From assembly GCA_030434245.1 (NCBI GenBank), contig JAUISX010000006.1, forward strand, positions 124,001 to 188,000: a DNA stretch of 64,000 nucleotides. Reading direction: 5' to 3'. Below, piece by piece: positions 1-64,000 of the stretch. Every line of letters starts with the position of its first letter. Position 1 is the stretch's first letter. Origin of the DNA: Porphyromonadaceae bacterium W3.11. Lineage in GTDB: Bacteria > Bacteroidota > Bacteroidia > Bacteroidales > Porphyromonadaceae. The position numbers and the translations under genes were made by a program. The notes below the pieces were generated by a model, which saw only the letters and a program-made list of their open reading frames with translations, did no database searches and was not told the DNA's origin.

Positions 1-307
1 CTTCAAATGCATCCACTAGTAATAGGCATCCATCAGCCATATTCAAAACGCGTTCGACCTCACCTCCAAAGTCAGCGTGTCCCGGGGTGTCAATGATATT
101 GATTTTATAATCCTTATATGTTATTGAAACATTCTTGGATAGGATCGTGATACCTCTTTCCTTTTCTAGGTCATTACTATCAAGGACTTGGGAGAGTTCC
201 TCCTTATTATCCTTAAATAATTTCCCTGCCTGAAGCATCCGGTCTACGGTAGAAGTTTTCCCATGATCCACATGGGCTATAATAGCTATATTTCTAATGT
301 TTTGCAT
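1..307 (-). CDS. typA: GTPase TypA/BipA, N-terminal part (cut by window edge)
   Basis: This is a translational GTPase that acts on the ribosome. Only the first 102 codons are inside the window; the rest lies beyond base 1. The start ATG is at 305-307. The G1 loop reads [12 protein letters not shown], the switch region holds the LEKERGITI motif, and G3 reads [15 protein letters not shown]. The closing LLLVDAFE is typical of TypA/BipA. LepA was considered, but TypA fits the [16 protein letters not shown] stretch better. A -7 promoter box lies about 30 bases upstream. Confidence 0.9.
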
Positions 308-337
308 TCTTTTTCCTTTCAACTATGTAATTGCGGT

Positions 338-346
338 ACAAAGGTA
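338..346 (-). promoter_or_regulatory. -7 promoter box for typA
   Basis: Read on the minus strand the site is TACCTTTGT, a match to the Bacteroidetes TAnnTTTG box. It lies 30 bases before the typA ATG. No clear TTTG -33 element was seen. Confidence 0.6.
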
Positions 347-391
347 CTTAAAAGCTATGAAAGCATTGTTTTTTTTATGTCAATGATATTA

Positions 392-433
392 AAAAAAGAG
401 TCATCTTGGTATTGGACACCAAGATGACTCTTA
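392..433 (-). terminator. Rho-independent terminator after gcvT
   Basis: A perfect 14-bp stem (398-411 with 419-432) encloses a 7-base loop. On the minus strand it is followed by a run of T. It lies 29 bases past the gcvT stop, so it closes the long minus-strand gene run and insulates typA. Confidence 0.9.
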
Positions 434-461
434 TCTTATGACTTGAAATGTAAAGGAATAG

Positions 462-1556
462 TTATTTCCTAAATGGTAATTTGATCACTTCAGCTGGGAT
501 CTTTTTGTTTCTTACCTTAATAAAAATCTTGGTCCCTGGTTCTTTGAATGAAGATGGAACGTAACCAAGACCAATACCTTTACCAAGTACAGGTGATTGA
601 GTTCCTGAAGTTACATGACCGATGACATTGTCATTCTCATCCACAATCTCGTAACCGTGGCGAGGTACACCTCTTTCGAGGAGTTCGAAGCCTACGAGGC
701 GATTCTTAATCCCTTCTTCCTTAGTCTTGAGTAGGAGATCACGGCTAGGCATATTTTTTTTAGCATCAGTGAATTTTGTCACCCAGCCAAGTCCAGCCTC
801 TAGTGGATTTGTGGTTTCGTCAATGTCATTACCGTAAAGGCAGAATCCCATTTCCAATCTAAGTGTATCACGAGCACCAAGACCTGCAGGCTTGATACCA
901 TATTCTTCACCTGCCTCGAATAGCTCGTCCCAAACTTTTTTGGCATCCTTTAGATCAACAAAATAAAGCTCGAAGCCACCTGCACCTGTGTAACCTGTAT
1001 TAGAAATAATAACATCTAGCCCTGCAAATTTTCCTAATGCATAGTGGTAGTAAGCAATATCATCAAGATTAACATCTACTTTCTTTTGGATGGTTGCTTT
1101 GGCTTTTGGACCCTGAATAGCAAGGATGCTTACTCTTTCTGAGCGGTTTTCGAGAGTGACACCATCTTTCTCAAACTTCTTCATCCAAGCAAAGTCTTTC
1201 TCAATATTAGCTGCGTTAACGGCCAACATATACACGCCACCTTCGAACTGGTAAACAATGAAGTCGTCCACAATACCGCCTTTATCGTTAGGCATATAAG
1301 TGTACATGGCCTTGCCTACCTCTAGCTTAGCTATATCATTACTACAAATAGTCTGCATGAATGACTCTGCATTTGGCCCACTTACATAGATAGCACCCAT
1401 GTGGGATACATCAAAGACCCCAACATTTTCGATAACGTTATGGTGCTCTGGATTAATGCCTTCATACTGTATAGGCATATTGTATCCAGCGAATTCAGCC
1501 ATCTTAGCACCTAATCCAATATGAATGTCTGTAAAAGGAGTTTTTTTTAATTCCAT
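462..1556 (-). CDS. gcvT: Aminomethyltransferase, glycine cleavage system T protein
   Basis: GcvT takes the aminomethyl group from lipoylated H protein, releases ammonia and passes the C1 unit to tetrahydrofolate. At 364 residues it has the usual length. The folate-binding domain begins [20 protein letters not shown], and GGIVDD near residues 93-98 contains the acidic pair expected near the catalytic site. [13 protein letters not shown] and the C-terminal barrel with [20 protein letters not shown] are typical. The gene stands 32 bases after pepT and ends the minus-strand run just before a strong terminator. No other glycine cleavage genes are in the window. Confidence 0.96.
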
Positions 1557-1588
1557 AATGTTAGTTAATATTATTTTGGTTTATATAT

Positions 1589-2824
1589 TTATTTGATATT
1601 TACTTTTGTAGAAGCGATCTTGATGATGACCTCTTTTGCTTTTACTAGCGATGGAACTGGTAGATACTCATATCTCCCATGGAAATTATGCCCTCCAGCA
1701 AAAATATTAGGACATGGAAGCCCCATAAATGAGAGCTTAGATCCATCGGTACCACCTCTAATAGGGACAATTATGGGCTTAATCCCCAGTGCCTTCATAG
1801 CGTTCTCAGCATGATCCACGATATACATTTTATGCTCTAGGATTTCACGCATATTATAGTACTGATCCTTGACCTCAGCTACACAAGTCCCTTCACCATA
1901 TATCTCAGAGATACGTTTTGCTGTCTCTATGATACTACTCTTTTTTAGTTCAAAGTCTTCCTTATGATGGTCACGAAGGATATATACCAATTCAGCTTCC
2001 TCAACGGTCCCATGCATACTGATAAGGTGATAAAAACCATCATATCCATCTGTATTGTCTGGTCGGGCTGCAGGTAGGTAGCTATTGAATTCCATCGCTA
2101 AAAGCTGGGCATTAATCATCTTATCCTTAGCACTCCCAGGGTGTACATTTAAGCCTTTGAAGGTAACTTTTGCTGAAGCAGCATTGAATGTTTCATAGTT
2201 TAGCTCACCAATTTCACCACCATCTATGGTATATGCCATATCTGCTCCAAACCTTTTGACATCAAATAGGTCTGCACCTCTTCCTATCTCTTCATCAGGG
2301 GTAAAGCCAACTTTGATCTCACCATGCTTGATTTCGGGGTGGTCAATAAGGTACTGCATGGCCTCCATGATTGATGCGATCCCAGCTTTATCATCAGCAG
2401 CTAGTAGGGTATGTCCATCAGTGACAATGATTTCCTGCCCTTTATAATTCTCAAGTTCGGGAAATGTTTCAAGAGAGATACGGATATCTTCTTTTTCATC
2501 AAGGATGATATCACCACCTTCATACTGAACGAATCTGGGCTTTATATCCTTTCCAGACATATCTGGTGCGGAGTCCATATGGGAGATAAATCCAATGACG
2601 GGCTGATCGCTATAGCCATTAGCAGGCAAAGTTCCCATGAGATAGCAATGCTCGTCCAGAGAAATATCTTGTAAGCCCATCTCCTCCATCTCTTCCTTAA
2701 GGAGGTTGGCTAAATCCCATTGAATCTTAGTACTTGGAGTGGTTGTAGAACTTTCATCTGATTTAGTATCAATCGCAATGTATCTTAGAAATCTCTCTAC
2801 TACAGATTCTTTATGTGCCTTCAT
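1589..2824 (-). CDS. pepT: Peptidase T (tripeptide aminopeptidase)
   Basis: A cytosolic zinc aminopeptidase of the M20 family that removes the N-terminal residue of tripeptides. Its 411 residues match the family. By comparison with known PepT, the two-zinc site is visible as H82 (SHMDSAPD), D144 (LLAADDKAG), E178-E179 (TPDEEIGRG), D201 (TIDGGEIGE) and the late His in GGHNFHGRYEY. It starts 2 bases after the glmM stop, so the two are surely co-transcribed. In an organism that feeds on peptides such an enzyme suits amino acid supply. Confidence 0.96.
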   Translation of the reverse strand: MKAHKESVVERFLRYIAIDTKSDESSTTTPSTKIQWDLANLLKEEMEEMGLQDISLDEHCYLMGTLPANGYSDQPVIGFISHMDSAPDMSGKDIKPRFVQYEGGDIILDEKEDIRISLETFPELENYKGQEIIVTDGHTLLAADDKAGIASIMEAMQYLIDHPEIKHGEIKVGFTPDEEIGRGADLFDVKRFGADMAYTIDGGEIGELNYETFNAASAKVTFKGLNVHPGSAKDKMINAQLLAMEFNSYLPAARPDNTDGYDGFYHLISMHGTVEEAELVYILRDHHKEDFELKKSSIIETAKRISEIYGEGTCVAEVKDQYYNMREILEHKMYIVDHAENAMKALGIKPIIVPIRGGTDGSKLSFMGLPCPNIFAGGHNFHGRYEYLPVPSLVKAKEVIIKIASTKVNIK

Positions 2825-2826
2825 CT

Positions 2827-4212
2827 TTATCTATTATTAAGAATGTTTATAATCTCGTCTGCAATAGCATCTGCATCATCCTGTGTTTCGCCCTCTGCAT
2901 AAATCCGAATAATAGGTTCAGTATTGCTTTTTCGTAAGTGAACCCATCTATCAGGGAAGTCAAGTTTGACCCCATCAATAGTGCTTATATCAGCTTTGTT
3001 TTTGTATAAGGACTCCACTTGCTTTAGAAGTGCATCAACATCTATATCTGGAGTGAGCTCAGCTTTCTTCTTAACCATATAATACTTAGGGAGGTTAGAA
3101 AGCATCTGAGTAGGGGTTTGCCCTAACTTTGCCATGTGGGATAAGAAAAGTGCTATACCGACTAAAGCGTCACGACCATAGTGGGCTTTAGGGTAAATCA
3201 CTCCTCCGTTACCTTCACCTCCGATGAGCGCATCAACGTCTTTCATCTGTGTTGTGACATTCACTTCTCCAACAGCAGCAGCTGTATATGCACCTCCATA
3301 ACGCTGGGTGACATCTCTTAGTGCTCTAGTAGAGCTGAGATTGGATACAGTGTTACCACCCTTATGAATAGAAAGGAGATAGTCTGAGACTGCTACAAGT
3401 GTGTATTCTTCTCCAAAGGGAGAACCATCTTCACAATATATCGCTAGCCTATCGACGTCAGGATCGACAGAAAAGCCAATGCTGGCTTTTTCTTTCTTTA
3501 CTAGATCCGACAGATCAGTTAGGTTTTGTGGTAGTGGTTCAGGATTATGAGCAAAAAGCCCAGTAGGTTCACAATTAACTTTATGGATTTGTTGAACACC
3601 AAGAGCTTCTAATAGCTGCGGAATAATAATCCCACCGACAGAGTTGACACAATCTATAGCTACAGAGAGGTTTGCCGCCTTTATGGCCTTTACATCAACT
3701 TCTGGCAACGCCAAAACGTCATCAATATGACGCTGTGTGTATGACTTCTGAATAACTTTTCCTAATTGATCAACCTCGCAAAAATTGAATTCTTGTTTCT
3801 GGGCTAATTCAATTACTTTATTACCTTCATCAGCATTAAGGAATTCACCAAAATGATTTAGCAGTTTCAGTGCATTCCATTGCTTGGGATTATGACTGGC
3901 TGTAATAATAATGCCACCATCAGCTTTTTCATGCACGACAGCTATTTCTGTCGTTGGTGTCGTCGCAAGATCTATGTCAATAACATCAAATCCGAGTCCT
4001 AGAAGAGTACCCGTAACTAAATGTTTTACCATTTCACCAGATAATCTGGCATCTCTTCCCACGACTATTTTACCGCTTTTAACTGGACTATTCTCCTTAA
4101 TGAACATGCCGTAAGCCGCGGTGAACTGGGCAATGTTAATAGGATTCAGACCGTCATTCAAAGTCCCACCTATTGTCCCTCTTATTCCTGAGATAGATGT
4201 GATCAAGCTCAT
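2827..4212 (-). CDS. glmM: Phosphoglucosamine mutase (phosphohexomutase family)
   Basis: The enzyme converts glucosamine 6-phosphate to glucosamine 1-phosphate for UDP-GlcNAc and so for wall and LPS synthesis. In 461 residues the four family blocks are in order: the phosphoserine loop TASHNP with S106, the metal loop DPDVDR with D250, D252 and D254, the sugar loop GEGNGGV, and the phosphate loop RKSNTEP near the C terminus. The EGNGG sugar loop is the archaeal-like GlmM type common in Bacteroidetes, so a phosphomannomutase activity cannot be fully excluded. It follows the DUF4827 gene by 11 bases. Confidence 0.9.
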   Translation of the reverse strand: MSLITSISGIRGTIGGTLNDGLNPINIAQFTAAYGMFIKENSPVKSGKIVVGRDARLSGEMVKHLVTGTLLGLGFDVIDIDLATTPTTEIAVVHEKADGGIIITASHNPKQWNALKLLNHFGEFLNADEGNKVIELAQKQEFNFCEVDQLGKVIQKSYTQRHIDDVLALPEVDVKAIKAANLSVAIDCVNSVGGIIIPQLLEALGVQQIHKVNCEPTGLFAHNPEPLPQNLTDLSDLVKKEKASIGFSVDPDVDRLAIYCEDGSPFGEEYTLVAVSDYLLSIHKGGNTVSNLSSTRALRDVTQRYGGAYTAAAVGEVNVTTQMKDVDALIGGEGNGGVIYPKAHYGRDALVGIALFLSHMAKLGQTPTQMLSNLPKYYMVKKKAELTPDIDVDALLKQVESLYKNKADISTIDGVKLDFPDRWVHLRKSNTEPIIRIYAEGETQDDADAIADEIINILNNR

Positions 4213-4223
4213 AATATATACAA

Positions 4224-4814
4224 TTAAGGTTTTTTGTTAAAAGTCATATTATCAAAGAAGATTGCGATGCCATCATTGGTCGCAAATGTTGGTCCGTTTC
4301 TAAATGAAACAATCATCCTGACCTTACCACCTATGCCAGCGTATTCAATAGCATCCATCATCGCACTGCACAAATAGTTGCTATAGTTCTGCTCTAATAT
4401 AGGCGCTTGTGGATCTTGTATTGGTTTATCAGCCCCTTTGAAATAAATAAAGGGTAGGGGGTATGGATTGTTGTTTGTATTATCAGCAGAGTTAAAATTC
4501 AGTTTAACTCGATCGCCCAGTGCAATTGCCGAAAATCGAGTTAGTATGTTTACTTTATTCTCTGTAATGATCTCTCCTTTTTTTAAAATATTGAGGTACA
4601 GACCATCTTTGATTTTTACAAATTCGTTGGGTGCTAAGGCTCTACTTGGCATATTTTTAAGGACTACAAATCCCTGCTTGTCCATAAATGCAGTGATCTC
4701 TTTATTCTCCCTCTTGATCATATCAGTATATGAGATGCGTTTCTTTTGGCATCCCATGATACTGATGATGGTGAGGATAGAAATAGCTACCCATGTGATA
4801 TTAATTTTTCTCAT
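4224..4814 (-). CDS. DUF4827 family lipoprotein
   Basis: A 196-residue lipoprotein whose function is not known. Residues 1-21 form a signal with a lipobox ending in Cys22 (ISIMGC). The mature part starts with a charged segment and then a beta-rich domain with DRVKLNFNSAD and a C-terminal VRMIVSFRNGP. Its size, its sequence type and its place directly before glmM match the DUF4827 family of Bacteroidales. A resemblance to FKBP-like folds is possible but cannot be shown here. It lies 16 bases after asnS and 11 before glmM, so it belongs to the same transcript. Confidence 0.75.
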   Translation of the reverse strand: MRKINITWVAISILTIISIMGCQKKRISYTDMIKRENKEITAFMDKQGFVVLKNMPSRALAPNEFVKIKDGLYLNILKKGEIITENKVNILTRFSAIALGDRVKLNFNSADNTNNNPYPLPFIYFKGADKPIQDPQAPILEQNYSNYLCSAMMDAIEYAGIGGKVRMIVSFRNGPTFATNDGIAIFFDNMTFNKKP

Positions 4815-4830
4815 GACTCAATCTTAATAA

Positions 4831-6228
4831 TTAGAAGTTGGCATTATTAGGAGTACGTGGGAATGGGATGACGTCTCTGATGTTACTCATACCTGTAACA
4901 AATAATAAGAGTCTCTCAAAGCCTAGTCCGAATCCCGAGTGTGGAGCGGTACCAAATCTTCGTGTATCCATATACCAACTCATATCTTCAACTGGGACTC
5001 CCATTTCTGTACTTCTACGAACCAACTTATCATAGTCTTCTTCCCTTTGAGAGCCTCCAATAATCTCACCAATTTTAGGGAATAAAACATCCATTGCACG
5101 AACAGTCTTACCATCATCATTCTGCTTCATGTAGAAGGCCTTGATTTCTGCAGGGTAATCAGTAAGTATTACAGGTGTCTTGAAATGATTTTCCACCAAA
5201 TAACGCTCATGTTCGGACGCCAAGTCCACTCCCCAATAGACAGGATATTCAAATTCGTGTCCGTTCTTAACAGCTTCTTCTAGGATCTTAATACCCTCAG
5301 TATAGGTCAGTCTAATAAAGTCTTTTGCGATGACGTGCTCTAGACGTTCGATTAAGCCTTTGTCTATCATGTTATTCAGGAACTCTAAGTCATCTCTACA
5401 GTTGTCAAGAGCCCACTTAATAAGGTACTTTATGAACTCCTCTGCTAAATCCATATTTTCCTTTATTTCGTAGAAAGCCATTTCTGGTTCGATCATCCAG
5501 AATTCTGCTAAGTGACGAGGTGTGTTAGAGTTTTCGGCTCTAAAAGTAGGACCAAATGTGTAGATTGAGCCCAGTGCCATTGCGGCTAGCTCTCCCTCAA
5601 GCTGTCCAGAAACGGTTAGGTTGGTTTTACGTCCAAAGAAGTCCTCAGAGTAATCAATGCTACCATCTTCTTTCCTTGGAGGATTATCCATATCCAGTGT
5701 GGTTACTTCAAACATTTCACCAGCACCTTCAGCATCCGATGCTGTAATTAATGGAGTATGGAAATAGTAGAATCCTCTCTCATGAAAGAAATGATGAATA
5801 GCATATGCCATATTATGACGAATACGGAATACTGCACCAAAGGTATTGGTCCTAGGGCGTAGATGTGCTATCTCACGAAGAAATTCCATACTATGTCCTT
5901 TCTTCTGAAGCGGATAGGTATTAGGGTCTGCTTCTCCGTATAGCTCTATTTCTTTACCTATAATCTCGACAGACTGTCCTTTCCCCTGTGACTCCACGAG
6001 AGTCCCAGTAATGCTGACACATGCGCCTGTAGTGATCTTTTTTAGAAGGTCATCATCAAAATTTTCATTCTCAATGACCACCTGGATGTTATGAATACAT
6101 GATCCATCATTGATTGCAATAAAGCTAAGTGCTTTACTACCTCTTTTTGTTCTGACCCACCCCTTAATATTGACTTCTATTTCTGTCTGTTTTGAGATCA
6201 ATAGATCTACAATTTTAGTCCTTTTCAT
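4831..6228 (-). CDS. asnS: Asparagine-tRNA ligase
   Basis: A class II aminoacyl-tRNA synthetase that charges tRNA-Asn. An N-terminal OB-fold anticodon domain (about residues 1-115, [19 protein letters not shown]) precedes the catalytic core. Motif 2 is [21 protein letters not shown] and motif 3 is [15 protein letters not shown]. The distinction from AspRS rests on the overall type and on [16 protein letters not shown] at the end. I chose the ATG at 6226-6228 (465 residues, starting [10 protein letters not shown]). The longer frame to 6276 would overlap the rluB stop and adds only an unlikely 16-residue head. Confidence 0.95.
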
Positions 6229-6262
6229 ATTTTGTAAAATTTCATTATTGCCAAAAAAATGG

Positions 6263-7840
6263 TTATTCAAAAGCACCCATTTTCAAGTTATCTACTTCTT
6301 CTTGGGTCAGGTATCTCCACTTTCCACGGCCCAGATTCTTTTTGGTTAGCCCTGCAAAATATACTCTATCAAGTTTGGTGACATGATAACCAAGATGCTC
6401 AAATATACGTCTTACTATTCGATTTCTACCAGAGTGGATTTCGATACCTACTTGTGTATGGTCATCCTCTACTGCATAGCTGATGGCATCCGCATGCATC
6501 TCCCCGTCTTCAAGTTCAATCCCATTAGCAATGGCTTGCATATCTTCGACAGAGACCTCCTTATCCAGCCATACATGGTAAATCTTCTTTTTCTTAAATG
6601 ACGGGTGTACAAGTTTGCTGGCAAGCTCTCCATCATTAGTAAGTAGCAATACGCCTGTGGTATTCCTATCTAGACGACCTACTGGATAGATCCGCTCTTT
6701 ACAAGCCTTTCTAACCAAATTAATAACTGTCAAGCGTTCTTGAGGATCATCTGTCGTGGTCACACAGTTTCTAGGCTTATTTAGGAGCACATAGACTTTA
6801 TTTTCTGGCTTTATTTCTCTACCATTAATTTCTACACGATCATCAATCGTTATTTTTACTCCCATTTCAGTTACCGGTACACCATTAACGAGGACAGCTC
6901 CCGCTTTGATAAGTTCATCTGCCTCTCGACGAGAGCACACTCCAGAATTGGACAGAAACTTATTAAGTCTTATTTTCTCGTCTGCTTCAAATGGTTCCAC
7001 ATCATATATAGGAGCAGTACGTACTCTCTGTTGGTCACCCTTATTGTATGATGGTCTATTGTTTGGTCTTCTATTGTCGTCCCTATTACTATTTTTCTGA
7101 TAGCCTCTAGACTGTTGAGGGTTACCGCCTCTACCACCTCTACCTTGAGATCCTGAGCGATCAGACTCCCAGTCTCTATTATATGGTTGGTTTCTCCTCC
7201 TATTCTGCTGATAGAGGCCTCTATTAGAGTTACTGTTCCTATCAAAGGTAGATTCCTCCCCATTCAGCTGATGAGGTCTTCTGCTTGGCTGATAATCATC
7301 TCGGCTTTGGAATTCTCTCCTATCGGATTGGTAGCCACCTCTACCAACAGGGTATCCACCTCGGTCTGAATTATTACGAGGTCTTCTCTCTTGATAGTCC
7401 GCTCTATTATCCTTATGATTATTATTGCCAAATTCATCTTGGCCCCTTTCAGGATTATTGACGTAACGACTCCTATTCGTTTCCCTTACCTGATTATACT
7501 TTTCTTTGTAGAAATTATGCTCTTCTTTGTTCCTACCATAGTCGTTATTAAATCCAGCATCACCTGGTCGGTCAAATGAAGCGTATTCATTTCTAGATAG
7601 CTTTTGGTAGTTATTACTACCATTACGGTAGTTAGACTCTTGATTATTGTTCATTTCACTAATGCGACGTCTGCGACGAGGATGTCCTTCATGACTCGCA
7701 ACTTTACCGCCCTGATTTTCATCATGGCGGTTATCGCCGTTGGAAAAATCTCTGGCCTCACGGCTCGCATTATTTCCATATCCATCACGTCTACCACTCT
7801 TCTCGAGTGCATCATCTGATGGGTCTTTTTTCCATTCCAT
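6263..7840 (-). CDS. rluB: rRNA pseudouridine synthase, RluB/RsuA type, with long disordered N-terminal region
   Basis: The enzyme isomerises a uridine in rRNA to pseudouridine. Of 525 residues only the last 235 or so are folded: an S4 RNA-binding domain at about 289-345 ([22 protein letters not shown]) and the synthase core with [17 protein letters not shown], where D391 is the catalytic Asp. Residues 1-285 are of low complexity, rich in Asn, Arg, Gly, Asp, Gln and Tyr, with RGG-like spots (GRGGRGGN near 233-240, RGGY near 160-170) and an RRRRR run near 55-59. Such tails usually bind RNA. Which rRNA position is modified cannot be read from the sequence. The gene heads the run leading to asnS. 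Confidence 0.88.
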
Positions 7841-7960
7841 AAAACTAATTATTACTACTAAGTATAAATCTTATATTTTTTCCCTTTTGTTATTATCGTA
7901 AGATATTTTGTTATCAACAAACTTACTAAAAAGATAACAAAGAAGGGTTCGTTTATTAGC

Positions 7961-9310
7961 TTAATATACACCCGTGTAGTTACGTGGCGTAATTGCTTTC
8001 ATTTCTTCTTTAATTTCTTGAGGCACATCGAGTTCGTCTATGAATAAATTAACCTTTTCTCGGGTTAACTTTTCATTCTTTCGAGTTAGACCTTTCAGTG
8101 CTTCGTATGGTTTAGGATAGCCCTCTCTCCGAAGAATGGTTTGCAGTGCTTCTGCAATTACAGGCAAGGCATCATCTAAATCAGATAAAATAGCCTCTTC
8201 ATTCAGCAGTAGTTTGTTTATCCCTTTATTTAAACTATTAAATGCAATAACAGTGTATGAGATAGGCAAACCTATATTACGCATCACGGTACTATCTGTA
8301 AGATCACGCTGGAGCCTTGAGATAGGTAACTTATGTGCAAGATGATCACATAGTGCTATAGCCAGTCCTAAATTGCCTTCTGCATTTTCAAAGTCAATAG
8401 GATTGACTTTATGTGGCATGGCAGAAGAACCTACCTCTCCCTCTTTTATCTTCTGCTTGAAATATTCACTAGAGATATAGCTCCAGATGTCTCTGCTGAA
8501 GTCTATCAGTATAACTGAAATGCGTTTAATTGCATCTAATGTCGCCGCTAGATTATCATAATTGGAGATTTGAGTCGTATATTCCTCAAGCTCCATGCCT
8601 AAGTGTTCTTCAGCAAAGTTATGTGCAAATTCACGCCAATCAATTTCGGGGAAAGCGATGTGATGTGCGTTCATATTGCCCGTAGCTCCACCAAATTTTA
8701 CACTTTGGGGGATTGCATCAAACTGCTCTAATTGTTGACGAAGTCTATATGAAAAGACTTTCATCTCTTTGCCTAAAGTGGTAGGAGATGCTGGCTGTCC
8801 ATGGGTACGGGCCAACATCGGGATCTCTTTCCACTCGTTTGCTCTATCTTCAATCAATTCAATAATCTTCACAAGAAGCGGACGCCAGACATCTTGAAGA
8901 CCATCGCGAAGCATCATTGGTTGTGAAGTGTTATTGATATCCTGAGAGGTTAACCCAAAGTGAACGTACTCAAGAACGGTTTCATATTTCTCGTGATTAA
9001 GTTTTTCCTTAATAAAGTACTCTACAGCTTTTACATCATGATTAGTTACTGACTCAATTTCTTTGATGCGTTCGGCATCGCTGGCAGAGAATTCTTCGTA
9101 TAATGCTCTTAATTCATTTTTATTTGCTTCTTCATTGAGTACTGACAATCGGTCGGGTAATACCTCAGTTAGGGCTATAATATACTCAATCTCGACCATG
9201 ACTCTGTACTTCATAAGTGCAAATTCCGAGAAGTATTGCCCCAATGAATCTACTTGTTTTCTATATCGACCATCAATAGGAGTGATGGCTGTTAGGCTAC
9301 TTAGTTGCAT
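7961..9310 (-). CDS. purB: Adenylosuccinate lyase
   Basis: PurB acts twice in purine synthesis: it releases fumarate from SAICAR and from adenylosuccinate. The 449-residue chain is of the Escherichia coli-like class. The fumarase-superfamily signature GSSAMPHKVNP is at residues 294-304, and the active-site His is in ARTHGQPASPTTLGKEM (H170). TSQDINNTSQP near 121-131 is also conserved. It starts 21 bases after the C-S lyase gene on the same strand and probably shares its transcript. Confidence 0.96.
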   Translation of the reverse strand: MQLSSLTAITPIDGRYRKQVDSLGQYFSEFALMKYRVMVEIEYIIALTEVLPDRLSVLNEEANKNELRALYEEFSASDAERIKEIESVTNHDVKAVEYFIKEKLNHEKYETVLEYVHFGLTSQDINNTSQPMMLRDGLQDVWRPLLVKIIELIEDRANEWKEIPMLARTHGQPASPTTLGKEMKVFSYRLRQQLEQFDAIPQSVKFGGATGNMNAHHIAFPEIDWREFAHNFAEEHLGMELEEYTTQISNYDNLAATLDAIKRISVILIDFSRDIWSYISSEYFKQKIKEGEVGSSAMPHKVNPIDFENAEGNLGLAIALCDHLAHKLPISRLQRDLTDSTVMRNIGLPISYTVIAFNSLNKGINKLLLNEEAILSDLDDALPVIAEALQTILRREGYPKPYEALKGLTRKNEKLTREKVNLFIDELDVPQEIKEEMKAITPRNYTGVY

Positions 9311-9330
9311 TGCTTTTTTTATTATCTTTA

Positions 9331-10509
9331 TTAAAGTTCATTTACCGCTTTCTCAAGCCTTTTCATGGCTTCTTTGATGACAGATCTGCTCTCTCCTACA
9401 TTTAGACGCATATATTGCTCACCACCTGTGCCAAACGTAATGCCTCTATCTAGATATAGACCAGCCTTTTGGATGAAAAATTGATTAAGGTCATCAGGGT
9501 CATCAAAGCCTAATTCCTTACAATCCAAGAAGATGAGGAATGAAGCTTCAGGCATTATCATCTTAATCTTTGGGATATGCTTCTCGAGATAGTCCTTAAC
9601 ATAGAGTATGTTCTCTTTTACATACTCAAGACATTCTTCAAGCCATTCTCCGCATTCGCTATATGCTGCTATGATGGCATCAAAAGTGTAGCATGCTGCA
9701 TGTCCTAATCCGTTAATGAACATATAGTCAAAAACTTTTGTTCTCAGTTCTTCATCGGCTATATATAGGTGCGAACCAATAACGCCAGGCATATTGAAGG
9801 CTTTAGAGGGTGCCATAAATGTAATGGTACGCTCTTTCGCTGTTTCTGAAATAGAGGGGAATGGATGATGTTGATATTCAGGGAAGGTGAGATCAGCATG
9901 GATCTCATCACTCACGATGTAAGCATTGTGTTTTTTTGCGAGTTCTGCAATACGCTTTAACTCCTCGACACTCCACACTCGTCCTCCAGGGTTATGAGGA
10001 TGGCTGATGATCAACATCTTAGCTTCTGAGAGAGCTGCATCTAATCGGTCCCAATCTATCTCCATTCGATGGTCTTTGATAATCAATGGGGCTTCGATTA
10101 ATTTACGGCGACTTCCATTCGTAACATTAAAGAATGGATAGTACACAGGGGGCATAATGACAATGCCATCCCCTTCGCTAGTCAGGCATTGAATTACCTT
10201 GAAAATCCCAGATACTACACCAGGAGTATAGACTAGTTCTTCAGCATTGGGCGTAAACCCATATTTTTTCTGAAACCATTTTTGGAGGGTTTCATAATAT
10301 TCCTGAGGTGCCACAGTATAACCTAGGACGGGGTGTTCCAACCGTTTTTTTATTGCTTCACCAATACACGACGGAGTGGCAAAGTCCATATCTGCTATCC
10401 ATAGAGGCAATATAGTATCGTAATCACTATGATGTGTACCATATCCATCGTATTTGGTACTATTTGTACCACATCTATCGATTACTTGATCGAAATCAAA
10501 TTTATTCAT
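9331..10509 (-). CDS. patB: PatB/MalY-type C-S lyase (PLP-dependent cystathionine beta-lyase)
   Basis: A cytosolic fold-type I PLP enzyme that splits carbon-sulfur bonds in cysteine-derived substrates and can release sulfide, thiols or homocysteine. From the ATG at 10509 it has 392 residues and begins MNKFDFDQVIDRCGTNSTKYDG, which matches the usual family start; an upstream ATG at 10533 adds eight residues. The Schiff-base lysine is K236 in MAPSKAFNMPG; N173 (SHPHNPGGRVW) and D201 (SDEIHADL) hold the cofactor. Sulfide from such an enzyme could feed the sulfide-dependent Thi4 encoded elsewhere in this window, but that is only inference. A possible -7 box (TAAATTTG) is at 10565-10572. Confidence 0.9.
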   Translation of the reverse strand: MNKFDFDQVIDRCGTNSTKYDGYGTHHSDYDTILPLWIADMDFATPSCIGEAIKKRLEHPVLGYTVAPQEYYETLQKWFQKKYGFTPNAEELVYTPGVVSGIFKVIQCLTSEGDGIVIMPPVYYPFFNVTNGSRRKLIEAPLIIKDHRMEIDWDRLDAALSEAKMLIISHPHNPGGRVWSVEELKRIAELAKKHNAYIVSDEIHADLTFPEYQHHPFPSISETAKERTITFMAPSKAFNMPGVIGSHLYIADEELRTKVFDYMFINGLGHAACYTFDAIIAAYSECGEWLEECLEYVKENILYVKDYLEKHIPKIKMIMPEASFLIFLDCKELGFDDPDDLNQFFIQKAGLYLDRGITFGTGGEQYMRLNVGESRSVIKEAMKRLEKAVNEL

Positions 10510-10704
10510 ATCGTAATAAATTGTATTAGCCAAGGCTAATATTATTATTTCAAATTGTTATTGCCAAATTTACCAAGAATATCACAATAAACATTCTTTG
10601 TGACGCTCTTAGTTGATGAACCTTTTTCGTATATAATTAGCTTTCCATGCAAATATGAGACCTGAATGGTACGGTTTTCTATGAATTGTTTATTCTCATT
10701 TGTA

Positions 10705-10748
10705 AAAAAGAATGGCGTGCCTATAATATTTGGCACGCCATTCTTTTT
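10705..10748 (-). terminator. Terminator hairpin after the repeat lipoprotein gene
   Basis: A 17-bp stem (10705-10721 with 10732-10748) with a 10-base loop has GGCACGCC/GGCGTGCC at its core and A/T runs at both feet, so it can stop transcription in either direction. It lies 24 bases past the stop codon of the lipoprotein gene at 10772-12061. Confidence 0.9.
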
Positions 10749-10771
10749 GATAATCATTTTTTAGTGGGGCT

Positions 10772-12061
10772 TTACGATTTAGGAATAGTTATTCTAACTG
10801 TATAGATAGCATTCTTTATCTCAGTTTCATTCGCATTTGCAAGCCTGACCTTTATGTCAAGGAAATCACCTAATTCTTTTACTTCCTCTACAACAAATTT
10901 TGGCTCTATTAAGTAGATATCTTTGTACCGTTTTTGAGCGGAATCAGGCTCTAGTACCTTTTGTTTATTTTGAGAATGAGTATATCCCCAAACTAACTCA
11001 ATTTCCTCATGACCATATTTTACTGAGAATTGGAGATATTGGCTCCACTTTTCAGCATACCGATTTAATATATTCAAGTCTGCTCGTGAGCCTCGATAAA
11101 ATTTGTAGAAGCTTTCAGCAAAGCCACTACCCGCTCCGATGGTAAGCTCTTTAGCCAGTTCATCTAGTGATTTAAATCCATCCAATGTGTATGCTATGGT
11201 CGCCATTTCTCCATCGAGGTTGTGTGGTAGTACCGCAACTGTCATACTAAGAGAATTTCCAACTTTCGAACAAGATTTTGGAATTAAATCGTATCGGTTT
11301 TCGTCATAGTCGAAGAGCTCTGCTACAAAGAGGCTTGGAAATTCATTAACTCCTTGCATGTAGAGGTTGATTTTTTTCTTCGGTTTAATTCTTGCCAGTA
11401 AGTACTTTTCACGAGAAAAATTAAGATTTAAATCCTTTTCAAAGTTTTGTGTTGCAAATTTTGCTTTAAAGGTGATTATACCACTATCATATTTGAAATT
11501 GGATAGTTGCAATAAATCTAGATCCTCATCTGTAAGTGTGTAAATATTTGTCCCACTAACATCTGTAGCACGAAAAGAAACATACTTAGCAAGGCTTTTG
11601 ACACTAAATGAGGCATCCATCCCATTTATAAATAATGGATCTAGGTTTAATGTCATTACCTCATAAATGTCCTCAGGGCTAATCCATTGAGCATATAAGC
11701 GTCTAGCAATATCGAAATCTGAAGGTCGTTTACTATCGCCTTCATTCGGCTTGTCGTTGTCGTCCTCCTTAGGATTCTCGTTATCGCCTTCATTCGGCTT
11801 GTCGTTGTCGTCCTCCTTGGGCTTCTCGTTATCGCCTTCATTTGGTTTGTCGTTGTCATCCTCCTTAGGCTTCTCGTCATCGCCTTCATTCGGCTTGTCG
11901 TTGTCGTCCTCCTTGGGATTTTCTTTGTCGCCTTCTTTAGGCTTGTTTGAATCGTCTCGATTCTCGGTGTTATTAGGATTACTTGGGGTTTGATGTCCTG
12001 AGTGGCAAGCTGTAACGGCTATAATAGCGATACAGAAAATAATATAAACGATCTTTTTCAT
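10772..12061 (-). CDS. Hypothetical lipoprotein with acidic/proline tandem repeats
   Basis: I do not recognise the family. The 429-residue product has a lipoprotein signal with lipobox VTAC (Cys19), so it should be anchored in an envelope membrane. Residues about 38-109 are a highly charged spacer made of 16-residue repeats of the form NDKPNEGDNEKPKEDD. Residues about 115-429 form a mixed domain without visible catalytic motif; it contains LARIKPKKKINLYMQG and ends KNAIYTVRITIPKS. The spacer probably holds the C-terminal domain away from the membrane. The gene has its own likely promoter (12199-12207) and its own terminator (10705-10748), so it is monocistronic. Confidence 0.7.
   Translation of the reverse strand: MKKIVYIIFCIAIIAVTACHSGHQTPSNPNNTENRDDSNKPKEGDKENPKEDDNDKPNEGDDEKPKEDDNDKPNEGDNEKPKEDDNDKPNEGDNENPKEDDNDKPNEGDSKRPSDFDIARRLYAQWISPEDIYEVMTLNLDPLFINGMDASFSVKSLAKYVSFRATDVSGTNIYTLTDEDLDLLQLSNFKYDSGIITFKAKFATQNFEKDLNLNFSREKYLLARIKPKKKINLYMQGVNEFPSLFVAELFDYDENRYDLIPKSCSKVGNSLSMTVAVLPHNLDGEMATIAYTLDGFKSLDELAKELTIGAGSGFAESFYKFYRGSRADLNILNRYAEKWSQYLQFSVKYGHEEIELVWGYTHSQNKQKVLEPDSAQKRYKDIYLIEPKFVVEEVKELGDFLDIKVRLANANETEIKNAIYTVRITIPKS
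11735..11950 (-). repeat. 48-bp tandem repeat inside the lipoprotein gene
   Basis: Four units of 48 bp plus half a unit lie in frame, coding for 16-residue repeats. The three inner units (residues 54-101) are nearly identical, the first (38-53) is degenerate. Because 48 is a multiple of 3, gain or loss of a unit keeps the frame, so length change between strains is likely. Confidence 0.85.
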
Positions 12062-12649
12062 CAGAATAAATAAAAACTATAATTTTACTAATACCGTAAG
12101 CAAGATTTTTACGTCATATTGTCCACATCTGTAGGACAATTCGACCTATACTTGATACGTAGCTTAAATATAGAAAATACTTCTCTACATTTCAGCCTGC
12201 AAAGTTACACACGAAAAACTGATTATATACTATTGAACTTGCTCAAAAAAGGATAAAAGTGATTACCTTGATGTTAAATAACGTGTAGAAGATTAAAGGG
12301 GCTAATCCTCCTACTGGAAGCATAATTATTTCCTATGAGAAGAATACTTTTATCCTATAAGAAAAATATCTCCTTTATATGACTAAAAATTTATATCTCC
12401 TTTGCTATGTCTTCTTCTGAAAAAAGTTGACATAGTTGAGGGTGATATGTTATCAAGGTACTAATAGGTGTTGGGAGGTCTCTGCGATTAGAATAGATAG
12501 ACATAAGAGAGATATAGTGCAAATTTCTTTGATGTATCAGCCTAAAAGTATCATTATGATGAACTGGGAAGATTGTATATATTTGTAATGACTACAATGT
12601 GGGACCTATTAGAACGTAGTAGGTTAATAACATCTTAGAAATTATCGGT
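12062..12649. other. 588-bp gene-free stretch with promoters and repeat copy A
   Basis: No convincing gene was found. It holds a -7 box on the minus strand (TAACTTTGC, 12199-12207) for the lipoprotein gene, a 7-bp inverted repeat in that gene's leader (12118-12124 with 12134-12140), copy A of the dispersed repeat (12262-12462), and a possible plus-strand -7 box (TATATTTG, 12578-12585) for the aldehyde dehydrogenase. Confidence 0.6.
12262..12462 (+). repeat. Dispersed MITE/REP-like repeat, copy A
   Basis: About 200 bp, non-coding. The ends carry TACCTTGAT at 12264-12272 and its inverse ATCAAGGTA near 12452-12460. Inside are CCTATGAGAAG, CCTATAAGAAAAATAT and TTTATATGACTAAAAA, which line up with the same modules in copies C and D. 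It also shares AGGGGCTAAT with copy D. The most diverged of the four copies. Confidence 0.6.
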
Positions 12650-14026
12650 ATGGAAGATACTCTGCAACATATAATACTTAATCATATAGAAAGTCAAAGG
12701 TCTTTTTTTGCAACACAGCAGACGAAAGATATTAGCTTTCGCTTACAGCAATTACGCAAACTCAAAACGTCTGTTCTGAAAAGTAAAAGCAAGATAGAGG
12801 ACGCCCTTTGGTTGGATTTGCATAAATCGCCCGAAGAGACCTATCTTACAGAGGTTAGCCTCATCATAAGTGAGTTAGACAATCATATCAAGCATCTAAA
12901 GAAATGGGCAAAGCCACAAAAGGTACACACTCCCAGCTATATGCAACCATCGTCTAGCAAAATCATTTATGAACCGCTAGGTGTCGCTCTCATTGTCGCA
13001 CCTTGGAATTATCCTTTCCAGTTACTTTTTAGTTCACTTATAGGAGCTATCTCATCAGGTTGTTGTTGCGTTTTGAAGCCCTCTCCGTATAGCTCTAATA
13101 CTGCAAAGGTAATGGAGGATATCATTAATGAGACTTTTGATCCGAGCTACATCACGATCGTTCAGGGAGGCCGTGAGGTAAATACCTTTTTGTTTCAGCA
13201 ACGGTTTGATATAATCTTTTTTACCGGAAGTCCTTCTTTGGGAAAGGTAGTCATGAGAGCAGCTGCTGAACACCTGACACCGGTTGTGTTGGAATTAGGC
13301 GGTAAAAGTCCATGTATCGTAGATAAGGATGCCAATTTAGATATTTCGGCAAGGCGTATCACGTGGGGTAAGCTAATGAATGCGGGACAAACTTGCGTAG
13401 CACCCGATTACTTGCTAGTGCACCGTTCTGTCAAAGATGAATTGCTGATGAAGATTACCCAGTGCTTTACTGACATGTATGGGAATGATCCACGTAATAG
13501 CCGTTTTTATCCTAGAATTGTGAACGAAAAGGCTATGAATCGATTGGTGCCGTTGCTCCAGCAGGGTGATATATATACTGGTGGAGAGGTGGATGTCAAA
13601 GAGAGGTATATTGCACCAACCATAATAGATAATGTGCACCCAGAGTACGATATTATGCAGCAGGAGATCTTTGGACCGATATTACCGGTGATGACGTTTG
13701 AGGATATTGATGAAGCCATCACGTACGTCAATGCTCATGAGAAACCGCTTGCTTTTTATTACTTTGGAGAGAATAAAGAGGCGAAGAGGGTTCTCTTAGA
13801 GACTTCATCAGGTGGTGCTTGCATCAATGATACGATCATGCACATCACTAATCATAAGCTGCCATTTGGTGGAGTAGGGAATAGTGGAATGGGCAAGTAT
13901 CATGGTCATGATAGTTTCTTGGCTTTTAGCAACAGGAGGTCTGTGGTGTCTACACCGACATGGATAGATGTTCCTTTGAAGTATGTACCATTCAAGCACT
14001 TTAGCCTCATTAAGAAGATTCTTTGA
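12650..14026 (+). CDS. NAD(P)-dependent aldehyde dehydrogenase, class 3-like
   Basis: The enzyme oxidises an aldehyde to the acid with NAD(P). With 458 residues it is of the short class 3-like type. Visible are the oxyanion Asn in APWNYPF (N120), the nucleotide motif FTGSPSLGKV, the general base E215 in LELGGKSP and the nucleophile C249 in GQTCVAP. The C-terminal FGGVGNSGMGKYHGHDSFLAFSNRR is classic for the family. The substrate cannot be told; fatty or aromatic aldehydes are usual in this class. It stands alone, convergent with ribD, with no hairpin visible in the 48 bases between them. Confidence 0.92.
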   Translation: MEDTLQHIILNHIESQRSFFATQQTKDISFRLQQLRKLKTSVLKSKSKIEDALWLDLHKSPEETYLTEVSLIISELDNHIKHLKKWAKPQKVHTPSYMQPSSSKIIYEPLGVALIVAPWNYPFQLLFSSLIGAISSGCCCVLKPSPYSSNTAKVMEDIINETFDPSYITIVQGGREVNTFLFQQRFDIIFFTGSPSLGKVVMRAAAEHLTPVVLELGGKSPCIVDKDANLDISARRITWGKLMNAGQTCVAPDYLLVHRSVKDELLMKITQCFTDMYGNDPRNSRFYPRIVNEKAMNRLVPLLQQGDIYTGGEVDVKERYIAPTIIDNVHPEYDIMQQEIFGPILPVMTFEDIDEAITYVNAHEKPLAFYYFGENKEAKRVLLETSSGGACINDTIMHITNHKLPFGGVGNSGMGKYHGHDSFLAFSNRRSVVSTPTWIDVPLKYVPFKHFSLIKKIL

Positions 14027-14074
14027 TAATCTGAGGGTAGGGTGATTATTCAATATATACTTGTATAAGATGGC

Positions 14075-15070
14075 TTAGTGCTGGTAGTACTTAAGGAGTT
14101 GTTCTTGAAATTGCTCCTCATGAATTAATCTGGCATCCTCAGGTATTAAGGGTGCTGAGACTCCGTACTGAAGCTTGGTAGGGGCGATCTCTCTGCGGAT
14201 TAAATCCCAGAGTCCTGCTTGTAAGAACGCTCGATGTATCGTGGCTCCGCCCTCAACCAAAAGGGTGTGAATACCATCACGGTATAGACCTTGAATGAGA
14301 CTAATCAAGTCTGTATTACTCTTCATGATAATCCAATTGGGGTTCTCTAAGTATAGGCTGGGTATGGGCGTATTGACACCACTAAGAATGATAGGATGTG
14401 GGGATGGTAATCCAGGCCATAGTCTGTTGTTAAGAGAGGGTTGGTCCAAAAGGGCTGTGCGGCTGCCTATGAGGATGGCTGAGCAGTCTCCACGCAATCG
14501 ATGGGTCAGGAGTTGAGAAAAAGGTGATGATAGTCGTGCGGGCGATTCAGACCGGCTAGTCCTATTATGGTCTATAAACCCATCTATGCTCTCGGCCCAT
14601 TTAAGTATAATGTAGGGACGATGCTCTAGCTGGTTAGTCATAAAGACTTTAGCCACGTTACGGCATTCTTCCTCGAGCATACCGACTTCTACCTCTATAC
14701 CAGCCTCACGGAGTATCTGGCAACCTTTCCCAGCCACCTTAGGGAATGGGTCGAGTGTTCCGATGACTACTTTAGAGAGCTTAAGTTTGGCTAACATCAT
14801 GGCACATGAAGGAGTCAGCCCTTGATGAGCACAGGGCTCTAGAGTCACATACATGGTGCTGTGAGGGATCAGCTTTTTATCTTCAGGTCGAACACTATTG
14901 ATGCAATGGACCTCTGCGTGAGCTTCTCCTCTTACTTGGTGATACCCCTCTCCGATGATTCGACGGTTGTGCACTAAGACCGCTCCTACCTTAGGATTAC
15001 CCCGTGTAAGTGAGTGGTGTGCCAGGCTTGCGAGGTATATTGCTCGCTTCATGTATATATTATCCTCCAT
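14075..15070 (-). CDS. ribD: Bifunctional riboflavin deaminase/reductase
   Basis: RibD carries out the second and third steps of riboflavin synthesis: deamination of the pyrimidine and NADPH-dependent reduction of the ribosyl side chain. The N-terminal deaminase has the zinc site H51-A-E53 and C80/C89 (EPCAHQGLTPSC). The reductase domain covers about residues 150-331, with ILKWAESIDGFI and the LLVEGGATIHRAF motif. The 331-residue length fits, though the reductase part is a little short. Residue 7 is another possible start. No other riboflavin gene and no FMN riboswitch are nearby. It is divergent from prmC with only 23 bases between the start codons. Confidence 0.94.
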   Translation of the reverse strand: MEDNIYMKRAIYLASLAHHSLTRGNPKVGAVLVHNRRIIGEGYHQVRGEAHAEVHCINSVRPEDKKLIPHSTMYVTLEPCAHQGLTPSCAMMLAKLKLSKVVIGTLDPFPKVAGKGCQILREAGIEVEVGMLEEECRNVAKVFMTNQLEHRPYIILKWAESIDGFIDHNRTSRSESPARLSSPFSQLLTHRLRGDCSAILIGSRTALLDQPSLNNRLWPGLPSPHPIILSGVNTPIPSLYLENPNWIIMKSNTDLISLIQGLYRDGIHTLLVEGGATIHRAFLQAGLWDLIRREIAPTKLQYGVSAPLIPEDARLIHEEQFQEQLLKYYQH

Positions 15071-15079
15071 AATTTCTGT

Positions 15080-15087
15080 TATCTTTG
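15080..15087 (+). promoter_or_regulatory. -7 box immediately before prmC
   Basis: TATCTTTG ends only 6 bases before the prmC ATG at 15094. If transcription starts the usual few bases downstream, the mRNA would have almost no leader. The site also sits within 10 bases of the divergent ribD start. Confidence 0.6.
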
Positions 15088-15093
15088 TAGAGT

Positions 15094-15951
15094 ATGAGCG
15101 AATTTCAAGTATATAAACAATCTATTTCTGAACGGCTTGCATCCTACTATACAGATGTTGAAGCTGAGCAGATGGCACGGCTCTTACTCCAAGAAGCGTA
15201 TGGCATTCCGTATCCTCGATTGGTCTTCTCTGACTGCAAAGTTAGTGAAAAGTATGCAATCGTAGAGGCATGGGTGAAGCGACTGGAGGCACTAGAGCCA
15301 CTTCAGTATGTGGTAGGACATACTTATTTTCATGGGATGGAGCTGTTGGTAAGAAAGGGCGTACTTATCCCCAGAGGGGAGACAGAGCAACTCTGTCAGA
15401 TACTTAGGGATCGCGGGTATGTGAGTGAAGATGCCATAACCGCTGATTTATGCACAGGTAGTGCAGCGATAGCTCTATATTTAGCGACTCATGGATGTGT
15501 GGTGGAAGCGGTAGATATAAGTCCATTAGCCTTAGAGGTCGCAGGGGAGAATATTGAGAGGTTGGGCATGAAGCGTTTGGTAAATCTTAGAGCTGGTGAT
15601 TTACTTTCGGAGCAATTTGAGCCTTTCTATCCTGCATATGATTTGGTTGTTAGTAATCCTCCTTATGTATTAGATAGTGAGCGAAGTGAGATAAAGCCTC
15701 ATGTGCTTCAGATGGAGCCCGAGTTAGCTCTTTTTGTTCCTGATGACGATGGACTAAGATTCTATAGGGCCATCTTGGGACTCTATGGAAGTCGTTTGAA
15801 GGTTGGAGGTGTATTTGCGTTTGAGATTAATCCGCTGGTGGTTGATGAGCTTATAGAGTTATATTCAAGTGCTGGATACGATGTGAGTATCTCAGAGGAT
15901 TATCTTGGACGAAAAAGATTTTTATTTGCTAAGAAAGTACGTAATGACTAA
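15094..15951 (+). CDS. prmC: Peptide chain release factor glutamine methyltransferase
   Basis: PrmC methylates the Gln of the GGQ motif in release factors 1 and 2 using S-adenosylmethionine. Of its 285 residues, the first 75 or so form the helical release factor-binding domain; VLIPRGETE at 90-98 and the catalytic NPPY at 188-191 (VVSNPPYVLDSE) mark the methyltransferase. The SAM motif is weak in Gly (DLCTGSAAIALYL), as in many relatives. It overlaps recX by 8 bases (ATGACTAA), so translation is probably coupled. Confidence 0.93.
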   Translation: MSEFQVYKQSISERLASYYTDVEAEQMARLLLQEAYGIPYPRLVFSDCKVSEKYAIVEAWVKRLEALEPLQYVVGHTYFHGMELLVRKGVLIPRGETEQLCQILRDRGYVSEDAITADLCTGSAAIALYLATHGCVVEAVDISPLALEVAGENIERLGMKRLVNLRAGDLLSEQFEPFYPAYDLVVSNPPYVLDSERSEIKPHVLQMEPELALFVPDDDGLRFYRAILGLYGSRLKVGGVFAFEINPLVVDELIELYSSAGYDVSISEDYLGRKRFLFAKKVRND

Positions 15952-16462
15952 GGATGAGTTGGATAAGCTCTTGGTAAGGGCTAGTAACTATACTGCTAGA
16001 TATGAGAAGTCCTCCAAGGAAGTTTCTGAAAAGCTTTATAAGTGGAGTGAAGGAGCTATCTCTCAGGATGAGCAGGAGTGGGTTATTGAGGAATTAAAAA
16101 AAGATAAATTTATTGATGAAGTTCGTTTTACCGAGCGGTTCATTAGAGATAAAATGGTTTCATATCGTAAAGGGCCTATTATGATTAGGCGAGAGCTCTT
16201 CATGAAGGGAATCCCTCAAAATCTAATTGAGGATGAGCTTTCAAAAATCGATGATGAAGAATGGGTGAATAACTTGAGGGACTATCTTATGGCTAGATTT
16301 GACAAACAGAGAAAAAAGGCGAAGAATAAGTACGACCTTAAAATGCGTTTGGGACAACTCGCTTATACTAGAGGATACCTAAGGGAGCATTCTGACCCTG
16401 TGATAGAGGAGATGATAAAGGATGTCGAGGGGCTGAATGACGATGAGTATTGGTATGATTAA
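15944..16462 (+). CDS. recX: Regulatory protein RecX
   Basis: RecX binds RecA filaments and restrains or modulates recombination. From the ATG at 15944 it has 172 residues, mostly helical, with the RecX three-helix repeats visible in RLxxKGIPQ-like stretches (RRELFMKGIPQNLIEDEL) and KFIDEVRFTERFIRDK. I prefer this start to the one at 15905, because it gives the same 8-base ATG/TAA overlap with the upstream gene that is seen at the next junction. recA itself is not in the window. Confidence 0.85.
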   Translation: MTKDELDKLLVRASNYTARYEKSSKEVSEKLYKWSEGAISQDEQEWVIEELKKDKFIDEVRFTERFIRDKMVSYRKGPIMIRRELFMKGIPQNLIEDELSKIDDEEWVNNLRDYLMARFDKQRKKAKNKYDLKMRLGQLAYTRGYLREHSDPVIEEMIKDVEGLNDDEYWYD

Positions 16463-17141
16463 TGATCTTATTTCATTCTTTTTCCCGTCCTATTGCATCC
16501 ATTGTGCTGAACGGCTACCTGCTGATCGAAAGCTTATATGCGAAGAATGCTTTGACCTTCTACCTAAGTATCGTGGACATGAGGCTTATTATGCTCCAGA
16601 GGAGCGAATTAATGGACTGATACCTTTTACCGAGTTACAATCTGACTTGATCTTTACAAGAACCAATACCACTAGGAAGATTATCCATAAGATAAAGTAT
16701 CACAATACCCCAGATGTGGCATATCACTTATCTAGGTCATTTGCCCTTGAACATAAGAGATCTGGCCACTTTTCAGATGTTTCAGCGATCGTTCCAGTAC
16801 CATTAGCACCCTATCGGATGAAAAAAAGAGGGTACAATCAATCTGAATTTATAGCGAAGGGATTAGCTGAGGTCTATGGACTTCCTATAGAAAAAGATTT
16901 CCTTAAGCGGGAGAATTCGAAGACTGGAACCCAAACTTCACGCGGAAAAGAGGAGCGATGGCGTGAGATATATGGTGCCTTTTATGTTTCTGAGGATCAA
17001 GATCTGAAGGGTAGGAGGATTTTAGTCGTTGATGATGTCTTGACAACTGGTGCTACTATAGTAAATGCTGGTAGAGCTTTATTAGGAGCTGGAGCTGAGG
17101 CTGTCTCCTTTTATACACTTGCATTAGATATTCTGCTCTAG
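16455..17141 (+). CDS. comF: ComF family phosphoribosyltransferase-like protein
   Basis: ComF proteins are linked to DNA uptake and to nucleotide metabolism; in bacteria with natural competence they act with the uptake helicase. From the ATG at 16455 there are 228 residues. The start shows a zinc-finger pattern (CIHC, then CEEC) and the end a PRPP-binding loop, ILVVDDVLTTGATI. The start chosen overlaps the recX stop by 8 bases (ATGATTAA). ATGs at 16437 and 16443 are also in frame. The last 18 bases overlap the convergent MATE gene. Confidence 0.85.
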   Translation: MINDLISFFFPSYCIHCAERLPADRKLICEECFDLLPKYRGHEAYYAPEERINGLIPFTELQSDLIFTRTNTTRKIIHKIKYHNTPDVAYHLSRSFALEHKRSGHFSDVSAIVPVPLAPYRMKKRGYNQSEFIAKGLAEVYGLPIEKDFLKRENSKTGTQTSRGKEERWREIYGAFYVSEDQDLKGRRILVVDDVLTTGATIVNAGRALLGAGAEAVSFYTLALDILL

Positions 17142-18476
17142 TTTCTTAAGTACTCTCCGGTATCGATAGATGAGTAACGCTGCAAGTACGGAAAAGCCAA
17201 CTGGGAAAGCACACCAAATACCTAAGACACCCCAATCAAAAACAAATCCAAATAGATAGGCGACTGAGATGGTAAGGACTATATAGCAAAAAGCAGCGGC
17301 CCATGCAGTGAACTTGACGTCTTGTAAACCTCGAAGTACATTAGAAAATAATATCTGCATCATATCGAAAAGTTGGTATGTTACCAATGGGAAAATGAGA
17401 ATTGAAACAATCTCGATGACCGACTTATCTGTTGTGAAGATTTTACCAACCTCTTCTCTGAAAATAAGAAGTGTGATGACGAGTAAAATCACCATTATGA
17501 GCTGTAATATGAAGCCTGACCGGACAATCTTGCGGATTTCATCAGTTCGACGGGACTCAAAGAAGTAACCAACACGAATCATAACAGCAGCAGACATTCC
17601 ATAAAACATCATGAAGCCAAGGGTGCCAGCTGTATTTACTATTTGGTGGGCAGCTAGCTCAGTACTGCCAATCCACCCGACTAGTATCACAGCAATACTA
17701 AAGGATCCAGCCTCGAATCCCATTTGGATAGCCGAGGGCGTACCTATTTGGGTTATTTTCTTCATCAGACTTCTGCTAACCTCACTTAATATAGCAGAAT
17801 TATGCTCAAAAATTTTATCGAATCTTTGTGTGAAATGAACTTGCTGAATAACGATTATGAGAGTAAGTATCCTAGAGATTAGTGTGGCTATTCCCGCTCC
17901 TATAAGTCCTAGTTCTGGGAAACCCAGTTTCCCGAAAATCAGAAGATAATTCAGGAGAATATTTACCGCATTGGAGATGATAATGGCTGACATACTAACT
18001 TTCGTTTGTCCAACGCCATCTACAAACTGCTTGTACCCACTAAAAAGAATAATGGGTACGATGCTGATGAGCTGGAGGATATAGTATGGCTTGATATAGG
18101 GTAGGAGTTCTAATGGCTGTCTAAACCACTGAATCTTTATCAGAAAAAAAGTCATTACCCCTGTTAATAGTAACCCAAACAGGGTATTTGCCAGAGTACC
18201 ACTCTTTAGTAACGTCTTGAGTCTTCCATCACCCTTTGCATAGGATGCAGCTACTAGAGGGGTAAGCCCATAAGTATATCCCATGGCTATCACAAAGGCA
18301 ATATTGATAAAACCATTGACGAAAGATGCTGCGGCGAGTTCATGGGTGCCGTAGTGCCCAATCATGATGTTATCAATAAATCCTACTAGAATCACACCAA
18401 GCTGACCTATCATGATAGGAATCCCTAGTTTGAGGATCGCTCTAGTATGCTCATTAATTCGCAAAGTCATTATCAA
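17124..18476 (-). CDS. MATE family efflux transporter
   Basis: An inner-membrane exporter of the multidrug and toxin extrusion family, driven by sodium or proton gradients. The 450 residues make about 12 membrane helices in two similar halves, beginning with LKLGIPIMIGQLGVILVGFIDNIMIGHYG, the typical opening of NorM-like proteins. The substrate is unknown. A start two codons later (MTLRINEH) is equally possible. Its 3' end runs 18 bases into comF on the other strand. Upstream lies the terminator of the tRNA pair. Confidence 0.9.
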   Translation of the reverse strand: MIMTLRINEHTRAILKLGIPIMIGQLGVILVGFIDNIMIGHYGTHELAAASFVNGFINIAFVIAMGYTYGLTPLVAASYAKGDGRLKTLLKSGTLANTLFGLLLTGVMTFFLIKIQWFRQPLELLPYIKPYYILQLISIVPIILFSGYKQFVDGVGQTKVSMSAIIISNAVNILLNYLLIFGKLGFPELGLIGAGIATLISRILTLIIVIQQVHFTQRFDKIFEHNSAILSEVSRSLMKKITQIGTPSAIQMGFEAGSFSIAVILVGWIGSTELAAHQIVNTAGTLGFMMFYGMSAAVMIRVGYFFESRRTDEIRKIVRSGFILQLIMVILLVITLLIFREEVGKIFTTDKSVIEIVSILIFPLVTYQLFDMMQILFSNVLRGLQDVKFTAWAAAFCYIVLTISVAYLFGFVFDWGVLGIWCAFPVGFSVLAALLIYRYRRVLKKLEQNI

Positions 18477-18494
18477 TCAAGAAATAAATAGGCT

Positions 18495-18539
18495 TAAAAA
18501 AACCATCCTAGGCTTTGGATAAAGCCGGGGATGGTCTCT
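18495..18539 (-). terminator. Terminator after the tRNA-Arg pair
   Basis: A two-part hairpin: outer stem ACCATCC (18502-18508) with GGATGGT (18529-18535) and inner stem GGCTTT/AAAGCC (18511-18516 with 18521-18526). On the minus strand a run of seven T follows. It ends the tRNA transcript. Confidence 0.85.
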
Positions 18540-18565
18540 TTACTGTTATTACAACAGATATATAG

Positions 18566-18639
18566 TGACCGTATTAGGATTCAAACCTAAAACCTTCTGA
18601 TCCGTAGTCAGATGCTCTATTCAGTTGAGCTATACGGCC
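18566..18639 (-). tRNA. tRNA-Arg (anticodon ACG), second copy
   Basis: A 74-base cloverleaf on the minus strand. The acceptor stem GGCCGTA pairs with TACGGTC (one G-U pair), the anticodon stem TCTGA/TCAGA frames loop CTACGGA with anticodon ACG, and the T arm is TTAGG/CCTAA. The 3' CCA is not encoded. Its sequence is identical to the copy at 18704-18777. Confidence 0.95.
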
Positions 18640-18703
18640 AATTTTGTGTCCCCAAAGGGATTTGTAAAAAATAGATGCTGACTCTATAACATCATAAAAA
18701 TAG

Positions 18704-18777
18704 TGACCGTATTAGGATTCAAACCTAAAACCTTCTGATCCGTAGTCAGATGCTCTATTCAGTTGAGCTATACGGCC
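18704..18777 (-). tRNA. tRNA-Arg (anticodon ACG), first copy
   Basis: Identical in all 74 bases to its neighbour, 64 bases apart, in the same orientation. The pair is read from one promoter upstream (18806-18838) and ends at one terminator. The A at position 34 is expected to be edited to inosine. Confidence 0.95.
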
Positions 18778-18805
18778 AATTACCCTCCAATTGACTTTCT
18801 GGAAT

Positions 18806-18838
18806 GCAAAGGTAATAAAAAAAAATATTTGCTCCAAA
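18806..18838 (-). promoter_or_regulatory. Promoter of the tRNA-Arg pair
   Basis: On the minus strand a TTTG element (18835-18838) is followed after 20 bases by TACCTTTG (18807-18814), matching both Bacteroidetes sigma-factor boxes. It lies about 30 bases before the first tRNA. Confidence 0.7.
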
Positions 18839-18864
18839 TATATTGGGGGTAAAAGTAATAAAAA

Positions 18865-19722
18865 TTACTTTATGATACGTTTAATAAGGCCTTGAAGGAC
18901 ATTACCAGGTCCATATTCTGTAAACTCAGTAGCTCCATCAGCTACCATATTCCTGACAGATTGGGTCCATCGTACAGGTGAAGTAAGTTGCTTTATTAAG
19001 TTAGCTCGAATTTCTTCAGTATTGGTATGTGGTAGTGCATCTACATTTTGATAAATTGGGCAGGTTGGAGCAGAGAAGGTTACTGAGTTAATCGCTTCTT
19101 CCAACTCTATCCTAGCACTCTCCATGAATGGGCTATGGAATGCACCGCTAACGTTTAGTGGGATGGCTCTCTTAGCACCAGCCTCTTTTGCTAGCTCTAT
19201 GAATTCATTCACACCTTTTACAGAGCCAGATATAACTGCTTGCCCCGGGCTATTATAGTTTGCTAGTATCACCACTTCTGGTGCTACATTAGCACAAAGT
19301 GACTCTACCAACTCATCTTCAAGACCTAGAATAGCAGCCATTGTAGATGGTGCAAGCTCACAAGCACGTTGCATGGCTTGTGCACGTCTGGAAACAAGTG
19401 TGAGGGCGTCCTCAAAACTTAAAGCTCCAGATACTGCTAATGCCGTAAACTCTCCAAGAGAATGTCCCGCCATCATGTCTGCTTTCACTCCTTCCTCACT
19501 GATGATAGCACTGATGTATGAGTGTAAAAATACGGCTGGCTGAGTGACTTTGGTCTGCTTGAGGTCTTCTTCTGTACCTTCAAATATTACCTTAGTTATG
19601 GGAAATCCAAGGATCTCATTAGCCCTATCAAATAGCTTCTTGGCTTCGTCATTTGAGTTATATAAGTCTAGGCCCATGCCTACGAATTGGGCGCCTTGTC
19701 CTGGAAAAACTGATGCTTTCAT
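18865..19722 (-). CDS. fabD: Malonyl-CoA:ACP transacylase
   Basis: FabD moves malonyl groups from CoA to acyl carrier protein, supplying fatty acid elongation. The 285-residue chain has the oxyanion loop GQGAQ (8-12), the nucleophile S88 in GHSLGEF and the catalytic H196 in GAFHSPFM. The usual Arg of the malonate-binding site is found in the SRRAQAMQ region near 111-118. It is a lone gene here with its own -7 box. No other fab genes are in the window. Confidence 0.95.
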   Translation of the reverse strand: MKASVFPGQGAQFVGMGLDLYNSNDEAKKLFDRANEILGFPITKVIFEGTEEDLKQTKVTQPAVFLHSYISAIISEEGVKADMMAGHSLGEFTALAVSGALSFEDALTLVSRRAQAMQRACELAPSTMAAILGLEDELVESLCANVAPEVVILANYNSPGQAVISGSVKGVNEFIELAKEAGAKRAIPLNVSGAFHSPFMESARIELEEAINSVTFSAPTCPIYQNVDALPHTNTEEIRANLIKQLTSPVRWTQSVRNMVADGATEFTEYGPGNVLQGLIKRIIK

Positions 19723-19762
19723 ATATTGATGTAAAAATAATTATTGAATTTAATTGTCATAC

Positions 19763-19771
19763 ACAAAGATA
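19763..19771 (-). promoter_or_regulatory. -7 promoter box for fabD
   Basis: TATCTTTGT on the minus strand, 40 bases before the fabD start. A match to TAnnTTTG; no clear -33 element. Confidence 0.55.
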
Positions 19772-19790
19772 TTTTATTTTTTCTATAATA

Positions 19791-19827
19791 CAAAAAAGAA
19801 GGGTAGTACATTATATACCACCCTTCT
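19791..19827 (-). terminator. Terminator after the MFS gene
   Basis: An AGAAGGGT/ACCCTTCT stem (19797-19804 with 19820-19827) is followed on the minus strand by a run of T. It lies 23 bases past the MFS stop codon and before the fabD promoter. Confidence 0.8.
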
Positions 19828-19850
19828 AATCATATTACTTAGGAGTAAAA

Positions 19851-21290
19851 TTACTTTTGAATATTTGGTTTTTCAAGACCAAATCCCATCTTCTTGTCAT
19901 AAGTCTTAAGGTAAGTACTAAGTATAAGTGCTAATACACCAAAGCTTGTGAAAATAAGCATAGAAGGGGTATAATTAAGTGCTTGTTCAGGTTCAATGCC
20001 TTTATTAGTTATGTCTAATACCTTACCAATAAGCATAGGCACAGTCATCAGACCAATATTCTGAATAAAGAAAATTGCTGAGTAAGCAGAGCCAAGTACT
20101 TTTGGGTCTATTAACTTTGGTACACTTGGCCAAAGGGCAGCTGGTACAAGAGAAAATGAGATACCAAGTAGAACTATAGCTACAATAGCAATGATATATG
20201 AACCCTGTCCTGTATCAAATGGATAGAGTGCGAATATTCCGTGACAAAGAATCATTAATATAGAACCAATGATAAGCATTGTAGCACCCTTGCCCTTTTT
20301 ATCAAGAAACAGACCAAGAGGTGGTGTAATAATCATAGCTCCAATAGGAAATAAGCTAAAGATACTTGCAGCTTTTTCATTTGAAAGACCTAAGTTGCTC
20401 TCTAGCATATTGGTGGCGAATCGTTGGAAAGGGAATATAGCTGAATAATAAAGCACGCAAAGTAGTGCTACAATCCAGAAAATCTTAATCCCGAAGACTT
20501 TCTTAAGGTCTGCAAATCGGAATGGTTCTTCATCATCCTTAATCTCAAAGGATTCTTGAGTATCAAGTTTCTTATCAAGTACACCATAGATTAAGTACAA
20601 AATCAATCCAATACAGAGTAGAATGAATACAAATAAGACAGGTGCTTGAATAGCTGTTATGGCGGCCATTCCTTCTGTATTTTCGCCTAGTCTTGACATG
20701 GCCCAGTTATGAATACGTGGAGACGTTTGGAATACGGCAAATACGCCCAAGCGAGCAACAGCCATCTCAACACCCATAGCCATAGCCATCTCTTTGCCAT
20801 GGAACCACTTGACTATAGCTCTCGAGACGGTCACGCCAGCCATTTCGGTTCCCATACCAAAAATGGCAAAGCCTACGCAAGATAATTTAGCAGAAGGAGG
20901 AAATCCAGATGAAAAACTTGAGAGAAGTTCGAATGGGAAAGCTCCAGCATTAAATGTTGTGCTTAAAGCATAGACTTTAATTCCTGCTCCTAAAACCATT
21001 AAGGAGCCAGAAAGAATAGCTGTAAAACGGACTCCCATCTTATCAAGGATAATACCTGCAAAGATGAGGAATAGTAAGAATACGTTGATGAAAAATTCAC
21101 TCCCCGCATAGGTCCCAAAAACAGAGGAGGTCCAACCTAAGTGAATGTCTAACTGTGTTTTAAGAGGAGAAAGAACGTCCACGAACATGTACGCAAAAAG
21201 CATTGTTAATGAGATCATTAACAACACTGTCCAGCGAATCCATGCAACATCGCGAATGGTCTTACGAGGTTGTTGTGTAGTTGTAGTCAT
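19851..21290 (-). CDS. Major facilitator superfamily transporter
   Basis: An inner-membrane carrier of 479 residues with about 12 predicted helices. The first half holds WIRWTVLLMISLTMLFAYM, a DKMGVRF motif of the MFS loop type between helices 2 and 3, and AMGVEMAVARLGVF. A second loop, DKKGKG, sits at the matching place of the second half. The central cytoplasmic loop is charged (around residues 235-260). The solute is not recognisable. It is monocistronic: it has its own terminator and a candidate -7 box (TATATTTGT) at 21335-21343. Confidence 0.85.
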   Translation of the reverse strand: MTTTTQQPRKTIRDVAWIRWTVLLMISLTMLFAYMFVDVLSPLKTQLDIHLGWTSSVFGTYAGSEFFINVFLLFLIFAGIILDKMGVRFTAILSGSLMVLGAGIKVYALSTTFNAGAFPFELLSSFSSGFPPSAKLSCVGFAIFGMGTEMAGVTVSRAIVKWFHGKEMAMAMGVEMAVARLGVFAVFQTSPRIHNWAMSRLGENTEGMAAITAIQAPVLFVFILLCIGLILYLIYGVLDKKLDTQESFEIKDDEEPFRFADLKKVFGIKIFWIVALLCVLYYSAIFPFQRFATNMLESNLGLSNEKAASIFSLFPIGAMIITPPLGLFLDKKGKGATMLIIGSILMILCHGIFALYPFDTGQGSYIIAIVAIVLLGISFSLVPAALWPSVPKLIDPKVLGSAYSAIFFIQNIGLMTVPMLIGKVLDITNKGIEPEQALNYTPSMLIFTSFGVLALILSTYLKTYDKKMGFGLEKPNIQK

Positions 21291-21651
21291 AAAGGTTATT
21301 AAAAATATTTTTTAAATTTATTTCTTAAAGAAATACAAATATAAGAATAAACCTTAGGTACACAAAAAAAATGATATAAAAACTCCCATTTCCTTTAATT
21401 GAATGGGGAACTGGGACTGTATAGATTAATAGCAGGAGTAGTGGTGAATGATATATTTGTGATTAGCATTATATATACTTATGATATCTTAGTTCCCTTT
21501 TTAATAAGACATTAATAAGTACTCTATGCAATTATTGATGTTTTTTTTTGATAGATCAATTACTATTCTCGGTTACTGCTTGCTACCTTAGTCTAGGCTT
21601 TTGAAGACTAGGATCTACTTTATTATTGGTTCTATAGCATTAAGGTAATAT
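21291..21651. other. Gene-free spacer between sod and the MFS gene
   Basis: A 360-bp A/T-rich stretch. Apart from the MFS -7 box at 21335-21343 nothing was seen: no reading frame of note, no tRNA and no copy of the dispersed repeat found in the other long spacers. Confidence 0.5.
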
Positions 21652-21696
21652 AAAAAAAGAGAGTGTGTCAAAAACTACTTCTGACACACTCTCTCT
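21652..21696 (-). terminator. Terminator after the superoxide dismutase gene
   Basis: A perfect 13-bp stem AGAGAGTGTGTCA/TGACACACTCTCT (21658-21670 with 21682-21694), then a T run on the minus strand. It lies 27 bases past the stop codon. Confidence 0.9.
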
Positions 21697-21722
21697 TTTA
21701 CAATAAAATTTGATGATAGAGA

Positions 21723-22478
21723 TTATCTACCAGCATATCTTTCGCTTACTTCCTTCCAGTTAATGATATCCCATATCTTTGCAAGGTGATCAGCACGACG
21801 GTTTTGATAATCTACATAGTAAGCGTGCTCCCATACATCAGCACCTAATAGAGGTACTAGATCCATAGTCACAGGATTTCCAGCATTCTGATGCTTTGTG
21901 ATCTCTAGATTTCCATCCTTATCTGTTGTTAACCATGTCCAACCTGCACCGAATAGTCCAGCAGCTTCTTTTTCGAAGGTCTTTTTGAACTCATCAAAAG
22001 ATCCGAATTTCTTCTCAATAGCCTTCATTAGATCACCAGTAGGTTCGCCACCACCATCAGGGCTGAATTGAGTGAAGTAAAGATTGTGGTTAAGAGTCTG
22101 TCCAGCATTATTGAAGATTCCACCTTCAGACTTCTTAACGATATCAACAAGTTCCATATCAGCAAACTCGGTTCCGTCGATAAGTTTATTTAGATTTGTT
22201 ACATAAGCGTTCAAGTGCTTGCCATGGTGAAGCTCAATAGTTGTTTTGCTTATTACTGGCTCTAAAGCATCATTCGCATACGGTAGTTTGATTAGTTCAA
22301 ATTTCATAATTTCATTTTCTTTAATTGTTGTGTTTGAATTCTTTGTTGTCTCGTCAGCTACATTTTCAATAACTGTATTGCTTTCCTTATTGTCATTAGA
22401 ATTATTACATGCAGTAACGCTAAGAAGTGTTACGCTAAAAGCTAATCCTAATACTAAAGGTCTCAATTTTTTCTTCAT
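21723..22478 (-). CDS. sodB: Iron/manganese superoxide dismutase with lipoprotein signal
   Basis: Superoxide dismutase turns superoxide into peroxide and oxygen. Residues 58-251 match the normal cytosolic SodB: the metal ligands are H84 (ELHHGKHL), H131 (LNHNLYF), D214 and H218 (GADVWEHAYY), and Q127 (NNAGQTLNH) is of the iron/cambialistic type known from Porphyromonas. The first 57 residues are extra: a signal ending in lipobox SVTAC (Cys24), then a Ser/Asn/Thr/Glu-rich linker. The full product should therefore be a membrane-anchored envelope enzyme. M58 (MKFELIKLPYAND) is exactly where ordinary SodB begins, so a second, cytosolic product is possible. Monocistronic with a strong terminator. 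Confidence 0.92.
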   Translation of the reverse strand: MKKKLRPLVLGLAFSVTLLSVTACNNSNDNKESNTVIENVADETTKNSNTTIKENEIMKFELIKLPYANDALEPVISKTTIELHHGKHLNAYVTNLNKLIDGTEFADMELVDIVKKSEGGIFNNAGQTLNHNLYFTQFSPDGGGEPTGDLMKAIEKKFGSFDEFKKTFEKEAAGLFGAGWTWLTTDKDGNLEITKHQNAGNPVTMDLVPLLGADVWEHAYYVDYQNRRADHLAKIWDIINWKEVSERYAGR

Positions 22479-22610
22479 AAATCTAATTATTTCTATTTAT
22501 AAAGTTGATATTTACAATTATCATTCATCTACATTGATAACACATTGAATTGAGAATTTGTTTTTACTTCAATATGTTTTTTGATAAAAAATTTTTTTTG
22601 AACTAATATT

Positions 22611-23210
22611 TTAGCGAGTGTTCGATAGAAGCATTTTCCACTCATCTATATATGTTTTCCATTCTTCTGATTCAGTTCTTGCCCAGAAGTCACCAAGAAT
22701 AGCAACGCCCCCAAAGGACCATTCCCTAAGACATTCTATTTTCTTTTGAGAAATACCCCCGAGAGCAAAAACCTTAGAGTCTATTATTCCAGCTTTAGAG
22801 GCATTCGTTAGGTCTTGTTCAGAAAAAGCGGAATATACACCCTTTTTAGATATGCTATTAAAGATAGGGCTAAGAAATAGGTAATCACATTCATCCTTAT
22901 GATCTATCACCTCTTGAAAAGAGTGACACGATCGCGATAGAGAACCGCTAAAGTCAGATGGTGGTGTGGGGTGACGATGATTAAGGTGAAGACCTCCGAT
23001 AGGAAATTCATGGGCTAGTGAGTGATGATCGTGTAACACAATGTGTGGTAAGCAATCATCCGAAAGAGAAGACAGAAAAATCCGTGCTTCATCATCACTC
23101 CATGCTGGCCGTCTAAAATGGACTCGGAAAATACCGCTTGAGATTAACTCCGAGATAATATGAACTTCCCCCGCCATAGTGACGGGGGAAGTAATAATAA
23201 TAAGTTTCAT
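22611..23210 (-). CDS. ThiE/TenI-like protein at the end of the thiamine operon
   Basis: A 199-residue TIM-barrel protein of the thiamine phosphate synthase/TenI superfamily. It is a distant paralogue of the thiE product in the same operon. The usual QLRxK of ThiE is replaced by VHFRRPAW, and DDR by HDH. The segment GGLHLNHRH, then SRSCHS, resembles TenI (GRSVHS). The position of the TenI active-site His appears to be Pro (LSPIF), judged from a remembered alignment. So neither activity is assured. It lies 8 bases after thi4 and is the last gene under the TPP riboswitch. Confidence 0.75.
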   Translation of the reverse strand: MKLIIITSPVTMAGEVHIISELISSGIFRVHFRRPAWSDDEARIFLSSLSDDCLPHIVLHDHHSLAHEFPIGGLHLNHRHPTPPSDFSGSLSRSCHSFQEVIDHKDECDYLFLSPIFNSISKKGVYSAFSEQDLTNASKAGIIDSKVFALGGISQKKIECLREWSFGGVAILGDFWARTESEEWKTYIDEWKMLLSNTR

Positions 23211-23218
23211 CAGAAAAC

Positions 23219-23992
23219 TTACTTCTTAAGTTTTTCGATAATCATTTCAGATACCTTCTTTCCAGACATTAGCATACCGCCAAAGATAGGGCCCATACGT
23301 GGTGTTCCAGATACAGCTGAAGAGGCCATACCGCAGACATAAAGTCCAGGATAGATCTCTTTAGTGCCAGATACAACTTCACGCTCACCTTCTACAACGT
23401 CAAGCGACCTCTCACCAATTACGTCACCTGTAGAGGTATTAAGCTTAGCACCATTTTTATTTGCGACGACTTTGCAGATTTCACTATCATGTCCTGTTCC
23501 ATCGATAACGCAGCGAGCCATTATATTAAGTGGATCCACATGCATACCAGTCCGTAATACTGGAGTCCAGTTAACGACTACACCACTAACGACGTCATTC
23601 TTATAAACCACATCCTCAACAGAATAGCAGTTGAAGATATGAGCACCAGCGTGTGTTGCTTGGTAGAGTAGGGCAGCAGTGCTTTCTACAGAGTCCATAG
23701 TGAAGAGTCCATCACCATAAGCCTCATAATTAATATCAAATTCTTTGATGATTTCAAGTGCTTCTTCCTGAATAACGATCTGATTAAACATCATTGCACC
23801 TCCCCACATTCCACCGCCGGGAGCTAACTTTCTATCAAAAAGAGCAACCTTAAGCCCAGCTTTAGCTAGGTAATATGAAGCTACGATACCTGATGGTCCT
23901 CCACCTACGATGGCTACATCTAATTCCAAGCAGTCTTCTAACTTATCAAAGTAGGTGCGGATAATCCCTTGGGATATTTTTTTTTCTATCAT
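23219..23992 (-). CDS. thi4: Thi4-type thiazole synthase (sulfide-dependent ADP-thiazole synthase)
   Basis: Thi4 builds the thiazole half of thiamine as its ADP adduct from NAD, glycine and sulfur. The 257-residue chain starts with a dinucleotide-binding fold, DVAIVGGGPSGIVASYYLAKAG (25-46), followed by GGGMWGGAMMF. In yeast the sulfur comes from a Cys in a QCCMDP loop and the enzyme is spent after one turnover. Here the loop reads RTGMHVDP, with H151 at that place, as in archaeal enzymes that use free sulfide and turn over repeatedly. The C-terminal GMASSAVSGTPRMGPIFGGMLMSG is highly typical. It follows thiC by 36 bases. Confidence 0.93.
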   Translation of the reverse strand: MIEKKISQGIIRTYFDKLEDCLELDVAIVGGGPSGIVASYYLAKAGLKVALFDRKLAPGGGMWGGAMMFNQIVIQEEALEIIKEFDINYEAYGDGLFTMDSVESTAALLYQATHAGAHIFNCYSVEDVVYKNDVVSGVVVNWTPVLRTGMHVDPLNIMARCVIDGTGHDSEICKVVANKNGAKLNTSTGDVIGERSLDVVEGEREVVSGTKEIYPGLYVCGMASSAVSGTPRMGPIFGGMLMSGKKVSEMIIEKLKK

Positions 23993-24028
23993 GTTAAAAA
24001 TAATTTTATATTGTTGTGAAAAAAAGTT

Positions 24029-25603
<1,575 letters not shown>

Positions 25604-26230
25604 TTATTTTGAATTAATTTGATTTATGAATTCTTTAGTCATTTCAGTCGGGTCTTTTGAATCAAGAATAGCCCCACTAATGGCGATGCCAAAAACACCA
25701 GTGGATAATATAGCTGGTATGTCCCGAAGTGTAATACCACCAATGGCTATTAACGGAATTGTTATGTCTCGCTCTTGCATCTGAGATACAAGCTGTATAT
25801 ATCCTTTAAGGCCAAGGATAGATGATAAGTTCTTCTTTGTAGTAGTATATCGAAATGGACCGCACCCTACATAATTAGCTCCTCTATCTGAGTGAGCTTG
25901 TATCTCATCTATGGTATTGGCAGTCCCTCCAATAATCTTATTCGGTCCTAAAAGTGATCTGGCTTCGTCTATGGGCATATCTTTCTGCCCTAAGTGTACT
26001 CCATCTGCATCAAGCTTTTCTACTAAATCAACTCTATCGTCGATGATAAGCGTCGCTTGGTACTCTGAGCATAGGCGTCGAAGGGCTGTGCCAACCTCTA
26101 TGATGTGTGGCTCTTCAGCACCCTTCATTCTTAACTGAATCCATTTGCAACCACCATCTAACGCAAGTTTTGCTCCAGTGAGGTAGTCAAACTTATTATT
26201 TTGATGCGTTATGAATTGTAACCTATTCAT
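25604..26230 (-). CDS. thiE: Thiamine phosphate synthase
   Basis: ThiE joins HMP diphosphate to thiazole phosphate. The 208-residue TIM barrel has the key motifs: WIQLRMKGA (phosphate and pyrimidine binding), IIDDRVDL, GVHLGQKDMP, YVGCGPFRYTTTKKN and IAIGGI. It overlaps thiD by 4 bases, so the two are translationally coupled. This is the true ThiE of the operon, in contrast to the diverged paralogue at its end. Confidence 0.95.
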   Translation of the reverse strand: MNRLQFITHQNNKFDYLTGAKLALDGGCKWIQLRMKGAEEPHIIEVGTALRRLCSEYQATLIIDDRVDLVEKLDADGVHLGQKDMPIDEARSLLGPNKIIGGTANTIDEIQAHSDRGANYVGCGPFRYTTTKKNLSSILGLKGYIQLVSQMQERDITIPLIAIGGITLRDIPAILSTGVFGIAISGAILDSKDPTEMTKEFINQINSK

Positions 26231-27051
26231 AATTTGATGCTTTTTTGTGGGTTATAGAAGTGGTCTACCGGTCCGTGTCCCTTGAAGAGGGTAATGTCCT
26301 TTCCACTATTGATAGCTTCTGAGATGTACACCTTAGCCTGCCCGACAGCTTCGGGTAGGGATAGTCCTCGTGCAATATAAGCTGTGATAGCTGACGATAG
26401 AGTGCAGCCTGTCCCATGAGTATTAGAGGTCCTAACCTTAGTTCCGTGGAAGACTTCTTCATGACCATTATTAAGAAATAAGAAGTCCGGACAGTCATCA
26501 CCCATCAAGTGCCCGCCCTTGATGAGAACAGCCTCTACTCCATATGATAAAATCTTTTTTGCGGCCTCCTTAATGCTCTTGTGTGAATCAATGACAAGAC
26601 CTGCCAGTGCTTCGGCTTCGGGTATATTGGGCGTTACAAGTGCAGCCATTGGCAATAAGCTATTAATAAGGCTCTCAATAGCTTCGTCTCTGAAGAGGCT
26701 GTCGCCACTTGTGGCCACCATTACGGGGTCTACAATTATTGGCGGTATATCATCAAGTTGGGATAAAGTCTTTACGATCACTTCAATTGTAGATCTGTCA
26801 TAGAGCATACCTGTCTTGATAGCTTTTGGTGGGATGTCCTCCAATACAGCCTCTAGCTGAGACTGCACTAACTGGTTTGAGATAGCTTCGACTCCAGATA
26901 CACCACATGTATTTTGTGCCGTAACGGCTGTGATTACAGACATGGCATAACATCCGAGAGCCGACATCGTCTTGATATCAGCTTGTATCCCAGCCCCTCC
27001 TGAGCTGTCAGAACCAGCAATTGTAAGTGTTGGTATATATTTCGTAGTCAC
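26227..27051 (-). CDS. thiD: Hydroxymethylpyrimidine (phosphate) kinase
   Basis: ThiD phosphorylates HMP and HMP phosphate to HMP diphosphate. The ribokinase-like chain of 274 residues starts TLTIAGSDSSGGAGIQADIKTM and ends with the anion-hole motif NTHGTGCTLSSAITAYIA. It is the first gene after the TPP riboswitch, with a leader of about 115 bases, and overlaps thiE by 4 bases. Confidence 0.96.
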   Translation of the reverse strand: MTTKYIPTLTIAGSDSSGGAGIQADIKTMSALGCYAMSVITAVTAQNTCGVSGVEAISNQLVQSQLEAVLEDIPPKAIKTGMLYDRSTIEVIVKTLSQLDDIPPIIVDPVMVATSGDSLFRDEAIESLINSLLPMAALVTPNIPEAEALAGLVIDSHKSIKEAAKKILSYGVEAVLIKGGHLMGDDCPDFLFLNNGHEEVFHGTKVRTSNTHGTGCTLSSAITAYIARGLSLPEAVGQAKVYISEAINSGKDITLFKGHGPVDHFYNPQKSIKL

Positions 27052-27123
27052 AATTAATCATTTTTTTTGGGGAAGAAAAATCATAATATTAGGGAGTGCG
27101 ACTACTAAGATGGTATTTACCAC

Positions 27124-27246
27124 AACCACATTTATAATAATATAACTGTGGTTAGCAGTGTGAAAAAGTTCCTACGACAGCATTACCTGCATCAGGTTCC
27201 ACGGGTCTAATCTCAGCACTCTTTTTTTTTAAGAGGCACCCCTAAC
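27124..27246 (-). promoter_or_regulatory. TPP riboswitch (THI element) of the thiamine operon
   Basis: Read on the minus strand, 27246 to about 27169 holds the aptamer: GGGGTGCC, then GCTGAGATTAGACCCG, GAACCTGATGCAGG, TAATGC and GTCGTAGGAA. These are the conserved blocks that bind the pyrimidine and diphosphate of TPP. Downstream a 7-bp hairpin AACCACA/TGTGGTT (27124-27130 with 27147-27153) may be part of the switch; it has no T run, so control at translation is more likely than termination. It should shut the operon off when TPP is plentiful. Confidence 0.95.
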
Positions 27247-27271
27247 AATATATACTCCTCCAGATGTTTTA

Positions 27272-27309
27272 TAAAAAACGTGATGGAGAACCATTACGAT
27301 CTCCATCAC
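27272..27309 (-). terminator. Terminator after the DUF389 gene
   Basis: A 10-bp stem GTGATGGAGA/TCTCCATCAC (27280-27289 with 27300-27309) with a 10-base loop, followed by CGTTTTTTAT on the minus strand. It separates the DUF389 transcript from the riboswitch 26 bases further on. Confidence 0.85.
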
Positions 27310-27354
27310 AAATATAGCTACTTTAATTGTAACTCACAAATAGTTTGCCTCAGA

Positions 27355-28713
27355 TTATTTCTTTGATTCCTTTACAATCATAATCTCAGGATCTTTAAAT
27401 CTTAGCGATAACCAACTCCGGATTAGGCTCTCTCTCTCCTTACTAAGTTTTTTATTCGTGGTTAGTCTTATGTAAGGAATTGTATCAACTAATGTTGTAT
27501 CAGCTCTAAATGAGTACATCTGACCAATTTGGGTCTTTTCTATTTCATTGAAGAGCTGACGGATCTCAATCGTAACAGCTTCGGCTTGGAAGTAAAACGT
27601 TTGTTGACCTTTTAATGCGAGATTTAAGGAGTCATTTCGCAACTGTAAGTATTGGGTGTAGCTCTTATCGGTGGCACTCTGCACATCCTTCAAGATTGCA
27701 TGCCTGATTTCCTCCATATTTTGTCTTTCCGAGCCTTGCTTTACTACCAGTACAGTATTCTTTAGTCCATAAGCTGGTAGGACGGCTTGTAGGCGTTCAA
27801 TCACATTGGACGGTATTTCTTCGCCAATGACCGAAACATTGAAGTATGTTATAGAGTCAGTCTTCTCACTATCGTACGAGAGGACGAAGGAGTTATCAAA
27901 GACCATTACTTCTTTGATGAATTTATCTTGTTGGACCTCTTGATATGTTTTTTGTACAAAACGATATGCCAGTATCACACTGGGGATAATGGTTGAAAGG
28001 ACTATTATGAAGACTAAGTTGTTTAGTCGCTTTCCTCTTTTCTTATTAACATAGGTTACTCTACGATACTTTAGAGCTCTAACGACAATGAATGTAGAGA
28101 GACCTATAAATACGGTGTTGATAATAAATAAGTATGTCGCACCGAAGAAATAATTAAACTGTAGCGTTGCCAACCCATATCCAGCACTACATAGTGGAGG
28201 CATGAGGGCAGTTGCAATAGCTACACCGGGGATGACCTGACCCTTAGACCTGCTGGTGCCTGCTATAATCCCTGCTAGTCCACCAAAGAGGGCAATTAAT
28301 ACGTCGTATGTAGTGGGTTGTGTACGAGCCAAAATCTCACTCTGTGCGACACTAATAGGGCTGATAATGAAGTAGATAGTGGAGGTGATTACACTAATTC
28401 CGACCGCCATTCCTAAGTTCTTAACACTTCGACCAATAAGATTGAAGTCCGTGATGCCTAACCCCAGACCAATACCAATGATTGGACCCATCAGTGGGGA
28501 GATTAACATGGCACCGATTACGACGGCGGTTGAGTTCATGTTTAGTCCAATAGAAGCTATCAGGATGGCACATATTAGAATCAACATCTTAGTGCCTCTA
28601 AACTCGACATCGGCTTTAAGAGCCTTTATTGTTTCTTCTTCATCTTCTTTTTCGTGTCGTATATCAAAGAACGAAACTAAAAATTGCCAAAAACTTTGAC
28701 CTGTTCTTGCCAT
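27355..28713 (-). CDS. DUF389 (TIGR00341-type) multi-pass membrane protein
   Basis: A 452-residue membrane protein of unknown role. The N-terminal half carries the DUF389 core with about six helices, including GLNMNSTAVVIGAMLISPLMGPIIGIGLG and VIPGVAIATALMPPLCSAGYG. After another helix near residue 235 comes a soluble C-terminal part of about 200 residues. I chose the ATG at 28713 (MARTGQSFWQF) and not the one at 28806, because a good -7 box lies between them at 28757-28765. It is monocistronic, with its own terminator. Confidence 0.85.
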   Translation of the reverse strand: MARTGQSFWQFLVSFFDIRHEKEDEEETIKALKADVEFRGTKMLILICAILIASIGLNMNSTAVVIGAMLISPLMGPIIGIGLGLGITDFNLIGRSVKNLGMAVGISVITSTIYFIISPISVAQSEILARTQPTTYDVLIALFGGLAGIIAGTSRSKGQVIPGVAIATALMPPLCSAGYGLATLQFNYFFGATYLFIINTVFIGLSTFIVVRALKYRRVTYVNKKRGKRLNNLVFIIVLSTIIPSVILAYRFVQKTYQEVQQDKFIKEVMVFDNSFVLSYDSEKTDSITYFNVSVIGEEIPSNVIERLQAVLPAYGLKNTVLVVKQGSERQNMEEIRHAILKDVQSATDKSYTQYLQLRNDSLNLALKGQQTFYFQAEAVTIEIRQLFNEIEKTQIGQMYSFRADTTLVDTIPYIRLTTNKKLSKERESLIRSWLSLRFKDPEIMIVKESKK

Positions 28714-28756
28714 AATCTCATTACAATAAAAAGTGAATGATTTTGAATAGATATCC

Positions 28757-28765
28757 GCAAAGATA
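28757..28765 (-). promoter_or_regulatory. -7 promoter box for the DUF389 gene
   Basis: TATCTTTGC on the minus strand, 43 bases before the ATG at 28713 and inside the longer reading frame. It therefore argues for the shorter protein. Confidence 0.6.
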
Positions 28766-29069
28766 GCCAAAATATGAGATTTCTCACTCACTAGGAGTGG
28801 GTTCACAGAGTAATGTGGTGAAAAATTGAAGAGCTAGTATTGTTCGTTCTCCGGAGGGTTTTTAAAATACCTGTAGAGAGAATCCACTAAGTGCATATAT
28901 TTAATAGCCGATGTGGGCGAAAAAAAGATTTTAAAACATTTGAAATGAAGGTACCTTATGGTCTCTCCCTTTCTTGGTCTTTTCAACTTGATATAGATAA
29001 AAACACTTGAATTTTTACGACACTAAATAGGTTTATGATGTAATGACTGATCTAAAGCACCTAGATAAT

Positions 29070-29258
29070 GGTATCAAAGCGTAATTGAGCCGATTCCCTT
29101 TTTGAGATAAGGGTGGGTGAAATTTTAGTTATATGAAACAGATCTTCTTCCTATAGGAAAAATATTTTTATCATATGAGAAGAAGAAAGGCTTTATATAG
29201 GACGAATTTTTACTGTCCAAATACTCCCTAAGCGTACTTTCAGTTACGTTTTAGTATC
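29070..29258 (-). repeat. Dispersed MITE/REP-like repeat, copy B (inverted relative to A, C and D)
   Basis: A 189-bp element with imperfect inverted ends: GGTATCAAAGCGTAATTGA (29070-29088) and TCAGTTACGTTTTAGTATC (29240-29258). Inside, ATTTTAGTTATATGAAAC is followed by CTTCCTATAGGAAAAATATT and then CATATGAGAAG. The reverse complement of copy C gives the same order and spacing over about 70 bases. Confidence 0.75.
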
Positions 29259-29525
29259 GTTGCGTTTATCCCTTGATATTAGCTTGTTATGGTTTTTAAC
29301 CTCTGTCATGGTCTATCTGTTTTAAGCTTTGTTGAGAGGTTATGTTACGAATAGTTTGGTAGCTTTAGTGATCCTATGTTACTAAAAAACTTCACGCACC
29401 GCTTTATTTAACTTCAGCCCCTCAAAAGTATCATTCAAGAAGTGCTAATGAAATCATTAAAAAACGGATGGAATTCTTTCATTTTCTACAACATTTTATA
29501 ACGATGTTATCGGTAAAATAATTTG

Positions 29526-29534
29526 TATCTTTGC
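29526..29534 (+). promoter_or_regulatory. -7 promoter box for sdaA
   Basis: TATCTTTGC, 41 bases before the sdaA ATG; the only good match to TAnnTTTG in the last 300 bases of the spacer. Confidence 0.55.
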
Positions 29535-29575
29535 TTGGGAAATTAATTGAACTGATAGAAAGCCTTCAATCATAG

Positions 29576-30799
29576 ATGGAGACAATAAAAACAATATATA
29601 AAATAGGACATGGGCCATCGAGTAGTCATACTATGGCCCCAAGAAGAGCCGCGGAAATGTTTGCAAATAGATTTTCCAAAGAGGCTCCTAGTTCATTTAG
29701 AGTGAATCTATATGGTGCACTCGCAGCCACAGGTAAGGGACACATGACAGACGTCGCTATCTTAGACGTCCTGACACCAATGGCTCCAACCGAAATAATA
29801 TGGAAACCTACAGAGGTCCACAAGTTTCACACTAATGGGATGATGTTTGAAGCTCTCAATAGTGAGGGTAATACGGTGGATTCCTGGACAGTATATAGCA
29901 TTGGTGGCGGCTCCTTGGCTAATGAGGATTTTGATGAAAGTAGAAATGAGGATATCTATCCGCATAGCTCTCTAACAAAAATAATGGAGTTTTGTACAGA
30001 AAGGCGGATTAATTTCTGGGAATACATTGAGCATTTTGAAGACTCATCTCTTTGGGATTACCTCGAAGAGGTTTGGGAAGTGATGAAACAATCAATTCAT
30101 AGGGGTCTAGAAGCAGATGGTATATTACCCGGAGGACTAAAGCTACGAAGAAAAGCGGGAGAGTACTTAATCAGAGCTAAGGGCTATAGTGGTAACTTGA
30201 AGTCCAGAGGACATGTTTATGCTTATGCTCTAGCTGTATCCGAAGAAAATGCCTCAGGTGGACTCGTGGTGACAGCACCAACATGTGGGTCATCAGGGGT
30301 GATGCCTGCCGTACTCTACCACCTTAAAACAGTCAGAGACTTTCCAGACAAAATGATATATAGAGCTTTGGCAACAGCTGGCTTAATAGGTAACTTAGCT
30401 CGTACTAATGCATCGATCTCTGGAGCTGAAGTAGGCTGTCAGGGTGAAGTGGGGGTGGCTTGCTCAATGGCAGCAGCTGCGTCCAATCAACTCTTTGGTG
30501 GTAGTCTTATGCAGATAGAGTATGCTGCCGAGATGGGTCTTGAGCACCACTTAGGCTTAACATGCGATCCAATATGCGGGCTTGTTCAGATCCCATGTAT
30601 TGAAAGAAACGCGTTCGCTGCTGGCCGTGCATTGGACTCTAACTCGTACTCTACATTTTCCGACGGCTTTCATAGAGTCTCATTCGATCAGGTTATTGAA
30701 GTTATGAAGCAAACGGGTCATGACCTTCCAAGCTTATACAAGGAGACATCCGAAGGAGGATTAGCCACCAAATTGTCCCAGTCCGACTTCTTTTTCTAA
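29576..30799 (+). CDS. sdaA: L-serine ammonia-lyase, iron-sulfur dependent, single chain
   Basis: The enzyme removes ammonia from L-serine to give pyruvate, a main entry of serine into energy metabolism in anaerobes. The 407-residue chain joins both domains: the beta domain (IYKIGHGPSSSHTMAPRRAAE near 7-27) and the cluster-bearing alpha domain with APTCGSSGVMPAVLYHL and CDPICGLVQIPC, where the Cys residues bind the 4Fe-4S cluster. It is a single gene, 121 bases before purH, which has its own promoter-like box. Confidence 0.94.
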   Translation: METIKTIYKIGHGPSSSHTMAPRRAAEMFANRFSKEAPSSFRVNLYGALAATGKGHMTDVAILDVLTPMAPTEIIWKPTEVHKFHTNGMMFEALNSEGNTVDSWTVYSIGGGSLANEDFDESRNEDIYPHSSLTKIMEFCTERRINFWEYIEHFEDSSLWDYLEEVWEVMKQSIHRGLEADGILPGGLKLRRKAGEYLIRAKGYSGNLKSRGHVYAYALAVSEENASGGLVVTAPTCGSSGVMPAVLYHLKTVRDFPDKMIYRALATAGLIGNLARTNASISGAEVGCQGEVGVACSMAAAASNQLFGGSLMQIEYAAEMGLEHHLGLTCDPICGLVQIPCIERNAFAAGRALDSNSYSTFSDGFHRVSFDQVIEVMKQTGHDLPSLYKETSEGGLATKLSQSDFFF

Positions 30800-30861
30800 A
30801 ATGAGTCACATCAGTGGGATGAGAGTTGTGAGTGATACTACAATTTGTTTGTACTTTTAAT

Positions 30862-30870
30862 TATATTTGC
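30862..30870 (+). promoter_or_regulatory. -7 promoter box for purH and perhaps the mre genes
   Basis: TATATTTGC, 50 bases before the purH ATG, with TTTG copies at 30844-30851 that lie somewhat too close to be a normal -33 element. Confidence 0.5.
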
Positions 30871-30920
30871 GTACACTCCAGAGTGTAAACAAAACATACT
30901 AGTAAAGATTAAGATAAAAA

Positions 30921-32468
30921 ATGTCCGAAACAAAAATCAAGAGAGCCTTAATATCGGTATTTAATAAAGAGGGCTTAGGTGAAGTCGTCAAAAAACTTGA
31001 AGCTCATGGCGTGGAGATCATATCTACAGGGGGTACACAAGACTATATCCAAAAATTAGGAATAAAGTGTATTTCAGCAGAGGATATTACAACATACCCG
31101 TCAATTCTAGGTGGACGAGTAAAGACATTACACCCTCAGATTTTTGGTGGCATTCTATCACGTCGTGATAATCAAGAAGATCAAAAGCAGTGTGAAATGT
31201 ATGGAATATCCACAATAGACTTAGTCATTGTGGATCTCTATCCATTTAGCGAAACCGTCGCGGCAGGTGGAAGTCATGAAGAAATTATCGAGAAGATAGA
31301 CATTGGTGGTGTCAGCCTCATACGTGCTGCAGCAAAGAACTACCAAGATGTCGTTATTATTCCATCAAGAGCTCTATATCCAAACTTGATTGATATACTA
31401 GATAATAACGATGCTAAAACTACACTTAGCCAACGTAAGAATTTTGCAGGGGTCGCTTTTAAGCTTACTTCTGACTATGACAATGCTGTAAATAAATACT
31501 TTATATCAAATGAGGTGATGGATGATCAATTACCTCAAAATGGTATTGACATTGTGTATTCATCCTCTAAGCAGCTTAGGTATGGCGAGAATCCTCACCA
31601 AAAAGCTGTCTTCTATGGGACTGCTCTCCAAGAAAGATTTGACAAGCTCCATGGCAAAGAGCTTAGCTATAATAATATGCTGGATGTTGATGCTGCAGTG
31701 CATTTGATAGAGGAGTTTGATCAGCCAACAGCTGCCATCCTTAAGCATAACACCCCATGTGGTGTTGCTTCTGGAGATGGAATACTGGAAGCTTATGATC
31801 GTGCCCTAGCATCTGATCCGATCTCAGCGTTTGGTGGCATTATCGTCCTTAATCGTGATGTGGACTATGAGATAGCTAATAAGATTAGCGAAATTTTCTT
31901 TGAAGTATTAATCGCACCTAACTTCAGCGATGAGGCCTTGGTTAAGCTAAAAGAAAAGAAAAATAGAATCCTACTGAGAGATAAAATTGGATTTGATGCC
32001 AGTAAATTTACTTTCAGAACAATCCTTGGTGGACTTCTAGCCCAAACGAGAGATGATAGGATAGAAAAGCTAGACGATCTCAAAGCCACAAACAATACGC
32101 TTGCAACTGACCAACAGATTGATGACTTACTATTTGGAATGAAGGTGGTTAAGTACTGTAAGAGTAATGCCATTGTGCTTGTCAAGGATCGCCAAGTGCT
32201 AGGTGCTGGCTACGGACAAACATCTAGAGTTGATGCGTTAAAGCAAGCTATAGTAAAGGCAAAAGAAATGGGCTTTAGCACTGAAGGTGCTGCTCTAGCA
32301 TCTGATGCTTTTTTCCCATTCTCTGACTGTGTTGAACTAGCAGCAGAAGCGGGGATCCAGAGCATCATTCAGCCAGGTGGCTCTATTCGTGACGAAGAGA
32401 GCATACAGCTGGCAAAAGAAAAGGGAATCCCAATGTATATCACAGGGATTCGCCATTTCAGACATTAA
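30921..32468 (+). CDS. purH: Bifunctional AICAR formyltransferase / IMP cyclohydrolase
   Basis: PurH catalyses the last two steps of IMP synthesis. The 515-residue chain has the cyclohydrolase domain first (residues 1-195, with EIISTGGTQDYIQKLG and LGGRVKTLHPQIFGGIL) and the formyltransferase after it, with the catalytic Lys-His in ILKHNTPCGVA and the C-terminal SDAFFPFSDCVELAAEAGI. It ends 31 bases before mreB, so the cell-shape genes are probably read from its transcript. Confidence 0.97.
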   Translation: MSETKIKRALISVFNKEGLGEVVKKLEAHGVEIISTGGTQDYIQKLGIKCISAEDITTYPSILGGRVKTLHPQIFGGILSRRDNQEDQKQCEMYGISTIDLVIVDLYPFSETVAAGGSHEEIIEKIDIGGVSLIRAAAKNYQDVVIIPSRALYPNLIDILDNNDAKTTLSQRKNFAGVAFKLTSDYDNAVNKYFISNEVMDDQLPQNGIDIVYSSSKQLRYGENPHQKAVFYGTALQERFDKLHGKELSYNNMLDVDAAVHLIEEFDQPTAAILKHNTPCGVASGDGILEAYDRALASDPISAFGGIIVLNRDVDYEIANKISEIFFEVLIAPNFSDEALVKLKEKKNRILLRDKIGFDASKFTFRTILGGLLAQTRDDRIEKLDDLKATNNTLATDQQIDDLLFGMKVVKYCKSNAIVLVKDRQVLGAGYGQTSRVDALKQAIVKAKEMGFSTEGAALASDAFFPFSDCVELAAEAGIQSIIQPGGSIRDEESIQLAKEKGIPMYITGIRHFRH

Positions 32469-32499
32469 AATTGAATTCACTTTTTAGTAAAAATATAAT

Positions 32500-33519
32500 A
32501 TGGGATTATTCTCTTTCACCCAAAAACTAGCAATAGACCTTGGTACTGCTAATACAGTCATCATCAAGGATGGTAAGATCATCGTAGATGAGCCAAGTTA
32601 CGTAACCATTAATCGCAAAACTGAGAAAGTTGAGTGTGTAGGGGCAGAGGCGTACAGACGTTTTGAAAAGGAAAATAACGATCTATATACTGTCAGACCT
32701 CTTAGGGATGGCGTAGTAGCAGATCTTACTGCATCAGAGCATATGATCCGTGGGCTAATACGAATGGCCAATCCGAAGAAGAAGATCTTTCCGGCTTCTC
32801 TTAAGGTAGTTGTGTGTGTCCCCTCAGGTAGTACTGATGTAGAAATACGTGCGGTACGTGATTCAGCAGAAAAAGCTGGTGCTAATGAAGTGCATCTAAT
32901 CCACGAACCTATGGCTGCTGCTATTGGGATTGGTATTGATGTATTAGAGCCCACTGGGAGGATGATTGTGGATATAGGTGGTGGAACTACTGAAATTGCG
33001 GTTATTTCACTCGGTGGAATTGTATCCAACAAATCCATAAAGGTGGCTGGTGATGAATTCACGAATGAGATTGTAGAGCATATGAAGACAAAGCATTTCA
33101 TTCGTATAGGTGAGAGGACTGCCGAAGAGATTAAGAAGCAAGTAGGATCAGCTCTTCCTAAATTAGATGTAGAGCCTGAGCCTTATCAAGTGATAGGACA
33201 GGATCTTGCTAGCATTCTTCCGAAAACCATAGAGGTGAATTATAATGAAATAGCCACTTGTCTTGATAAATCTTTATTGAAAATCGAGACTGCTATTGGC
33301 AATGCCTTAGATAATACAGCCCCAGAGCTTTATTCGGATATCTATGAGAATGGTATCAATTTGACAGGTGGTGGAGCTCAATTAAAGGGCCTTGCTGAAA
33401 GACTAACTGAAAAGTTTCAAATCGAGTTTATCGTTGCTGAAGATCCTCTCTATGCTGTTGCAAAGGGGACTAACATAGCTTTACAAAATAGCGATAAGTA
33501 TTCGTTGCTATTCAAATAA
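32500..33519 (+). CDS. mreB: Rod shape-determining protein MreB
   Basis: MreB is the bacterial actin that forms membrane-attached filaments and guides lateral wall synthesis. At 339 residues it has the normal length. Actin-family loops are visible: KLAIDLGTANTVI (phosphate 1), IVDIGGGTTEIAVISLGGIV (phosphate 2) and NLTGGGAQLKGLAERL (adenosine). The first residues MGLFSFTQK may contribute to membrane binding. It opens mreB-mreC-mreD-mrdA-rodA. Confidence 0.97.
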   Translation: MGLFSFTQKLAIDLGTANTVIIKDGKIIVDEPSYVTINRKTEKVECVGAEAYRRFEKENNDLYTVRPLRDGVVADLTASEHMIRGLIRMANPKKKIFPASLKVVVCVPSGSTDVEIRAVRDSAEKAGANEVHLIHEPMAAAIGIGIDVLEPTGRMIVDIGGGTTEIAVISLGGIVSNKSIKVAGDEFTNEIVEHMKTKHFIRIGERTAEEIKKQVGSALPKLDVEPEPYQVIGQDLASILPKTIEVNYNEIATCLDKSLLKIETAIGNALDNTAPELYSDIYENGINLTGGGAQLKGLAERLTEKFQIEFIVAEDPLYAVAKGTNIALQNSDKYSLLFK

Positions 33520-33537
33520 CCCTTAGCATGAGTGTAG

Positions 33538-34398
33538 ATGGGGAGACTCATTGAATTTCTAAGGTCGAGGGCTCACCTCATGCTATTTATTTTGCTTGAG
33601 GTGATTGCTGCTGTGTTTTTATTGAGGAGCAGTGTTTATAGGAAAAGTGTTTTCTTAAGCAGTGCTAGTATCGTTGCTGGGTCATTTCAAGAAATCTCTC
33701 ATATTGCAAACGAGTATATAGGTCTAAAGGATGCAAATATTGAGCTTATGAAGCGTAATGCCCAGCTTGAGATCGAATTACAGACATTGAGACACCAGCA
33801 GAGCCGCTTAATGGTTGACTCTCTATCATGGTCCAGACTATCGAATGACTCCATCCTTCGTCCTTTCCCATACCAATATAAGGTAGCAAAGGTTGTTGGA
33901 AACATATTATTTAGGAATAGCAACTATCTCACTCTTGATATCGGTACGGATCAAGGCATTGACATAGATATGGGCGTTGTATCTAATGAGGGGGTTATCG
34001 GGGTAGTCCAAGCCGTAGGAAAAGATTATGCTAAGGTAATTCCTTTGATTAATAATCAGTTTAATCTCAACTGTAAGGTTAGTGGTAGTCCCCATATTGG
34101 TACGTTATCTTGGGACGGGGGCGACATAGAGTATTCAGTGCTGACTAATCTTCCTAAGCATTCGGATTTCCAAGTTGGAGACTCCGTTATTACGAGTGGT
34201 TATTCGTCAATCTTTCCAGAAAACTTATATGTAGGACAAGTGGTGGATGAAGCTACTTCTAAGAATGATCATTTTAGGGCTTTAAAAGTAAAGTTAGGAG
34301 CTTCATTTGCTGACCTAAAGTATGTATATATCCTTCAAAACTTCGAAAGAGAAACACGAAGAGAGGTTGAGGAAAGAGGACTAGAAAAAAGAAATTAG
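33538..34398 (+). CDS. mreC: Rod shape-determining protein MreC
   Basis: MreC links MreB inside the cell with PBP2 outside. The 286-residue protein has one membrane helix near residues 11-30 (HLMLFILLEVIAAVFLL), a coiled coil near 58-85 (YIGLKDANIELMKRNAQLEI) and the double beta-barrel domain, with the VVGNILFRNSNYLTLDIGTDQGIDIDMGV region. A charged tail follows the last strand. It begins 18 bases after mreB and ends 6 before mreD. Confidence 0.93.
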   Translation: MGRLIEFLRSRAHLMLFILLEVIAAVFLLRSSVYRKSVFLSSASIVAGSFQEISHIANEYIGLKDANIELMKRNAQLEIELQTLRHQQSRLMVDSLSWSRLSNDSILRPFPYQYKVAKVVGNILFRNSNYLTLDIGTDQGIDIDMGVVSNEGVIGVVQAVGKDYAKVIPLINNQFNLNCKVSGSPHIGTLSWDGGDIEYSVLTNLPKHSDFQVGDSVITSGYSSIFPENLYVGQVVDEATSKNDHFRALKVKLGASFADLKYVYILQNFERETRREVEERGLEKRN

Positions 34399-34404
34399 AA
34401 AAGT

Positions 34405-34926
34405 ATGAGGCGGGCATACATATACTTCACGATACAAGCTTTGATACTATTGCTAGTCCAAGCAACGGTAATGAATCATGTCCGTCTTTTTGGATACTTT
34501 ACTCCGATACTATATCTGTATCCTTTGTTTAAGCTCCCTATACAAACACCAAGATGGGTGTCTGTTATGTTAGGCGGGGTCTTAGGTTTTGGATTGGATA
34601 TACTCATGAATACGATAGGGCTGAATCTCGCCGTGGGTGCCCTTATAGGAGTGATACGGACACCTCTATTACATTCTACTATCGATGAAGAGATGCTTGA
34701 GGAGGAAAGTAGTATAATAGTGCCATCATTCGGGACATTATCCGTCGGAAAATATATGTTGTACTTACTCGTCCTAACCATTGTTCAGATCTCGTCCCTG
34801 ATGCTTTTGGAGGCTTTTTCGGTAAATATATATGCTCACGTCCTACCCAATATCATTGGCTCTTCAATTGTTTCATATATTCTCTTTCTCATCTTTGATG
34901 TCTTCTTTACTAATAAGAAGCGATAA
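34405..34926 (+). CDS. mreD: Rod shape-determining protein MreD
   Basis: A small integral membrane protein of the elongasome. The 173 residues form about five helices, starting AYIYFTIQALILLLVQATVM, with the conserved inner stretch LGGVLGFGLDILMNTIGLNL. Sequence conservation in this family is low, so the call leans on its hydrophobic pattern and place between mreC and mrdA. Confidence 0.88.
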   Translation: MRRAYIYFTIQALILLLVQATVMNHVRLFGYFTPILYLYPLFKLPIQTPRWVSVMLGGVLGFGLDILMNTIGLNLAVGALIGVIRTPLLHSTIDEEMLEEESSIIVPSFGTLSVGKYMLYLLVLTIVQISSLMLLEAFSVNIYAHVLPNIIGSSIVSYILFLIFDVFFTNKKR

Positions 34927-34929
34927 GCT

Positions 34930-36768
34930 ATGTTGAATAGAAAGAATAGGTACTCTCTTCGAAAATATTATATTGCTATATCCTTCATACTGGTTTTAGC
35001 TATTTATATTATCAGGCTGTTCTATATACAGATTCTTTCGCCTGAATATAGACTTGCAGCAGAGGATATAGCACTACTCCAGAAAACACTCTATCCATCC
35101 AGAGGAATCATCTATGATAACGAAGGACGTTTGGTAGTGTTTAATAATTCTATGGCTGATATTCATGTTATCACTAGAGAGATTGCTGAGTTTGATACAC
35201 TTGAATTATGTGGGATCCTTAATATTCAAGAAGAAGATCTCAAGCAAAGATTTGACGACATCAAAGACAAAAAAAAGAATAGAGGATATTCTCCATATAC
35301 TCCACAAGTCCTTTTCTCCCAAATTACACCAGAGGAAGCTGGTCTTTTGGAAGAAAAATTATATAAATATCCAGGATTTTATGTGGTTCATAGGACAGTA
35401 AGAGATTACAACTACCATTCTGCAGGGTTAATCCTTGGTTACATGGGCGAGGTCAATAGAGCGGATATCGAAGCTGATCCCTATTATACACCTGGAGAAT
35501 ATACGGGGAAGAGCGGAATAGAGCTCAGCTATGAAAGATTCTTGAGAGGCAAAAAAGGAACATCCGTGATGCTTCGTGATGCGCACGGACGTATAATTGG
35601 TCAATACGACGAAGGTCAGAAAGATTTAGAACTAACTTCAGGTCATGATCTTAAGTTGGCTATTGACATGGAGCTACAAAGCTATGGTGAACGATTAATG
35701 GCAGGAAAGAGAGGGGCTATCGTGATGATAGAGCCAAAAACTGGAGAAATAAGAGCTCTGGTATCAGCTCCAAGCTACGACCCATCACTACTGGTAGGAA
35801 AGGATAGGGGGAAAAACTTCAAAGACTTAGAGCTTGATCCTCAAATGCCACTTTACAATAGAGCTATCATGGGGACATACCCACCAGGCTCGACTTTTAA
35901 GACCGCACAAGCAGCTGTTTTGCTTCAAGCTGGTGCCATCAATGAAAGTGTCACCTTTCCCTGCTATCATGGCTATCCTGTCTTAGGTGGAAGACCACGT
36001 TGTCATGGCCACCCTAGTCCTGTAGGTCTTAACATGGCAATTACTACCAGTTGTAACTCATATTTCTGCTACGGCCTGAGAGCTATGATTGACGATCGGT
36101 CCCGATATGCGACGACACAAGAAGCGTTTGATGCATGGAAAGACTACATTGTCTCTTTAGGATTTGGCTATCCACTGAAGATTGATATGCCTGGTGAGAA
36201 AAGAGGATATATTCCCAACTCCAAGGTTTACGATAAAATATATAATGGAAGATGGAATTCATCAACCATCATATCGATATCTATTGGACAGGGTGAAATA
36301 CTAGCTACGCCCCTACAGATAGCTAACCTTGGTGCAATCATTGCCAATAGAGGTTACTACTACACACCGCATCTAGTTAAGGAAATCTCAAATGTTGACA
36401 AAGACAGCTTAGGGATAGAGCTACATCAGACAGGGATTGATCCACACTACTTTGATCTGATTGATAAAGGTATGAGAGGAGCCGTAACTAGCGGAACTTG
36501 TAGAGGGGCAAACATGCCAAATATAGCCGTCTGTGGTAAAACAGGAACTGCGGAAAATGTTCATGGTCGAGACCACTCATTATTTATGGGATATGCCCCA
36601 CAAGAGGATCCCAAAATTGCGGTGATGGTGATTGTAGAGAACGGTGGTTTTGGTGCCACCTTCGGAGTGCCTATAGGCAGACTTATGATAGACTATTACC
36701 TTAATGGTAACCAGCTTTCTGAATCCTCTCAAGGGTACGAGACTAGGATTTTGAATGCCAAACTATAA
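34930..36768 (+). CDS. mrdA: Penicillin-binding protein 2 (peptidoglycan transpeptidase)
   Basis: PBP2 cross-links peptidoglycan during cell elongation. The 612-residue chain has a short cytoplasmic head, one membrane helix (about 12-32), a pedestal domain and the transpeptidase domain with the nucleophile motif S321-T-F-K324 (PPGSTFKTAQ), S374-C-N376 and K537-T-G539 (VCGKTGTAEN). It starts 3 bases after mreD. The partner glycosyltransferase RodA follows 23 bases later, the usual pairing. Confidence 0.95.
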   Translation: MLNRKNRYSLRKYYIAISFILVLAIYIIRLFYIQILSPEYRLAAEDIALLQKTLYPSRGIIYDNEGRLVVFNNSMADIHVITREIAEFDTLELCGILNIQEEDLKQRFDDIKDKKKNRGYSPYTPQVLFSQITPEEAGLLEEKLYKYPGFYVVHRTVRDYNYHSAGLILGYMGEVNRADIEADPYYTPGEYTGKSGIELSYERFLRGKKGTSVMLRDAHGRIIGQYDEGQKDLELTSGHDLKLAIDMELQSYGERLMAGKRGAIVMIEPKTGEIRALVSAPSYDPSLLVGKDRGKNFKDLELDPQMPLYNRAIMGTYPPGSTFKTAQAAVLLQAGAINESVTFPCYHGYPVLGGRPRCHGHPSPVGLNMAITTSCNSYFCYGLRAMIDDRSRYATTQEAFDAWKDYIVSLGFGYPLKIDMPGEKRGYIPNSKVYDKIYNGRWNSSTIISISIGQGEILATPLQIANLGAIIANRGYYYTPHLVKEISNVDKDSLGIELHQTGIDPHYFDLIDKGMRGAVTSGTCRGANMPNIAVCGKTGTAENVHGRDHSLFMGYAPQEDPKIAVMVIVENGGFGATFGVPIGRLMIDYYLNGNQLSESSQGYETRILNAKL

Positions 36769-36791
36769 TTATCTAAGATAATAAAAGTATA

Positions 36792-38258
36792 ATGGTCAGA
36801 AATATAGGAGAGCATAAGAAAAAAGGTTTTTTCCAAAATATAGACTTAATAACAGTCTCTATATACCTGCTTTTGATTTTTCTGGGCTGGTTGTCCGTTT
36901 ATGCTGCAGGTTATGATCTAAACCCATCTACCACATCCAATCTTACTGGAAGAGCTGTTAATCAACTTGTATGGCTAGGGGTCTCTTTTGCAACTGCTAT
37001 TTTTATATTGCTCATTGAATCATCATTTCTTAAGCGAATAACACCATTACTCTACGTCTTGATGATTCTGTTACTGATTGTGACCTTATTTATAGCCCCC
37101 AATATCAAAGGATCCCACTCTTGGCTGGTCATTACTAACAGTGTACACATTCAGCCAGCGGAGTTTTCAAAAGTAACGACTGCCATGATGCTTGCTTGGT
37201 GGGGTGGGAAATATGGGTATGATATTAAGAAACCGATGGACCTGATGGTCTCACTACTCATCTTTCTGCTACCATTATTAATAATTATTTTACAGTCCGA
37301 GACAGGATCCGCACTCGTATTTCTATCCTTTTTTATTGTATTATATAGAGAGGGGCTTACCAGTGCGGTACTTCTTTATGGCATTTTTCTAGCTATAATC
37401 TTTATCTTCACACTTCGCTTTACTGATATTCTCTGGGGAGTTACAGATGCTGGTCATATGATGATATTATCAATAACCTACCTAGCTACAGTCATTGCAG
37501 TAGAGCTATATGCCCACAAGTACAGGTGGACAGTACCATTCATGCTTGTTCCCTTAGTGTTATTTACTATTTTTGGAATCATATCCATCTTTACACCTAT
37601 AAACTTTGCTATTCCTGCACTTATCTCAGTGGTTTTTCTAATGATTTTCCTTGCGTTCAATTCATTTACCAAACGAGATAAGAAATTGATAAGCATCACA
37701 GCTGTGATGCTTATGAGTCTAGCTTTCTCAACATCTGTAGAGTACTTTTTTGACGAAATACTACAGCCTCATCAGCAAACGCGTATCTTGGTCTCTCTTG
37801 GAATGAAAGATGATCCCTCTGGAGCTGGATATAATATCCATCAGAGTCTGATAGCTATTGGCTCAGGACAGCTGACGGGAAAAGGCTTTTTGAATGGGAC
37901 TCAAACAAAATTAGCCTATGTTCCGGAGCAAGATACAGACTTTATATTTTGTACAGTTGGAGAAGAACAAGGCTTTATTGGAAGCGTTGGTCTCCTCCTT
38001 ATATACCTGCTATTGCTATTAAGACTTATTCATATTGCTGAACGCCAGGAAAGTAGCTTTACCAGAATATACGGATATTCAGTAGTCTGCATCATATTTT
38101 TTCACCTTATGATCAATATCGGAATGGTTATCGGACTCCTTCCGGTCATTGGTATTCCATTACCCTTCTTTAGTTATGGAGGCTCATCGATGCTGAGCTT
38201 TAGTATATTATTATTCATCCTTTTAAGGTTGGACTCTCAAAGAGATGAAATACGCTAG
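36792..38258 (+). CDS. rodA: Peptidoglycan glycosyltransferase RodA (SEDS family)
   Basis: RodA polymerises lipid II into glycan strands together with PBP2. It has 488 residues, over 100 more than the Escherichia coli protein; the extra length lies mainly in two or three added helices in the middle (about residues 190-310), which is common in Bacteroidetes. Core SEDS motifs are present: QPAEFSK near 117-123, LPLLIIILQSETGSALVFLS, QTKLAYVPEQDTDFIFCTVGEEQG and the C-terminal IPLPFFSYGGSSM. Confidence 0.95.
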   Translation: MVRNIGEHKKKGFFQNIDLITVSIYLLLIFLGWLSVYAAGYDLNPSTTSNLTGRAVNQLVWLGVSFATAIFILLIESSFLKRITPLLYVLMILLLIVTLFIAPNIKGSHSWLVITNSVHIQPAEFSKVTTAMMLAWWGGKYGYDIKKPMDLMVSLLIFLLPLLIIILQSETGSALVFLSFFIVLYREGLTSAVLLYGIFLAIIFIFTLRFTDILWGVTDAGHMMILSITYLATVIAVELYAHKYRWTVPFMLVPLVLFTIFGIISIFTPINFAIPALISVVFLMIFLAFNSFTKRDKKLISITAVMLMSLAFSTSVEYFFDEILQPHQQTRILVSLGMKDDPSGAGYNIHQSLIAIGSGQLTGKGFLNGTQTKLAYVPEQDTDFIFCTVGEEQGFIGSVGLLLIYLLLLLRLIHIAERQESSFTRIYGYSVVCIIFFHLMINIGMVIGLLPVIGIPLPFFSYGGSSMLSFSILLFILLRLDSQRDEIR

Positions 38259-38290
38259 ATTTATTTTGTTTATATTCAAAATCATGTCTT

Positions 38291-39190
38291 ATGATTGAAA
38301 ATGAAGATGAAATACTTGAGGATTATAAGGAGTATCTAACACTCGAGCGTAATCTAGCTCCAAATAGCATTTCTAGCTACCTTAATGACATCAAACACCT
38401 GGTAGAGTATTCCGAAGAAATAGGTACTCCTTACAGGGAGATAGAGTATGAACAATTAGAGGGCTTCCTTGCATACCTAGCAGATCTAGGAATGGGCCAG
38501 CGCAGTATGCAAAGAGTGGTAAGTGGGATAAAAAGTTTTTTCCATTTTCTACTCCTTGAAGAAATCATCACAAGCAACCCTACTGAATTAATCGAAATCA
38601 CAAGGGTTAGAGAAAAACTTCCGGAGGTCCTAACCGTAGAGGAAATTGATGCTATTATTAACTCCATCGATACAACTACAGATAATGGAATACGAGATAA
38701 TGCTATGATAGAGCTATTATATAGTTGTGGACTACGAGTGTCAGAGCTATGTAACCTTACCTTCCAGTCAATTTTTCTACAAGAGAAATTTGTTCGCGTC
38801 ATAGGGAAGGGAAATAAGGAAAGGCTGGTACCAATGTCCGATAGCTCCATCGAACGTATATATGAATATCTACCTATTAGACAGGAGATAGAAGCAAAAC
38901 CAGGTTACCAGCATCATCTATTTTTGTCACGAAATAAAACAGCCATTACCCGTCAGCGAGTTTTTATGATCGTGAAAGAATTGTCAAAAAAAGCAGGGAT
39001 AAAAAAAGAAATTTCGCCACATACCTTCAGACATTCATTTGCTACACATCTTTTAGAAGGAGGTGCTCATCTTCAGGCCATTCGTGATATGCTTGGACAT
39101 GCGGACATATCGACCACCGAAATCTACACTCACATTGATAGAAATAAGTTGAGAGAAGAGATACTAATGTATCACCCAAGGAATAGGTGA
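38291..39190 (+). CDS. xerD: Tyrosine recombinase XerD
   Basis: XerD resolves chromosome dimers at dif together with XerC. The 299-residue protein has an N-terminal SAM-like core-binding domain (YKEYLTLERNLAPNSISSYL) and the catalytic domain with R149, K173, H244, R247, H270 and the nucleophile Y279 (TEIYTHIDR). All residues are intact. It lies 32 bases after rodA with no sign of mobility genes, so it is a housekeeping enzyme and not an integrase. XerC is the main alternative name. Confidence 0.88.
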   Translation: MIENEDEILEDYKEYLTLERNLAPNSISSYLNDIKHLVEYSEEIGTPYREIEYEQLEGFLAYLADLGMGQRSMQRVVSGIKSFFHFLLLEEIITSNPTELIEITRVREKLPEVLTVEEIDAIINSIDTTTDNGIRDNAMIELLYSCGLRVSELCNLTFQSIFLQEKFVRVIGKGNKERLVPMSDSSIERIYEYLPIRQEIEAKPGYQHHLFLSRNKTAITRQRVFMIVKELSKKAGIKKEISPHTFRHSFATHLLEGGAHLQAIRDMLGHADISTTEIYTHIDRNKLREEILMYHPRNR

Positions 39191-39289
39191 ATTAGAGGGT
39201 TTTTCGATGAAAAAAAGACTATCCCGATCGAAAAGTTGCTGTTTTGGAGCATTTTTTACGAAAAAGTACTAAAAAACTCTCTGATTTGC

Positions 39290-39319
39290 TTTGTATTACA
39301 ATAATTTATTTTATCTTTG
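39290..39319 (+). promoter_or_regulatory. Promoter of the HU gene
   Basis: TTTG at 39290-39293 and TATCTTTG at 39312-39319, 18 bases apart, give both Bacteroidetes boxes. The leader to the HU ATG is about 100 bases and A/T-rich. Confidence 0.65.
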
Positions 39320-39428
39320 GGATAGAATATTGGAAGTATGATGCCGATTTGGTCTATTAACTCCAATGTAATGAATGAAACATGAGAGAGTAATATTAAT
39401 TATTTTCATTTTATAAAATAAGTTATTT

Positions 39429-39704
39429 ATGAATAAGACTGAATTAATTGCAGCAATTGCTGAAAAAGCTGACCTTACTAAGGTTCAAGCAAAAAATGCT
39501 GTAGATGCAGCTACAGAAGTGATCACAAACGAAATGAAAAAAGGTGGTCGCGTTTCTATCTTAGGATTTGGTACATTCTCAGTAGCTGAACGTGCTGCTC
39601 GTACCGGTATCAATCCTCAAACTGGTAAGAAGATTCAGATTAAGGCTCGCAAAGTAGTTAAGTTTAAAGCTGGCTCTAGCCTTGATCTCACAAAAAAGAA
39701 GTAA
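39429..39704 (+). CDS. HU family DNA-binding protein
   Basis: A small histone-like protein that bends DNA and packs the nucleoid. The 91 residues are standard: helices MNKTELIAAIAEKADLTKVQAKNAVDAA, then the beta arm with GRVSILGFGTFSVAERAARTGINPQTG. The C terminus has a short lysine tail. It has its own promoter and terminator. Confidence 0.97.
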   Translation: MNKTELIAAIAEKADLTKVQAKNAVDAATEVITNEMKKGGRVSILGFGTFSVAERAARTGINPQTGKKIQIKARKVVKFKAGSSLDLTKKK

Positions 39705-39829
39705 AAAATTGACTATTGTAGCAACACTGTAATAAGTGTACTTACGATGAGTAGATAGTAGGCGAAATACAAATAATTCACGATCCAAATAATCGCAGAC
39801 TTAATTCATTGTAGGGACAGAGTATTTAA

Positions 39830-39868
39830 AGAGAGCATTTCCAGATAGGAAATACTCTCTTTTTTTTG
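39830..39868 (+). terminator. Terminator downstream of the HU gene
   Basis: Stem AGAGAGCATTTCC/GGAAATACTCTCT (39830-39842 with 39848-39860) with one mismatch, then eight T. It lies 125 bases past the HU stop codon, the only strong stop signal there. Confidence 0.85.
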
Positions 39869-39912
39869 CTTTCTACAACAAATAATTATCCCCCTCTTCT
39901 TCTCTATGATCC

Positions 39913-40137
39913 TTAGAGGATAACGAGGATAACCTTAAGATCTTTGCCCTCACCAGAAAATTCTACTTTACCCTCTCTAGCTAACCATCCTAGGGCCATG
40001 TAGATCTCATTTTGTGTCCTGATCCCAGATTCTTTCTGAATCTCCTTCACAGTCATACCTTCTTCACTCTCACTAAGTGTTTGCCAGATTATACCAGCAT
40101 TTGTCCCAATCACATCAATCATTTTACTATCCTCCAT
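39913..40137 (-). CDS. Small winged helix-turn-helix protein (DUF2582-like)
   Basis: A 74-residue protein that consists of one winged-helix domain: a first helix (IGTNAGIIWQTL), a turn (MTVKEIQKESGI), the recognition helix (TQNEIYMALGWLAREG) and a beta wing (KVEFSGEGKDLKVIL). This matches the short DUF2582 family of Bacteroidetes. DNA binding is likely, but target and signal are unknown. It faces the HU gene and is alone on its strand. Confidence 0.75.
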   Translation of the reverse strand: MEDSKMIDVIGTNAGIIWQTLSESEEGMTVKEIQKESGIRTQNEIYMALGWLAREGKVEFSGEGKDLKVILVIL

Positions 40138-40344
40138 TTTAATTTATTTCTATTATTAGTTTCTGTCCTTACAAATGTAAATAAAAAACGCATCTTTCTA
40201 GTTACTATTCAATTAATCATGTTGTAATATCGCATAAAAATATAACGCAGCAAAAAAATTATCAAGTTTTTTCGATTGTTGTTCTGCATACAAGAGCTGA
40301 CAAAATGAAAGGAATATTTCAAAATGGGCGGATGTAGAGCTCGG

Positions 40345-40496
40345 ATGATTTGTCTTATATGATACCGATCGTCTTGTCATATGAAAAAAATATTTTTCCT
40401 ATAGGAAGCGATTATGTTTCATATAACTAAAATACTTCCCGCTAAGATCCTTGTGTTCTTCTGAATAGTCATTTCTCGTTACGTTGTGTACCGAAA
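40345..40496 (+). repeat. Dispersed MITE/REP-like repeat, copy C
   Basis: About 150 bp recognisable. It contains CATATGAAAAAAATATTTTT, then CCTATAGGAAGCG and TTTCATATAACTAAAATA, and ends near CGTTACGTTGTGTACCGAAA (40477-40496), which resembles the end of copy B. The opposite end is diverged, so the left border is uncertain. Its reverse complement matches copy B closely. Confidence 0.7.
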
Positions 40497-40623
40497 TCTT
40501 TTACTTCTTAGGAGAATTGCTTACAAATCTGAGCGAATGACACTCCATTTAAGATTCTCCTAGTCATATTATTTAAAAATTGATGATTGTGAAAATAATT
40601 GGAGCAAAATTGTATAGTGACAT

Positions 40624-40654
40624 TTTGAAAGAGGAGGGGTTTTAAGTACCTTTG
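40624..40654 (+). promoter_or_regulatory. Promoter of the cobU operon
   Basis: TTTG (40624-40627), a 19-base spacer, then TACCTTTG (40647-40654), an almost ideal Bacteroidetes promoter, with 19 bases to the cobU ATG. Confidence 0.75.
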
Positions 40655-40673
40655 TTTTCTAAAAAAAATAAAT

Positions 40674-41189
40674 ATGGATGATAGTAAGATTATCTTAATT
40701 ACTGGGGGAACACGTTCGGGAAAGAGTGCTTTTGCGGAGGGTATGGCCCTTCAAAAGAGTACTCATCCAGTTTATCTCGCTACTGCAATAGTTCAAGATG
40801 AAGAATTTCGAGATCGAGTAGCCAAACATCAAGCTCGTAGAGGACCAGAATGGACCAATATAGAGGAACCTCTTAATTTAAGTCAGTGTCATTATCCTGA
40901 GAGAGTGATATTGGTGGATTGTATCACGCTCTGGTGTACCAATGCCCTTTTTCACTTCGAGGAAGATATTGACAAAACCTTTGAGTATTTGAAAAATGAG
41001 CTGGATAGATTTACAGAGCAACCCTCTACGTTTATATTTGTAACCAATGAAGTCGGACTTGGAGGCATCGCTAGCAATGCTTTGATGCGAAAATTCATTG
41101 ACCTCCAAGGGTGGATGAATCAGTACGTGGCATCCAAAGCCGACGAAGTCTTCATGATGGTTAGTGGTATAGGTGTGAAAATTAAATGA
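40674..41189 (+). CDS. cobU: Adenosylcobinamide kinase / cobinamide-phosphate guanylyltransferase
   Basis: CobU phosphorylates adenosylcobinamide and then adds GMP, giving the activated intermediate for the nucleotide loop of cobalamin. The 171-residue protein has the P-loop GGTRSGKS at residues 11-18, the conserved VDCITLW and the VTNEVGLG motif. It opens a four-gene run, cobU-cobT-cobS-cobC, that covers nucleotide loop assembly only. Synthesis of the corrin ring is not encoded here. Confidence 0.95.
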   Translation: MDDSKIILITGGTRSGKSAFAEGMALQKSTHPVYLATAIVQDEEFRDRVAKHQARRGPEWTNIEEPLNLSQCHYPERVILVDCITLWCTNALFHFEEDIDKTFEYLKNELDRFTEQPSTFIFVTNEVGLGGIASNALMRKFIDLQGWMNQYVASKADEVFMMVSGIGVKIK

Positions 41190-41205
41190 TTAAATACATA
41201 CTGAT

Positions 41206-42258
41206 ATGAAAGATTTTAAAATAGAGCGTCTGGATGATACATTTAGAAAAACCTTACTTCAGAGGCTCGATGATATTGCTAAGCCTAAAGGTTCTCTAGG
41301 TCGTTTAGAGGAAATAGCTCTAAAGGTAGGTCTGATTCAAAAAACTCTGAAACCTCATCTAAGTAATCCGCACCACATTTTATTTTCAGGAGATCACGGC
41401 GTCGAAGTCGAGCACATAAGTAAATCACCTCGCGAAGTGACTTGGCAGCAAACCCTTAACTTTATGAAGTTTGGTACAGCCATTGCATACCTCTGTAAGC
41501 AACACGGCATAAAGCTAGAAGTGGTAGACTCTGGAGTGGACTATGATTTTCCTAAGGACTCAGGTATTATCGACTATAAGGTGCGTAAAGGGACTTCCAA
41601 CTACCTACATACTGCCGCTATGAGTCATGAAGAGATGGAACTGTGCATTGACAGGGGGGCAGAACGAGTACGCAAGGCACACGAAGATGGATGTAATGTG
41701 ATTTCCTTTGGTGAGATGGGTATCTCTAATACGAGCTCATCCGCACTTTGGATGCATGAGTTTACAGGCGTGCCGTTGTCTGAATGTATTGGAGCTGGTA
41801 GTGGTCTTAATTCAGAGGAATTATTACATAAGTTAGATGTGCTCCAGCGTGCAGAAGATAACTATAAGGGGGATCACTCTCCAAAGGATATTTTATCATA
41901 CTTTGGTGGATTCGAAATGGTGATGACGGTAGGGGCTATGCTACAAGCTGCTGAATTAAAGATGGTGATTCTAATTGATGGATTTATAATGACTGCGTGT
42001 ATATTGGCGGCTTCTAAGTTAGAGCCAAATGTCTTAGAGTATGCCATATTCGGTCACAAAGGTGATGAGAAGGGGCACTCTAAAATGCTAGACTACCTAA
42101 ATGTCCAACCAATACTAGACTTAGGAATGAAATTAGGTGAAGGTACTGGTGCCGTCACGGCCTATCCTATAGTAGAATCTGCGGTATTAATGATGACAGA
42201 AATGCATACTTGGAGTGGAATGGCGGAGAGTAAGAATTTGATTGAAAAATATTTTTAA
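41206..42258 (+). CDS. cobT: Nicotinate-nucleotide:dimethylbenzimidazole phosphoribosyltransferase
   Basis: CobT activates the lower ligand base by transferring ribose phosphate from nicotinate mononucleotide. The 350 residues match the family. LDDIAKPKGSLGRLEEIA opens the chain, FSGDHGVEVE and SFGEMGISNTSSSALW are conserved, and the catalytic Glu lies in LGEGTGAVTAYPIVESA near the end. It stands 16 bases after cobU and 12 before cobS. Confidence 0.95.
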   Translation: MKDFKIERLDDTFRKTLLQRLDDIAKPKGSLGRLEEIALKVGLIQKTLKPHLSNPHHILFSGDHGVEVEHISKSPREVTWQQTLNFMKFGTAIAYLCKQHGIKLEVVDSGVDYDFPKDSGIIDYKVRKGTSNYLHTAAMSHEEMELCIDRGAERVRKAHEDGCNVISFGEMGISNTSSSALWMHEFTGVPLSECIGAGSGLNSEELLHKLDVLQRAEDNYKGDHSPKDILSYFGGFEMVMTVGAMLQAAELKMVILIDGFIMTACILAASKLEPNVLEYAIFGHKGDEKGHSKMLDYLNVQPILDLGMKLGEGTGAVTAYPIVESAVLMMTEMHTWSGMAESKNLIEKYF

Positions 42259-42270
42259 CTCTTTCTACTG

Positions 42271-43029
42271 ATGAGCCAGCTTACGAATGATATATGGGCT
42301 ACCTTTACCGCTCTGACACGTATCCCTTTTTGGAGAATAAAAGAGGTCCCCAAGGAACACTTTAAGCATGTTGTTGATCACTGGAGTCTTCTTGGTTGGC
42401 TTACGGGTGGGATCATGGCTGGTGTGCTCTGGCTATCAGGACAAGTTTTTCCGCTTACTGTTGCAGTTGTTATTGCTTTTATCGCAAGACTACTTATTAC
42501 AGGAGCTATTCATGAAGATGGATTGATGGATCTGTGTGATGGATTGGGTGGTGGAACTACTCGAGAGAGGGTCCTAGCGATAATGAAAGACTCGCATACA
42601 GGCGCGTATGCTACTATAGGCTTTGTTTCGTACGTTGTGTTATGGGTGTCATTACTCAGTGGGATGACGTTGGAGGTAGCTGTTACGGTGGTCTTTATTG
42701 CTGATCCGCTCTCAAAATTCATGGCATCACATCTCCCGATGTTACTACCTTATGCTCGAAAAGAGGAAGATAGTAAAATGCAAGTAGAGTATCGTCGTTA
42801 CCCGCCTCTTTATAAGTGGTTGCTATCAGCCTTATTTGGGCTATTACCCATTATTCTGATGCCCAAAGAGGGGCTAGGGATACTTCTGATGAGTACTATT
42901 ATGCTTTTTGTGATTTATGCATTATTAAAGAAGCGTATCGCTGGATATACTGGAGATTGTATGGGGGCAACCTTTCTATTATGTGAGGTTTTTGGTTATT
43001 TTGGAGTATATTTGATGTGCGTCATATAA
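42271..43029 (+). CDS. cobS: Adenosylcobinamide-GDP ribazoletransferase (cobalamin synthase)
   Basis: CobS joins adenosylcobinamide-GDP with alpha-ribazole phosphate in the membrane. The 252-residue protein has about six helices and the metal-binding motif HEDGLMDLCDGLGGG near residues 74-88. FTALTRIPFW near the start is typical. Confidence 0.93.
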   Translation: MSQLTNDIWATFTALTRIPFWRIKEVPKEHFKHVVDHWSLLGWLTGGIMAGVLWLSGQVFPLTVAVVIAFIARLLITGAIHEDGLMDLCDGLGGGTTRERVLAIMKDSHTGAYATIGFVSYVVLWVSLLSGMTLEVAVTVVFIADPLSKFMASHLPMLLPYARKEEDSKMQVEYRRYPPLYKWLLSALFGLLPIILMPKEGLGILLMSTIMLFVIYALLKKRIAGYTGDCMGATFLLCEVFGYFGVYLMCVI

Positions 43030-43046
43030 CAATAGATGATTAGATT

Positions 43047-43577
43047 ATGAGTAAAGAACTATGGGTCGTTCGCCATACTGCAGTAGATATGCCTAAGGGT
43101 GTTTGCTATGGCAGGACGGATGTGGGACTATTGGATACATTTGAGATGGAGTCCCAAGAGGTCGCTATTAAGCTTCAGTCCTTTGAGCCTGATGCTGTCT
43201 TTAGCAGTCCTCTCTCTAGAGCTACACGGCTAGCAAGAGCGGTCGGGTATGATCCCCAATTAGATGAAAGGCTATTGGAACAAAATTTTGGAGAATGGGA
43301 GCTAAAGTATTATGATGATATTACAGATCCTCAGTTACAAAAGTGGTATGAGAACTACGTTGATGAAGTCCCTACTGGGGGTGAATCTTTTAGAGCACAA
43401 GTAGAAAGGGTAGGGAAGTTTATTGATGAGATTCGTGCATCGGAGTTCCAAAAGATTTTAGTATTTGCTCATGGAGGTGTACAGATGGCTACAGGAGCAT
43501 ATTTAGGTTTGTATTCAATGAAGGATGCTCCAAAGCACTTTCAAGGTTACGGAAGTGTTATTAAATACGATATATAA
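43047..43577 (+). CDS. cobC: Alpha-ribazole phosphatase-like histidine phosphatase
   Basis: A phosphoglycerate mutase-like phosphatase thought to remove the phosphate from alpha-ribazole phosphate or from cobalamin phosphate. In 176 residues, the catalytic R9-H10 (VVRHTAVDMPKGVCYGRTD) and the second His in VFAHGGVQMA are present. Placed right after cobS (17 bases), so the cobalamin role is much more likely than a general sugar phosphatase role. Confidence 0.88.
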   Translation: MSKELWVVRHTAVDMPKGVCYGRTDVGLLDTFEMESQEVAIKLQSFEPDAVFSSPLSRATRLARAVGYDPQLDERLLEQNFGEWELKYYDDITDPQLQKWYENYVDEVPTGGESFRAQVERVGKFIDEIRASEFQKILVFAHGGVQMATGAYLGLYSMKDAPKHFQGYGSVIKYDI

Positions 43578-43721
43578 TTTTTGCTTTTATAACCTTAAAA
43601 CCTACTAAAAAAGCGATGAGTTATGAGAAAGGGTGTAGTAACCACAGGAAAAAATGTATCTTTGTGGGATAAAATAATAGTTTGATATAGCTAAAGTGCG
43701 TATTAATTTAGGAAATAAAGA

Positions 43722-45110
43722 ATGAAAAGCTATAAGCCAGTAATTAAATATATTGGAGGCATTATGTTCATGATGCTTCTATTTGTGTCTTGCAATGATA
43801 AAAGTCAGAATGGTGTATCGCCTCGCTATACAGAGCATACATCACCTGCTAAAGTCACTGTGAAGTTTCCAAAGTCAAGCAAGTTGTCAGAAATGGAATT
43901 TCATATTGACAATAATAAGATGAGAATCTTTAATAAGGATTATTTCCCTTACAAGAGCCAAGTTGATTCTGTATATTTGAGGATGATTGTGAGCACAAAG
44001 GCAACAGTTAAGATCCTAAATGAAACCACTAAGAAAACGATTGTTTACCTCCCAACAGACACTGGTAAAATTGACTTGACTGGAGGTCGTCTGAGAGTCT
44101 CAATTGAGGTCGAGAAAGAGCCGACCATCGTGTATGATATGCGATTGCTGACTTATAGTTATGACCCATCTCAATATACATGGGAAAAGGTGTCCTCCGA
44201 GTTACCTGTTGCAGCTATTAATAGCAAAGTGATTATGCACAAAGGGGAGAGGTATTGGATATCGGAAAACAAAAGTAGTCAACTATCTCTTTATAAGGTA
44301 ACACTTAATCCACTTACTTTTAGTAAGGAAGACGGTGCTAAATTGCCGCTTGGATTCAACCCCACTTCTATATTAGTTGATAAGTATGACAACGCGTGGG
44401 GACTAGATGCGGATGGGGCCCTTTATGTGAGTGATAATCTTAAAGATTGGAATAATGTCCAATTGGGCGATGTTTGTCTCACAATGCTTCTTTCTGATGT
44501 CTCAGCTCTGTCTGAAACCAGCGAGATTTCGGCAGTGGGATTTTCTAAAGCAGATGAAAATATATATTTTACTTTCACAATTGGGAAGAATGGTATCATT
44601 AAACGTGATAAAGAGGCCTTGAGTCCTATATTTCCTGTAAGAGATGCTTTTGTGTACACCTATGAGATTGGGGGGATACAGCATTCTTATATTCTAGGAG
44701 GGGTTATGAAAGATGGGAAGCCAGCACCTACAAGTTTCTTTACCTCAGATGGTGTTAGATGGGGTAAGACTCCATATACAGGAGACAAACAAGACGTGCC
44801 AAGCAAGGGAGGATTATTTCTTAGGTCACCTATTGATCAAGGGGTATTTATAATTGGTGGACTCTATGATGGGAATCCATCTAATGTCATAAAGTCTAGC
44901 ATGGATAGGGGCACGACTTGGAGCGAGTTGATTAAGAATCAAGCTCCAGGTAGTACCTTCGATGCAAGAATCAATTCATCAGGTATGATTTTGGACAAAG
45001 AGAAGGACATCGAGTTTTATATCTTTGGTGGTATCACTTCTGGTACACCAAGTACCGAGATATGGCATGGCTGGTTAGATCGATCTGCTGGTATTATCAA
45101 TGATTTCTGA
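43722..45110 (+). CDS. Probable beta-propeller lipoprotein (DUF6242-like)
   Basis: The 462-residue product has a lipoprotein signal with lipobox FVSC (Cys24). A first beta domain (about 40-150) is followed by kelch- or BNR-like blades: WEKVSSELPVAAINSKVIMHKGERYWI, TSFFTSDGVRWGKTPYTG and SSMDRGTTWSELIKN. It looks like DUF6242 proteins of Bacteroidales, but I am not certain. Function unknown; a surface or periplasmic binding role is a guess. A -7 box (TATCTTTG) lies at 43657-43664. It ends 16 bases before uppS. Confidence 0.7.
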   Translation: MKSYKPVIKYIGGIMFMMLLFVSCNDKSQNGVSPRYTEHTSPAKVTVKFPKSSKLSEMEFHIDNNKMRIFNKDYFPYKSQVDSVYLRMIVSTKATVKILNETTKKTIVYLPTDTGKIDLTGGRLRVSIEVEKEPTIVYDMRLLTYSYDPSQYTWEKVSSELPVAAINSKVIMHKGERYWISENKSSQLSLYKVTLNPLTFSKEDGAKLPLGFNPTSILVDKYDNAWGLDADGALYVSDNLKDWNNVQLGDVCLTMLLSDVSALSETSEISAVGFSKADENIYFTFTIGKNGIIKRDKEALSPIFPVRDAFVYTYEIGGIQHSYILGGVMKDGKPAPTSFFTSDGVRWGKTPYTGDKQDVPSKGGLFLRSPIDQGVFIIGGLYDGNPSNVIKSSMDRGTTWSELIKNQAPGSTFDARINSSGMILDKEKDIEFYIFGGITSGTPSTEIWHGWLDRSAGIINDF

Positions 45111-45126
45111 ATGATTATTTGATTGT

Positions 45127-45861
45127 ATGGAGGAAATGCATTCTCAACAGCTTGATATGAGTCGTATCCCGCATCATATTGCTATCATAATGGATGGTAA
45201 TGGACGATGGGCAAAGGAGCAAGGGCATGATAGATATTATGGTCATGTTAATGGTGTTGAATCCGTTAGGAATATATTAAAAGAAGCCATCCGCTTAGGT
45301 GTTAAGATGATGACTTTGTACACCTTTTCCGAGGAGAATTGGCGACGTCCTAAGGATGAGGTCTCATCGTTAATGTCTCTATTGTCCGAAGTGATTCAGG
45401 ATGAACTAGCAGAACTAAAGGAGGAGGGTGTGAGGTTGTTGGTCATTGGAGATACCAATGTTTTGCCAAAAGAGTCGAGGGATGCTTTAGAGCTGGCAGT
45501 TGAGGAAACAAAGGAGAATGATGCGTTTTCATTGATTTTGGCCATCAACTATTCTGGGAGGACAGAGATTTTGAGAGCTGCTAATCAGTTACAAAAAGAG
45601 GCCACTCCTATTACAGAAGAGAGCTTTAGGAGGGCACTTTATAAAGATGTTCCTGATCCAGACTTACTCATAAGGACAGGGGGGGAACAGAGGATAAGTA
45701 ACTTCTTATTGTGGCAGATGGCATACACAGAATTGTATTTCACGTCTGTGTATTGGCCAGCTTTTGATGAGCTGGAGTTTCATAAGGCCATATATGATTA
45801 TCAGAACAGACAAAGACGGTTTGGTATGACAGGTGATCAAATAGAGGCACTAAAGAAGTAA
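45127..45861 (+). CDS. uppS: Isoprenyl transferase (undecaprenyl diphosphate synthase)
   Basis: UppS builds the C55 lipid carrier used for wall and surface sugars. The 244-residue chain has the catalytic D23 in AIIMDGNGRWAK, YTFSEENWRRP and the C-terminal RTGGEQRISNFLLWQMAYTE. A start at M11 is possible; the first ten residues are not conserved. It lies ahead of bamA, a common order in this phylum. Confidence 0.95.
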   Translation: MEEMHSQQLDMSRIPHHIAIIMDGNGRWAKEQGHDRYYGHVNGVESVRNILKEAIRLGVKMMTLYTFSEENWRRPKDEVSSLMSLLSEVIQDELAELKEEGVRLLVIGDTNVLPKESRDALELAVEETKENDAFSLILAINYSGRTEILRAANQLQKEATPITEESFRRALYKDVPDPDLLIRTGGEQRISNFLLWQMAYTELYFTSVYWPAFDELEFHKAIYDYQNRQRRFGMTGDQIEALKK

Positions 45862-45914
45862 AATGAAGAAGGGTAGGGGAAATTGTTTAGAATAGAATTA
45901 ATTCAATCATTATA

Positions 45915-48710
45915 ATGATATCAAGGATGAAGAACCCTTTTGTAGGCTGGATAACTCGCTCTTTCTATATTGGGCTTTTGGGTGTAATGGGCTTTGCTGC
46001 TCCATTGAATACGATTAAGGCACAGGTGAACGATGCTTCTGTGAAGGACACCCCACCCGAGGTCTCTTATGCAAGACCTGTAAATAAAGTATTGGCGGGA
46101 ATCGAAGTACGTGGTAATAAGAGTTATGAAGATGAGGTCATCATCAATGTCTCTGGACTTAGAGTTGGACAACGGATTGATATTCCAGGTGAGGACATCA
46201 CGATGGCGCTTCAGCGTTATTTGCGTAACGGGTTCTTTAGTGAGGTGAGTATCGAAGCCACAAAGATTCAAGGTGACTCAGCGTGGATAGCGATTAATAT
46301 AAAGGAACGCCCACGTCTTTCGCAACTAAATATTAATGGCGTCAAGAAGTCTGAAGCTGACAATCTAAAAAAAGGAAAGCTATTAGCACTCCAACAAGGC
46401 GTCCAAATAACCCCTAATACCATTGATCGTGCTGAATTGGAGATTAAGAAATTCTTTGATGAGAAAGGATTCAGTACAGCTTCCGTAGAAACAATTCTAA
46501 CTCCAGATTCACTCAATAATTTCGTCACTGTTGATTTTAATATCAGGAAGAATACCAAGACAAAAGTAGAGCGAATCAACTTTATTGGTAATAAGAACTT
46601 ATCTGATTCAGATCTTCGTAAAGCAATGAAGAAGACCAATGAGCGATTTAATCTTGCTGCTAATGGTTGGAATAGTGTATTGGAGATCTTCAGTCAGAAG
46701 AAGTTCGTCGAAGACGAATATAAAGCAGACCTCAATAAAATCATCGCAAAGTATCATGAGTATGGCTTCCGTGATGCCGAAATTGTGAGAGATACGATCT
46801 ATTGGTTTAATGACAAAAGGGTCAATATAGATATAGAGATTTATGAAGGTAAGCAATACTTTATTAAGGATATTAACTTCGTTGGTAATACACGATATTC
46901 AACTGAAGATTTAAGCAGATTGCTAAACCTAAAGCCTGGAGACGTCTATGATCAAAAGAAGCTAAATGATAGGCTAACGGTTGATGAAGATGCGTTATCA
47001 AACATATATGCAAATAACGGTTATCTCTTTGCTTACATTCTTCCTATCGAGACAGAAGTAAAGGATGATTCCGTATCGTTAGATATCCGAATTACAGAAG
47101 GGAAGCCTGCTCGTATTAATAAGGTTACTATTAGAGGTAATGATCATGTGTATGAAGAGGTAGTTCGTCGTGAGCTATATACCAAGCCTGGTATGCTCTT
47201 CAATCGTGATTTTGTGATTAGATCTATTAGACAAATTGGTCAGATGGGACACTTTGATCCAGAGAAGATCAATCCAGAACTTCTTCCTAATGAGAATAAT
47301 GGTACGGTAGATATAGCTTGGCAGTTAGAGCCAAAATCTAATGACCAAGTAGAGCTTTCGGTTGGGTGGAGTCAAACCGGATTGATTTTATCAGGTGGTT
47401 TGAAGTTTACTAATTTCTCTATGAGAAATCTATTCAATCCTAAGTCATATAGAGGTTACTTACCAAGAGGGGACGGACAGACATTATCATTAAGAGTTCA
47501 GACCAATGCTAGATATTATCAAAGTTATAGCATTAGTTTTATGGACCCATGGTTTGGTCGCAAACGTCCTAATATGCTTAGTCTTTCAGCCTATTATAGC
47601 CGACAAACGGATATTAATAGAAACTTCTTTAATGCCCAAACACAGAACCTTCAGATGCTAGATCCTTATGGTTATGGTGGTTATGGTGGTTATGGCGGCT
47701 ACGGAGGTTATGGCGGTTATGGTATGCCTTATGGTGGTGGTTACGGTGGCTATGGCGGTTACGGCGGTTATGGTGGCTACGGGGGCTATGGATATGATTA
47801 TGCTGGCTTGTATGAAAGTGCCTATGATCCAAATAAAACGCTGGATATGCTAGGCTTGGGTGTCGCTTATGGTAAGAGATTGTCATGGCCTGATGATAAC
47901 TTCCAAATTCAATTAGGGCTAAACTATACCATGTATAGGATGAAGAACTGGAGCTCATATTACTATAACTTTGGTATTGAGAATGGTGTAGCAAATGATA
48001 TTAATCTTAATGCAACACTAGTAAGAAGTTCTACAGATAGCCCAATCTATACACGTACAGGTTCAGAATTCACACTTAATGCTAGTAGTACTCTTCCATA
48101 TTCTCTATTTGACAAAGTAGATTATTCAGATCCTAACCTTTCACCAGGAGAGAGATATAAGTTTATAGAGTATTATAAACTTAAGGGTAAGGGACAAGTC
48201 TATATTCCTCTACTGGATCCTAATACTAATAAAAGGACTCCCGTATTGATGTTCAGTGCAGAATCTGGTATCATTGGTTCCTATAATAAGAATAAACGCT
48301 CTCCATTCGGAACTTACTATATGGGAGGTGATGGAATGAGTAGCTATTATGGTTATCTCAATGAAATGATTGGACTTAGAGGGTATAAGAATGGTAGTAT
48401 CTCTGGTGCTTCTGGAGCTGGAGCCTATTCATACTCTAAGATCTATATGGAGCTAAGGTACCCTATTATTTCAGAAAATAGTACTATGATTTGGGTCCAT
48501 GCGTTTGCAGAAGCAGGGAATGCTTGGCAATATGTTAGAGATATGAACCCATTCCAACTTAAACGTTCTGCAGGATTAGGAGTCAGAGTATTCCTACCAA
48601 TGGGACTTGGAGTTGTTGGACTTGACTGGGGATATGGATTTGATAGACCAGATGGTTCAAGCACTAAGGGGGGTAGCAATCTCCACTTTGTCCTTGGTCA
48701 GCAGTTTTAA
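45915..48710 (+). CDS. bamA: Outer membrane assembly factor BamA with Gly-Tyr-rich insert
   Basis: BamA inserts beta-barrel proteins into the outer membrane. The 931-residue protein has a signal peptide (cleavage near AQ at 36-37), five POTRA domains over about 50-440 (for example AGIEVRGNKSYEDEVIINVSG and RINFIGNKNLSDSDLRKAMKK) and a C-terminal barrel ending in LHFVLGQQF, with the terminal Phe. Within the barrel, residues 584-629 are an insert of Gly-Gly-Tyr repeats. The start at M5 is an alternative. It is larger than the Escherichia coli protein (about 810). The two Skp genes follow directly. Confidence 0.95.
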   Translation: MISRMKNPFVGWITRSFYIGLLGVMGFAAPLNTIKAQVNDASVKDTPPEVSYARPVNKVLAGIEVRGNKSYEDEVIINVSGLRVGQRIDIPGEDITMALQRYLRNGFFSEVSIEATKIQGDSAWIAINIKERPRLSQLNINGVKKSEADNLKKGKLLALQQGVQITPNTIDRAELEIKKFFDEKGFSTASVETILTPDSLNNFVTVDFNIRKNTKTKVERINFIGNKNLSDSDLRKAMKKTNERFNLAANGWNSVLEIFSQKKFVEDEYKADLNKIIAKYHEYGFRDAEIVRDTIYWFNDKRVNIDIEIYEGKQYFIKDINFVGNTRYSTEDLSRLLNLKPGDVYDQKKLNDRLTVDEDALSNIYANNGYLFAYILPIETEVKDDSVSLDIRITEGKPARINKVTIRGNDHVYEEVVRRELYTKPGMLFNRDFVIRSIRQIGQMGHFDPEKINPELLPNENNGTVDIAWQLEPKSNDQVELSVGWSQTGLILSGGLKFTNFSMRNLFNPKSYRGYLPRGDGQTLSLRVQTNARYYQSYSISFMDPWFGRKRPNMLSLSAYYSRQTDINRNFFNAQTQNLQMLDPYGYGGYGGYGGYGGYGGYGMPYGGGYGGYGGYGGYGGYGGYGYDYAGLYESAYDPNKTLDMLGLGVAYGKRLSWPDDNFQIQLGLNYTMYRMKNWSSYYYNFGIENGVANDINLNATLVRSSTDSPIYTRTGSEFTLNASSTLPYSLFDKVDYSDPNLSPGERYKFIEYYKLKGKGQVYIPLLDPNTNKRTPVLMFSAESGIIGSYNKNKRSPFGTYYMGGDGMSSYYGYLNEMIGLRGYKNGSISGASGAGAYSYSKIYMELRYPIISENSTMIWVHAFAEAGNAWQYVRDMNPFQLKRSAGLGVRVFLPMGLGVVGLDWGYGFDRPDGSSTKGGSNLHFVLGQQF
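47664..47802 (+). repeat. Gly-Gly-Tyr-coding repeat tract in bamA
   Basis: About 46 codons alternate between GGT/GGC and TAT/TAC to give stacked GGY units, broken once by MPYGGG. The nine-base repeats vary at third positions, so the amino acid pattern is kept while the DNA repeat is softened. Confidence 0.85.
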
Positions 48711-48746
48711 TGTAATGGTTGTTTAATCATATAAAGAAGAAAAGGT

Positions 48747-49271
48747 ATGAAGAGAATTTTACTATTAATAGTGACAGCAATGATGTCCGTCGGTGCATTA
48801 GTAGCTCAGGAAGCAAATTATGCACTAATTGATATGCAGTATCTGATGGGGCAGATCCCTCAGTACAAATCTGCTACTGAGCAGATTGAAAAGCAAAGTG
48901 ATAAATGGAGTAATGAGATTAAGAAGCTACAGGATCAAGCAAAAGATCTCTATATTCAGTATCAAAAAGATCTTCCAACGATGAATTCATCTGACCGTGT
49001 TAAGAGAGAGAATGCCATTGTGAAAGTCGAGGATCAAGCTGCTCAATTACAGCAAAAGTATTTTGGAAGAGATGGAGAGCTAATGAAGTTACAATCCAAA
49101 CTTATCAAGCCCCTTCAGGACAAGATCTACGAAGCGGTAAAGCTCATTAGTCAAAGACGTGGTTACTTAATCGTTTTTGATAGAGCTTCATCTGTTGGAA
49201 GTATAATTTATGCTGATCCAGCGGCAGATATTAGCAATGAAGTTCTTGCTGTGTTAGGTTATTCCAATTAA
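48747..49271 (+). CDS. OmpH/Skp family periplasmic chaperone, first copy
   Basis: Skp chaperones hold unfolded outer membrane proteins in the periplasm. The 174-residue protein has a signal peptide (MKRILLLIVTAMMSVGALVA, then QEANYALIDM) and a long coiled coil (about 50-130, for example QIEKQSDKWSNEIKKLQDQA) that would form the tentacles. It lies 36 bases after bamA and fits its function. Confidence 0.9.
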   Translation: MKRILLLIVTAMMSVGALVAQEANYALIDMQYLMGQIPQYKSATEQIEKQSDKWSNEIKKLQDQAKDLYIQYQKDLPTMNSSDRVKRENAIVKVEDQAAQLQQKYFGRDGELMKLQSKLIKPLQDKIYEAVKLISQRRGYLIVFDRASSVGSIIYADPAADISNEVLAVLGYSN

Positions 49272-49276
49272 TTGAG

Positions 49277-49285
49277 TACATTTGC
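49277..49285 (+). promoter_or_regulatory. Possible -7 box before the second skp gene
   Basis: TACATTTGC, about 120 bases before the ATG at 49408, in the 136-base gap between the two skp genes. It would allow separate expression of the second copy; weak evidence. Confidence 0.35.
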
Positions 49286-49407
49286 CTTAAATGTTAATAT
49301 TCTTGGTAAGCTAGTAGATAAACAAACTATTATCAATGTGAGCTTACAGAGAAAAAATAGAAAATTGTTTACAAACCAATTAGGTATTTAATAACGAAAA
49401 AATTAAA

Positions 49408-49908
49408 ATGAAGAAGATTTTACTATCACTAACCCTCCTATTTTTACCTTTCTTGGCATTCGCTCAGAGTGCACAAAAAGTTGCAGTTGTTGACACTCAG
49501 GCGATCTTAATGTCTATGCCAGAGACTAAGCAGATGCAAACTGAGTTAGATGCATTGATGAAAAAGTATGAGGATACTATTGTAGTCATGCAAGAAGAAT
49601 TCCAGACCAAGTATCAAGCTTTTGTAGCTGAACAAGAGGGTATGGTAGAGAGTATTAAGCTTCGTAAGGAGCAGGAGCTTCAGGACTTAGCAAAAAGACT
49701 TGAGGATTTGAATTCTGTAGCACAGGAAGATGTTAGAAAAAAACAAACTGAGCTATTCACTCCAATCCAAAAGAAGCTAATGGATGCAATCAATAATGTA
49801 GGCAACGAAAATGGTTATGCTTACGTAATCGATAAGTCAACTATGGTGTATGTAGGTGCTAATGGTATTGACGCTACTGCACAAGTGAAAGCTAAGCTAG
49901 GCTTGTAA
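49408..49908 (+). CDS. OmpH/Skp family periplasmic chaperone, second copy
   Basis: A paralogue of the preceding gene, 166 residues. The signal peptide (MKKILLSLTLLFLPFLAFA, then QSAQKVAVVDTQ) is followed by a coiled coil with many Glu, Gln and Lys (EEFQTKYQAFVAEQEGMVES). It ends with the ALxxVGNENGYAYVIDKS-like fold-back of the body domain. Two different subunits could form mixed trimers; that is inference. A strong terminator follows. Confidence 0.9.
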   Translation: MKKILLSLTLLFLPFLAFAQSAQKVAVVDTQAILMSMPETKQMQTELDALMKKYEDTIVVMQEEFQTKYQAFVAEQEGMVESIKLRKEQELQDLAKRLEDLNSVAQEDVRKKQTELFTPIQKKLMDAINNVGNENGYAYVIDKSTMVYVGANGIDATAQVKAKLGL

Positions 49909-49940
49909 GCAGACTGAGACATACATATCAGTAAATATAT

Positions 49941-49984
49941 AAAAGCACTTGTAAGGATATATATCTTTACAAGTGCTTTTTCTA
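49941..49984 (+). terminator. Terminator after the skp pair
   Basis: A perfect stem of 14 bp, AAAAGCACTTGTAA with its inverse (49941-49954 with 49967-49980), then T residues. It closes the uppS-bamA-skp-skp run, and with its A/T feet it may also stop the opposing mnmD transcript. Confidence 0.88.
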
Positions 49985-50026
49985 TATCTTATATGGTTGT
50001 GGTTGCATCTATGATGAATAGATATA

Positions 50027-50704
50027 TCACTGTTTCTTCGCGGTGAGAATTTCTCTTTTTCCATGTGGTGGTCCAGGAGTACGGTACACTTCAAAACCAA
50101 CATTCTGTAGGGTACGCCTGACTATCCCTTTTGCACAATAGGTGGATAGCCATCCCCCTTGTGAAGCACTGTTAGATAATCGTTGCAAAAATGATGGCGA
50201 CCATAGCTCTGGAGTCTTTTCTGGAGCAAAAGCATCCATATAAATCACGTCATTACCTATCGGAAGAGATGACTCGGTGAGATTAGCATTTACTTTTAGC
50301 AAAGTAAAACCATCGGCTATCTTAATTTCTTTTCCCCATTCGGCATCATGGAGACGTTTCATCCAGCACCAATCATCTTCAGTAAAGTAGTCCTGAAAAA
50401 GTTCAGATATGATGTCATTCTCTATTGGATATAACTCATAAGTAATGTACCTGATGGTGTAGGGGGGCGTGTGAGCGACTTGGTGCATCAAGGTGAGCCA
50501 TGCGTTTAAACCAGTACCAAAACCAATCTCCAGTAGTTGTATGGTCCCTTTATAGGGCTCTGAAAGCCGTCGTTCCAGAGCATGCTTTATGAATATATGT
50601 TCTGATTCAGTCCGTGCTCCAAAGATGGAGTGATAATGCTCGTCCATATCAGGGAGGTGAATAGTACGGCTTCCATCTTCTGTAGTTATGATCTCACGTC
50701 TCAT
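50027..50704 (-). CDS. mnmD: tRNA (mnm5s2U34) methyltransferase MnmD
   Basis: MnmD adds the final methyl group to the wobble uridine of tRNAs, as the methyltransferase half of MnmC does. The 225-residue protein has the SAM motif EIGFGTGLN (59-67), DVIYMDAFAPEKTPELWSPSFL with the DAFxP motif, and the C-terminal GFEVYRTPGPPHGKREIL. The oxidase half of MnmC is absent, as in many bacteria outside the Gammaproteobacteria. It overlaps birA by 4 bases. Confidence 0.92.
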   Translation of the reverse strand: MRREIITTEDGSRTIHLPDMDEHYHSIFGARTESEHIFIKHALERRLSEPYKGTIQLLEIGFGTGLNAWLTLMHQVAHTPPYTIRYITYELYPIENDIISELFQDYFTEDDWCWMKRLHDAEWGKEIKIADGFTLLKVNANLTESSLPIGNDVIYMDAFAPEKTPELWSPSFLQRLSNSASQGGWLSTYCAKGIVRRTLQNVGFEVYRTPGPPHGKREILTAKKQ

Positions 50705-51459
50705 CTAAATTGTACCTCCTTGAAGGCAAAGTGATGTGTTTCGTCACCCTCCTTGATAACTAATAGCCCATTAGGCTCAACGCCAATAATCGTTCCTTCA
50801 AATGATCTACCATTAGGTATTCTAAATGGAGCATTCTTTTCTTGGTATCGATATAAATAAGAGAGGTATTCCCGTCTGACTTGTACAGGCGACTCACTTA
50901 GCATCCTAAATCGACTCTGAAAATTCTCTACTATCTCTTTCGTCATAGAGTGGTGCCAGTCCTCATAGGTTTTTGGCTCTTTTATATCAGCTTCCAGCGT
51001 TAGCGATGTCGCTTCAGGCCTGTATGCTCCAAATTGAGTTTGAAATACATTCAGACCGATCCCAACGATGGCATACTCCCATTGATCTCCCATCCATTCA
51101 TTTTCAGTTAGGATACCAGCTATTTTTCTACCATCGATAAGAATATCATTCGGCCATTTGACATAAATAGATTCCTTTGAAGGGAGTCTTTTAGCCAAAA
51201 AGTCATATAGAGACAGAGAGGATACTATGTTGAGGTCAAAAGGAGTGTAACCATCTTGATACTTCTCTGGTCTTAATAATAGGGAGAGAGAAATATTTTT
51301 CCCCGGCTCCGCTTCCCAGCTATTCCCACTCTGACCACGACCAGAAGTCTGTTCGTAAGTCGTTACATACGTGTAGGCATCCAACTTCGGGTCCTTCCGA
51401 ATCAGCTCTCTTAGATAACTATTGGTAGAGTTTGTTTCCTCTAGGTGAATGTGCTTCAT
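50701..51459 (-). CDS. birA: Biotin-[acetyl-CoA-carboxylase] ligase, monofunctional
   Basis: BirA activates biotin and attaches it to carboxylase carrier proteins. At 252 residues it lacks the N-terminal DNA-binding domain of the Escherichia coli protein, so it does not repress. Motifs are GRGQSGNSW (40-48, usually GRGQRGRxW; the second Arg is Ser here), KWPNDILIDGRKIAGILTE (101-119) and the C-terminal SH3-like domain with EGTIIGVEPNGLLVI. It overlaps both neighbours by 4 bases. Confidence 0.93.
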   Translation of the reverse strand: MKHIHLEETNSTNSYLRELIRKDPKLDAYTYVTTYEQTSGRGQSGNSWEAEPGKNISLSLLLRPEKYQDGYTPFDLNIVSSLSLYDFLAKRLPSKESIYVKWPNDILIDGRKIAGILTENEWMGDQWEYAIVGIGLNVFQTQFGAYRPEATSLTLEADIKEPKTYEDWHHSMTKEIVENFQSRFRMLSESPVQVRREYLSYLYRYQEKNAPFRIPNGRSFEGTIIGVEPNGLLVIKEGDETHHFAFKEVQFR

Positions 51460-53939
51460 GCCTTTTTCTTTCTCTTATAAACAAAAAATACAATTAGAGA
51501 AATGGCAGATAAGAGCAAAATAATATTTGCTGTAAAGGCAATGGCTTCCGTAGTATGGATTGAGTCAGGGTCGAACCACATCTCGATCTCATTTTCGCCA
51601 GCTGGGACCTCTAAAGCTCGGAGGACATAATTTGCTCTCAGAAGTTTTGCTGGTTCTCCATTAATCGTTACATGCCATCCATCAGGATAATATATTTCAG
51701 AGAAAACTATTAGTCCATCATTACTATTCGAACTCCTATACGTTATTCTATCAGGTGCATAACTTGTAAGAGTTACACTTGATAGAGAGTCTTTGTGGAT
51801 TTCCCCGTTTATCTCTTGACTAAATGGCGGTGCCATGATGGCAACCTCATCAAGCGGAGTATCCTTAAGAGCTAAGAACTCCTCATCACTATTCTTTACA
51901 TTCTTTATTGAGGAGGCAAACCATGCATTTCCATAGATCTTGTCATCCTCAATTAATCCCATACCATTGATGCTATCAGGGACGATATAATATTTTGTGT
52001 TGAGAACCCTTAGGACATTTAGGTCATGTTGGGATAAATACCCTTCAATAAGGTCTTGATAACGTTGGAGCTTAGCTGCGTGGTATCCTCCGATCGATCT
52101 ATGATTATATGAAGTAGTCGCATCGTTGAATGTATTGACCGCTAAGTTCATCACCCTAAATTCAGACTGATCCTCTAGAATTTTCTTGTCTATCGGTGTC
52201 GTTTGCTGGACCCTCATCTGCACTTGATGAGCTGGCATATACATATCGTCATTCAGGTACCTTTTATCTACGCTCCAGAGGTCTACGAAACAGACGATAA
52301 TGACTAGAGGAACCACCCATTTTTGAGATATTCTCTTGTAATAAAAAAGAGTAATGATACCGCTACCCACTAGGATGATTAATATAGACCGAAGAGCATC
52401 AGCTTTTATGATAGAGGCTCTGACACTCTCTAACGCAGATATATAGATACCAAGTTCTGGAGCTTGAGTTATATACTCACCAAAAGCATTTTGCTCCATT
52501 TTACTCAATAACGAGCCCCCAGCTGTTGGTATGATCCATATCAAAAGAGCTACTCCCAGCGTGAGAGCAAGGGCAAGGATCGTTTGAGTTTTCTTCCTGA
52601 CAATGATCTTTGGGTCCTTTAGAATCAGGATGAGTCCCCAAATAGCAAAGATTGGAATAATCATTTCAGCGACCACTAAGATAGAGGAAGGAGTCCTAAA
52701 CTTATCATATAGAGGAAAGTGGTCAATAAAGAAGCTCGTTAGCCACATGAAGTTATGACCCCACGACAGCATGACAGTAAGAATCAATGTGCCTATAAAT
52801 GCCCATTTCATAGGGCCTTTAGCCACCAGCATTCCGAAGATAGCTAGCAGCAAGACAAATGCACCTACATAGACAGGCCCTGCGGTAAAGGGTTGGTCAC
52901 CCCAATATCTATTCTGTTGTGCAACGAAGTATTGACTCTGTTGGTTTCCTGCTTTTCTTATATGAGGCTCAGATAAGCCTATCTGACCAGAGGCTCCACC
53001 TTTAGCATCAGGGATGAGAAAAGTGAGCATCTCATCAATACCATAGCTCCATTGGGTAATATATTCCTTATCAAGTCCCGTGCTAGAAGTGCTCTCATTA
53101 GCCTTATTAAGAACGGTCAGCTCGCTTCCTCCACGCATCGTTTCTTTAGAGTACTTGTAGGTGTGGTATAGGTTGGTGCTATTGATAGCTATACCTACGA
53201 TCCCCCCCAGAATGACGACGGCAAGAGCCTTACTAAAGTGCTTCCAATCTTTGTGCCGTGCAGCCTCGACACCCCAAGCTATGATCATTGCAAACATAAG
53301 GAATGCAAAGTAGTAGCTCATCTGTATATGATTGGAATATATCTGTAATGCCGAGAATATGCCTGTGACGACAAAGCCTAATAGATATTTTCGTCTGTGA
53401 AATGCCCATACCAATCCCGCAATAGTAGGGGGTATATAGGCTAAGGCTAATAGCTTCCAGAGATGACCCGCTTGAATTAATATTAAGAAGTATGACGAAA
53501 AAGTCCAGAGTATCGCTCCACCTATTGCCGGTAAAGGGCGGACTTTCCAGCTCCTCATAAAGATATAGAAGCCTATTAACATCATAAAGATGAGATAACT
53601 ATCTCCTGGCATTAAGTCCAGAGGAGCTTCCAGTCGGTATACCTGCTGTGTCAGCTTTACCCCTTTGGTTGAGGGGTAGGAGGGAGAGATTTGGTACATC
53701 GGCATCCCTCCAAATAGACTCCCTGTCCATAGTGAGCGATGCCCCGTTTCCTCCTCATATCTTACAACATCACGACCAGTTCCAGATGCCGCTGCCCCAT
53801 CAGCTTGGAAGAGTACACGACCTTCAAACGCTGCAGGGGTGAAGTAGGCGATAGAAATGATCGCGAAGAGGAGTACAGCCCCTAGAGACATAATCCAAGG
53901 TTGACGATACCAAGCCTTTTTCTTATCCATGTTATCCAT
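51456..53939 (-). CDS. YfhO family membrane protein
   Basis: A large integral membrane protein of 827 residues with about 12-13 helices, then a soluble C-terminal domain (about 560-790) and one last helix. The YfhO family is related to GT-C glycosyltransferases, and some members help to glycosylate teichoic acids with lipid-linked sugars. VSYAPDRITYRSSNSNDGLIVFSEIYYPDGWHVTINGEPAK-like C-terminal features are typical of the family (here from about residue 735 on). The GT2 and GtrA genes two genes upstream suit a role in moving lipid-linked sugars. Substrate unknown. Confidence 0.85.
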   Translation of the reverse strand: MDNMDKKKAWYRQPWIMSLGAVLLFAIISIAYFTPAAFEGRVLFQADGAAASGTGRDVVRYEEETGHRSLWTGSLFGGMPMYQISPSYPSTKGVKLTQQVYRLEAPLDLMPGDSYLIFMMLIGFYIFMRSWKVRPLPAIGGAILWTFSSYFLILIQAGHLWKLLALAYIPPTIAGLVWAFHRRKYLLGFVVTGIFSALQIYSNHIQMSYYFAFLMFAMIIAWGVEAARHKDWKHFSKALAVVILGGIVGIAINSTNLYHTYKYSKETMRGGSELTVLNKANESTSSTGLDKEYITQWSYGIDEMLTFLIPDAKGGASGQIGLSEPHIRKAGNQQSQYFVAQQNRYWGDQPFTAGPVYVGAFVLLLAIFGMLVAKGPMKWAFIGTLILTVMLSWGHNFMWLTSFFIDHFPLYDKFRTPSSILVVAEMIIPIFAIWGLILILKDPKIIVRKKTQTILALALTLGVALLIWIIPTAGGSLLSKMEQNAFGEYITQAPELGIYISALESVRASIIKADALRSILIILVGSGIITLFYYKRISQKWVVPLVIIVCFVDLWSVDKRYLNDDMYMPAHQVQMRVQQTTPIDKKILEDQSEFRVMNLAVNTFNDATTSYNHRSIGGYHAAKLQRYQDLIEGYLSQHDLNVLRVLNTKYYIVPDSINGMGLIEDDKIYGNAWFASSIKNVKNSDEEFLALKDTPLDEVAIMAPPFSQEINGEIHKDSLSSVTLTSYAPDRITYRSSNSNDGLIVFSEIYYPDGWHVTINGEPAKLLRANYVLRALEVPAGENEIEMWFDPDSIHTTEAIAFTANIILLLSAISLIVFFVYKRKKKA

Positions 53940-53941
53940 TA

Positions 53942-55399
53942 TTATTCATCTAACTTATTTACTACCTTTAATTCAGGATACTCCTTCTCAACATATTGGT
54001 ACATAAATGACAGAGCAGCCTCTCTTTCATTTGGAATGATGCCATCAAGTATCGCATCCTTGATGACCTCTTTGATCAGCCCTACTTCTCGACGAGGTTT
54101 GAGATCATAAATATGCATAATATCATTACCTGATATGGGAGGTTGGAAGTTCCTAACCTTGTCTTTTTCTTCAATCTCTACCAGCTTCTCACGAACCACT
54201 TGGAAGTTATTAAGGTACTTCCGTACTTTATTTGGGTTCTTTGATGTCAAGTCAGACTCACATAGTGTCATCAAACTATCGATGTCGTCCCCTGCCTCAA
54301 ATAAGAGACGACGGATAGCCGAGTCTGTAACCCCCTCATCGGCTAGCTGGGCAGGACGCATGTGTAGCTTAATAAGCTTCTCTATTAGGTGCATACGATC
54401 ATCCAAGGGTAGCTTTATCCTCTTGAATATTTTTTTGATCATCTTATAACCTACATAGTCATGATTATGAAAGCTCCATCCAGCTCCGGAGGTAAATCGC
54501 TTTGTTCTCGGCTTGCCTATGTCATGAAATAGGGCTGCTAGCCTTATAGAGGTGTCGTCAGTCCTTTTTGCAGCATTATCTACAACCAATATAGAGTGAT
54601 AAAAATTATTCTTATGCCCAATCCCTTCCTTAGTTTCGGCTCCTTTCAGAGCAGATATCTCTGGGAGGTATTGTTCCATAAGTCCACACTCTTCCATCAG
54701 ACCTAATCCAATTGAAGGTCTAGGGCTATCAATTATTTTAATGAACTCTGTAGTGATACGTTCTATAGAGACAATAGGTGGATTCAGTCTATCAGCATTA
54801 CGTCTGATCGAATCTTTTATCTCATCAGGGATCGTGAATTGGAGTTGGGATGCGAAGCGGACAGCCCTCATCATTCTTAGGGGGTCATCCGAGAACGTGG
54901 TGTCTGGATCCAGTGGAGTCCTAATCACTCCCCACTTAAGGTCATTAGCCCCATCAAAAGGATCATTAAGAGTTCCCTTATTAGGACCATTAAGTGTGAT
55001 GGATAAAGCATTAATCGTAAAGTCTCTTCTGGCTTCGTCCTCCTCAAAGGTAGCCTCCTCTACTATCGGTTTACGGCTATCAGCTCTATAGCTTTCCTTT
55101 CTAGCACCTACAAATTCCAGCTCCAGATTCTTATACTTTACTTGGGCGGTTCCAAAGGACTTGAATACCACGAGCTTTGCTCTCTTCCCAAGACGTATAG
55201 CCACCTCTTTAGCCACTTTTATCCCACTGCCATTGGTGACGAAATCATAGTCCGTCGTTGCACGCCTTAAAATTAAATCTCGTACCGTTCCTCCAATGAC
55301 TCTTAGCTCCTGTCCAGCTGCATCTGCAGCTTCCTCAAGAAGTAAAAGCAATTCTGAACCTAACTTTATCTCTAACTCAGTATATATATTATCTATCAA
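53942..55399 (-). CDS. cca: CCA tRNA nucleotidyltransferase / poly(A) polymerase family with HD domain
   Basis: The enzyme adds or repairs the 3' CCA of tRNAs, needed here because the tRNA-Arg genes do not encode CCA. The 485-residue chain has the nucleotidyltransferase motif GGTVRDLILRRATTDYDF (36-53, with D50 and D52 as metal ligands), an RRDFTINAL motif and an HD domain near 255-300 (HSILVVDNAAK, LFHDIGKP). It is 2 bases before YfhO and 18 after the GT2 gene. Confidence 0.92.
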   Translation of the reverse strand: MIDNIYTELEIKLGSELLLLLEEAADAAGQELRVIGGTVRDLILRRATTDYDFVTNGSGIKVAKEVAIRLGKRAKLVVFKSFGTAQVKYKNLELEFVGARKESYRADSRKPIVEEATFEEDEARRDFTINALSITLNGPNKGTLNDPFDGANDLKWGVIRTPLDPDTTFSDDPLRMMRAVRFASQLQFTIPDEIKDSIRRNADRLNPPIVSIERITTEFIKIIDSPRPSIGLGLMEECGLMEQYLPEISALKGAETKEGIGHKNNFYHSILVVDNAAKRTDDTSIRLAALFHDIGKPRTKRFTSGAGWSFHNHDYVGYKMIKKIFKRIKLPLDDRMHLIEKLIKLHMRPAQLADEGVTDSAIRRLLFEAGDDIDSLMTLCESDLTSKNPNKVRKYLNNFQVVREKLVEIEEKDKVRNFQPPISGNDIMHIYDLKPRREVGLIKEVIKDAILDGIIPNEREAALSFMYQYVEKEYPELKVVNKLDE

Positions 55400-55417
55400 A
55401 ACTATCTATCTTGCCTG

Positions 55418-56383
55418 TTAATCATTCCCCTCCATGTTCTTAGTCTCTGCGATGATGTACTCAGGTCGTTTCTTCACTTCGTCAAAAACCACACCCACGT
55501 ATTTGCTTAGCACCCCAATGGTGATGAGTTGGATACCGCCGAAGAAAATAATCACTATCATGATAGATGACCATCCACTCTCAGGGTAAGTAAATCCAAA
55601 GATCTTTCCTAAAATAACCCAAAGGGCTAGTAATAAACCTATTAGTACGGATATGAATCCCAGTTTTATGGCTAATTTGAGTGGCTTATATGAAAAGTAT
55701 TGAATAGCGTCAGTCGCTAACCTCATCATTTTACTTAAGCTATATTTTGTTTCCCCCGCTGCTCGCTCCTTTCTATGGTAGTAATATGGAGCTTGAGGAA
55801 ATCCCATCCAGCTGATGATCCCTCTAATGTATTTATTATGTTCAGGTAAGTTCCTAAAGGCATCTAATACCTTTTTGTTCATGATCCTAAAGTCGCCGGC
55901 ATCTAATGGTAGAGGTCGCTCAGTCATCGAATTCAGAAAACGATAAAAGAGTTTTGCTGTCCATTTCTTAAAGAGAGTCTCCCCATCTCTTTCCTCTCTC
56001 ACCCCATAAACGACAGCATGTCCTTCATTCTTCATCATTCTGAACATCCCCGGGATTTCCTCAGGTGGATCCTGTAGATCGGCATCAATGACAGCCGCAT
56101 AATCACTGTAGCACATCCTCATACCAGCAGTTAAGGCGGCTTGGTGTCCAAAGTTTCGGCTGAAGTGAATAACCTGTACCGTAGGGTCCTTGGCTGCTAT
56201 CTCATTTAGAATCTCAGTAGTCCTATCATGACTGCCATCATTAATAAAAGTTATCTGGCCCATGATGTTATCCTCTTCTTCCATAGAGTCCAGCATTTTC
56301 CTAACTCTTGGATAGGTTAGGGGAAGAACCTCCTCTTCATTATAGCAAGGAATAATAATGGTTAAGCTCTGGGGGGTATTCAT
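55418..56383 (-). CDS. Family 2 glycosyltransferase, GtrB/DPM1-like
   Basis: The enzyme probably moves a sugar from a nucleotide to undecaprenyl phosphate on the inner face of the membrane. The catalytic domain begins SLTIIIPCYNEEEVLPLTYPR and holds the metal site DADLQDPPEE near residues 97-106; the GDFRIMNKKVLDAFRNLPE region follows. Two membrane helices are at about 230-255 and 268-290. It overlaps the gtrA gene by 4 bases; such pairs add and flip sugars for surface decoration. Confidence 0.9.
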   Translation of the reverse strand: MNTPQSLTIIIPCYNEEEVLPLTYPRVRKMLDSMEEEDNIMGQITFINDGSHDRTTEILNEIAAKDPTVQVIHFSRNFGHQAALTAGMRMCYSDYAAVIDADLQDPPEEIPGMFRMMKNEGHAVVYGVREERDGETLFKKWTAKLFYRFLNSMTERPLPLDAGDFRIMNKKVLDAFRNLPEHNKYIRGIISWMGFPQAPYYYHRKERAAGETKYSLSKMMRLATDAIQYFSYKPLKLAIKLGFISVLIGLLLALWVILGKIFGFTYPESGWSSIMIVIIFFGGIQLITIGVLSKYVGVVFDEVKKRPEYIIAETKNMEGND

Positions 56384-56784
56384 TTCTTGAAGGTGACAAA
56401 CTTATTAAGAATAAAATTAGAAATATTAAAGACCAGCATCGCTACTAATTGACTCCAGATAGCTGGAATAGTAGTATAGGTTAATAATAGATGAAGCGTT
56501 AGCAGGTTAGCCAAATAACAAGGAATCCAAACTGCCATGAAAATAAAGAATTTTCTCCATGACGCTTCAGAGTCAAAGGTCCATTTACTATTCATCAAAA
56601 AGCTATTGAGCAATCCTGCAATATATCCAGCTATATTACTGATACCAGGAGATACGTCCAGCATTTCCTGTAGCACATATATTACAATGAAGGTGATGAG
56701 GGTATTGACTACCCCTACCAAACCATACTTGATCAATTGCTTAAGCAAATTATGTGTTCTATTTCCACTCATATCTTTACGCAT
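56380..56784 (-). CDS. GtrA family membrane protein (possible flippase)
   Basis: A 134-residue protein with four membrane helices. The first is LIKYGLVGVVNTLITFIVIYVLQE and the NSFLMNSKWTF motif follows the second; NFILNKFVTFKK ends the protein. GtrA proteins are thought to flip undecaprenyl phosphate-linked sugars made by a GtrB partner, here the next gene. A start at M5 is possible; see the promoter entry. Confidence 0.88.
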   Translation of the reverse strand: MRKDMSGNRTHNLLKQLIKYGLVGVVNTLITFIVIYVLQEMLDVSPGISNIAGYIAGLLNSFLMNSKWTFDSEASWRKFFIFMAVWIPCYLANLLTLHLLLTYTTIPAIWSQLVAMLVFNISNFILNKFVTFKK

Positions 56785-56790
56785 TAATCA

Positions 56791-56798
56791 CAAAGATA
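56791..56798 (-). promoter_or_regulatory. -7 box just before the gtrA gene
   Basis: TATCTTTG on the minus strand ends 6 bases before the first ATG (56784). Either the mRNA has almost no leader or translation starts at the next ATG, four codons on. Confidence 0.5.
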
Positions 56799-57086
56799 AC
56801 CAACAATAACCAAATTTTGGCTATTTCATGCAGAAAACTCAGGCGTAAGGTGCTCTAATGTATTGAAGAAGGACTATATATTCTTATTTATTAAGTTTAT
56901 GATGGCTCTGTATATCCCACTTTTTTCAAGAATAGCATACCGGTACAATATTTAGAAAGTAACGGTAGAATGGTTTAAAGGTATCTACGGAATATTTTGG
57001 AGGATAATTAATCGTATCAGTTTGTTGAGCAACTCACCAATGATTTAAACATTTGATAAACTCATCTATATCATCTCGGTAGACAT
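56799..57086. other. Spacer between gtrA and the feo genes
   Basis: About 290 bases without a convincing gene on either strand. I see no clear terminator for the feo transcript and no copy of the dispersed repeat. Confidence 0.45.
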
Positions 57087-57254
57087 TTACTTTTGCTCTT
57101 TACTACTACCGCAGTCTTGATTCATACTACAGCCACTACATGAAGAGCATCCTTGATCCTTCTGCTGAAATAATCGGATGATATGGCGTATCATGTAAAA
57201 GAGAACTACTAAGAGTATTACGCCTACTATTATGTATTGTACCAAGTTATCCAT
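57087..57254 (-). CDS. FeoB-associated Cys-rich membrane protein
   Basis: A 55-residue protein. One membrane helix (YIIVGVILLVVLFYMIRHII, residues 7-26) is followed by a cytosolic tail with four Cys: GCSSCSGCSMNQDC. This is the pattern of the small FeoB_associated family, whose members accompany FeoB in many anaerobes and may bind iron or an iron-sulfur cluster. The start codon is 6 bases after the feoAB stop, so the genes are certainly co-transcribed. Confidence 0.88.
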   Translation of the reverse strand: MDNLVQYIIVGVILLVVLFYMIRHIIRLFQQKDQGCSSCSGCSMNQDCGSSKEQK

Positions 57255-57260
57255 TTTTCT

Positions 57261-59735
57261 TTAGATGATTAAGTTTCCCACTTGGGTTATGATAAAGCTC
57301 ATTACCCAGGCTAGTGTGATCGTATAAAGTGCTATAAATAGAGACCATTTATAGCTGCCCGACTCTTTACCAATGACTATGACCGTACTGATGCATGGAA
57401 AATAAACCAATACAAAGACTAAGAACGATATAGCCACTACAGGTGTAAATATAGGGTCCCCATTGGGGTATTTCGCTCCCATGATTTTGTCTTTCAAGCC
57501 TACATCCGTTTGGCTATCTCCTGTGTATAATACCCCCATGGTACTCACAACGACCTCCTTCGCTGCAATCCCTGTAATCAGAGAAACGCTCATTTTCCAA
57601 TCAAAGCCCAATGGTTGAAAGCCTGGCTGTAGGGTATGTCCTATGCGGCCAATATATGAATACTCCTGCTGTATCATATTCTGTTGCTGTTCATAAGGAA
57701 GTGCCATAAATGCTTTCGCTTCCTCAGTAGTATTTTCAGCAATATGTTTTTCAAAGAGTTCTTCTTGCTTAGCTTCGTCCAATGAGCTGACCTGTGGGAA
57801 GTACCCTAGAGCCCATATAATAATAGAGGCAAAAAGGATGACAGATGCCATCTTCTGAAGATATTGCTTTGCCCTTTGCCACATATGCAATAGCACACTG
57901 ATGACAGTCGGTATCCGATAGGGTGGAAGCTCCATTACAAAGGGGCTATCCTCTTCAGTAAAAACAAACCTTTTGAATAGCAGTGCACTAAATATAGCTA
58001 CGGTAATCCCTAGGAAGTACAATGCGAAAAGCACCAATCCTGCTTGTTTTGGAAAGAAGGCTCCTGCCAAGAGTAGATAGACTGGAAGCTTAGCACTACA
58101 GCTCATAAATGGTATCACCATCATGGTGATGAGTCGATTATTACGATTCTCAATGGTACGGGTCGCCATTACGGCAGGGACATTACATCCAAAGCCCATA
58201 ATCATCGGGATGAATGACCGCCCATGTAGCCCAATGAGGTGCATGAGTCTATCCATTATGAACGCAGCACGTGCCATGTAGCCAGTATCTTCGATGATGG
58301 CTAGACATAAATAAAGGATTACGATGTTAGGTAAGAAGACCAATACCCCTCCGACTCCAGCAATAATACCATCGACGAGTAGGTCCTTTAGTGGACCATC
58401 ACTCATCAGATCACCTACAATATTCCCTATCCATGCCACCCCACTTTCGATCCAATCCATAGGATAGGCACCTAGTGTGAAGGTGAGCTGGAAAGCAAGG
58501 TACATGATCGCAATAAAGATGGGGAACCCCCATACTTTGTGAGTCAATATGTGGTCAATCTTTTTGTTCCTGTCATTTATTTGAGAGTAGTCTGAGGTAT
58601 ATGTCTCCTGAAGAGCTCCTCGAACGAATCCATATTTACCATTCGTAATGTCCGTCTGGATATCCTTATCAGTTACCTTCTCATACTCATTGATAGCATA
58701 CTTGGCACGAGTGAAGAAAAAGGCTGCCTTTTCCGATTCACTTCTAAGGGCCTCTTCCACCACCTTATCTCTCTCTAAAAGCTTTATCGCGATAAAGCGA
58801 GGTCGGATATTCCTGAAGTTTTCTGGGATCAGTTGGCTATTATCTTTGATCCCATCGCTCACGAAGTTTATAGCATTCTCTAACTCTTCACGATAACGTA
58901 CATCAATAATCCTCCTGACATTAGAGCGATTTTCGTACAACTTGATGATTTGAGAGAAGATCGCTTTGAGTCCTTGTCCCGTCCTACCTACAGTAGGCGT
59001 CATAGGCACACCGATTAACTTACTGAGAGCTGGGATATTGAGTGTACTGCCATTCTCTTGTAGATCATCCCACATATTTAGGGCTATAACCATCGGAATG
59101 TTAGTCTCCATGAGCTGAGTCGTCATGTACATATTCCTCTCTAGATTGGTACTATCCACCACATTGAGAATGACGTCAGGACGGTTCTCTCCGAGTAGCT
59201 GCTGGAGGATGAACTTCTCCTCTGGACTATAGGAGGAGATGGAGTATGCACCAGGAAGATCCATTAGGTCGAACGTGAATCCATCTTGTGAGTATGAAGC
59301 GGTTTTCACGCCCACCGTTACGCCACTATAGTTTCCCACGTGCTCATTAGCACCACTAGCAGCATTGAAGAGAGAGGTCTTCCCTGAATTTGGATTCCCT
59401 ACAAATGCCACTTTTATTCTCTTGGAGTCCGTATTATCCACGAGTTCAGGGAAAATCTCACTCTCACTACTCATTATCTCGTACCTTGTGTCCCTAGTCT
59501 TAGAGTTGTGAGTAAGACGTTCGACCTCAATATCAGCCGCTTCACTTCTCCTTAAGGTTATATCGTAGTTAAGGATTCTGTACTCTACGGGGTCTTTGAG
59601 GGGTGCATTCTTGACGACAAGAATATCCTCACCTTCAATAAATCCCATCTCCATAAGTCGCTTCCTGAAAGCTCCTTTTGTGTGAAGTTCAACAATCCTT
59701 GCCCTTTCTCCTGTATGTAAATCGGAAAGCCTCAT
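57261..59735 (-). CDS. feoB: Fused FeoA-FeoB ferrous iron transporter
   Basis: FeoB imports ferrous iron across the inner membrane. From the ATG at 59733-59735 there are 824 residues. Residues 1-72 are a FeoA-type SH3 domain (MRLSDLHTGERARIVELH), then the G domain with the P-loop GNPNSGKTS (113-121), DLPGAY and NMWD, and the membrane part with two gates (GFGCNVPAVMATRTIENRNNR and the later GIAAKEVVVSTMGVLY). The fusion is common in Bacteroidetes. A TTG at 59777 would give 14 more residues, but they are not FeoA-like and lie almost on the -7 box. Confidence 0.95.
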   Translation of the reverse strand: MRLSDLHTGERARIVELHTKGAFRKRLMEMGFIEGEDILVVKNAPLKDPVEYRILNYDITLRRSEAADIEVERLTHNSKTRDTRYEIMSSESEIFPELVDNTDSKRIKVAFVGNPNSGKTSLFNAASGANEHVGNYSGVTVGVKTASYSQDGFTFDLMDLPGAYSISSYSPEEKFILQQLLGENRPDVILNVVDSTNLERNMYMTTQLMETNIPMVIALNMWDDLQENGSTLNIPALSKLIGVPMTPTVGRTGQGLKAIFSQIIKLYENRSNVRRIIDVRYREELENAINFVSDGIKDNSQLIPENFRNIRPRFIAIKLLERDKVVEEALRSESEKAAFFFTRAKYAINEYEKVTDKDIQTDITNGKYGFVRGALQETYTSDYSQINDRNKKIDHILTHKVWGFPIFIAIMYLAFQLTFTLGAYPMDWIESGVAWIGNIVGDLMSDGPLKDLLVDGIIAGVGGVLVFLPNIVILYLCLAIIEDTGYMARAAFIMDRLMHLIGLHGRSFIPMIMGFGCNVPAVMATRTIENRNNRLITMMVIPFMSCSAKLPVYLLLAGAFFPKQAGLVLFALYFLGITVAIFSALLFKRFVFTEEDSPFVMELPPYRIPTVISVLLHMWQRAKQYLQKMASVILFASIIIWALGYFPQVSSLDEAKQEELFEKHIAENTTEEAKAFMALPYEQQQNMIQQEYSYIGRIGHTLQPGFQPLGFDWKMSVSLITGIAAKEVVVSTMGVLYTGDSQTDVGLKDKIMGAKYPNGDPIFTPVVAISFLVFVLVYFPCISTVIVIGKESGSYKWSLFIALYTITLAWVMSFIITQVGNLII

Positions 59736-59780
59736 TTCTGCTTTTCTCCTATTAATATTTTCAACATTTTTTCGCAATAA

Positions 59781-59789
59781 GCAAAGATA
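59781..59789 (-). promoter_or_regulatory. -7 promoter box for the feo operon
   Basis: TATCTTTGC on the minus strand, 45 bases before the chosen ATG. It supports the start at 59735 against the TTG at 59777. No clear Fur box was recognised. Confidence 0.6.
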
Positions 59790-60001
59790 CCTCCTATCGT
59801 GGTTTAAGACATACCTATATTTAGGTATTTGTGTTCATTTCATCGTAACATTAAGGTCTTTTATTAGTGGATTACTAAAATTTAGTGTAATAGAGTAGGT
59901 GACATGAGGTGATATTAACTGGCTAAATGAAGTAGTGAGCAGTGAGGTTAGTGCTATCGATGTAGAGTAACCTTTTTCTATCAAATATTTGCATAACGAA
60001 T

Positions 60002-60194
60002 AGGTACCAAAATGTTAGTGACCCGTTAAGAAAAGGGGGCATTTTAGGGGCTAATAATCTTACTATAGGAAAAATTTCTCCTTCTCATATCAAAAAAATA
60101 TTTTTCATATGAGAAGCGTTTCTCTTTTATATAACTAAAATATCCACCTCCAATAGTCCCGAATATAAGTCCTGTGAGTGACATTTTGATACTT
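60002..60194 (+). repeat. Dispersed MITE/REP-like repeat, copy D
   Basis: A 193-bp element with inverted ends GTACCAAAATGTTA (near 60004) and TGACATTTTGATAC (near 60179). The inside reads ACTATAGGAAAAATTT, CATATCAAAAAAATATTTTT, CATATGAGAAGCG and TTTATATAACTAAAATATCC. Over some 60 bases it follows copy C closely, and it shares AGGGGCTAAT with copy A. Confidence 0.75.
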
Positions 60195-60445
60195 TCTGTT
60201 AGCCTCTTTATATCAGTGCTTTAGGATCTATCTTTTGTCTAATTATAGAGAGTGTTATGACTGTATGACCTAAAATGCTTACAAGAGTGTATTGTGTGAT
60301 AGTGGACTTCTTCGTTACGCATTATTTTACTTATAAGTCTTTCTCTAATATGAAGGCTGAGCTGCTAGGTATATCTTCATAACTTTTGCAATTTGATGAC
60401 ATGACACTATAAATGCTCTAGATGGGATATTACTCAAGAAATCGC

Positions 60446-60454
60446 TACCTTTGC
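60446..60454 (+). promoter_or_regulatory. -7 promoter box for dxs
   Basis: TACCTTTGC, 47 bases before the dxs ATG; a good match to TAnnTTTG without a clear -33 partner. Confidence 0.55.
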
Positions 60455-60501
60455 ACACGTATGAATAGTAGTAGCTATTTGGCGAGAAGCTTAGGTAGAA
60501 C

Positions 60502-62400
60502 ATGATAAAGAATTTTGATCTTCTTGATAATATAAATAGTCCATCTGACCTTAAGAAGCTATCTGTAGAGCAGCTTCCACAGCTATGTGATGAGATACGC
60601 GAATTTATGCTGCAGGTGCTGAGTGATGTGCCTGGGCATTTAGGAGCTAATTTGGGCGTAGTGGAACTGACTGTAGCTCTTCACTATGTCTTTGATTTGC
60701 CTCATGATCAGATCGTTTGGGATGTTGGTCATCAGGCTTATATCCACAAGATTTTGACCGGTAGGAAGGGCGATTTTGCCACACTTCGTCAATGGGGCGG
60801 AATTAGTGGCTTCACGCACCCATTTGAGAGCAAGTATGATGCCTTTGTGGCTGGACATGCCTCTAATTCGATATCAGCAGCTCTAGGTATATCTGTTGCT
60901 AACCAGATGAGTGGCAAGGATAATAATGTGATAGCGGTTATTGGAGATGGTGCGATGACGGGGGGGCTAGCATTCGAGGGGCTTAATAATGCCTCTTCGC
61001 AGCCTAATAACTTACTTATTATCCTGAACGACAATCATATCTCTATTGATCCAAGTACTGGGGGACTAAGCAAATACCTCGTGAAGATAATCACGAGTAA
61101 GGAGTACAATGATCTGCGACATAAAGGGTACAAGGGACTGAAGAAGATGAAAATCATCAATGAACGCAGACGAAATAATTTACTCCGATTTAATAATAGT
61201 CTTAAGGCCCTAATTAATGACGAGACGAATCTTTTCGAAGGCTTCAGTATTCGCTATTTTGGGCCTATCGATGGGCATAATGTAGAGTCCTTAATAGAGC
61301 GTCTGGAGATCATTAAGCACTTCAAGGGGCCTAAGCTCCTTCATGTCAAGACTACGAAGGGTAAAGGATATAAACCAGCTGAAGATAGTGCTGTATTATG
61401 GCATGCTCCTGGTAAATTTGATGTGAATACGGGAGAGAGAATCACCATCAAAGAGGTCCCAGATAAGCCCCTGAAGTATCAAGAGATCTTCGGGCAAACC
61501 TTACTAGAGTTAGCGGAGAAGGATGAGAGAATTGTAGGGATTACACCAGCTATGGTGAGTGGTAGTTCCTTCGGATATATGCAGGAGAAATATCCAGAGA
61601 GGGTCTTTGATGTGGGTATAGCTGAGGCTCATGCTGTTACCTTTTCTGCTGGGCTTGCCATGAATGGTATGATTCCGTTCTGTAATATTTATTCTAGCTT
61701 TTTGCAACGAGGCTATGATCAGGTTATTCACGATGTCGCGATGCAAAAAGCACCTATTATCCTGTGTCTGGATAGATCAGGATTGGTCGGTGAGGATGGG
61801 GCTACTCATCAGGGAGCTTATGATATTGCTTACCTGAGGACTATTCCGAACCTGAAAATTATGTCCCCTATCAACGAACGTGAGCTCAGGCAGATGATGT
61901 ACACCGCCTATATGCATCACGAGGAGGGTCCATTTGTGATTCGCTTCCCGAGAGGGCTAGGATCTTGCCCTCAGTGGCATGTGCCATTTAGTGAGATAGA
62001 CTTAGGCAAGTCTGAAATGCTCAAAGTAGGGGATGACCTTATCTTCGTCTCTTATGGATCCGTCGGTTACACGGTTGGCAAAGCCATTGATAAATTAGTA
62101 CTGAAGGGTTATAATCCAGGACATCTTAACCTCAGGTTTGTGAAGCCTTTGGATACGGAAGCTCTGGACGAAATAGCACAGCGATATAAGTATATTATTA
62201 CTGTGGAGGATGGATCACTTGCGGGTGGAGTCGGAAGTGCATTGCTGGAATATTATAGTGACCAAGGAAAGCATATCGACATAACTAGGATTGGAATCCC
62301 AGATGCTTTTATTAAACATGGTCGGGTAGAGATACAGCATGCCTATGTAGGATTAGATGTTGATTCAATAGCAAATAAAGCTATAGAACTTTTGAAATAG
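60502..62400 (+). CDS. dxs: 1-deoxy-D-xylulose-5-phosphate synthase
   Basis: DXS condenses pyruvate with glyceraldehyde 3-phosphate, the first step of the MEP isoprenoid route; it feeds the UppS product. The 632-residue chain has the TPP-binding motif GDGAMTGGLAFEGLNN with NDNHISI, the HTTKGKGY-type linker (here VKTTKGKGYKPAE), the transketolase-type domain with DRSGLVGEDGATHQGAYD and the C-terminal domain. As a TPP enzyme it depends on the thiamine operon at 22.6-27.2 kb. Confidence 0.97.
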   Translation: MIKNFDLLDNINSPSDLKKLSVEQLPQLCDEIREFMLQVLSDVPGHLGANLGVVELTVALHYVFDLPHDQIVWDVGHQAYIHKILTGRKGDFATLRQWGGISGFTHPFESKYDAFVAGHASNSISAALGISVANQMSGKDNNVIAVIGDGAMTGGLAFEGLNNASSQPNNLLIILNDNHISIDPSTGGLSKYLVKIITSKEYNDLRHKGYKGLKKMKIINERRRNNLLRFNNSLKALINDETNLFEGFSIRYFGPIDGHNVESLIERLEIIKHFKGPKLLHVKTTKGKGYKPAEDSAVLWHAPGKFDVNTGERITIKEVPDKPLKYQEIFGQTLLELAEKDERIVGITPAMVSGSSFGYMQEKYPERVFDVGIAEAHAVTFSAGLAMNGMIPFCNIYSSFLQRGYDQVIHDVAMQKAPIILCLDRSGLVGEDGATHQGAYDIAYLRTIPNLKIMSPINERELRQMMYTAYMHHEEGPFVIRFPRGLGSCPQWHVPFSEIDLGKSEMLKVGDDLIFVSYGSVGYTVGKAIDKLVLKGYNPGHLNLRFVKPLDTEALDEIAQRYKYIITVEDGSLAGGVGSALLEYYSDQGKHIDITRIGIPDAFIKHGRVEIQHAYVGLDVDSIANKAIELLK

Positions 62401-62423
62401 ATCAAACACACATTAAGTAGGAT

Positions 62424-63767
62424 ATGAGGATATTGATAGCAGGTGCTGGTGAAGTGGGGACTCATTTGGCAAAGTTACTCTCTCATGAGTCACATGATAT
62501 TACAATAATGGATGAATCTTCGGAGAACCTTGAATTTGCATTCAATGATGGTCTGGAGATTATGACGTATGTAGGTGTTCCGACCTCATTTGAGGCACTT
62601 AAAGAAGCTGGTGCTGGATCCGCAGATCTATTTATTGCTGTAACGCCAGAGGAAAGTGCCAATATAATTGCTTGTATTCTAGCTACTAAGATGGGTGCAA
62701 AGCAGACACTCGCTCGAATAAATAATAGCGAATATCTGGAGCCTAGAAACAGAGCGTACCTTAAGGACTTAGGGGTGGATGATATGATATATCCAGAGGC
62801 TTTAGCTGCAACCCAGATTAAAGAAAGTCTGAGCCTACCGTGGTCGAAGCAGTATTGGCGATTTTTTAATGGTAAGCTAGTGCTGGTGGCGACTAGAGTT
62901 GTTAATGACTCTCCGCTGATTGGTAAGAAACTGATGGATCTTGCTGACTTATCAGAGAAGATATTCCATATCGTGGCTATAGTACGTTCTAATCACACGA
63001 TCATTCCTAGAGGTAATGATATGATAGAGCGTGATGATATATTATTTGTTACGGCGATGCCTAATGACCTAAATCTCGTTAGGCAATTCAGTGGGCAAGA
63101 AGATATCAAGCTTAAGAGAATCATCATAATGGGTGGAAGTCGAATAGCTGTTAAGACAGCACAATACCTACCATCTGATATCTATGTGAAGATTATAGAG
63201 CGTGATTACGAGAAGTGTAGAAAGCTCTCCGAACTGGTGCCAGATAACGCATTGGTCATCCATGGGGACGGTAGAGACCCAGATCTATTGATAGATGAAG
63301 GGATAAAGAAGGCTCAGGCCTTCTTAGCTCTTACAAGTACATCTGAAAGTAATATGATAGCGACGATTAATGCTAAAAGATTGGGTGTGCCATTCTCTGT
63401 AGCTCAGATTGAGAACTTAGATTACTTGGAGATTGCTAATGAGATGAAGATAGGCAATCTGATTAATCGTAAACTTATAGCAGCAGCTGCTATATTTAGG
63501 TATTTACTCAATGTTGATATTTCGGATGCCAAGACCTTATCTATAGGTCAGGGAGAGGTCCTTGAGATTCATGTGAGAGAAAATTCGAAGGTGACTCATG
63601 CTATGGTAAAAGACCTTCATATCCCAGAAGGGGTCTCCTTAGGGGGATTGATGAGGGATGGACGCGTTTTACTTGTTGAGGGAACTACTATGATAGAGGC
63701 CGGAGATACAGTGATGGTTTTCACAGATAGGAGTAATGCTAGGGCTATTAATAATCTTTTCTCATAA
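62424..63767 (+). CDS. trkA: Trk potassium uptake regulator TrkA
   Basis: TrkA is the cytosolic nucleotide-binding ring that gates the TrkH potassium channel. The 447-residue chain has two tandem RCK units: a first NAD-binding fold (ILIAGAGEVGTHLAKLL, 3-19) with its C domain to about 220, then a second (RIIIMGGSRIAVKTAQ, about 232-247) and a final TrkA_C domain. It ends one base into the trkH start (TAATG). Confidence 0.95.
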   Translation: MRILIAGAGEVGTHLAKLLSHESHDITIMDESSENLEFAFNDGLEIMTYVGVPTSFEALKEAGAGSADLFIAVTPEESANIIACILATKMGAKQTLARINNSEYLEPRNRAYLKDLGVDDMIYPEALAATQIKESLSLPWSKQYWRFFNGKLVLVATRVVNDSPLIGKKLMDLADLSEKIFHIVAIVRSNHTIIPRGNDMIERDDILFVTAMPNDLNLVRQFSGQEDIKLKRIIIMGGSRIAVKTAQYLPSDIYVKIIERDYEKCRKLSELVPDNALVIHGDGRDPDLLIDEGIKKAQAFLALTSTSESNMIATINAKRLGVPFSVAQIENLDYLEIANEMKIGNLINRKLIAAAAIFRYLLNVDISDAKTLSIGQGEVLEIHVRENSKVTHAMVKDLHIPEGVSLGGLMRDGRVLLVEGTTMIEAGDTVMVFTDRSNARAINNLFS

Positions 63768-64000
63768 TGGCACGATCAGAATATACTGAATACGAGACAC
63801 GTCGAGGGTTTAACTTTCGCTTTATTTTCTTATTATTAGGTGTGTTATGCTTCATTCAGGTAGTTTTTCTACTTTGTGCGGCATCTATTTCTAGTTATTT
63901 TCATGATACTGCACTGAAGCCATTGCTCTATACGGCATTGATTGATTCTATATTGGGATTGATCTTAATTCTTAGTAGCCGTGGGTATAAGATGTATGAT
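63767..64000 (+). CDS. trkH: Trk potassium channel subunit TrkH, N-terminal part (cut by window edge)
   Basis: The ATG shares its A with the last base of the trkA stop (TAATG), so the two are translationally coupled. The 78 residues in the window include a short charged head (MARSEYTEYETRRGFNFR) and two membrane helices (FIFLLLGVLCFIQVVFLLCA and LLYTALIDSILGLILILSS). The family call rests on this start and on the trkA partner; the selectivity loops are beyond the edge. Confidence 0.8.
   Translation, partial: MARSEYTEYETRRGFNFRFIFLLLGVLCFIQVVFLLCAASISSYFHDTALKPLLYTALIDSILGLILILSSRGYKMYD

Follow-up and report, generated by a model that had tools for sequence, protein, structure and literature searches.

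The stretch of DNA analysed here (the window, 64,000 nucleotides of Porphyromonadaceae bacterium W3.11) contains a bamA gene in which the part coding for the barrel includes a long array of Gly-Gly-Tyr units, and the question raised by this locus is what such an array is and what it may do in BamA. In short, the repeat is real, was noticed correctly in an earlier sequence-only reading of the window, and is already described in kind: it is an extreme member of a known loop.

The open reading frame passes the BamA equivalog profile TIGR03303 (328.7 bits, cut-off 297.15), matches the POTRA model PF07244 in five stretches and has its best solved relative in the P. gingivalis BAM (9hjm_A, E 4.8e-297); equivalog score, POTRA repeats and C-terminal barrel all identify its product as BamA. 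Among the BamA compared, the closest from a named species is that of Porphyromonas somerae DSM 23386 (L058, 75%), the last 500 residues of which are identical to those of G005 from the window's genus. The gene order is bamI-uppS-bamA-ompH-ompH (Table 1). Among the components by which a dome-type BAM is recognised, BamI is represented by the DUF6242 homologue that adjoins uppS-bamA, and a BamH homologue (DUF4270) is encoded at G000:C1:182729-184084 (9hjm_G, E 5.6e-56); DUF4270 was found in all eight genomes asked, G249 included. FKBP_C has four matches in the genome, and two proteins were compared with the PDB. One of them is a candidate BamJ (L340 1270-1797), which matches 9his_I (E 5e-10) and 9hjm_I (E 5.8e-6), with other FKBPs scoring higher. 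The other (L338 603-1448) was rejected as BamJ or BamK, as it matched FKBP-type isomerases (FkpA, MIP) and no 9his or 9hjm chain among the 60 of 150 matches listed. For BamG, a FadL-type barrel, no match to PF03349 was obtained in G000, a model that would miss a diverged BamG.

Table 1. Features of the bamA locus (positions of the window) and their description
Feature	Position	Strand	Description
bamI homologue (DUF6242 lipoprotein)	43722..45110	+	two genes upstream of bamA; 9hjm_H, E 5.4e-17; PF19755, 87.9 bits (cut-off 29)
uppS	45127..45861	+	between bamI and bamA
bamA	45915..48710	+	931 aa; POTRA repeats and C-terminal barrel
Asp566	47610..47612	+	aspartate of SRQTD, start of EL3
Extracellular loop 3 (EL3)	47616..47822	+	aa 568-636, between strand 5 (aa 554-567) and strand 6 (aa 637-656); AlphaFold2 barrel model
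GGY tract	47664..47795	+	BamA aa 584-627, 44 residues, no charged residue
OmpH/Skp-like periplasmic chaperone, copy 1	48747..49271	+	
OmpH/Skp-like periplasmic chaperone, copy 2	49408..49908	+	

Two further repetitive features of the window are recorded in their own right. A tandem array with a 48-base unit in 4.4 copies (11734-11946) lies inside a 429-aa minus-strand frame (10772-12061) and encodes an acidic repeat of the DDNDKPNEGD type after a lipoprotein-like N terminus. At 18565-18777 on the minus strand there is a tandem pair of tRNA-Arg(acg), the starts of which are 138 bases apart in a duplicated segment.

The tract in BamA reads PYGYGGYGGYGGYGGYGGYGMPYGGGYGGYGGYGGYGGYGGYGY, a run made up entirely of Gly, Tyr, Pro and Met. 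Over 2000 shuffles of the same protein the longest such run was 9 residues as compared to the 44 observed, and the highest Gly plus Tyr count per 44 residues was 20 as compared to 41. The tract is also the Tyr-richest 30-residue stretch of the window, with 10 Tyr versus 6 in the runner-up of a set of 51 non-overlapping frames with 100 codons or more, and at the DNA level the pattern for GGYGGYGGY, searched without mismatches, has seven matches in the genome of 2,628,695 bases, all of them overlapping within the tract. The GGY-rich segment reported for the barrel domain is thereby confirmed, its true end lying about two codons before the position first given (47802). Assembly error or very recent slippage was rejected as its source, since the 11 GGY units are spelled by nine different DNA words and comparable tracts occur in relatives. 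A His-rich minus-strand frame of 121 aa (47629-47994) was judged by eye not to be a gene and to be the mirror product of the repeat. Other GGY-like tblastn matches in relatives (L194, L195, L196) were rejected as low complexity and not BamA; L194 and L195 we take to be DnaJ-like proteins with a Gly/Phe linker, and L196 is presumably a polysaccharide tyrosine-kinase-like protein with a Tyr/Gly cluster at its C terminus.

In an AlphaFold2 model of the barrel, for which the window sequence and 58 of 79 prepared relatives served as input (mean pLDDT 76), the tract is flanked by strands 82-95 and 165-184 in model numbering, and it falls in the predicted topology between strands 5 and 6, after the first strands as had been proposed. 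Foldseek superimposes the model on 9hjm_A with a TM score of 0.95 by target length and an rmsd of 1.7. Counted from the POTRA side, the strands place the loop outside the cell, so that of the two locations originally considered, surface or periplasm, the first stands and the second is ruled out by the strand count in the predicted barrel. The pLDDT stays below 50 across residues 577-634, and EL3 is thus predicted to be disordered. Surface position in the model, low pLDDT and a length that varies among relatives together bear out the description of an exposed, variable and, by prediction, flexible BamA loop, and we hold it to be nearly certain that the tract is the EL3 of a dome-type Bacteroidales BamA.

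This loop has been described before. The passages on EL3 in Silale et al. 2025 (PMC12578637) report a striking Tyr-rich BamA loop between strands 5 and 6, which comprises 38 aa with 13 Tyr in B. thetaiotaomicron (structures 9HIV/9HJ3) and 39 aa with 12 Tyr in P. gingivalis (9HJM), and in which Tyr, Gly and Asn are enriched across an alignment of 861 BlastP hits; according to the same passages the loop probably projects into the surface-lipoprotein dome, and the authors call its function unclear. The relevant part of Matano et al. 2021 (PMC8546649) describes the eL3 of B. vulgatus as a low-complexity loop of 44 aa with 22 Tyr plus Asn. Beyond these two papers no title among the literature matches listed concerns a Tyr-rich extracellular loop of BamA, and neither 'tyrosine' nor 'EL3' was found by passage search of a 2026 BAM review. 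The window loop resembles the EL3 of Silale et al. in that it sits in the same protein between the same strands, is rich in Tyr and Gly and is disordered, in the window by prediction. It differs in being about 66 aa long on the same footing (81 residues anchor to anchor as compared to 54 in L137, which has a loop that reads as in the 9hjm chain) instead of 38-39 aa, and in being a near-perfect GGY array instead of an irregular Tyr/Asn/Gly sequence. With the B. vulgatus eL3 it shares the position, the low complexity and the Asp at the start, although the subject of that paper, as far as the passages on the loop go, is bacteroidetocin resistance and not a repeat. The F. johnsoniae BAM, in the passages of Liu et al. 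2025 (PMC12611786; 9N2D) that deal with it, has an extracellular canopy, BamG and BamH, and extended BamA loops named T1, L5 and L6; in group f7, assigned to its family by inference, EL3 is 17-19 aa long with 0-4 Tyr (18 sampled rows).

How far the window departs from its relatives was assessed on 115 distinct loops of the order, a set collected by similarity to the window BamA and hence biased to its relatives; 201 rows of the BamA alignment were kept, and 11 duplicates as well as L093 and L194-L196, which are not BamA, were left out. Anchor to anchor, EL3 measures 67-92 residues (median 82.5) with 16-24 Tyr in the 12 distinct BamA of the window's genus, 54-71 residues (median 64) with 8-17 Tyr in the 24 BamA of the other genus of the family, and 32-67 residues (median 50) with 6-19 Tyr in the 79 BamA of other families of the order. 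The window loop has 18 Tyr anchor to anchor, and its core (the loop minus its first 9 and last 10 residues) has 62 aa with 16 Tyr and 27 Gly; its 11 GGY units are the most among the 12 BamA of its genus, the next having 8. The idea of an insert peculiar to the lineage therefore holds for its length and GGY regularity and not for its presence, as the Tyr count of the 115 loops of the order is 6-24 over a length of 32-92 residues, and earlier descriptions of the loop cover B. thetaiotaomicron, P. gingivalis and B. vulgatus. Even great length is not unique to the window's genus, since the distant G492 (L232) has an EL3 of 86 residues with 27 Tyr. This loop is built from a repeated 8-residue unit of the YGYGGYSP type and is perhaps an independent expansion. 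In another order of the class, L099 (G284) has a 40-residue Gly-Met-rich EL3 including GMGGMMGMGGMGMGMGMPGG with one Tyr, the same loop with a different low-complexity filling.

The sequence of the loop cannot be aligned by eye between families. Pooled over the 115 loops, the 4257 core residues are 31.9% Tyr, 23.5% Gly, 13.5% Asn and 9.6% Ser, with no Cys, 0.05% His, 0.14% Val, 0.1% Lys, 0.8% Arg and little Glu or Trp. The window EL3 shares the published enrichment in Tyr and Gly fully and that in Asn only partly, Asn making up 4.8% of the cores in its genus. Codons for Cys, His, Asp, Arg and Val are one base away from Gly or Tyr codons; Cys, His and Val are nearly excluded nonetheless. Charged residues are nearly excluded as well, and what the loop retains is Tyr together with small polar residues. 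The number of Tyr grows with loop length (r 0.77, 115 loops), and the pooled Tyr share amounts to 23-27% of the loop in each of the three groups of the order. EL3 contains the Tyr-richest 30-residue stretch of BamA in 114 of the 115 proteins and the longest run without K, R, D, E or H in 102.

But does such a loop need a function at all? The main rival to our explanation is that EL3 is tolerated low complexity, an exposed loop that grows through slippage and is left to drift, so that selection removes only those residues which would impair solubility or the assembly of the barrel. This would account for five BamA proteins whose identity outside the loop (from alignment column 560 on) is 97.7-99.1% and whose loops have 59, 65, 65, 65 and 68 residues between the anchors, the differences being whole GGY/GYG units, and it agrees with the missing density in the solved structures described in the EL3 passages of PMC12578637. 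The codons speak on both sides. In 11 close pairs, which share the member L190 and whose codon alignment inside the repeats is uncertain, the EL3 core has 168 synonymous and 99 non-synonymous differences, as compared to about 26% synonymous expected without selection, and the part after the loop has 1045 and 219, respectively; the crude non-synonymous to synonymous ratio is 0.21 in the core versus 0.07 in the rest. Judged from these counts, the core is under constraint at the protein level, but looser than the rest of the protein. The looseness is what a tolerated loop would show. The excess of synonymous differences, the steady Tyr share in all three groups and the use of nine DNA words for 11 GGY units argue against it, and we consider it possible but rather improbable that tolerance accounts for the loop.

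A further point against mere tolerance comes from the distribution of the loop. In an even draw of the order (119 genomes, 117 of which gave BamA), a long Tyr-rich EL3, defined after the data were seen as at least 38 aa with at least 9 Tyr, is present in 22 of 117, and the other 95 loops have 7-29 residues with 0-7 Tyr. Thus the tract is no unchanged feature of all Bacteroidales BamA with a known role; it is variable and confined to a minority. Among 86 distinct BamA of other orders and classes of the phylum no long Tyr-rich loop was found, EL3 measuring 8-40 residues with 0-6 Tyr; L147 and L173, whose related loops have 32 residues and 6 Tyr, come closest. The absence of the long loop from these 86 and from 95 of the 117 also counts against tolerated low complexity. 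In the sampled genomes the loop is not phylum-wide and follows one branch of the order, a distribution that the published passages on EL3 do not state, and from which it follows that the enrichment published for 'Bacteroidota' belongs to that branch.

The same branch carries BamI. When BamI is called present on a single DUF6242 match over the cut-off that covers at least 150 of 217 positions, a definition of our own choosing that applies to 21 genomes, the long Tyr-rich EL3 occurs in 20 of these 21 and in 2 of the 96 others. In the draw of the order 39 of 119 genomes have any DUF6242 match and 28 one over the cut-off; the remaining matches are short, or partial and repeated. Absence means here that a genome, G509 included, is missing from the list of matches. 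In the draw of the phylum any match was obtained in 75 of 392 genomes and one over the cut-off in 44; near full-length matches occur in five, all within the order, and those outside it extend over no more than 114 of 217 positions. Of the 20 genomes with BamI and the long loop, 18 have bamI and bamA on one contig and strand, with bamI a few kilobases upstream, and G506 and G465 have bamI on a separate contig. The genome without the loop among the 21, G510, has its DUF6242 match (25-182) on another contig from bamA and an EL3 of 16 aa with 2 Tyr. G502, with a match (49-193) under the cut-off, is not among the 21 and has an EL3 of 19 aa with 3 Tyr. Conversely, G492 and G512 (41 aa, 11 Tyr) have the Tyr-rich loop with no bamI at the uppS-bamA locus, and G249 from the phylum draw has an EL3 of 37 aa with 8 Tyr and no DUF6242 match; the loop therefore does not need BamI.

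The linkage of loop and BamI across the order, together with the proximity of bamI to bamA in 18 of 20 genomes, is what one would expect if EL3 were a docking loop for one fixed lineage-specific partner, as the sequence-only reading had suggested. The published Bacteroidetes Bam structures, to which that reading had pointed as a check, have no density for EL3 in two complexes that contain BamI, from which the authors, in the passages on the loop, infer that it does not bind other BAM subunits (PMC12578637). Moreover, the loop sequence defies alignment by eye between families, and G492 and G512 keep the loop with no BamI at the locus. A fixed partner thus appears very unlikely.

With regard to gain and loss, a quick tree of the barrel without the EL3 columns (123 rows), in which no branch separated the chosen outgroup from the rest and support fell below 80 on 51 of 120 inner branches, unites the 20 genomes with BamI and loop with G509 in one clade (SH-aLRT 100). 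G509, a genome of 1.2 Mb on a long branch (1.18), has an EL3 of 9 residues without Tyr and is not among the DUF6242 matches, and it appears to have lost loop and BamI jointly, if its placement holds. The stretch read upstream of its bamA (L266, L354) yielded no uppS-like frame. A wider clade (99) adds G512, G492, G453, G521 and G440, the last three with shorter loops of 28, 29 and 22 aa containing 5, 6 and 1 Tyr, and the loop may have started before BamI. The tree implies four changes for the loop and three for BamI, with two independent pairs on well-supported branches, too few for a sign test to reach significance; since the genomes belong mostly to one clade, the relation of loop and BamI is an association and not a proof.

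If EL3 is exposed, it could also vary because peptide toxins, phages or proteases meet BamA there, the loop being a surface shield or a target of bacteriocins. The passages on the loop in PMC8546649 trace bacteroidetocin A resistance in four of seven mutants to an Asp where eL3 begins, and Asp566 of the window would, from that description, be this determinant (eL3D). Its column varies within the window's genus (Asp in 8, Gln in 2 and Gly in 2 of 12) and across the order; the second genus of the family has Ala in 22 and Asp in 2 of its 24 BamA, and among the 79 from the remaining families of the order 60 have Asp. The near lack of Lys and Arg in the core would also make it resistant to trypsin-like enzymes. 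On the other hand, the determinant is an Asp at the membrane end and not the repeat itself, acidic residues are scarce in the core as well, so that protease avoidance alone is insufficient, and the loop is thought to lie inside the dome, as the EL3 passages have it (PMC12578637). As an explanation of the loop a shield is therefore improbable; since the bacteroidetocin Asp column varies even within the genus, exposure to bacteriocins or proteases may add to the variation of EL3.

What, then, would the loop be for? We start from what was computed, namely position, predicted disorder, composition, BamI and BamH homologues, unit-wise change in length and constraint at the protein level. We propose that the tract, as the EL3 of a dome-type Bacteroidales BamA, owes its expansion to GGY/GYG codon units gained and lost in frame, and that the loop would hang from BamA into the half-dome of BamG-K. 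There it would act as a tyrosine brush, flexible and uncharged, with weak and many-sided contacts to folding clients, presumably the loops of new barrels and surface lipoproteins, and would dock to no single partner. Such a client-contacting brush fits the predicted disorder of the loop, its polar but uncharged composition, its steady share of Tyr, its loose sequence and its place under the dome. The C-terminal Gly-Met-rich tails of GroEL, with their GGM repeat, are flexible and reach into the folding cavity. The brush may work like these tails, as a flexible Gly-rich segment in a folding cavity, but the likeness is one of function only; GroEL is an unrelated protein of the cytosol that forms an ATP-driven cage, and its tails have Met where EL3 has Tyr. 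Taken as a whole, a GGY-expanded EL3 of dome-type BamA acting as a client-contacting brush is our best explanation, with a probability of roughly 0.55; client contact as the function of EL3 is proposed tentatively and at somewhat less than even odds. A broader version, which we put forward as a rather doubtful speculation, would make the Tyr-rich EL3 a module of the Bacteroidales dome-type BAM that fills an assembly cage outside the cell as a disordered chaperone brush. The module would have arisen at about the point where BamI was added upstream of uppS-bamA and would have disappeared along with BamI from a reduced genome, and gain and loss of GGY units would adjust its length.

EL3 may bear on how Bacteroidota assemble their many surface lipoprotein-barrel complexes. 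Since the loop is confined to the BamI branch in the sampled genomes, the BAM of other orders provides a natural loop-free control, and G492, G512, G249 and G509 are informative exceptions. The uniform GGY array of the window BamA can be shortened, or its Tyr residues replaced, without disturbing other motifs, which makes for a simple test design.
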